From an uncultured Acidobacteriota bacterium (GTDB taxonomy: Bacteria; Acidobacteriota; Blastocatellia; RBC074), in NCBI GenBank assembly GCA_903828635.1, contig CAIKMY010000438.1, forward strand, positions 1 through 32,330: a stretch of DNA of 32,330 nucleotides. Reading direction: 5' to 3'. Both the position numbers and the translations under genes were made by a program. This document shows, piece by piece, positions 1-32,330 of this stretch. Under the pieces are notes generated by a model. That model searched no databases, had not been told where the DNA came from, and was given only the letters and a program-made list of their open reading frames with translations. Positions within the stretch are counted from its first letter, which is position 1; the number at the start of each line of letters is the position of its first letter.

Positions 1-1435
1 CAAGCCAGCGATTCCTGTTCCCACCCTCGTTACGCAACAGCAGCGGAGCCGCCCCATTGTTGATCACCAGCAGATCGATGTCCCCGTCATTGTCGTAATC
101 CCCGACACTCAGACCACGCGCCGGAAAGTCCTTTTTGAAGACCTCTCCCGACTGCAGACTTACATTGCGGTAGCGGCCATTGATATTTTCGAAGAGAAGC
201 AGCGGTTCGGCATACTTTACCCGCGAGACCTGACTCTCGACCATGTCGTCCGGATGCCCGTTTGCCAGAAAGAGATCGTCATCGCCGTCATTGTCATAAT
301 CAAAAAACTTCAACCCCCACCCGCTCAGCAGCCGTGTCGCCTGGCCAATCTCGCCCGCCTGATCAGTGAATGTCAGGTCTTTCTCGTTATGATAGAGGCT
401 GAAAAGCTCCTGATCGATATTGGCGACAAAGAGATCCTGCCATCCGTCACCATCAAAATCGGTCGCATCAACCCCCATCCCCGACCGCGGGCTGCCGGCG
501 TCGCTGTATCCCACACCCGACGCCAGACCGATCTCCTCGAACCTGCCACCACCCTTGTTGACAAAGAGAAAATTGGCCAGCGTGTCGTTGGCGACGAAGA
601 GGTCGCTCAGCCCGTCGTTGTTGATGTCTGTCGCCACCGCCCCAAATGACTTGCCAGGTGAGCCCGCTATCCCCGAGCTTTTGCTCTGATCCGAGAATGT
701 CCCATTCCCTTCATTCCTGAAGAGAAAGCTTGGTCGTGGCTTGAAGACTCGCGGAATGCAGTAATACCTGCGCCCCATGCGGTTATCTCCGCAAAAGACG
801 CTGCTCTCTGCTGAGTATTGCACGAAACTCGAGACGAAAAGATCCAGCTTCTGGTCATTGTCGTAATCGAACCAGGTGGCACACGTCGACCAGTTCGGTG
901 CTCCAATCCCCGCTTTCTCAGTGATGTCCGTGAAGCTGCCATTTCCGTTGTTCTGAAAGAGGCGGTTGCGACCGTAGTTGGTCACATAAAGATCCTGCCA
1001 GCCATCGCCGTTGAAGTCGCCAGCCGCCGCTCCCATCCCGAAATCGCCCATCTGCCCGCAACCAACCCCCGCCTTGTCGGTCACCTCGGCGAAGCTCCCA
1101 TTCCCGAGATTGCGGTAAAGCGCATTCCGCAACGGCTTCGCCGGCTTGTAAAAATCTGATGGCCCGCTGTTGACAAGGTAAATGTCGAGCAGGCCGTCGT
1201 TGTCGTAATCGAAGAAGATCCCGCCTCCACCGCAGGTCTCAGGCAGATGGCGCGCGTCCGAGCGCCCGCTCTCGTGCGTCCAGACAATGCCACTGCTCCG
1301 TGACTCTACCTCGACATAGGTTACGCCCTGTCCTGACTGCGCCTCAGGGTGACTGTGCGGCACCACCGCCACCAATGCCAGTGCCAGTACAAACCCGACC
1401 ACCGCCACCTTTACTGTCTCTCCTCTCATGATCAT
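1..1435 (-). CDS. FG-GAP/VCBS repeat protein, CRTAC1 / ASPIC-UnbV type, partial (C-terminus beyond left edge)
   Basis: Not in the ORF track because it is open at the window edge. My translation of the minus strand from 1435 (or 1429) is continuous: [25 protein letters not shown] (signal peptide), then repeated [15 protein letters not shown] / [17 protein letters not shown] / [15 protein letters not shown] / [13 protein letters not shown] motifs, ending in [10 protein letters not shown], typical of entry into the ASPIC/UnbV domain. Confidence 0.85.
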
Positions 1436-1471
1436 CGCTTTTTATAAGTTATCGAATATCTTCTCCGCTAA

Positions 1472-2602
1472 TCAATTTGGATACGGGTCTCCCGGGCGGG
1501 CGATCCTGATTCGGTGATCGGTGAAGCGAAAATGAGCACCCGGCAGGTCAACCTTCGGCATGTGGCACGAGGCACAATCCCTCTTTCCAACCCGGCAGAC
1601 CTTTACTGCTGCCTCTCCCTTTGGCTGCCCGCTCGTGTGACAGGCCTTGCACTTTCCATCGTAATGTCCGGCATCTTTTTTTACAGACTCATGTTTTACA
1701 GCCTCATGCGGATTATGACAACCAATACAACTTATCCGCCGATCATCCGAATAGCACTTGCTATTGAAGATCCGATAAGGCTGAAAACGGACGTTGAACT
1801 TGCCGTCCTCTGAGTTGAGACTGACTATGCGATCGACACTCCGATGGCACGACCCGCAAAATTCCTGGCTGATCTCGTCACCGCTCAGCCTCCCGGGATT
1901 GAAGATCAATCCCTTGTTTGGACGCCCCTCCCGTCCGGCCCTGATGTGGTTGACACCGGCTCCGTGGCAACCTTCACAGCTGATCCCGGCCATCATCTTC
2001 TCCGGATGCAGCCGCGAATTGCTGACCGAATTGGTCGCATGACACGCAAAACACTGCGCCGCCTCGTCCCGTGACAGTTTCCGGCCAAAGGCCTCCTCCA
2101 CCGTCCGCGGCACTGTTCCCTGGTAGCCGATCGTCAGGTCCAGCCCCTTGATTTCCCGGTAGAAGCTGACACGGCTTTCGTAGTATTCGTCACGATATCG
2201 CAGCAGGTATGTCTGCCCCGCCTGGCCCTGACCGAAACTGTAGAAGATTGGTTCGCTGATCGTCGAGACGCCATCGCTCACAGTGTAGATGCTCTGGTCA
2301 CCACGCCGGACGATCTCAAAGCTGTACTTCCCCTCGCGAAAGGTCAGTCGCTGATTGGCCCGCAGAATCGGTGCCTCGGCGACATTTTCAAGAGCCGCCC
2401 TCATCGGACTCAGCTCGTACTGCTTCGCCATGTTTGCATGGCACTCGACGCAGGCCTGCGATCCGGCAAACTCCGTACCTCCCGGAATCTGAGTCGGAAT
2501 CCACCGCCGCACCGGCTCCTGCGTTCCCCCAAGTCCGGCAACTGTGGCCACGACGACAAATATTGCCACGGTAATTCGCTTTCGTTGGAGGTCGTGTCTC
2601 AT
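1472..2602 (-). CDS. multihaem c-type cytochrome (7 CXXCH motifs)
   Basis: ORF of 376 aa with an N-terminal hydrophobic segment and CVECH, CFACH, CEGCH, CGSCH, CIGCH, CKACH, CASCH; C-terminal MPKVDLPGAHFRFTDHRIRI as in cytochrome c554-like / TPR-associated multihaem proteins. Confidence 0.9.
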   Translation of the reverse strand: MRHDLQRKRITVAIFVVVATVAGLGGTQEPVRRWIPTQIPGGTEFAGSQACVECHANMAKQYELSPMRAALENVAEAPILRANQRLTFREGKYSFEIVRRGDQSIYTVSDGVSTISEPIFYSFGQGQAGQTYLLRYRDEYYESRVSFYREIKGLDLTIGYQGTVPRTVEEAFGRKLSRDEAAQCFACHATNSVSNSRLHPEKMMAGISCEGCHGAGVNHIRAGREGRPNKGLIFNPGRLSGDEISQEFCGSCHRSVDRIVSLNSEDGKFNVRFQPYRIFNSKCYSDDRRISCIGCHNPHEAVKHESVKKDAGHYDGKCKACHTSGQPKGEAAVKVCRVGKRDCASCHMPKVDLPGAHFRFTDHRIRIARPGDPYPN

Positions 2603-2627
2603 AGACGTTCTTCAGCTTTGGTCGGTC

Positions 2628-3797
2628 TCAGGGTTTCTCGCGCCCTGGCAGCTCGCGCAGCAACGGATTATTCAACCGCTGCGATTCGGCCGTTGGCTGC
2701 TTCTTCTGCTGCTCCGCCGCCAGCCGCTCGATGATTGCCTGCTCCCGTCGGGCATCTGCCGGCCGTTTCAGTCGGAAATAGAGCCGCGCCAGCAGGACAT
2801 GTGCCGGACTATAGTCTGGCAGAATACCCACCATCTGCTCAAGCAGTCGCACTGCCTCCTCCGTCTTTCCCTGTGCCTGCGCCAACTGCCCCAGCTGATA
2901 CAGCACCCCCGGATCGCCCGGCCGCAATTCCAGCGCACGCCGCAGCAGTCTCTCGGCCTCATCCAGGCGTCCGTCCTCGCGATAAAGCCACCCGAGCCTC
3001 GTGTTTGCCTGATAGTTTCGCGGGTTGATCGCCAATTCCGCCTTGAATTCCTCGATCGCCAGCTCACGATTTCCCGTCAGCAGATAGACCACCCCAAGCT
3101 GCGCATGCGCCGTCGCGAGCTTCGGGTTGAGCTTCACCGCCTGCATCAACTCCTCCGCTGCCGGCTGCAACTGCTTTCGCGCCAGTTGGAATGACCCGAT
3201 GATCAGGTGCGACTCTGCCGAGTCGAGCTTCTGAAAGACCTGATCAACCAGCCGCTGCCCCTTGTCGAGCTGATCGTCCTGCAAATACGCATTCGCCAGC
3301 GCATAGGCCACCGAGAGATTCTCCGGCTGCACCCGATAGGCATACTCCAGGTTCCCGATTGCCTCCTTCAACTGCCCCTGCTCGAACTGGCAGATCCCCA
3401 GCAATGACCGCGCTTGCACGCTCTCCGGCTGTACCCTGATTACTTCCGCAAATTCATTGAGCGCCTGCCGGTACTGTTCGATCTGAAAATAGGCGATTCC
3501 AAGGTTGAGCCGAATCCGGTGCTCTGCCGGATCGACCGCCAGCGCCTCGCGATAGCGGGTGATCGCCTGCTCGTATTTGCCCTGCCGCGCAAAGATCACG
3601 CCCAGATTCGAGAGCGCATCCATTCGCCCCGGAATCAGCTTCAGTGATGCCTCATAGGCCGCCTGCGCTCCTCCCCAGTCTCCCCGTCGCTGCAACTCGA
3701 CTCCACGCAGAAACTCGGCCTCCGATTGTCGCACCATTTCACGATCCTGCATCGGCAGAATCAGTATCAAAATTGCCAGTATTGTCGATAAAATCAT
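2628..3797 (-). CDS. tetratricopeptide repeat protein
   Basis: ORF of 389 aa with signal peptide and many consecutive TPR units (for example ALSNLGVIFARQGKYEQAITRYREALAVDPAEHRIRLNLGIAYFQIEQYRQALNEF). Confidence 0.92.
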   Translation of the reverse strand: MILSTILAILILILPMQDREMVRQSEAEFLRGVELQRRGDWGGAQAAYEASLKLIPGRMDALSNLGVIFARQGKYEQAITRYREALAVDPAEHRIRLNLGIAYFQIEQYRQALNEFAEVIRVQPESVQARSLLGICQFEQGQLKEAIGNLEYAYRVQPENLSVAYALANAYLQDDQLDKGQRLVDQVFQKLDSAESHLIIGSFQLARKQLQPAAEELMQAVKLNPKLATAHAQLGVVYLLTGNRELAIEEFKAELAINPRNYQANTRLGWLYREDGRLDEAERLLRRALELRPGDPGVLYQLGQLAQAQGKTEEAVRLLEQMVGILPDYSPAHVLLARLYFRLKRPADARREQAIIERLAAEQQKKQPTAESQRLNNPLLRELPGREKP

Positions 3798-3838
3798 CGG
3801 ATGGGACTGCCCGGGGATGGCTTAAGTAATTTGCCGCA

Positions 3839-3886
3839 AGGGCGATGGAGCGGCGAGGCCATCGACCCCGCCCACTCCATCGCCCT
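3839..3886 (-). promoter_or_regulatory. intercistronic stem-loop between TonB receptor and TPR gene
   Basis: Perfect 12-nt arms AGGGCGATGGAG (3839-3850) / CTCCATCGCCCT (3875-3886); no U-run follows on the minus strand. Confidence 0.6.
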
Positions 3887-3892
3887 CCTCAA

Positions 3893-6800
3893 TCAGAAGG
3901 TGAACTTCAACGCCAGCTCGACCACGCGCTGGCCGCGCTTGGTCAGAATCTGGCCGAACCGGTTCTTTGTGTCATCCGTGAAGGTGAAGCCCTTCGACGG
4001 ATCACAGACACCTGAGACCGTTCCGCCATTGCCGTTCGGCACCGTCTGCGTGAAGCTGGTCACCGTTCCATCTGCCAGCACCAGCGTCTGATTCGTCGGC
4101 GTCCGCGTACAACGCGTGTCGAGCGTCAGATAGATGTCGCTGTTGTTGGCATTGCCGGTATCAATGCTCTTCGAGAATGCCTGATTGAAGATATTGAAGA
4201 ATCCGGCCCGGAACTGCAGATTCTTCGTCTCCGAAATACGGAAATTCTTGAAGAGGCTGATGTCCCAGTTCTGCTGGTTCGGTGTTCTGAAGTAGTACGG
4301 CGAGATCAGCGGGCCGGTCGTCCCGAATCCCGGAATCGAGACCGCCGAGAGATCGAAGATCCGCTCGCCAACCTTCTTGCCGCTCAGCTTCGGATTTGAA
4401 CGGAAGATCGGTGAGATCGCTCCGGCCGCATACCCGTCAGATGGATAGGCATCCGTGCCAAAGTTCGCGATTTCGATCCCCGTGCTCGTGATGTCGCCAA
4501 GGAATCTCAGCCGTAGCGGTGTGCCGCTCGCAAAGGTCGTGATCCCCGAAAGCTGCCACCCGTTGAGCAGCGCCTTCGCGAACCCGTTCTTCACCGGCGA
4601 GAGATCCGGAATGTTGTAGTTGTATGAGAGATTGGCCACATGCGTTCGATCGTAGTTGAGCACACCAAAGGTGCGTCCCCGTGCGTCGATCGGATCCTGA
4701 TCGCCAAACTCTCCCGACGTCAGCCCCAGCACCTTTGAGAAGGTGTAGGTTCCGAAGAACTGCAGATTCTTGCCCGTCTGCCGACTGACCGTTACCTGCA
4801 GCGAATGGTAGTTCGACGTCGCGTTATATTCGTTGTAGCGAACATAGTTCATATCCGGGAAGGGACGGAACTTGTTGATCGCCGTGCCATCGAGCGAGCT
4901 GCGATGCAGCGGATTGGTGAGATCGGCCTTGACGCCGGTCTGTGTGACGATTTCGCAGTTGCCGCGCCGAATTACCTGGCCCGTCGAACTGACCTGCCCC
5001 GGATCGCATCCCGGATTCTTCAGGAAAGTGATCTCGCTTCCCGGGTCTCCCGGAACCGCACCCTTGAGCAGTGCCCCAACCGGGACGAAGTTGATCGGAC
5101 GCCGGCTTGGCAGATGACGCCCGAACGTCCCCACATAGCCTGCCTCAAAAACTGTCTGGAACGGCAACCGCGTTGCCAGACTGAGGCTGGTCGTGTAGGT
5201 GCTCGGCAGCTTGAACGACTCCGGATTTGGCGAGATGATGTCGCCCCCTCCGCTTGCCAGCTTCAGAGGATTGACGTCGATCGTCTTCCCGTTTGGCAGT
5301 GTCACCCGACCCATGTTGCTGAGCGTCATTCCACCAAGATCAGCCCAGGTCACACCTCCCGTACCATCCGCGTTCTGTGTCCCCGGGATTGTGGTGTAGA
5401 TTCCCAGCGCTGCCCCGACGTTCCCGTTGACCGGGCTGCGAATCGTCGCATCATACTGGAAGTTCCCCTGCACGCGGTTGTAGAAGACACCGCCTCCACC
5501 ACGAACCACCAATTTCTGGTTGCCCCAGATGTCCCACGCAAAATTGAGACGCGGACCCCAGAGCAGCGGTTGTGCGTCGATTGCCCCTGTCTGGATCTCT
5601 CCCCGCGCCGCCGAGAGAACCCCATTTGGCCGGAAAGGATCACCGTTGATGTAATAACCCGCACCACGCTTGTAGGCCTGCGGGCTGAAGATGATGTCGA
5701 AACCCTTCCGCTCCGCATTGACCGACATGTGGGCCAGGCGCATACCGTACTCCAGCGTGAAGTTCGGACGAACCTTCCACGAATCCTGGGCGTAGAACTC
5801 GTAGTTATAGAATCGGAAGTTCCCCGTTGGCGTCCTCGTGCCATGCGACACGCCCGTCAATTGACCGGTCAGCAGATCACCCCAGTCATTCCCCGTGCCA
5901 AAGGCATTCCAGTTGTTGAACTCAAGCTGGCCCTCCGACGAATCCTGGAAGTTCTGCTTCTTGTTGCCCTGCTCGACCAGTCCGCCAAACTTCAGCGTGT
6001 GGCTGCCGGCAACCTTCGTCAGGTTGTCAGTCACCGAGAAGCTGTCGTTGTAGGCGAAGATCGGATTGGTTCCTGGCGACCAGAGCTGCCCCTGTGCCCA
6101 GCTGATCAGTGAGAGCGGTGCCTGTCGGCTCTGCCGGCCAAACGGATTGTCGAACGGCAGCCGAATGTTCTCCATGCCCAGCGCCTTCAGCGAGACCTTG
6201 TCAGGATCAGCATACTGATTATCCAGCTTCAGCTTGCTGCCGCTGAAGACCACCTCGTTCGTCATCGACGGATTGATGATCGTCGTCATCCCTACCGCCA
6301 CCGAACGCCCGAGATTGGTCGAGACGTTGTGCGTCGGCAATTCAAATGTCGACGGCCCCCACCAGATGCCGTATGGTCCGTCCTGTAGCTCACGCTCGCG
6401 CGTGATGCGGACGTAGATGTTCGTCTTGTCGGATGGCTTGTAGTCAAAGCGCATCTTCAGATCGCGACGATTCTGAAATGCCACCGGAACCGCAACATAG
6501 TTATTGTTCGGTGAATTGAGGTTCGGCGCCGGGTAGAGATTGAGCAGCGACTGGCCGAATGGATTGATGTAGGGGGCAAGGTTTCCATTCGGTGCCTCCT
6601 GCCCCGCATTGGCGAATCCTCCCGGAATGCGGACTCCAAGCCCCTTGAAATCACCCTTTCGCTGCGCCAGTGTCGGGACGTTCGAGAGCTTCGGTTGTGC
6701 CGAGAAGTTCTGTCGCTGGTACTCGAACCCGACGAAGAAAAAGAGCTTGTCACGATTCTGGTTAAGCTTGCTCAGACCGCCGATCGGCAGTCTGATCGGA

Positions 6801-7771
6801 CCACCAATGTTGCCACCCGGATAGTAGAATCGACCAAGCGGTTTCTGTGCCGCCAGTGAGGTTGGATCTGTCGCCTTGATGTAATTCCGGAAGCGATCAT
6901 TCGCCGCCAGGGCATCGTGGCGCAGGTAATTGTACAGCGCTCCGTGGAAATCACGGCCGCCCGACTTGGTTGTACCCGTGATCTGCACGCCACTGTTGCC
7001 GTGCTCGGCTGCATAGTTGCTCGTCTTGATCGTCACCTCCTGAACCATATCATTGTTCAGACTGACGATCGAGCCGCAGTTGCATCCGATGTCGACGACG
7101 CGCGAGCCGTCGACGCTGACGTTGTTGTTGGTGCCGCGCTGCCCGTTGACTGCATATGCCGAAGCATCGCCAAATCCGACGATCTGGTACGATGACTGAT
7201 CCGGCGCGACGACGCCCGGCAGAATGCGCATCAGCTCAAGGCTGCTGCGGCTGATGATCGAGAGATTTTCGATCTGACTGGCCGTAATCGTATTCGACTT
7301 CTCGCCAGTCTCCGTCTTGATCTCCTCGACCGTGCCGGTGACTGTCACCGTTTCTGTGGCTGCTCCCACCGAGAGCGAAATATCGAGCCCGCGAATCTCC
7401 GTCGGGCTCAGCAGCAGTCCGGTCTGCGTCAGCGTCTTGAATCCGCCCGCCTCGACCCTCAGCGTGTAGGTGCCCGGCTCAACGGCAGCAAAGGTGTAGG
7501 TCCCCTCACCGCTCGTCTCCGATTTGCGTTCACTCTGCGTCCGCGTGTTGATCAGTGTCACTGTGGCCTTCGGCACCACTGCTCCTGTCTGATCGGTAAC
7601 CGTGCCGCGCAGCGTTGCGCTGCCCGCCGTCTGCGCCATCACCGTCGAGCCGCCAGGCAACAGCAGCAGCGCCTGCAGCAGCATCAGTGCCACTCCATGC
7701 ATCCACCACTGTCGTTCTCGCGCCACGCCGGCCGGCCGCCTCAGGCGACTCTCTCCAGACCTCGTGTGCAT
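3893..7771 (-). CDS. TonB-dependent receptor, Oar-like, with N-terminal carboxypeptidase-regulatory-like domain
   Basis: ORF of 1292 aa: signal peptide, [56 protein letters not shown], plug region, long beta-barrel and C-terminal ...ELALKFTF. Confidence 0.92.
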
Positions 7772-8049
7772 CTATTTACCTCCAGATTGCTTCATTATCT
7801 GATAGTCGATTCGGCGTCTCTCCGAACTGCCCGGATGCCGCTTTCTCGAAGGGTTTATTGCTCTTTCCCCGGGGCGTCAGGTCGATAGACGAACCTCAAC
7901 CTCCGGGTTACTTCAGGGCTGACTATGCTGATGGACTATATGAGATCCAAAGCGGATGGTGCTCTCCGGCACCAATATGTCTCTTAATTGGATTAAAGAC
8001 CACAATCCGGTTACAGCCGAATATTGAAAAACAGAAGACGATACCGAGT

Positions 8050-8119
8050 ACGAAACAGACAAACTGATAAAGACAAGCCGATAAAGACAAACCGATAAAG
8101 ACAAGCCGACAGAGATAAA
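8050..8119. repeat. 14-bp tandem repeat (about 5 units, consensus CCGATAAAGACAAG)
   Basis: Units 8064-8077 ctgataaagacaag, 8078-8091 ccgataaagacaaa, 8092-8105 ccgataaagacaag, 8106-8119 ccgacagagataaa; degenerate unit 8050-8063 acgaaacagacaaa. Confidence 0.85.
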
Positions 8120-8316
8120 CAGATGCACACCTGGTCGAGTGTAAATATTCAGCTATGAGTGTCCGGTAATATTATTTAAACCCTTCCCACTCGTCAACCT
8201 GAAAATAGTCCTGAATTGGAACACGCAAAAGTGGAATGCGGCCCGCTGGAATTGTCACGAATGAGGGACGTCTTCCCCTGTCGGCTGTTTCTATTCAGGC
8301 TGAACGAGAGCCACTA

Positions 8317-8345
8317 TTTCCATTATTCGTGCTCGCGCCTATAAT
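8317..8345 (+). promoter_or_regulatory. sigma70-like promoter, possibly giving a leaderless mRNA
   Basis: TTTCCA (8317-8322), 17 bp, TATAAT (8340-8345), only 8 nt before the ATG at 8354, with no Shine-Dalgarno. Confidence 0.5.
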
Positions 8346-8353
8346 CCGCTGAT

Positions 8354-9835
8354 ATGCAAATGATGGATCTGTTCAATCTGTCGCTGGTCGGGAGATCTTC
8401 GGTAACGGGGCTGGAATACGACCTGCCGGGTGGCAGGACCGGCACACTGACCTTTGGCGAGATCGCGCAGCGAAGTGATCGCGTTGCCAGACTGCTGCAA
8501 TCACGCGGCTTTGTCACCGGCGATCGCCTCGGGATCTTCCTTGCCAACCGTGTCGAGTTCATCGATATCGTCCTCGCCTCCCTCAGGCTGGGAGTGATCA
8601 TTGTTCCAATCAATATCCTTTACCGCGAGCGGGAGTTGAGCCATATCGTCGCCGACGCTGAGCCGAAGGCGGTCGTCACCACGGCCGAAGGGGCGAGTTG
8701 GTTACCATCGGGGACGTCGTTCATCGATGTCGAGGAGATTGGCCGCGTTGCCGCCGAGCCGGGCACTGTCATGCCAATAAGGTTGTCGCTCGATGGTGAT
8801 ACGCCGGCGGCAATCGTCTACACCTCGGGCACGACTGGTCGCTCGAAGGGAGCAGTGCTTACTCACAACAATCTTGCCGCCAACGCTGTCAATCTGCTGA
8901 CCTGCTGGCGCATCACCCGTGAGGATCGCTACCTTGCAGCACTGCCGCTTTTTCACGTTCATGGCCTTGGCAATGGCGTTATGTGCTGGCTGATCAGCGG
9001 CTGTCTGATGCGGCTGGCAGAGCGCTTTGAGATCGACCGCGCGCCGTCACTCTTCAGTGAATTCCTGCCCACTCTCTTCTTTGGTGTGCCGACGATCTAT
9101 GTCCGGCTGCTCGAATTGCCGGACGGTCTGGCCGAAAGGATCGGCTCGGTGATGCGCCTCTTCGTCTCCGGCTCAGCACCACTGCCGGCCCACATCCTCA
9201 CTGCGTTTCGCGAGAAGTACGGCCACACCATCCTTGAGCGTTACGGAATGAGCGAGACGCTCATGAATATCAGCAATCCTTACGAGGGTGAGCGGCGCCC
9301 GGGCAGCGTCGGCTTTCCGTTGCCGGGTGTCTCTGTCAGGATTGTCGATGGAGAAGGGAAGCCGGCAGCCGATGAAACCGTCGGGGAGTTGCTGGTTCGT
9401 GGCCCGAATCTCTTTGCCGGTTACTGGCGTCGCCCGGAGGCGACTGCTGAGGCAATTCTCGAAGGTGGCTGGTTTCGCACCGGCGACCTCGGTGAGCGCT
9501 CGGCAGATGGCTACTACACGCTGCGTGGTCGTCGCACCGACCTGATTATCTCCGGAGGCTTCAACCTCTACCCGCGTGAGATCGAGGAGGTGCTGCTCGA
9601 ATATCCCGGAGTCCGTGATGCGGTCGTCTGCGGAGTCGAGGATCAGCGGCGTGGCGAGGTGCCGGTTGCCTACCTCGTCACCGATGACCCGCTCGATGCT
9701 GCCGCACTCGAATCCCTCTGCCGGCGCTCGCTTGCCTCATTCAAAGTTCCCCGAGCCTTCATTCGCGTCGACGCCCTGCCGCGCAATGCCATGGGTAAGG
9801 TCCAGAAACACCTGCTTCCACCGTGGAGATCATGA
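8354..9835 (+). CDS. AMP-dependent acyl-CoA synthetase, malonyl-CoA synthetase (MatB)-like
   Basis: ORF of 493 aa with P-loop VYTSGTTGRSKGAVLTHNN, LPLFHVHGLGNG, ERYGMSET, GWFRTGDLGERSADGYYTLRGRRTDLIISGGFNLYPREIE, and C-terminal NAMGKVQK. MatB-like assignment supported by the adjacent MatC-like gene. Confidence 0.85.
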   Translation: MQMMDLFNLSLVGRSSVTGLEYDLPGGRTGTLTFGEIAQRSDRVARLLQSRGFVTGDRLGIFLANRVEFIDIVLASLRLGVIIVPINILYRERELSHIVADAEPKAVVTTAEGASWLPSGTSFIDVEEIGRVAAEPGTVMPIRLSLDGDTPAAIVYTSGTTGRSKGAVLTHNNLAANAVNLLTCWRITREDRYLAALPLFHVHGLGNGVMCWLISGCLMRLAERFEIDRAPSLFSEFLPTLFFGVPTIYVRLLELPDGLAERIGSVMRLFVSGSAPLPAHILTAFREKYGHTILERYGMSETLMNISNPYEGERRPGSVGFPLPGVSVRIVDGEGKPAADETVGELLVRGPNLFAGYWRRPEATAEAILEGGWFRTGDLGERSADGYYTLRGRRTDLIISGGFNLYPREIEEVLLEYPGVRDAVVCGVEDQRRGEVPVAYLVTDDPLDAAALESLCRRSLASFKVPRAFIRVDALPRNAMGKVQKHLLPPWRS

Positions 9836-11076
9836 ACGCCGCGACCTTCTCACTCCTGGCCCTGCTGGCCGCAATCGTCCTTTCGATGGTGACGCGGCTC
9901 AATGTTGGATTGATCGCCCTTGCTCTTGCCTGGCTGATCGGGGGCCTCGCTGCCGGCCTTACTCCTGAGGCCGTCATGAATGGTTATCCGGTCTCCCTCT
10001 TTCTGACGATCAGTGGTGTCACGCTCCTCTTCGCCTGTGCCGAATCGAATAACGCCCTGCGAGTCCTTGCCACTCGCACCGTCCGACTCGCGCGCGGGAG
10101 GCGATGGGCCTTGCCACTCCTCTTCTTTCTGATTGCCGCCATCGTCTCGATGGTCGGGCCCGGCTCCATCTCCAGCGTCGCGCTCGTCATCCCGCTGGCA
10201 ATGGCCATCGGACTTCACGCCAAAGTTCCTGCTTTTCTCATCGCCCTTGCAGTGACTAACGGGGCCAACGCCGGTAATCTCTCGCCGGTCAGCACTGTCG
10301 GTATCGTCGCCAATAATCGCATGGCCGAGGCCGGACTCGGTGGCCACGAGTGGCGCGTCTTTGCCGCCAACTTCCTTGCCCATCTCCTCGTCACCGCCAT
10401 CGCCTTCCTCTTTCTGGGCGGCCTCCGCCTTCGTGGCGAGGTCGATGGCCGCGAACTTGAGTCGCCACCCTTCGAGCGTCATCACTGGATCAGCATCGCC
10501 ATCATCACCGCCTGGATCGTCGGTGTCATCTTCTTCAAGCTGCCACTCGGTCTCAGTTCCTTTGCTGCGGTTACCCTGATCTTCATCCTGCGCGCCGCCA
10601 GTCAGGACCTTTCGATCAAAATGGTTCCGTGGAGCGTTGTCCTCATGGTTACCGGTGTTGCCACCCTTATCGCGCTGATGGAGAAGACCGGCGGGCTCAA
10701 CCTCTTCACCTCTCTCCTTGCACGACTGGCCACTCCGGGCACGGTCAACGGAGTCATGGCGTTTGTCAGCGGCGCAATTTCGACCTACAGCAGCACCTCC
10801 GGCGTCGTTCTCCCCGCCTTTCTGCCGACGGTTCCCAACCTTGTCAGTCAGCTTGGTGGCGGCGATCCCCTGGCCATTGCCCTGAGCATCAACGTCGGCT
10901 CCGCCCTTGTCGATGTCTCTCCACTCTCGACACTCGGCGCCCTCTGCGTCGCCGCTGTCAAGGATCCCGAAGAGTCTCAGCGACTCTTCCACCACCTCTT
11001 TGTCTGGGGAGTCTCGATGATTCTCGTCGGTGCCGCCATCTGCCAGCTCTTTGCCGGCTGGATGGCCCGACTGTGA
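9832..11076 (+). CDS. MatC-like dicarboxylate (malonate) carrier, integral membrane protein
   Basis: Polytopic hydrophobic ORF; N-terminal half resembles MatC_N (LNVGLIALALAWLIGGLAAG, FLTISGVTLLFACAESNNALRVLATRTVRLARGRRWALPLLFF, NGANAGNLSPVSTVG). ORF track starts at GTG 9823; ATG 9832 overlaps the upstream TGA (ATGA) and is the likelier start. Confidence 0.75.
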   Translation: MNAATFSLLALLAAIVLSMVTRLNVGLIALALAWLIGGLAAGLTPEAVMNGYPVSLFLTISGVTLLFACAESNNALRVLATRTVRLARGRRWALPLLFFLIAAIVSMVGPGSISSVALVIPLAMAIGLHAKVPAFLIALAVTNGANAGNLSPVSTVGIVANNRMAEAGLGGHEWRVFAANFLAHLLVTAIAFLFLGGLRLRGEVDGRELESPPFERHHWISIAIITAWIVGVIFFKLPLGLSSFAAVTLIFILRAASQDLSIKMVPWSVVLMVTGVATLIALMEKTGGLNLFTSLLARLATPGTVNGVMAFVSGAISTYSSTSGVVLPAFLPTVPNLVSQLGGGDPLAIALSINVGSALVDVSPLSTLGALCVAAVKDPEESQRLFHHLFVWGVSMILVGAAICQLFAGWMARL

Positions 11077-11132
11077 TCCGCCCTGCCGGCCGGAAGAGAT
11101 TCCGGCCTCAGCGAATTGAAAGGAGAATAAAC

Positions 11133-11753
11133 ATGACGCTCTCTTCGCGCCTTGCCCTGCTGCTCTGCCTGCTCTCGCTCTTTGCCATCCCTGCTCGTGC
11201 GCAGAAGAGCGAACTCTCGCTGCTCGTCGGCCGCCTTGAGCCCTCTGATCGCACCATCTCCACCAGTTCTGCCATCAGCGCCGCTCTCGGTGGATCCGTC
11301 GCCTATCAGGTCAGCTATGCGCGCCGGGTTCTTGATGGTCAGATCGCCTCACTCAACTGGGAGATGGTCATCGCCGGCGCTCCCCGATCCAATGTCAAAT
11401 CGACCAGTCTCCTTCTGCCGCGGAACTACTCGTCACTCTTCTTCACCCCGGGGCTCAAACTGCGCCTTCTGCCCGGTGCCGGATTCTCACCCTACATCGC
11501 TGCCGGCATCGGTGCCGGTCGCTTTGCCCAGGACTCGACCCTGCTCAATAATCGCCCCAACAATGGTGATCTCCACAATACCACATGGGCCTTCAACTAC
11601 GGCGGCGGCATCGATCTTTCACTCATCGGCCCGGTTGGTCTCCGCGCTGAGATCCGTGACTACCTTACCGGCAATCCCGATCTTCAGGCCCGCCTCATCG
11701 GCAATCGCCAGCATAATATTTTTGCCGGTATCGGCGTCGTTGTTAAATGGTAG
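11133..11753 (+). CDS. outer-membrane beta-barrel protein
   Basis: RBS AAAGGAG then ATG at 11133 inside the longer 10629..11753 ORF; 206 aa, signal peptide MTLSSRLALLLCLLSLFAIPARAQ, alternating barrel strands (GLKLRLLPGAGFSPYIAAGIGAGRFA), C-terminal FAGIGVVVKW. Confidence 0.75.
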   Translation: MTLSSRLALLLCLLSLFAIPARAQKSELSLLVGRLEPSDRTISTSSAISAALGGSVAYQVSYARRVLDGQIASLNWEMVIAGAPRSNVKSTSLLLPRNYSSLFFTPGLKLRLLPGAGFSPYIAAGIGAGRFAQDSTLLNNRPNNGDLHNTTWAFNYGGGIDLSLIGPVGLRAEIRDYLTGNPDLQARLIGNRQHNIFAGIGVVVKW

Positions 11754-11801
11754 CCCACGGTCGATTGATTTCGCCTCCAGTTCCACCCGGGCAGTCAACC
11801 G

Positions 11802-14093
11802 CTACCATTCAATACGTGCGCCAAAGATCGGGATCAGTGTCTGCTCCGAGAGGAACGAGATCCCTCCGGTGCGCCACGTCACCTCCGTTACGTTACGATG
11901 CTTCGTCAGGTTGAACATATCAAGGTATGGCGCGAATGACCATTGACGGTAATTGAATCGCCGCTCAACCCGCAGATCCATCTGCATGAACTTTGTCAGC
12001 GAGGCCGAATTTCGGTCCTCAGGCCGGCGCAGATCATAAAGCGTCACCGCAGGTGTCGTTCCCGAGGAGACCGCCACCAGTGGCGAATAAGGAAGCCCGC
12101 TCGCGATGCGGTACTTGGTCGCGAAAGACCACCGGCCAAGTCGCGTCAGGCCGATTAGTGTCAATTGATGCGGTCGCACCACGTCTATCGGGAAGGGAAC
12201 TCCGCCTGTCGTGAAGCGTCGCTCTCCCCACGTCCACGAATAGGCGGCCTGCCCCGACAGCCATCCCGAGAGTGCCTTTTGCGCCGTTACCTCCAGACCG
12301 CGAACCATCCCCATGCCAGTGTTAAAATGGGTTGGCGAGCTGAGCGTCGGTCTCACCAGGACGTTACTGTAATCCTTCTGGTAGCCCTCGATCGTCAGAC
12401 GTGTATCCTCCCGTACCACCCACTCCAGCCCGGCAATCAGATGAGTCGCTCGCTGTGCTCGCAGGTTCTTATTCTCCGGACCCAGCGCCAGCAGAAAGGT
12501 CGTCGGTGGCTGACGATAGACACCCCAGCCAAGATTGAGCGCCAGACTCGGTGCCAGCCGCAATCGCGAGCTTAACCGCGGACTCGTCAGTGTCTCGCCC
12601 GTCAATCCGTAGCGGTCAATTCGCACCCCCGGCGAGACCGACAGTCGTGAGGTCGCCTGCCAGTTGAGTGAGCCATAACCGTATGCCGTTGCCGTCGCTC
12701 CCAGGCGTGAGCGATAACTTCGCGTCGGCGCAAAATACTCCTCTCGGACCACACTGAAACCTATCGGTGAGCGCTCGTAGGTGTAAAAACTGCCCTGTTG
12801 CACCAGCACTCCACCACCCGCCGCAAGGTTGAGTCGTGGTGTCAGCGTTGCCGTCAATTCCTCCTTGACCCCAAACTGCGACTCGCGCAAATCCCGCTGG
12901 CGCTGCAACGTGCGATTATCCGTCCGCAGAAAACTCCCGTCACTGTGCTCACCGATCGCCCACGCCGTCAGATTCGAGAGCGTCCGCTCACCCAGCGTCG
13001 AACTGAGCGTTAACCCGACGATATATCGATCACTCGTCCTCTCCGTCACCAGTCGGTCCTGCCGATTGCCTGCGCGCTGGGCAACCTGCAGCGGCAGTGT
13101 GAATCGCTCGCTGAAACCCATCGCCGTCAGTGACAGCCGATGCCTCGCACTCAGATCCCAGTTCACCTTGTTGATCAGATCCAGATTCCGCGGCTTTCCA
13201 ATATCTCCGAGATCGAAGATCTGGAAGGCAAGGTCGATATAACTGCGCCGTAACGAAGTGAACCACCCGGCCCGCTGACTCAGCGGCACCTCCATACTCA
13301 GCCCTGCAACTCCCGAGTCGGCGAAGATGCTCCCCTGCACCCGATCGCGTGATGCCTGCCTGATCGTGATATCCAGTGCTGATGAGAGCCGATCGCCATA
13401 CCGCGGCCCGAACCCACCAGCCGAAAACTCCAGTCGGTCGAAGACATCCACCGCCAGAATTGCCGCTCTTCCGCCCCTTCCGTTGTCATATTGGTCATTA
13501 AAATAAGTGAAGTCACCGATCGGAATGTTGTCGATAAAGGTCAGATTCTCACCTGGCAGCCCTCCCCGCACCAGCAGATCACCAAACTGCCCGCTGATCG
13601 ATGTCACCCCCGGTAACGATGATATCGTCCGCAATATGTCTCCACCCGTTCCCGGTAATGAGCGAATCTCTGCTCGCCGCAGGGTCACCTGGCTCACCGG
13701 CTGGTCGATCGTCGGCTGGAAAAACCCACCCCGTACCTCGATCGCCTCCTCAATCCGCAGATCAAGCTTCACGTCATAAATCGAGTTGTACCGTGCCGTC
13801 ACCGTCACGATCCCGATCGACTGTGTCGCAAAACCCTCAGCCTCCACCCGTCCCTCGTATGTCCCCGGCGGCAGCTCCAGTCGATAACTGCCGTCATCAC
13901 CCGTTACCGCTTCGCCAATCGGCGTCATTACCCCCTGACGCCGCTCCCCGATCTTTACCTTTGCCCCAGCCACCGGTCGGTTGCTTACCCGCTCGACCAC
14001 TCTTCCGCTTACCACCCCGGGCGGTAATTGCCCGACCACTCCCGCTGGCACCAGACAGAGAAAACCACAAACCACTGCTATCAATCTCTTCAT
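11802..14093 (-). CDS. TonB-dependent receptor with N-terminal carboxypeptidase-regulatory-like domain
   Basis: ORF of 763 aa: signal peptide, SGRVVERVSNRPVAGAKVKIGERRQG, plug motif LPGTGGDILRTISSLPGVTSISGQFGDLLVRGGLPGENLTFIDNIPIGD, barrel, C-terminal FGARIEW. Confidence 0.9.
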   Translation of the reverse strand: MKRLIAVVCGFLCLVPAGVVGQLPPGVVSGRVVERVSNRPVAGAKVKIGERRQGVMTPIGEAVTGDDGSYRLELPPGTYEGRVEAEGFATQSIGIVTVTARYNSIYDVKLDLRIEEAIEVRGGFFQPTIDQPVSQVTLRRAEIRSLPGTGGDILRTISSLPGVTSISGQFGDLLVRGGLPGENLTFIDNIPIGDFTYFNDQYDNGRGGRAAILAVDVFDRLEFSAGGFGPRYGDRLSSALDITIRQASRDRVQGSIFADSGVAGLSMEVPLSQRAGWFTSLRRSYIDLAFQIFDLGDIGKPRNLDLINKVNWDLSARHRLSLTAMGFSERFTLPLQVAQRAGNRQDRLVTERTSDRYIVGLTLSSTLGERTLSNLTAWAIGEHSDGSFLRTDNRTLQRQRDLRESQFGVKEELTATLTPRLNLAAGGGVLVQQGSFYTYERSPIGFSVVREEYFAPTRSYRSRLGATATAYGYGSLNWQATSRLSVSPGVRIDRYGLTGETLTSPRLSSRLRLAPSLALNLGWGVYRQPPTTFLLALGPENKNLRAQRATHLIAGLEWVVREDTRLTIEGYQKDYSNVLVRPTLSSPTHFNTGMGMVRGLEVTAQKALSGWLSGQAAYSWTWGERRFTTGGVPFPIDVVRPHQLTLIGLTRLGRWSFATKYRIASGLPYSPLVAVSSGTTPAVTLYDLRRPEDRNSASLTKFMQMDLRVERRFNYRQWSFAPYLDMFNLTKHRNVTEVTWRTGGISFLSEQTLIPIFGARIEW

Positions 14094-14108
14094 CTCACCC
14101 TTTCCACT

Positions 14109-14561
14109 TCACTTTCGTCGTTTGCTTCTCGTCAACTCCATCACTACTTTCTCTCCCGCCAGTAACAACAGCCGGCCACGCTCAACCCTCCACCCCGTCA
14201 CCTGCCCTGCCGCCTCAATATATTCCTGCTCAAGCTGGTTCAAATCCTCACAGAACATCCTTGTCATCGGCCCCGGCTCGATCTTCAATTGCCGTCCTCT
14301 CAATTGATACTCCCCGCCGATGTTGTTGCACCCTACCGACATCCCTATCCCACCCGTTGCCCGGTCCAGTCGCAGGTAAGGCTCACGCTCACTATCCCTC
14401 GCCTCAACCCCGCGCCCGTTCAGCTTTACCAGCTGCCAACGGATGTTCTCCAGCCCGCTGCCGCTCCGGTTCTGACTCAGCGTCTCTGCCCCGCTGCAAA
14501 TCATCACTGCTATCACTGCTATCAATGACAGCAAATATCCACGGTTTGTTGCTTTGCGCAT
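14109..14561 (-). CDS. META-domain (HslJ-like / DUF306) secreted protein
   Basis: ORF of 150 aa: WQLVKLNGRGVEARDSEREPYLRLDRATGGIGMSVGCNNIGGEYQLRGRQLKIEPGPMTRMFC. 15 bp upstream of the TonB receptor, likely co-transcribed. Confidence 0.75.
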   Translation of the reverse strand: MRKATNRGYLLSLIAVIAVMICSGAETLSQNRSGSGLENIRWQLVKLNGRGVEARDSEREPYLRLDRATGGIGMSVGCNNIGGEYQLRGRQLKIEPGPMTRMFCEDLNQLEQEYIEAAGQVTGWRVERGRLLLLAGEKVVMELTRSKRRK

Positions 14562-14620
14562 AAAGGCCCCTCTCTGTCTTTAAAATCCCTGGACATCCCT
14601 TTGCCATGATGATTGTCATT

Positions 14621-14642
14621 CAATATTCGTCCAATATTCGTC
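14621..14642. repeat. 11-bp perfect tandem duplication CAATATTCGTC x2
   Basis: 14621-14631 and 14632-14642 identical. Confidence 0.8.
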
Positions 14643-14706
14643 ACAAATTGTCCCCAAAGTTTTTCTTCCCCTCGATTTTTCAGTTTGTCCTCCATAGAAG
14701 ACCTGC

Positions 14707-14738
14707 GGGGAAATATTTTTTGAAAAAAATATTTCCCC
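14707..14738. repeat. perfect inverted repeat GGGGAAATATTTTTT-GA-AAAAAATATTTCCCC
   Basis: 15-nt arms with 2-nt centre, immediately upstream of ncRNA cassette A. Confidence 0.85.
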
Positions 14739-14742
14739 GGCT

Positions 14743-14771
14743 ACAAATTCGCCTCACTCATTTCGTCTATA
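14743..14771 (+). promoter_or_regulatory. promoter-like bipartite element, cassette A: ACAAATTCG-N12-CGTCTATA
   Basis: Same two boxes with the same 12-nt spacer occur at 15145, 16801 and 17042. Confidence 0.6.
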
Positions 14772-14775
14772 TCTA

Positions 14776-14856
14776 CGAAAGCAGATGCTTTCTTGTGTGT
14801 AGATTCGAGTCGCGGTGTATCTCTCATTAAAACGGAGGCTACACCGCCATTTTTTT
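14776..14856 (+). ncRNA. candidate small RNA, cassette A (about 81 nt)
   Basis: 5' hairpin GAAAGCA(14777-14783)-GA-TGCTTTC(14786-14792), unpaired TTGTGTGTAG, terminator hairpin GCGGTGTA/TACACCGC followed by CATTTTTTT. Matches cassettes C and D in layout. Confidence 0.6.
14812..14856 (+). terminator. rho-independent terminator, cassette A
   Basis: Stem GCGGTGTA (14812-14819) / TACACCGC (14840-14847), then CATTTTTTT. Confidence 0.8.
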
Positions 14857-15008
14857 GCCTTCCTTCTCCCGAACAAGTGGCTGGGCACGCAGGCCGCCGG
14901 TCCGCTACTCACGAGTGGTGAGATCGATCTGCCCGGGTGTTTTCAGAATGTCATCAACGGCAGGAACTTGTCGATCGTCTGATCTGGTAGCAAAATCCTG
15001 GTCACTCC

Positions 15009-15103
15009 CGGGGAATATTTCCCGGTTGTCATATATGTCTGCGGGCCGGAGGCCCGCGCACCCGGGTCCGTGCGTCCGGGCTCCCCTTGATCCCCGGCCA
15101 AGA
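15009..15103. repeat. REP-like compound palindromic element
   Basis: CCGGGGAATATTTCCCGG near-palindrome, then GCGGGCC-GGA-GGCCCGC (15041-15057) and GC-rich CCCGGGTCCGTGCGTCCGGG. Confidence 0.55.
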
Positions 15104-15144
15104 TAAACTCGCCAAAAAATACTGAAGAAAACTTTTTCGTGGTT

Positions 15145-15173
15145 ACAAATTCGCACTTCTCATTTCGTCTATA
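15145..15173 (+). promoter_or_regulatory. promoter-like bipartite element, cassette B: ACAAATTCG-N12-CGTCTATA
   Basis: Identical boxes and spacing to cassette A. Confidence 0.6.
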
Positions 15174-15177
15174 CCCA

Positions 15178-15244
15178 TGGGAGTAGCTCCGAAGCTCGCA
15201 GCTGGCCGGATTCCCATACCTGCTGCCATCTTCGGATCTGCTCC
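15178..15244 (+). ncRNA. candidate small RNA or 5' region, cassette B (no clear terminator)
   Basis: Short hairpin GGAG-TAG-CTCC at the cassette position, and alternative long stem GGAGTAGCTCCGAAG (15180-15194) / CTTCGGATCTGCTCC (15230-15244) with one mismatch and one G-U; no U-run follows. Confidence 0.35.
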
Positions 15245-15260
15245 TGTCCTTGTTGTCCTG

Positions 15261-16568
15261 TTATCTCGACGGTTCCCGCTCGCCGCTGGCGAGGAGGAAT
15301 CCTGCCCAGTAGTGAGGATGGCTGGTCAGTGGATCGCCCATGACACTCAGTGCCGCCCGCCGCAAGGCGCCCGGCATTGACAATGGAGCGATAACCCCGT
15401 TTCCCATGTGAAAGAGATGGAAACGGATCAGCAGTTCGGCGCGCCGCAACGGGTCTGTTGACCAACGGTCGATCATTACCGATCGACATCCGGCGCTCAG
15501 AAATGCCGCCACCATCCTTACCACATCCCGCTCCCCTGCCATCCCCCTTCCAACATTCCCACAACCCGACAGGACAACAAGGGCAGCATCAAGTCTCAAT
15601 GACTCGATCTCCCGCCACCCGAGCCTCCCGTCCCTGTCAACCCCCTTACCCGTGTCCGCCATCACCAGGTATTCCCCCGGACCTTCCCCATTTTCTGCAT
15701 TCCCCGTACTCCCCGTATTCCCCGCATTCCCCGCACCCCCTGTACCCCGATTATCCCCCGGGCCCTCCTGTGCGCCCCAAATCTGTCTCAAGTGTTCCGC
15801 AGCCCCATTATCCGCTCTGATCCCGGCATTGATCGGCCTGCTCACCAATGGCAGGGCCACGTGAATTATCCCTGCCCGAGGTGCCAGCTTGCGAAAGGCC
15901 TCTTCGCTCGCCTTGATACCTTTCAATATCCGCAATCGCCTGTTGCCAAAGACTTCACCATAGACGCGCATCTCCGCATCGAAATCTGCTTCCACTCCTG
16001 CCTTTATCACTGCTTTCGTCCCGATCACACCCACGCTTGCAGCCGAGCCGCTCATTGCCAGCACCAGTCCGGCCCGGCTGCTGCGTGGTGGCCGCGGTCG
16101 CGCCTTCACCTTGGCCGACCCCGGCAATCTGCAATAGACAACCTCATACTTCTCCAGCAGATGCCGGCCATCCGGCATTATCAGTGCCTCGAACGGGAGC
16201 CCCTGGAGCAGTCCGTCCAGGTTTCCTGACTCCCCTGACTCGTCCTGATCATTCAGCCCATTCAATGCGACCAGCAGTCTCTTCCGGCCGTGAATAATTT
16301 CCGCTACCGGCCCAAGCAACCCCTTGTACAGTACCATCGCCGGCTGACGATACTGATTGCTCCGCTCCGCCAGCATTCGACGAAATCTTTCAACCTGCCA
16401 CTCCAACTCCGCCGGAGTAATCGCCAGCCCAATGCTCTTCCTGTTTCCATTAACTTCAATCGTTACCCGTATCTCATCACCGTCAGTCCCCCAGAACAGC
16501 AGTACCTCCCCGCCGACTGCTACTCCCCAGTCCAGTACCAGTGCCAATAACCACGGCAGTCCGGCCAT
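15261..16568 (-). CDS. CHAT-domain (caspase-like) protein, probably membrane-anchored or exported
   Basis: ORF of 435 aa: N-terminal hydrophobic stretch; CHAT landmarks LPFEALIMPDGRHLLEKYEVVYCRLPGS, IIHVALPL (His), LRLDAALVVLSGCGNVGRGMAGERDVVRMVAAFLSAGCRSVMIDRWSTD (Cys), HPHYWAGFLLASGERE. ATG at 16568 preceded by GGAGG. Confidence 0.75.
   Translation of the reverse strand: MAGLPWLLALVLDWGVAVGGEVLLFWGTDGDEIRVTIEVNGNRKSIGLAITPAELEWQVERFRRMLAERSNQYRQPAMVLYKGLLGPVAEIIHGRKRLLVALNGLNDQDESGESGNLDGLLQGLPFEALIMPDGRHLLEKYEVVYCRLPGSAKVKARPRPPRSSRAGLVLAMSGSAASVGVIGTKAVIKAGVEADFDAEMRVYGEVFGNRRLRILKGIKASEEAFRKLAPRAGIIHVALPLVSRPINAGIRADNGAAEHLRQIWGAQEGPGDNRGTGGAGNAGNTGSTGNAENGEGPGEYLVMADTGKGVDRDGRLGWREIESLRLDAALVVLSGCGNVGRGMAGERDVVRMVAAFLSAGCRSVMIDRWSTDPLRRAELLIRFHLFHMGNGVIAPLSMPGALRRAALSVMGDPLTSHPHYWAGFLLASGEREPSR
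15697..15759. repeat. 9-bp in-frame tandem repeat within the CHAT gene
   Basis: Seven degenerate 9-mers on the plus strand (gcattcccc gtactcccc gtattcccc gcattcccc gcaccccct gtaccccga ttatccccc) encoding the Gly/Asn-rich insert GDNRGTGGAGNAGNTGSTGNA. Confidence 0.8.
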
Positions 16569-16634
16569 CCCAACCTCCGGTCGTTTACGCAGTCGCTCGT
16601 GCCTTTAACTATCTGACAGTGACTGACGATCATA

Positions 16635-16709
16635 ATATGCTCCGCCAGGATGCGCTCGGCCATAATGCGCTCGGCCATAATGCGCTTCGCCGGAATGCCC
16701 TCCAGGCTT
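16635..16709. repeat. 15-bp tandem repeat upstream of the CHAT gene (about 5 units, consensus ATGCGCTCGGCCATA)
   Basis: 16650-16664 and 16665-16679 identical; flanking units 16635-16649, 16680-16694 and 16695-16709 degenerate. Confidence 0.8.
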
Positions 16710-16800
16710 CACTATCAGCCCTCACAAACGGATAAGACGCGAGTTTGCTGGCCCGATTCCATCTTCCTCCAATTATTTATCTGTTTATTTTGTGTGGAAT

Positions 16801-16829
16801 ACAAAAACTAGCTGGTGGGATCGTCTATA
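16801..16829 (+). promoter_or_regulatory. promoter-like bipartite element, cassette C: ACAAAAACT-N12-CGTCTATA
   Basis: Downstream box identical to A and B, upstream box ACAAA-like, same 12-nt spacer. Confidence 0.55.
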
Positions 16830-16833
16830 GAAG

Positions 16834-16914
16834 TGGAAGCAGGCGCTTCCAGAACATGTGAAATATTTGCGTGCGGCTAGCCGACTAACCTTCAGGCAAT
16901 GCCGCCTTTTTTTT
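16834..16914 (+). ncRNA. candidate small RNA, cassette C (about 81 nt)
   Basis: 5' hairpin GGAAGC(16835-16840)-AGGC-GCTTCC(16845-16850), unpaired ACATGTGAAAT, terminator hairpin and T8. Confidence 0.6.
16873..16914 (+). terminator. rho-independent terminator, cassette C
   Basis: GCGGC (16873-16877) / GCCGC (16901-16905) with inner GCC/GGC helix, followed by CTTTTTTTT. Confidence 0.7.
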
Positions 16915-16975
16915 GCCTAAATCCTGCCAGCCGACTCTCCCTGATAACTTACTATCATCGTCCGCGGGACCAGCC

Positions 16976-17026
16976 TGTGGAAAACTGTCTCTCTGTCTGT
17001 GGAAAACTTGAGAAAACTGTGGAAAA
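16976..17026 (-). promoter_or_regulatory. cluster of three DnaA-box-like 9-mers TTTTCCACA
   Basis: TGTGGAAAA on the plus strand at 16976-16984, 16998-17006 and 17018-17026, spaced 22 and 20 bp; fits the relaxed DnaA box TTWTNCACA. Confidence 0.45.
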
Positions 17027-17041
17027 AATCGGCAAATCGTG

Positions 17042-17070
17042 ACAAATTCGGCCTTTGAAAATCGTCGATA
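17042..17070 (+). promoter_or_regulatory. promoter-like bipartite element, cassette D: ACAAATTCG-N12-CGTCGATA
   Basis: Same boxes and spacing as A and B, with one change (T to G) in the downstream box. Confidence 0.6.
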
Positions 17071-17074
17071 GATG

Positions 17075-17162
17075 TGGAAACAACAGTTTCTCATGTGTGT
17101 GTACAACAATGTACACTTTTGATGCGGCGAGCACCTTTCTCCCTGGAGCCGCCGCATTTTTT
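17075..17162 (+). ncRNA. candidate small RNA, cassette D (about 88 nt)
   Basis: 5' hairpin GGAAAC(17076-17081)-AACA-GTTTCT(17086-17091), middle hairpin GTGTACA/TGTACAC (17099-17116), terminator hairpin and T-run. Confidence 0.6.
17122..17162 (+). terminator. rho-independent terminator, cassette D
   Basis: ATGCGGCG (17122-17129) / CGCCGCAT (17150-17157) followed by TTTTT. Confidence 0.8.
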
Positions 17163-17185
17163 CATTTTTGGGCTGGGTCGTCGGT

Positions 17186-18415
17186 TCACTGCCGGGCAGG
17201 CTCGTGAAGCACGCCGCTGGCAAAGAGCCCGTCAAGTTCGGCATCATCGACGTGCAGCAGCTCGCGCAGTGTCTGACGGGTATGCTCACCGGCGAGAGGT
17301 GCCGGCAAGTGTCTGCTGCCGGGTGTCTCTGAGAACTTCACTGGTGATCCGGTGACGAGATAATCACCGGCCAGCGGATGGCTGAGCTGCGGGAAGAGTT
17401 CGCGTGCCGCCGATTGCGGGTCATTGAGCACTTCGGTAAAGCTGCGCACCAGTGAGCAGGGGATGCCCTTTGCCCGCAGCCTGACGATCCACTCGTCGGC
17501 TGTTCGCTGACGAAAGATCTCTTCCAGCAGCCGTTCGAGCCCGTCGCGGTTTGATACCCTCAGCGAATTGGTGGCAAAGTCAGGATGATCCTCCAGGTCA
17601 GGCCGCTCAATCACCTCGCAGAATGCTGCCCAGAGCTTCTCGCTGCCGACGGCAATCGCCAAACTCCGATCACTCCCGGCATAGCAACGGTAGGGAACGA
17701 TCGTCGCAAATGAGGTTCCCATCGGTCGCGGATCGACTCCTGATCCAAGGAAGTAGGACCAGTTGGAGCACATCGCCGAGATCAGCGTGTCAAACATCGA
17801 GACATCGACAAATTGACCAAGCCCTGTCCGCTCGCGATATTGCAGCGCCATCAATATCCCGATAGCCGAGAACATCCCCGCAGTGATGTCCGCCACGGAA
17901 AAACCACTCCGTACCTGCTCTCCTGTCTCGGTCCCCGTAGTGCTGATCAGCCCCGACGATGCCTGCAGGATCAGATCCATTGCTGCCTCGTTTCGCGACG
18001 GGCCGTTCTGTCCGTAGCCCGAGATCGAGCAGTAGATCAATCGCGGATTGACTTCACGCGCTGCCGCATAGCCAAGGCCCAGCCGATCCATTGTTCCTGG
18101 CCGGAAGTTCTCAATCAATACGTCCACTTCTTTGATCAGTTGCAGACAGAGCTTCACTCCCTCCGGCCGCTTGAGGTCGATCGAGATCCCGCGCTTCCCG
18201 CGGTTGAGGCCGAGAAAGAAGGCCGCCTCACCGCCAATGAAGGGAGGCCCCCAGCCTCGCGCCATGTCACCGCCAGCCGTTGACTCCACTTTGTAAACTT
18301 CCGCTCCGTATTCCGCCAGAATCAGCGTACAATACGGACCGGCCAGCGCGTGTGAAAAGTCGAGCACTCGCAGGCCGCCGAGAGCAGTCTGCGTGTCGCC
18401 ACTCTGAGTCTCCAT
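17186..18415 (-). CDS. CaiB/BaiF (family III) CoA-transferase
   Basis: ORF of 409 aa: LGGLRVLDFSHALAGPYCTLILAEYGAEVYKVES, LNRGKRGISIDLKRPEG, DVLIENFRPGTMDRLGLGY, YCSISGYGQNGP. Confidence 0.93.
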   Translation of the reverse strand: METQSGDTQTALGGLRVLDFSHALAGPYCTLILAEYGAEVYKVESTAGGDMARGWGPPFIGGEAAFFLGLNRGKRGISIDLKRPEGVKLCLQLIKEVDVLIENFRPGTMDRLGLGYAAAREVNPRLIYCSISGYGQNGPSRNEAAMDLILQASSGLISTTGTETGEQVRSGFSVADITAGMFSAIGILMALQYRERTGLGQFVDVSMFDTLISAMCSNWSYFLGSGVDPRPMGTSFATIVPYRCYAGSDRSLAIAVGSEKLWAAFCEVIERPDLEDHPDFATNSLRVSNRDGLERLLEEIFRQRTADEWIVRLRAKGIPCSLVRSFTEVLNDPQSAARELFPQLSHPLAGDYLVTGSPVKFSETPGSRHLPAPLAGEHTRQTLRELLHVDDAELDGLFASGVLHEPARQ

Positions 18416-18551
18416 TCTGCGTCACCTGTTCCTTCTCTTCGGTATGTTCTCTGGCAGTCATCCTGCCATTTGTCGTCATTCGAATCTTAACTGAATTGCG
18501 GCCGGTCAGTCGAACTCCCTTTCGGGAGAGCTCCGGCCAGAGGCGAAGAGC

Positions 18552-19772
18552 ATGAGTCATAACCGCGATTTCGATGTCGTTCTCTATGGCGCCAGCGGCT
18601 TTACCGGAAGGCAGACCGCACATTACTTTGCCGGTCAGACCCACCCGGGCCGGTTACGCTGGGCGATCGCCGGTCGCAACCGTGCGAAGCTTGAAGCCGT
18701 CCGTGACTCGCTCGGCCAGCCAATCGAGATCCTCGTTGCCGATAGCGGCGATCAGGCCGCACTCGACACCATCGCCGCCCGCACCCGCGTCCTGCTGACC
18801 ACTGCCGGACCCTATGCCCTTTACGGCTCCGGCATTGTTGATGCCTGCGTCCGCTTCAAAACCCATTACGTTGACATCACCGGAGAGACCACCTGGGTGC
18901 GCCAACTGATCGATCGCCATCATGCGCAGGCTGCCGCCGATGGCACGCGCATCGTTCCATTCTGCGGCTTCGATTCCGTTCCCTCTGACCTCGGAACCTT
19001 TCTCATTGTCCAACACCTTCGCCAGTCGTCGGTCGGCTGCCGTCAGGTCAAGGCCTTCTACCAGATGCGTGGAGGACTCAATGGCGGAACCATGGCCACG
19101 GCTTTCAACCTCTATGAGAGCGGTAATGCCTCCCGTGCCGCTGATCTCTTTCTGCTCACCCCCGGTGCACAGCCGTCGGCCCCCCTGCTCGTGCGCAGCC
19201 GCGATCCCCTCGGCCCCATCTTTGATGAGGATATTCGCAGCTGGACCGCACCCTTTGTGATGGGCCCGATCAATACCCGAGTCGTTCGTCGCAGCGCCGC
19301 GCTCTTCAATCAGTGGCAGGAAGGATACGGCGAGCAGTTCGGCTACCAGGAATATACGAAGATTGGTACCGGTCCCGGTGGCGCGCTCGCCGCCGGGCTG
19401 CTCAGCCTTGGCGGAGCTGCTTTCGGCGCCATTATCGCCACCCCCCTCCGCCGCCTGCTCAAACCACTCGTTCCCCAACCTGGTGAGGGCCCGTCCGAAA
19501 AGACGATGAATGAGGGCTGGTTCAAATGTGAACTGGTTGGCATCGGTGACGATGGCCGCAGAGTCCGCGTCCTTATCCGTGATCAGGGAGATCCCGGCAA
19601 TCGCGCCACTGTCAAATTCCTCTGCGAATCGGCCCTCTGCCTTGCCCTCGAAGAGCAGCACCTCCCCGGTGGCCCCTCACGTGGTGGCATTCTCACCCCG
19701 GCGACCGCCTTCGGTGATATCCTCGCCGATCGACTTCGCCATGCCGGTATGACCATTCGCCTCGATCCATAA
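18552..19772 (+). CDS. saccharopine dehydrogenase-like / trans-acting enoyl reductase family protein
   Basis: ORF of 406 aa: FDVVLYGASGFTGRQTAHYFA, AGRNRAKLEAVRDSLG, THYVDITGETTWVRQLIDRHHAQAAADGTRIVPFCGFDSVPSDLG. Confidence 0.88.
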   Translation: MSHNRDFDVVLYGASGFTGRQTAHYFAGQTHPGRLRWAIAGRNRAKLEAVRDSLGQPIEILVADSGDQAALDTIAARTRVLLTTAGPYALYGSGIVDACVRFKTHYVDITGETTWVRQLIDRHHAQAAADGTRIVPFCGFDSVPSDLGTFLIVQHLRQSSVGCRQVKAFYQMRGGLNGGTMATAFNLYESGNASRAADLFLLTPGAQPSAPLLVRSRDPLGPIFDEDIRSWTAPFVMGPINTRVVRRSAALFNQWQEGYGEQFGYQEYTKIGTGPGGALAAGLLSLGGAAFGAIIATPLRRLLKPLVPQPGEGPSEKTMNEGWFKCELVGIGDDGRRVRVLIRDQGDPGNRATVKFLCESALCLALEEQHLPGGPSRGGILTPATAFGDILADRLRHAGMTIRLDP

Positions 19773-19821
19773 CCAATCTGTCAATCTGTCTCTTATCCAA
19801 CTATGCAAAAGGAGATGCAGC

Positions 19822-20562
19822 TTGCTCAAACGAGGACTTCAACTCTCATTCACCCTGGCATTCGTCCTGACAGCCTTTCTCACCGCCGTCACCCTCGCCA
19901 TTGCTCAGTCACCACAACTGCGCAAGGCCTTCATCGATGGTAACGGCCCCGGCTGGCGCGCCCTTACTGAAGACGACTTCACCGATGTCAATGGCAACCC
20001 CGAAACCTGGGAATGGCAGGGCGGTATTATCAAAACCACCGGCAAACCAATCGGTGTCTATCGCACCAAACAGAAGGTGACCAACTTCGAACTCGTAGTC
20101 GAATGGCGCCACCTTGAATCGGGCGGCAATTCCGGTATCTTCGCCTGGGTGCCCGAAGAGGTGCTTGTCGGCCTCAAGCCCGATACCCTCCCGCGCGGTG
20201 GTATCGAGGTGCAGATGCTTGATCACGGCTATGCCGAACTTCACGAAAAGCGCACCGGCAAGAAGGGCGACTGGTTCACCACCAATGGTGATATCTTCGC
20301 TGTCGGGACCTCGACCATGAACCCCTTCCCGCCACTCTCGCCTAATGGCTCACGCAGCTTCCCGCGCAAGAACCTCAGTCTCGGCGTCGGTCAGTGGAAC
20401 CATTATTACGTCCGCGCCATCAATGGTGAACTCCGCCTCTGGGTCAATGGCGAAGAGGTCTCCGGCGGTCAGAACTGCAACCCGCGCACCGGCTACCTTT
20501 GCCTCGAAGCTGAGGGCGCACCTGTTGAGTTCAGAAACCTCCGCATTCGTGAACTTCCCTGA
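19822..20562 (+). CDS. DUF1080 / 3-keto-disaccharide hydrolase-like secreted protein (TTG start)
   Basis: ORF of 246 aa with signal peptide; FTDVNGNPETWEWQGGIIKTTGKPIGVYRTKQKVTNFELVVEWRHLESGGNSGIFAWVP. TTG at 19822 preceded by AGGAG; the nearby ATG at 19814 is out of frame. Confidence 0.82.
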   Translation: MLKRGLQLSFTLAFVLTAFLTAVTLAIAQSPQLRKAFIDGNGPGWRALTEDDFTDVNGNPETWEWQGGIIKTTGKPIGVYRTKQKVTNFELVVEWRHLESGGNSGIFAWVPEEVLVGLKPDTLPRGGIEVQMLDHGYAELHEKRTGKKGDWFTTNGDIFAVGTSTMNPFPPLSPNGSRSFPRKNLSLGVGQWNHYYVRAINGELRLWVNGEEVSGGQNCNPRTGYLCLEAEGAPVEFRNLRIRELP

Positions 20563-20581
20563 GTTCACCTGCTCTCCACCC

Positions 20582-20609
20582 GGGCACGGGGTACCCACAC
20601 CCCGTGCCC
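20582..20609. repeat. perfect 11-bp stem-loop GGGCACGGGGT-ACCCAC-ACCCCGTGCCC
   Basis: Intergenic inverted repeat downstream of the DUF1080 gene; followed by A-run, not T-run, on the plus strand. Confidence 0.8.
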
Positions 20610-20662
20610 AAAAAATATTCAGCCGGACCGCTCCATTCCTCCCACAAATTTCGCATTCTATG

Positions 20663-20697
20663 GTGACAGCAAATTCAGGTAGTAACTGTCACTGACA
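20663..20697. promoter_or_regulatory. operator-like inverted repeat upstream of BTAD regulator
   Basis: GTGACAG (20663-20669) N16 CTGTCAC (20686-20692), overlapping palindrome TGTCA-C-TGACA (20687-20697). Confidence 0.4.
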
Positions 20698-20770
20698 AGT
20701 CTCACGTGAACGACAGACCGTTGCTCGCTCTCGTAAGGCATTCCTTTCCCCCGTTAAAGAGAGGCCCGCG

Positions 20771-21721
20771 ATGATGAGAGTCAGACTGCTCGGCAAGTGT
20801 CTGCTGGAGGATGAAGCCACCGGCAATGTGGAGTTAACCTGTGCCAAAGCCCGCGAGCTGCTCGGTTACCTCGCCTGCCATCGACAGCGGGTCCTCTCCC
20901 GCGAAATGGTTATTGGTGCTCTCTGGGGAGACCTTCAGGAGGAGCAGGGCAAAAGGGCACTCCGCCAGACCCTCTGGCAACTCCAGGAATCAATCACCCC
21001 ATTTCAGATCAGTGCCAGCCGGCCCTTCATCGAGTCCGTCAATGGCTGGATCAGACTCAATCCTGACTCCGGCATCTGGCTCGATGTTGCCCGCTTCGAG
21101 GACCTCTCGAAGCGCTCCCGCTTCACCCCCGGCCAGTCGATCAATCAACAGCAGGCCGATAACCTCACGGAGGCGGTCGGGATCTACCGCGGCCATCTGC
21201 TTGAGGACTGCTTCAAGGACTGGTGCCTCCGCGAGAGGGATCGACTACGCGATATCTACTACCGCACACTCCTTCAATTGATGGAACACCAGCGCGTCAC
21301 CGGTGACCATCAGGCTGCCCTTGCTACCGCAGAACTCGTTCTGCGTGAAGAGCCGGCTTCAGAAAAGGCTCACTGGACGATAATGTGGCTCCATCTGCAA
21401 ATGGGTGACCGCATCTCTGCCCTCCGCCAGTACCAGCGTTGCCGGGAGGCTCTTCGCCGTGAGCTCGACATCTTACCCTCATCAAAGCTGGTCAATCTTC
21501 GCCACGAGATCCGTAAGTATGTCGGCAGTGAGGCTGACAATGCGGATAAAATCATCGAGTCGGACGCTGCTGATGCCACCATGCTCGATCTCCTCCGGCA
21601 GATGCACCGCGAGATAATCGCCTTGAAGGATGAACTCAAAAGACTCGAATCAAAGATGGAGAGAGATGTTTGCTCTGATCGCCGAAATAAAGATGATGGT
21701 CAGATTCAGAATAGATTCTGA
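20771..21721 (+). CDS. BTAD / SARP-like transcriptional activator (winged helix + TPR-like BTAD, no ATPase)
   Basis: ORF of 316 aa: MRVRLLGKCLLEDEATGNVELTCAKARELLGYLACHRQRVLSREMVIGALWGDLQEEQGKRALRQTLWQLQ, then LRERDRLRDIYYRTLLQLMEHQRVTGDHQAALATAELVLREEPASEKAHWTIMWLHLQMGDRISALRQYQRCREALRRELDILPS. Confidence 0.88.
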   Translation: MMRVRLLGKCLLEDEATGNVELTCAKARELLGYLACHRQRVLSREMVIGALWGDLQEEQGKRALRQTLWQLQESITPFQISASRPFIESVNGWIRLNPDSGIWLDVARFEDLSKRSRFTPGQSINQQQADNLTEAVGIYRGHLLEDCFKDWCLRERDRLRDIYYRTLLQLMEHQRVTGDHQAALATAELVLREEPASEKAHWTIMWLHLQMGDRISALRQYQRCREALRRELDILPSSKLVNLRHEIRKYVGSEADNADKIIESDAADATMLDLLRQMHREIIALKDELKRLESKMERDVCSDRRNKDDGQIQNRF

Positions 21722-22088
21722 TTAGTCGCCAGGATTTTGCAATAAACTGTTTTTGAAGACGCAGGTTAGCTTCCATTACACGGCTTGCTGGTACTGAAGA
21801 ATAGAAAATTCATTACACTGGATGCTGGATGTTGTCTTCTGAGAGGATGATTCCTGGAACGAGTAGGGCGCGCACCTGAAAATCCGGCTCTCCTTCGTAC
21901 AACTACCCATAATCTTCTCCGACAAGAGATAACTCTGAAAAGTGATATAAAAACCAAACGGCTTAAAGCAGGTTGTAATGAAAATTATCCATTAAACATT
22001 CTCAACATCAACCCTCATAGTTCCTGAAGTTATCGTGCATTTGCCCTGAAAACCAATATCATATAGTTGTTGTGTCCGGTATATCCAT

Positions 22089-25000
22089 ATGGAATCCAAA
22101 CCATTAAATAATTGTCCTTCGAAACAAGATGACGGTTGCTCCCTGTCAACTCAGCAAATACTGCGAGAAGAGTACTGCTATATTGATCAAAATACATTAT
22201 GTGCACGAACAGTAAGTACACATCACTGTAATAATGACGATGATTCTGCCAGGCAGTGCTCTCAATGTGAGGGTAGTACTCTTGATAGTCTGGAAACGCT
22301 TTACACCAAAATTCACAAGGATAATAAACGTACGGCACTCTGTATTTCAGGTGGAGGCATTCGAAGTGCCTCATTTGGTCTGGGTGTTTTACAAGGGCTT
22401 GCAAAGCACATAGATATCAAAGATTTTCATTATCTTTCAACCGTCTCCGGTGGTGGATACATTGGAAGCTGGTTGTCAGTCTGGATTCATCGTGTTGGAA
22501 TGGAAAAGGTTCAACAGCAACTTGAAGGTGTTAATACATCTGTTTACTCTTCAAACTCTGAGCAGGATGCAATATCATATCTTCGTCGCTATAGCAGTTA
22601 TCTGAGTCCCAGAACGGGATTGTTTTCCCTTGATATCTGGGCTTTAGCAGGCATATATCTGCGGAATTTACTGCTCAACTGGTTGGTATTACTCCCATTG
22701 GTGCTGGTTTTACTGCAAATTCTCTGGATCTGGGCTTCTTTTTTATATTATGTCAGTTGTTCATCCTCTTCAAATTCAGTATTTAATTATTTGGGCGTAT
22801 CATGCTTTGTAGCATTGGCGGTGATAATGCGATTTACCTCCAGCAGCCTGACAGCAAATTCAGGTCATCCACTGGGTTCAAAGACAGATGAGAATGAAGC
22901 ATATTTGTCAAGATTGACAAGGATAATAAAAGCTCTTTTAGTAAATCAATGTGTTGTGGTTATAAGTTTGTTAGTTCCTTTAGTGATCAGTATATTATGG
23001 TTTCTACAAGAAAAAGATCTTGGCCTGGCTTTTTCTACTGTTAAATATCCAATTGTCATCGTCCTTTTAAGTGCCATCTTTGCAAGAATCGATGTAATTG
23101 TAAAATATCTATTTGATTGGCGTAAAAACAGACATAAAATCAGTGACATTAGTCAGTTACTCTTAAAAACATTGAGAATAGGTTTGGCAATAGGTGCCGC
23201 TGTCAGTTTTGCGTGGTATGCTGTCTGTGTTATGTTTCAACAAGCAGCATATCATCAGCTGAATACAATGCGGATGTTCAATACTCTCAATATGTACAAG
23301 CCATTCGATTCGGGTTATCAATTAAGTGGCGCACTAGTCGCTACAATAGGTCCGGCGATATTTATTCTTATATTTCTACTGGCTTCAACACTATACATAG
23401 GATTGGCAAGTTATGATACAAGCGATGCCGATCGCGAATTAATGGCCAGATTTGGCGGGCTACTTCTTCAGATATCGTCTGTCTGGCTTATTTTGAGCAG
23501 TCTCGTCTATTTTGCGCCGTTGGGTATAATCTGGTTGTGGGAAAATTTCAACTTGTCATTCATCTCATTGTTTGCCGGAACAGCTGTAACTTCTTTGTTG
23601 GGCTGGCACCGGAGCAGTATCAAAGCCGGAGAGTCGCCGCATAGTAATCTGAATGTGATTAGTAAATCTGCATATTTATCAAGATTAGTTCTCAATATTG
23701 GTTCAGTCACTCTTCTATTGTTGATACTTGGCACATTGGCATTATCTCTCACTTATATTAACGACGCTGTTCACAGTATCATAAGCAAATATGCCAACCA
23801 GCAACAATTGCCAATCTTCAACATCTTTAGTTATCGCAATTCTCACGTACTATCAGTATTACTAATTGCCGGCATTTTAGTGCTCTTCAGTTTTATAATC
23901 AGCCAGTTCGTTAATGTTAACAAATACTCGCTTCACGGAGCTTATAGGAATCGACTGATACGAGCTTTTTTAGGAGGAGCGTCAGAGGTAGCCGGAGAAA
24001 GGAGACCTAATAACTTCACTGAAATGGATGATCATGACAATCTTCAAATGCATGAACTGATAAAGCCCGTCTACGAGGATATACGCGACCTTGCAAAGTT
24101 AGTTAATGCACTGAGAGATCATGATGGTCACAGCCTGAACAATCACGCAGACAAAATACACATAATTCGAAGGAAACTGAGTCCCGCCACTCGACGATTG
24201 ATTGAAGAATACAAGACCGAGACTGCCGATCAACCTTACGAACTGAAAACAAAATTGATTGCAGATTTTAACCGGATATTGCATGGTGAGCCACTAAATC
24301 TGTATCAACCTTTTACAAATGATGCTGACGAGAATTTAAAAAAGCTTGTTGACAGTCAACCTGTGTTCAAACACTTTAATTTTAAATATAAAATAGTACA
24401 AAAGCTGACAGCAAGAAAAGTATATGTTGATAGCATTGATATCAACAGGCTTATCATCAACTCGTTATTTGGCAACGAAATATTCAAGCTGACTGATAAT
24501 TCTAATAACAAAGCACCTTTTCATATTATCAATATGGCGTTGAATTTGGTTAGGGTCGATAATCTTGCCTGGCGTGATCGAAAAGCCCAGTCATTTACGG
24601 CTTCTCCGTTACATGTAGGTAGTTGGCAGAAGCTTGGGTACAGAAAATCGAGGCAATATGGAATTAACCCTCCTCAGAATCGAGCCATTACTATTGGAAC
24701 GAGCATGGCAATATCAGGAGCCGTGGCCAGCCCCAATATGGGTTATCATTCCTCACCCTTTTTAACATCATTGATGACATTGTTGAATATCAGACTGGGC
24801 TGGTGGAGTGGCAATCCCGGGGAAGCTGGTAATGATACATTTATGAGATCCTGTCCGAGGTATGCGCCCCAGCCATTGATAGCTGAATTTCTGGGTCTCA
24901 GTAACAATAGAAGTAGTTACATCTATCTGACTGACGGTGGACATTTTGAGAATCTTGGTCTGTATGAAATGGTACTTCGTCGATGCAAATATATAGTAGT

Positions 25001-25529
25001 AGTAGATAGTAGTCAGGATGAAAAGTTCGATTTTGATAGTCTGGGAAATGCTGTGAATAAAATACGTATCGACATGGGCATACCAATTGTTTTTGATGCA
25101 GTTCCCATCACCAGGCGCAAGAAAGTACTGACTCGACAAGACACCAATCAACTTAAGGCTAATCAACAATATTGTGCGGTTGCAACTATAAAATATTCTG
25201 TTGTTGATAAGTGTGAGGGGTTGAATGATTCGCAAATTGATGGAAAATTGATCTATATCAAGCCATCAGTGTACGGCAATGAGCCTTTGGATGTATATAA
25301 GTATGCATTGGCAAATCCGACTTTCCCTCACGAATCAACTGCAGATCAGGTATATAGTGAGAATCAATTTGAAAGCTATCGCGAGCTGGGTGCCTATGCT
25401 GTGAATCAGATTCTAGGTGGTATCTCTGGTAATAAAATATCAATAAAACAGTTATGGGACTATGCATGTCTTCATACTGGAGCACTATCTGATACTCCAG
25501 TTGATAATAATCCCTCAGGGAGCGACTGA
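22089..25529 (+). CDS. large patatin-like phospholipase with multi-TM insertion
   Basis: ORF of 1146 aa: oxyanion motif ALCISGGGIRSASFGLGVLQGL, nucleophile region YLSTVSGGGYIGSWL (about residue 120), a run of hydrophobic TM-like segments, late YIYLTDGGHFENLGLYEMV (catalytic DGG-type Asp, about residue 950). Strikingly AT-rich. Confidence 0.88.
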   Translation: MESKPLNNCPSKQDDGCSLSTQQILREEYCYIDQNTLCARTVSTHHCNNDDDSARQCSQCEGSTLDSLETLYTKIHKDNKRTALCISGGGIRSASFGLGVLQGLAKHIDIKDFHYLSTVSGGGYIGSWLSVWIHRVGMEKVQQQLEGVNTSVYSSNSEQDAISYLRRYSSYLSPRTGLFSLDIWALAGIYLRNLLLNWLVLLPLVLVLLQILWIWASFLYYVSCSSSSNSVFNYLGVSCFVALAVIMRFTSSSLTANSGHPLGSKTDENEAYLSRLTRIIKALLVNQCVVVISLLVPLVISILWFLQEKDLGLAFSTVKYPIVIVLLSAIFARIDVIVKYLFDWRKNRHKISDISQLLLKTLRIGLAIGAAVSFAWYAVCVMFQQAAYHQLNTMRMFNTLNMYKPFDSGYQLSGALVATIGPAIFILIFLLASTLYIGLASYDTSDADRELMARFGGLLLQISSVWLILSSLVYFAPLGIIWLWENFNLSFISLFAGTAVTSLLGWHRSSIKAGESPHSNLNVISKSAYLSRLVLNIGSVTLLLLILGTLALSLTYINDAVHSIISKYANQQQLPIFNIFSYRNSHVLSVLLIAGILVLFSFIISQFVNVNKYSLHGAYRNRLIRAFLGGASEVAGERRPNNFTEMDDHDNLQMHELIKPVYEDIRDLAKLVNALRDHDGHSLNNHADKIHIIRRKLSPATRRLIEEYKTETADQPYELKTKLIADFNRILHGEPLNLYQPFTNDADENLKKLVDSQPVFKHFNFKYKIVQKLTARKVYVDSIDINRLIINSLFGNEIFKLTDNSNNKAPFHIINMALNLVRVDNLAWRDRKAQSFTASPLHVGSWQKLGYRKSRQYGINPPQNRAITIGTSMAISGAVASPNMGYHSSPFLTSLMTLLNIRLGWWSGNPGEAGNDTFMRSCPRYAPQPLIAEFLGLSNNRSSYIYLTDGGHFENLGLYEMVLRRCKYIVVVDSSQDEKFDFDSLGNAVNKIRIDMGIPIVFDAVPITRRKKVLTRQDTNQLKANQQYCAVATIKYSVVDKCEGLNDSQIDGKLIYIKPSVYGNEPLDVYKYALANPTFPHESTADQVYSENQFESYRELGAYAVNQILGGISGNKISIKQLWDYACLHTGALSDTPVDNNPSGSD

Positions 25530-25545
25530 CATTCCCCCACGCCAT

Positions 25546-27624
25546 TCACCCCGCGACCGTCACGAGGAGAAACTCCCTCGCCCGTGTTGCCGCCACATAG
25601 CGTTCACACCTCTCCCTGATGGGAGCCTCTTCGAGTCGATTGATCGCGTCATCGGGAGAGGCGCAGGCCATGGCGACGGCGCGAAATTCCAGTCCCTTGA
25701 TGCGTTTCATTGAGCCCATGCGGATACCGGGGATTTCAGAGCCGGGATCCTCTTCGCGAGGGCGCAATTCGTGGACGCTGAGACCGGCCTCATTGAGTGC
25801 CCTGCGGAGAGAGGGTTTGTAGGGGGTGATACAGATTTCGTGAGTTGCCAGGTGGTGTTTATCGCGGAGTTCAGCGATCCAGGAGGTAACAGCTCTGGCC
25901 TCGGCCGAATCGTTGGCGCAGTTGACGATGCGAGGATCGACGGGGCCGCGGAAGGCGGAGTGATCGCCGATGGCAGAGGTTTGGCCACCATCGAGGTCAT
26001 CGATTTCGACGCCGGTGAGGATGCGTTCAGCGAAGTGGCGGATCTGCTGGCTGGTGCGGTAATTGATTTTGAGGCGGCGTGAGCGGCCACGGACATCGAT
26101 ACCGGCGCGGGTCAGGGGGACTTTGGCGCGGTAGATGCGTTGGTGGCCATCGCCGGTGAGGCAGAGTGGATCGGGTGCACCGGAAGAAGCGGGAGAGATG
26201 GCGCGGATGAGACGGAGGGCTTCGAGGCTGAAGTCCTGGGTTTCATCGACGAGGACGTGGGCATAGCTCTGAAATGTTCCGCGTTCGACGGCGAGGCGGG
26301 CCTCGTGAATGGCGCCTTCGAAGGAGAGGAGGTGTCGTTTGCGAAGGGTGCGTTCAAATGCACGGAAGATGCGCCAGGCAGCACGCCGTTGTTCGCGAGA
26401 GATACGCGGACGGCCTGGGCGCAGGGCAGTGAGGTAGGCCTCTTCTTCATCGATGCCGTTGGCTTCGACTATGAGTTCATATTCAAGCCGCAGTTGCTGG
26501 CGATCAGGAGTGATCTGACTGCCGGAGTCATCGCAGACGGCATCCCATGCAAGGTTGATGTCATCGTCATCGGCCATGCGCCCGTTCCAGCCGGCGCGAT
26601 GGCAGATGGTACGGGCGAGGGCGTGGAGGTTGGTAACCTCGATTCGTTTGGCGGCTTCGGGATCGAGCCGGCGGATGAGCTGGCGAATGGTCGCGGAGAG
26701 GTTGGTGGTAAAGGTGGTGACGAGGATCTTCGCGGTGGGATCACCGGAGGCGAGCAGGCGGCGGGCAAGTTTGACGGCGCGATGGATAAGGGCGACGGTC
26801 TTGCCGGTGCCGGCGGCTCCGGTGACCCGAATGGGGCCACTGGTCTGCCAATCGACTATTTTGCGCTGGCAGGGGTGAAGGAAAAGGCGCCATTCGTCGA
26901 ATGAGCCGGCGAGTACCTGGCGAAGTTCGTCGCGCCCCTCGACAAGGACGAGGTCGAAGTTGGGAGCCTCCTCGATGTGCGAGAAGTCACCAGTGCCAGC
27001 GGGTGTCGTGGGCGAGTGGCCGGGGGGGGACTCGCGGCCAAGCATCTCGGTCAGGGCCTCATCGAGCGACATGCCGGAGACGAGGCCATAAAGGACATCG
27101 CTGCAGCCGGAGGGGAGATAGGGGCTGATGTGGTCGAGTCCGGCATCGGAGCGGATCGAGCGAATGGCCGGAATGAGCGGTTGCGGCACACCGGCGATGT
27201 AAAGGTCATTATCGCTGAAGTGGTCGAGGGGATAGGGAGGGGTTGGGGTGGTGACGGGATTGTCGAGGGTGACGGCAGAGAGCTCTTCGGCATTGAAGAT
27301 CTGGAAGACGCCGGTCATGGCGTGGACTTCAAAGCGTTTGTTGCGAGCCCAGTCATAGGCCTCGTCGTGTGGGGCAACGTAAACGAGCAGGTAGTTATCA
27401 CCCTTCTCCGGGGCGATGATGATGGCGCGGTAGCCATCGGGCAGTTTGGTGACGCCGCGGACCTTGGGATCAAGCATCGATTCGGTTACGGGGTGCATGC
27501 CGATGGCAGGGGCGAAGGGGTTTTCCTGAAACTCGTCGATGAGGTCAGTGATGCGTTTCTGCACCTTTGCCGGCAGTTTGGAGAAGTTTTTGAGAATGTT
27601 GCGATGGATCATCAAACGGGCCAT
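25546..27624 (-). CDS. RelE/ParE-like domain fused to UvrD/Rep-type (SF1) helicase
   Basis: ORF of 692 aa: N-terminal LMIHRNILKNFSKLPAKVQKRITDLIDEFQENPF...KVRGVTKLPDGYRAIIIAPEKGDNYLLVYVAPHDEAYDWA (RelE-like); Walker A VTGAAGTGKTVALIHRA; Walker B AHVLVDETQDFS; INYRTSQQIRHFAERIL; C-terminal YVAATRAREFLLV. Confidence 0.85.
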   Translation of the reverse strand: MARLMIHRNILKNFSKLPAKVQKRITDLIDEFQENPFAPAIGMHPVTESMLDPKVRGVTKLPDGYRAIIIAPEKGDNYLLVYVAPHDEAYDWARNKRFEVHAMTGVFQIFNAEELSAVTLDNPVTTPTPPYPLDHFSDNDLYIAGVPQPLIPAIRSIRSDAGLDHISPYLPSGCSDVLYGLVSGMSLDEALTEMLGRESPPGHSPTTPAGTGDFSHIEEAPNFDLVLVEGRDELRQVLAGSFDEWRLFLHPCQRKIVDWQTSGPIRVTGAAGTGKTVALIHRAVKLARRLLASGDPTAKILVTTFTTNLSATIRQLIRRLDPEAAKRIEVTNLHALARTICHRAGWNGRMADDDDINLAWDAVCDDSGSQITPDRQQLRLEYELIVEANGIDEEEAYLTALRPGRPRISREQRRAAWRIFRAFERTLRKRHLLSFEGAIHEARLAVERGTFQSYAHVLVDETQDFSLEALRLIRAISPASSGAPDPLCLTGDGHQRIYRAKVPLTRAGIDVRGRSRRLKINYRTSQQIRHFAERILTGVEIDDLDGGQTSAIGDHSAFRGPVDPRIVNCANDSAEARAVTSWIAELRDKHHLATHEICITPYKPSLRRALNEAGLSVHELRPREEDPGSEIPGIRMGSMKRIKGLEFRAVAMACASPDDAINRLEEAPIRERCERYVAATRAREFLLVTVAG

Positions 27625-27649
27625 GTGGTCTCCAGATCAGGCCTTTGAG

Positions 27650-30600
27650 TCAGGCCTTTCCGACAAGGTCGATAAGTTCAGACGACGGGGTATCGATGGT
27701 GGCGATTGACCAGCCACGTCGCTGCCATTCGGCGGCAAGGGTTGCCTGTTCACCGGCGAGGATGGCGAGTGGTGGCGAGGCGGTTGGCCAGGCAAGCTCA
27801 GCAAAGGATTCCTCGGCAAAGTCATCAAGGAAATATTCGGTTTGAGGGAGAGCGGCACCGCTCGAGGCCAGTTGTCGAACGAGAGGTTCGAGTGATGGCG
27901 CGACAGCATCGAGGATTGGCTGCCAGGCTGCGGGGATGCCGGCTGGTGTGTGGAGCAGCAGGTCGGGTGCGGTACCGGCGTCGATTTCGGATGTCGCGTG
28001 AAAATGGAAATTATTGGCGAATTGCAGGAGGTTGAGACAGCCGAGAAAGCGGCGCCAGCGTGTTGAGTAATCGGGGCTGGAGCATTCGTCGTTACGGTCA
28101 TCGAGACGGCCAAGAAAGATAATCGAGGTGGGGCGTCTGCTGAGCACCTCGCTGGTTGGGATGCAGGCGGCGATATCCTGTTCAAGGGTGAGGCGATCGC
28201 TGACGACCCAGGCAGCGCCGGTGGTTGCCGGGAGTGGCGCGAGCGGGCCACCCTGTTGCCACGTATTGAGTGCGGCGCGAAGGCTGCCGGTATCGAGAGT
28301 TCGCTGCTGTTGAGCGAGGAGGTAGAGTGGATTGATGCCGATGATGTGGGCAAATTCGGTCCAGACCTCGCGGCGCGGTGTTTTGATAAACTCGGCAAGC
28401 TGGGCAAAGCTGGCGCGGGTGACGGCCTCGGGGTCAGGCAGTTGCGGGTCACTTTTGCGCCGGGCATTGGCATAGACCTTCAGTGGAGCGGTCATCATCT
28501 CCGGGAAGAGGGACAGGCCGGGCATTGCGCCGTCGAGGTCATCCCAGGTGATGCTCCAGACAAGGTAGCGCCGGCTTTCGATGATCGCGCGGCGCTTTTG
28601 CAGGTCGTCAGCGATGCGGTTGTGCGGGTGGCAGTGAAACTGGAATCCATCGGTGAAGATGGCAATTGGCGGAAGGCTCTCGTCATCGGCGCGCAGCAGG
28701 AAGTCGGGGCGGCAGGGGATGGCGACACCATCCTTTGGGCCGAGTGTCGGCTGCGGTTCAAGTTCCCAGAAGCGGTCGGGATGGCTGGCGGGATTGAAGC
28801 GATAGCCGGCGCGGCCGCGGATGACGGTCTGTTCCCAGTTGCCGTGTTCCGCATCGACAAAGTAGTGAAGTGTGTCGATAAAGCGCTTTTCGAGAAGGCT
28901 CTGCCAGAGGGAATTGATGCGGATGTCATCGAGTGATTCGCGGGGGGCGCGATTGTCGCCGGCGGTAATCAGTTGGCCGAGCAGGACAATGGCCCGCTCG
29001 CGGCTGATGCGTCCGGCCTCGTGTTGCTGGCGCCAGTTGCGAATGCAGCGGTAGCAGCCATCGCTGTCGGCGCGATCGAGCGATGTCTGCACCTGGCGAC
29101 AGGGGCAGTTTTCGAGAGCAGCTCGTGCGAGGCGCAGCGCGTGAAGCATCCCCTCACCCTCACGGCCGCGTGCGTCTTTCTCCTGATAAAGCGATTTGAG
29201 GTAGCCGGTTCCGCCGGGGACGGTGTCCATGACTATGAGGTAGTAGCGATTGAGGCCCTTTGCCGGGTCGGGCAGGGCGTGTGGCTGGACGAGGAGGTGT
29301 TCCGGATCTCCCTCGAAGCGGAGGCGAAGCCCGAGCATGATTGCCGCGCTGAGAGTCGCGATATCGGAATTATCAGCGATTGGCAGCAGGAGGCGAATGG
29401 CCTCCGAGCGGAGTTCGCGGTAAAGGTAGAGTGATTTCCAGTTGTACTCGGTGGCGGCGCGCCCTTCCTGGAGGCGCTTTTCGATGCGACGTCGGGCGAT
29501 GCAACTGCGGCGATGGATTACTTTGTCGCGCCCGGCGGGTGATGTGGTTGGCGGTTCGATGATGCCGCAGTCGGCGCAGACGCGAAAGCCATCGTCGGTG
29601 GCTCGCTGATCGACGCCGAAGGGGACGACCGGGGCGAGGTTCTGGTAGCCGGTATTGATTTCGCGCAGGGTGACATCGGCGCGGTACTCGATACCAAAGG
29701 GGAGAGTATCCTCGCCGACCGCACCCCGCGCAGCCTCGCCGGTGAGGTCGAAGCTGACGACGTGATGGTAGCGCTGGCTTTCGCGCTCTTCGCTGCGATC
29801 GGCGGAGAGGCTCTCGTAATGCTCCATGTGTGAGAAGGCGGTCGAGCGCGAGAAGAGGAGGAACGGCCGGCGCTGGCCAATATCGATCTGACTGTTTGAG
29901 ACGTCGTCGTGGCCGCATTGCGGACAGGCCGTCGCCTGTGGGTTGGCGAGCAAATCGGTTTCGCGTCGCATGTGACCGCAGGCGCCACAGATTGCCCACG
30001 TCTCAACCAGCGGGTTCTGAGCGTTACCGAGAGCGATCTGCTGGATGTCAAAGACGCGGCCGTGAGTATAGAAATGGTTGGCCGGGGCCAGTTCGCGCAG
30101 ACCGGTGGCTGCCGGGCGTCGAATGTCGATCGTCTGCTGATCAGGGCCCCCGTGGCGATCGTCATCGCCACCCGATTCGTGTGACGCCTGCCGTTCAGGC
30201 CGGCGCCTGGAGTGTCGATGACGGTTGTAGACGGTGCCGTTAAACGGGATGCCCTCCTCGGGGAAGGCGTAGTTGGGCAGCAGGCCGCGATCGGTAAGAA
30301 TTTCGAGTGACGGCATGCGGCTGAGGCTGAGCTGGCGGCTGCGGAGGACGCGCAGTTCGCGAGCGATCTCCTCGCGGGCCTCATTTTCGTCCTTCTCCAG
30401 ACGGTCATGCTGTTCACGAAGCCGGCGGCGTGCATTGTCGAGGTCACGCAGTGTGCGGTCGATCTCTTCGATGGCCATGGCAATCTGATGGCGCAGCAGT
30501 TCGGTGGAAGTGTCGCGCAGGAACCGTTCGCCGGTGTCTGCCTGGATATCGTCACGGAAGCGGTGCAGAAAGGTGGTACGCAGTTCGGTTTCGTGAGCCT

Positions 30601-31093
30601 CGATCCAGTCGAGCGTGCGGCGAAGCTGGCCCGCGGGGTTGGCGAAATCATCGATCATCTGGCGTGCGGTCGATGGCAGGCTGGTGAGCACCTCGCCGGC
30701 AGTTGCTGAATCAAGGCAGAAGGCGAGGTACTGCCTGACAAGCACGGCCGAGGCATCGAGCCAGCATCCCGGGGGATCGATCTTGCCGCGCAGCATCTCT
30801 ATGGGGCGGCCATAAAAGAAGAGATCGTGCGGCCGCTGGTTGATCAGCGAAACGATCAGCGCAGTGCCGGTTGCGCGGCCGGCGCGTCCGATGCGTTGCA
30901 GATAGCCTGCTGTGTTCGGCGGAATCGAGCAGAGCATCGTGCTGGAGAGATCGCCGATATCGATGCCCATTTCGAGCGTGCTGGTGCAGGCGATGACGTT
31001 GGGATTGTCGACCTGTTCGCCCTGTGCAAAGTCACGCTCCAGCCGCTCGCGCTCCTCCGTTTCGAGCAGTCCGGTATGCTCGCGGGCGATCAC
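27650..31093 (-). CDS. SF2 helicase, DUF1998-type, C-terminal portion downstream of an in-frame amber codon; C-terminal nuclease-like region
   Basis: ORF of 1147 aa: helicase C motifs VIACTSTLEMGIDIGDLSSTMLCSIPPNTAGYLQRIGRAGRATGTALIVSL, zinc clusters (CGACGH..CPQCGH; CPCRQVQ..CYRC) of DUF1998 type, and CRPDFLLRADDESLPPIAIFTDGFQFHCHPHNRIADDLQKRRAIIESRRYLVWSITWDDL resembling a Vsr/DUF559-like nuclease fold. Confidence 0.85.
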   Translation of the reverse strand: MIAREHTGLLETEERERLERDFAQGEQVDNPNVIACTSTLEMGIDIGDLSSTMLCSIPPNTAGYLQRIGRAGRATGTALIVSLINQRPHDLFFYGRPIEMLRGKIDPPGCWLDASAVLVRQYLAFCLDSATAGEVLTSLPSTARQMIDDFANPAGQLRRTLDWIEAHETELRTTFLHRFRDDIQADTGERFLRDTSTELLRHQIAMAIEEIDRTLRDLDNARRRLREQHDRLEKDENEAREEIARELRVLRSRQLSLSRMPSLEILTDRGLLPNYAFPEEGIPFNGTVYNRHRHSRRRPERQASHESGGDDDRHGGPDQQTIDIRRPAATGLRELAPANHFYTHGRVFDIQQIALGNAQNPLVETWAICGACGHMRRETDLLANPQATACPQCGHDDVSNSQIDIGQRRPFLLFSRSTAFSHMEHYESLSADRSEERESQRYHHVVSFDLTGEAARGAVGEDTLPFGIEYRADVTLREINTGYQNLAPVVPFGVDQRATDDGFRVCADCGIIEPPTTSPAGRDKVIHRRSCIARRRIEKRLQEGRAATEYNWKSLYLYRELRSEAIRLLLPIADNSDIATLSAAIMLGLRLRFEGDPEHLLVQPHALPDPAKGLNRYYLIVMDTVPGGTGYLKSLYQEKDARGREGEGMLHALRLARAALENCPCRQVQTSLDRADSDGCYRCIRNWRQQHEAGRISRERAIVLLGQLITAGDNRAPRESLDDIRINSLWQSLLEKRFIDTLHYFVDAEHGNWEQTVIRGRAGYRFNPASHPDRFWELEPQPTLGPKDGVAIPCRPDFLLRADDESLPPIAIFTDGFQFHCHPHNRIADDLQKRRAIIESRRYLVWSITWDDLDGAMPGLSLFPEMMTAPLKVYANARRKSDPQLPDPEAVTRASFAQLAEFIKTPRREVWTEFAHIIGINPLYLLAQQQRTLDTGSLRAALNTWQQGGPLAPLPATTGAAWVVSDRLTLEQDIAACIPTSEVLSRRPTSIIFLGRLDDRNDECSSPDYSTRWRRFLGCLNLLQFANNFHFHATSEIDAGTAPDLLLHTPAGIPAAWQPILDAVAPSLEPLVRQLASSGAALPQTEYFLDDFAEESFAELAWPTASPPLAILAGEQATLAAEWQRRGWSIATIDTPSSELIDLVGKA

Positions 31094-31135
31094 CCGTCGC
31101 AGCGCACCCTTGCGGTATCGCTCCTGATAATAGCG

Positions 31136-32330
31136 CTATCGTGGCGAGTAATCTTTGACCTCGTAGTGTCCATTGACGGCATCGTATTCGAGGCTCGGTG
31201 CACCTTTCCAGCAGGCGGCTTCGGCGGATGGCCTGATGAGTGACCGTTTGCTCTGGCTGCAGACGAGGTGGACGCACTCACCGGTCAGAGTGGCGGCGGT
31301 GGCGGTGATCGCATAGATCCTCTTTGCCCCATCGACGTGCAGCCGGCTGAAGAGTCCGGTCGTTTCGCCCAGTCGCAGCAGCGTGTCGATGAGGTCGAGG
31401 AGGCTTGTTTCATTGGCGTGGCGCAGTTCGAGGGCGCGCCGTGCCCAGATGATCTGCCACGGTGACTGGTGACCGCGCGTTGTTGCCAGAACGTGATCCT
31501 GCTCGCGCTGCGGCTGGGTAACCATCAATTTTGGTTTGTAGTATCCTGATGGCGGATAGGTCTCGCGATCGGGAACAGCCCTGCCGAATGGATATTTGCC
31601 CCAGTCACCGCGCCGTGCAAGGTCGTGGAGGAACGGGTGATCGAGGGCACCACGCAGGCGCGCACGATGAAGGAAACCATAAAGCCAGCGGCGCAGCAGC
31701 CGGTCGGAGAGCGAGCGCCACGTTGGATCGATGCGTGGCAGCCGCTCGATCAGCTCGCCGAGGGTGTGGTCGATCAGTGATTCATTCCAGCCGAGGCAGG
31801 CGCTGCCGACCGCTTCCATTGTTCGTCCGCGCATCTGCAGCAGCCCGAATTCACTGGTCGCCTCCCAGGTCAGTCGCTCCTCGATCTCGCGGCGCAGTCG
31901 TGCCGGCGGCTCAGTGACCGATGAGTCACGAAATTCGACAAAGTCGGGATAATCGTGCAGATCCGGTGGCAGCAGCGAGGCCATGGCATTGCGAATACTG
32001 CCGGGCCAGCCGGGGCGCTCCCGTGACCACCATTCGAGCAGCGTCGTGCCGGCTTGTATCAGCGGCAGCCCCGCAGAGCCGGCGCTGTCAATCGCCTGCT
32101 GCAAGGCGGTGCGCAGCGTGAAGCGATAGGTTCGCGAGCTGAAGAATCCGGCACGATGGGAGGCATCCTGCACGCTGTCGGTGAAGGCGAGCAGCTTTGG
32201 ATCAGAGTTGAGCGTCGAGCCGAAGAGCTCGTCGATGGCCACGCTCGAAAGCGTTGCCGCGCGGCTGCCGAGAAAGAAGACGCTCTCCCTGCTGCCGCAG
32301 TTCGGGCAGCCCTGATCGCCGATGTTGCCG
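31136..32330 (-). CDS. SF2 helicase, DUF1998-type, upstream portion of the same gene; partial at right edge, ends at in-frame TAG
   Basis: Open to the window edge in frame (GNIGDQGCPNCGSRESVFFLGSRAATLSSVAIDELFGSTLNSDPKLLAFTDSVQDASHRAGFFSSRTYRF); TAG at 31136-31138 is in the same frame as the downstream ORF. Confidence 0.82.
   Translation of the reverse strand, partial: GNIGDQGCPNCGSRESVFFLGSRAATLSSVAIDELFGSTLNSDPKLLAFTDSVQDASHRAGFFSSRTYRFTLRTALQQAIDSAGSAGLPLIQAGTTLLEWWSRERPGWPGSIRNAMASLLPPDLHDYPDFVEFRDSSVTEPPARLRREIEERLTWEATSEFGLLQMRGRTMEAVGSACLGWNESLIDHTLGELIERLPRIDPTWRSLSDRLLRRWLYGFLHRARLRGALDHPFLHDLARRGDWGKYPFGRAVPDRETYPPSGYYKPKLMVTQPQREQDHVLATTRGHQSPWQIIWARRALELRHANETSLLDLIDTLLRLGETTGLFSRLHVDGAKRIYAITATAATLTGECVHLVCSQSKRSLIRPSAEAACWKGAPSLEYDAVNGHYEVKDYSPR

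Follow-up and report, generated by a model that had tools for sequence, protein, structure and literature searches.

A candidate ECF-sigma-driven family of multicopy small RNAs in a freshwater Acidobacteria lineage

The question raised by this locus is whether the short promoter–hairpin units on both sides of a CHAT protease-like gene in an uncultured Acidobacteriota bacterium are genes of a small RNA family and, if so, what would drive them and on what they would act. The units lie at 14743–17162 of the window, the whole stretch of 32,330 nt analysed here. An earlier note had described four of them, A to D, three with terminators. Rereading of the sequence confirmed the layout of A, C and D as promoter, hairpin and terminator, and also the distance from the CGTC box to the end of the T-run, which is 85 nt in A, 85 nt in C and 92 nt in D. 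The features are as follows.

14743–14771, + strand: promoter of cassette A, ACAAA-N16-CGTCTATA, with an A/T tract upstream at approximately 14723–14733
14772–14856, + strand: cassette A RNA, with the 5′ hairpin at 14777–14792, the GU stretch UUGUGUGUAG at 14793–14802 and the terminator at 14812–14856
15145–15173, + strand: promoter B, ACAAA-N16-CGTCTATA, without a terminator cassette downstream; transcription from it would enter the CHAT gene antisense at the 3′ end
16801–16829, + strand: promoter of cassette C, ACAAA-N16-CGTCTATA
16830–16914, + strand: cassette C RNA, the type member of the C-type copies, with the 5′ hairpin at 16835–16850 and the terminator at 16873–16914
16853–16861, + strand: GU stretch of cassette C, AACAUGUGA, part of which is within a weak second hairpin at 16856–16872
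17042–17070, + strand: promoter of cassette D, ACAAA-N16-CGTCGATA
17071–17162, + strand: cassette D RNA, with the 5′ hairpin at 17076–17091 and the GU stretch AUGUGUGUGU at 17093–17103
17099–17116 and 17121–17162, + strand: second hairpin and terminator in the 3′ part of the cassette D RNA

The gap between ACAAA and CGTC, previously given as 12 nt, is exactly 16 nt in all four promoters. B does have the promoter boxes and does lack a terminator, but it is a promoter only and not a fourth cassette; instead of the small GGAG/CTCC hairpin assigned to it, B folds as one long hairpin (z-score of −4.3) without a GUGUG stretch. A GU-rich UGUG element is common to A, C and D, and the terminal U runs of the cassettes are 6–9 long. 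The folding z-scores are −3.7, −1.3 and −5.6 for A, C and D, respectively, so C is unconvincing by folding energy alone. Directly upstream of promoter A, a perfect 16 nt inverted repeat, CGGGGAAATATTTTTT (window 14706–14739), overlaps the A/T tract. The sequence 3′ of promoter B (15239–15261) resembles the CHAT coding sequence around VVLSG (15569–15591) in a 23 nt inverted match (87%), which may be chance or a gene remnant.

To place these cassettes, we compared the incomplete genome from which the window comes (G000, the own genome) with that of a sister species (G001, LaPlata_bin-2064), and the evidence for the family comes from these two species. The pattern ACAAA-N{14,18}-CGTCKATA has ten matches in the 4.3 Mb own genome, every one with a gap of 16 nt and four of them in the window region, and the reversed pattern has none. 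One match outside the window, C85, is a clear paralogue of C. The consensus promoter is composed of an A/T tract, RCAAA, 16 nt and CGTCWATA. In 25 promoters from both species, the A/T tract (approximately AAAAAAATTTT) lies 10–20 nt 5′ of the −35 box, and the −10 box is followed at a fixed position by TG; the tract resembles an UP element. The combination of a CGTC −10 box with a 16 nt spacer is typical of ECF promoters (PMC3426412), and RCAAA-N16-CGTCWATA is ECF-sigma-like in its sequence.

Going beyond the earlier note, we found the same putative ECF-sigma-type promoter in front of protein genes. It precedes an ECF-type sigma gene in the own genome (G000:C148:21051-21752), the product of which matches TIGR02937 (sigma70-ECF) above the cut-off, and both paralogues of this gene in the sister. 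Genes for a family of secreted proteins follow it too in both species, and one pair of these is 74% identical between the species. Among the 11 genomes of the taxonomic family, the ECF sigma is present in only the two that have the RNAs and missing from the other nine; the promoter is likewise enriched above its control only in these two. This sigma is probably responsible for transcription of its own gene as well as of the secreted-protein family, and the RNA genes, which are scattered over the chromosome, are apparently all switched on by this one dedicated stress-type sigma, although other sigmas could read the promoter. The secreted-protein family has no Pfam or NCBIfam name (L012:8371-9438, L012:5352-6410 and L126:4442-5530 on the − strand; L013:5438-6769 on the + strand), and small zf-HC2 proteins lie near its genes.

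The earlier note had also proposed a search of relatives for homologous cassettes, and further copies are indeed present in both the own genome and the sister species. A joined pattern of −10 box and hairpin start has five exact copies in the sister genome, the only other one of the genus in the comparison, and one further copy in the own genome at C432. A covariance model, R1, was built from seven C-type copies and recovers ten, three of them in the own genome and seven in the sister; C129 and C210 among these had been left out of the building, and neither is a near-copy of a building sequence. R1 finds cassette A, also outside the building set, at E = 2.3e-6, and cassette D is too divergent for this model. 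The D-type counterpart in the sister begins at G001:C26:9306, approximately 400 nt from the C counterpart. The own genome thus holds three C-type copies with A and D, and the sister holds seven C-type copies and one D-type.

The family is restricted to the genus. The exact core pattern matched four contigs across 85,462 species, all of which belong to LaPlata_bin-2064. Weak R1 matches in other genera (at most 27 bits; 160 other genomes of the class) were rejected, being without the promoter and resembling generic terminators or coding DNA. Two palindromes in the sister genome were rejected as cassettes as well: they share the hairpin but lie in longer duplicated stretches (G001:C186:12984-13001 and G001:C64:233-250), where the hairpin TGGAAGCAGGCGCTTCCA stands upstream of a gene and has no ECF promoter. 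No known RNA family was matched in Rfam, Acido-1 included: Rfam 15 gave no match at the gathering score in the window, and at E values up to 10 the 14743–17162 region showed only chance-level matches, none of them to Acido-1 (RF01686).

Conservation among nine C-type copies, compared after one near-duplicate was dropped, is confined to short islands. The pairwise identity is 0.90 for each promoter box, 0.96 for the hairpin, 0.87 for the GU stretch and 0.98–1.00 for the terminator stem; values are far lower for the promoter spacer (0.31), the terminator loop (0.34) and the four bases 3′ of the −10 box (0.38). Islands of this kind at fixed distances are the footprint expected of a promoter and a functional RNA. 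A small peptide product was rejected: neither a start codon nor a reading frame is conserved, and the indels are not multiples of three. Covariation was analysed in ten sequences from the two species (C-type copies with A, D and the sister D), in which 96.9% of the cells are paired in two stems. Double changes fill 12 cells compared with 4.0 in shuffles (0 of 500 reach 12) and at most 4 with the arms slid. The covariation of the 5′ hairpin arms reported earlier holds among A, C-type and D-type, with pairing in excess of the shuffled control; because the ten sequences are related, it is support and not proof. Covariation within the C-type copies alone is not significant since their arms hardly vary.

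With copies in two species, pairing above shuffled sequence and no Rfam match, the earlier proposal of an undescribed multicopy sRNA family with a selected structure stands, at an RNA length of approximately 75–90 nt. Judged by sequence, the copies are multicopy sibling sRNAs: they are paralogous and intergenic, with a conserved core, divergent flanks and their own putative promoters and terminators. A, C and D are taken to represent an RNA family of a freshwater Acidobacteria lineage that is real and new and belongs to an already known kind of sRNA.

As for function, we consider it reasonably probable that these are ECF-sigma-driven paralogous sRNAs of approximately 75–90 nt that act in trans via a GU-rich seed, most likely as repressors. 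The short terminated cassettes sit directly 3′ of the ECF-type promoter, with terminators at 75–90 nt. The dedicated ECF sigma would transcribe A, C and D from the A/T tract and RCAAA-N16-CGTCWATA, and all copies would rise together when it is active. The 5′ hairpin on each RNA should protect the RNA end, and a stretch rich in GU and for the most part weakly paired (AAUGUGUGAG, UUGUGUGUAG or AUGUGUGUGU), followed by the Rho-independent terminator on the 3′ side, is the candidate pairing region. This stretch would most likely pair in trans with CA-rich mRNA segments and so cause repression, probably with Hfq, which scores 93 bits in the sister and 25 bits, below the cut-off, in the incomplete own genome. 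We infer the seed to be the GU-rich UGUG element (GUGUG) because, besides the hairpin, it is what A, C-type and D-type share. In the C-type RNAs, a weak second hairpin overlaps the proposed seed in part and may hide it.

Searches for targets addressed the pairing step. Exact seed complements (10-mers) lie almost exclusively opposite the sRNAs themselves, and those of the C-type seed in the own genome only opposite an sRNA; the reversed control is near zero too, so this search says little, and it yielded no usable target. A leader on contig C352 (G000:C352:14290 on; L013:5291) has an RCAAA-N16-CGTC-type promoter, followed by AACTACACACACC, a strong hairpin and a secreted-protein gene, and AACTACACACACC could pair by complementarity with two GU stretches, that of A and that of the second cassette family described below. 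This promoter-driven leader carries AACUACACACACC. When duplexes between this leader and A, C or D were calculated, with accessibility ignored, their energies were not better than shuffled.

The hairpin and the downstream genes allow two other modes of action. The sigma-driven RNAs might instead bind a protein at the conserved 5′ hairpin and serve as its decoy or sponge, as CsrB and 6S RNA do. The hairpin, in both loop and arms, is the most conserved part of the RNA, and multicopy decoys are a known strategy. However, each RNA has one hairpin, with GGA only inside the stem, unlike the repeated loop GGA motifs of CsrB, and the arm sequence is changed in A and D, which a sequence-specific binder would resist; we regard protein binding as unlikely. 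More doubtful still is a role as 5′ leaders or attenuators, by which the cassettes would act in cis on the gene that follows. A promoter and terminator before a gene are an attenuator layout, a gene follows on the same strand at S404, S210 and S389, and the C352 leader precedes a secreted-protein gene, but C, S31 and S129 point towards a gene of the other strand. The genes 3′ of the copies are unrelated to each other, several of them lying on the opposite strand, and this speaks for action in trans.

The gene order in the sister bears on the remaining explanations. There, an acyl-CoA ligase, a transporter, C, D and a CoA-transferase follow one another with no CHAT gene. The window has the same ligase (8354–9835), transporter (9823–11076) and CoA-transferase (17186–18415), but between the transporter and C it also has genes for a TonB receptor and a META-domain protein, together with A, B and CHAT. 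Copies of a small mobile element or dispersed repeat with no regulatory role would also be dispersed, multicopy and restricted to the genus, and S389 and S453, being alike in spacer and terminator loop, seem to have arisen by recent duplication; yet C and D are syntenic in two species, and decay would not keep the boxes, the exact distance and the stems while spacer and loop randomise, which leaves this origin very improbable. Least credible is the idea, in part that of the earlier note, that the RNAs regulate CHAT locally or that B gives an antisense RNA to it: promoters A to D flank CHAT and B would read into it from its 3′ end, but C and D occupy the corresponding place in the sister without CHAT, and copies elsewhere have unrelated neighbours and no CHAT. 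CHAT is thus not a conserved partner, and the protease gene is probably just a neighbour.

Two further regions of the window were noted. At 25546–32242 (− strand), a UvrD-like helicase adjoins a DEAD/DEAH-type helicase with an MrfA zinc-binding domain, and PADLOC profiles match DruE/GajB-like models; by its sequence, this may be a defence locus that frameshifts or ORF calls have broken up. At 22089–25529 (+ strand) lies a patatin-like protein of 1146 aa with many membrane segments, with GC below that of the surroundings.

The search for CA-rich complements exposed a second dispersed sRNA-like cassette, which is read on the opposite strand and is composed of a GGAAC-N16-CGT(G) promoter, GUGUGUAGUUUGUGA, a strong terminator (GAGGUGGUCAGC...GGUCACCUC) and a U run. 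It has two copies in the own genome (G000:C395:12504-12527 and G000:C432:26-48) and about ten in the sister (G001:C40, C134, C412, C417 and C495; L167–L178), three of them in tandem on C495. In the nine other genomes of the taxonomic family, one match was found, in unrelated sequence. The GUGUG stretch is common to both cassette families, the one with RCAAA-N16-CGTC and the one with GGAAC-N16-CGTG promoters. In C395, C412 and C432, the second cassette is head-on to a CGTCTATA promoter or a C-type cassette. Because of this arrangement, the two ECF-type-promoter families might form cross-talking regulons in which RNAs sponge RNAs and balance two stress responses, an idea we hold to be rather unlikely.

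For a poorly studied phylum, the trans-acting reading provides a concrete candidate RNA regulon with a promoter, a sigma, protein co-targets, a multicopy RNA and a candidate seed, and the C-type family supplies a covariance-model seed for annotation. No paper that treats Acidobacteria, small RNA and ECF sigma together was found in the open-access full-text literature.

Among known systems, the sigma-E-dependent RybB and MicA of enterobacteria are short intergenic sRNAs read by an ECF-type sigma. The RNAs described here resemble them in being short and intergenic, in probably being read by an ECF-type sigma alongside envelope-protein genes and in having a terminator with a U run, but there are many paralogous copies in one family, the −35 element is another and there is no sequence relation (no Rfam match). 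For pairing with envelope-protein mRNAs, a trait of RybB and MicA, the seed-complement searches and duplex energies gave no support. Region R1 of GcvB, a single-copy long sRNA of gammaproteobacteria, is GU-rich and its pairing with CA-rich mRNA is proven; the GU-rich stretch here is similar, with pairing to CA-rich mRNA as a proposal from sequence, in RNAs that are multicopy and short. LhrC and csRNA are other multicopy sibling sRNA families. Acido-1 (RF01686; PMC2864571) is likewise a noncoding RNA motif of Acidobacteria, but it has no match in this region even at E values up to 10. ECF41 promoters (PMC3426412) share the CGTC −10 box and the 16 nt spacer but have TGTCACA as the −35 element compared with RCAAA here, and the present sigma is not placed in ECF41. 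Finally, the FopS sRNAs of Bacteroides thetaiotaomicron number around a dozen per genome, and their targets and binding protein have been shown (PMC11697453). They are unrelated in sequence and have a single-stranded 5′ seed with no 5′ hairpin; in both families, numerous short paralogues are dispersed over the genome and have a conserved candidate seed as well as a Rho-independent terminator.
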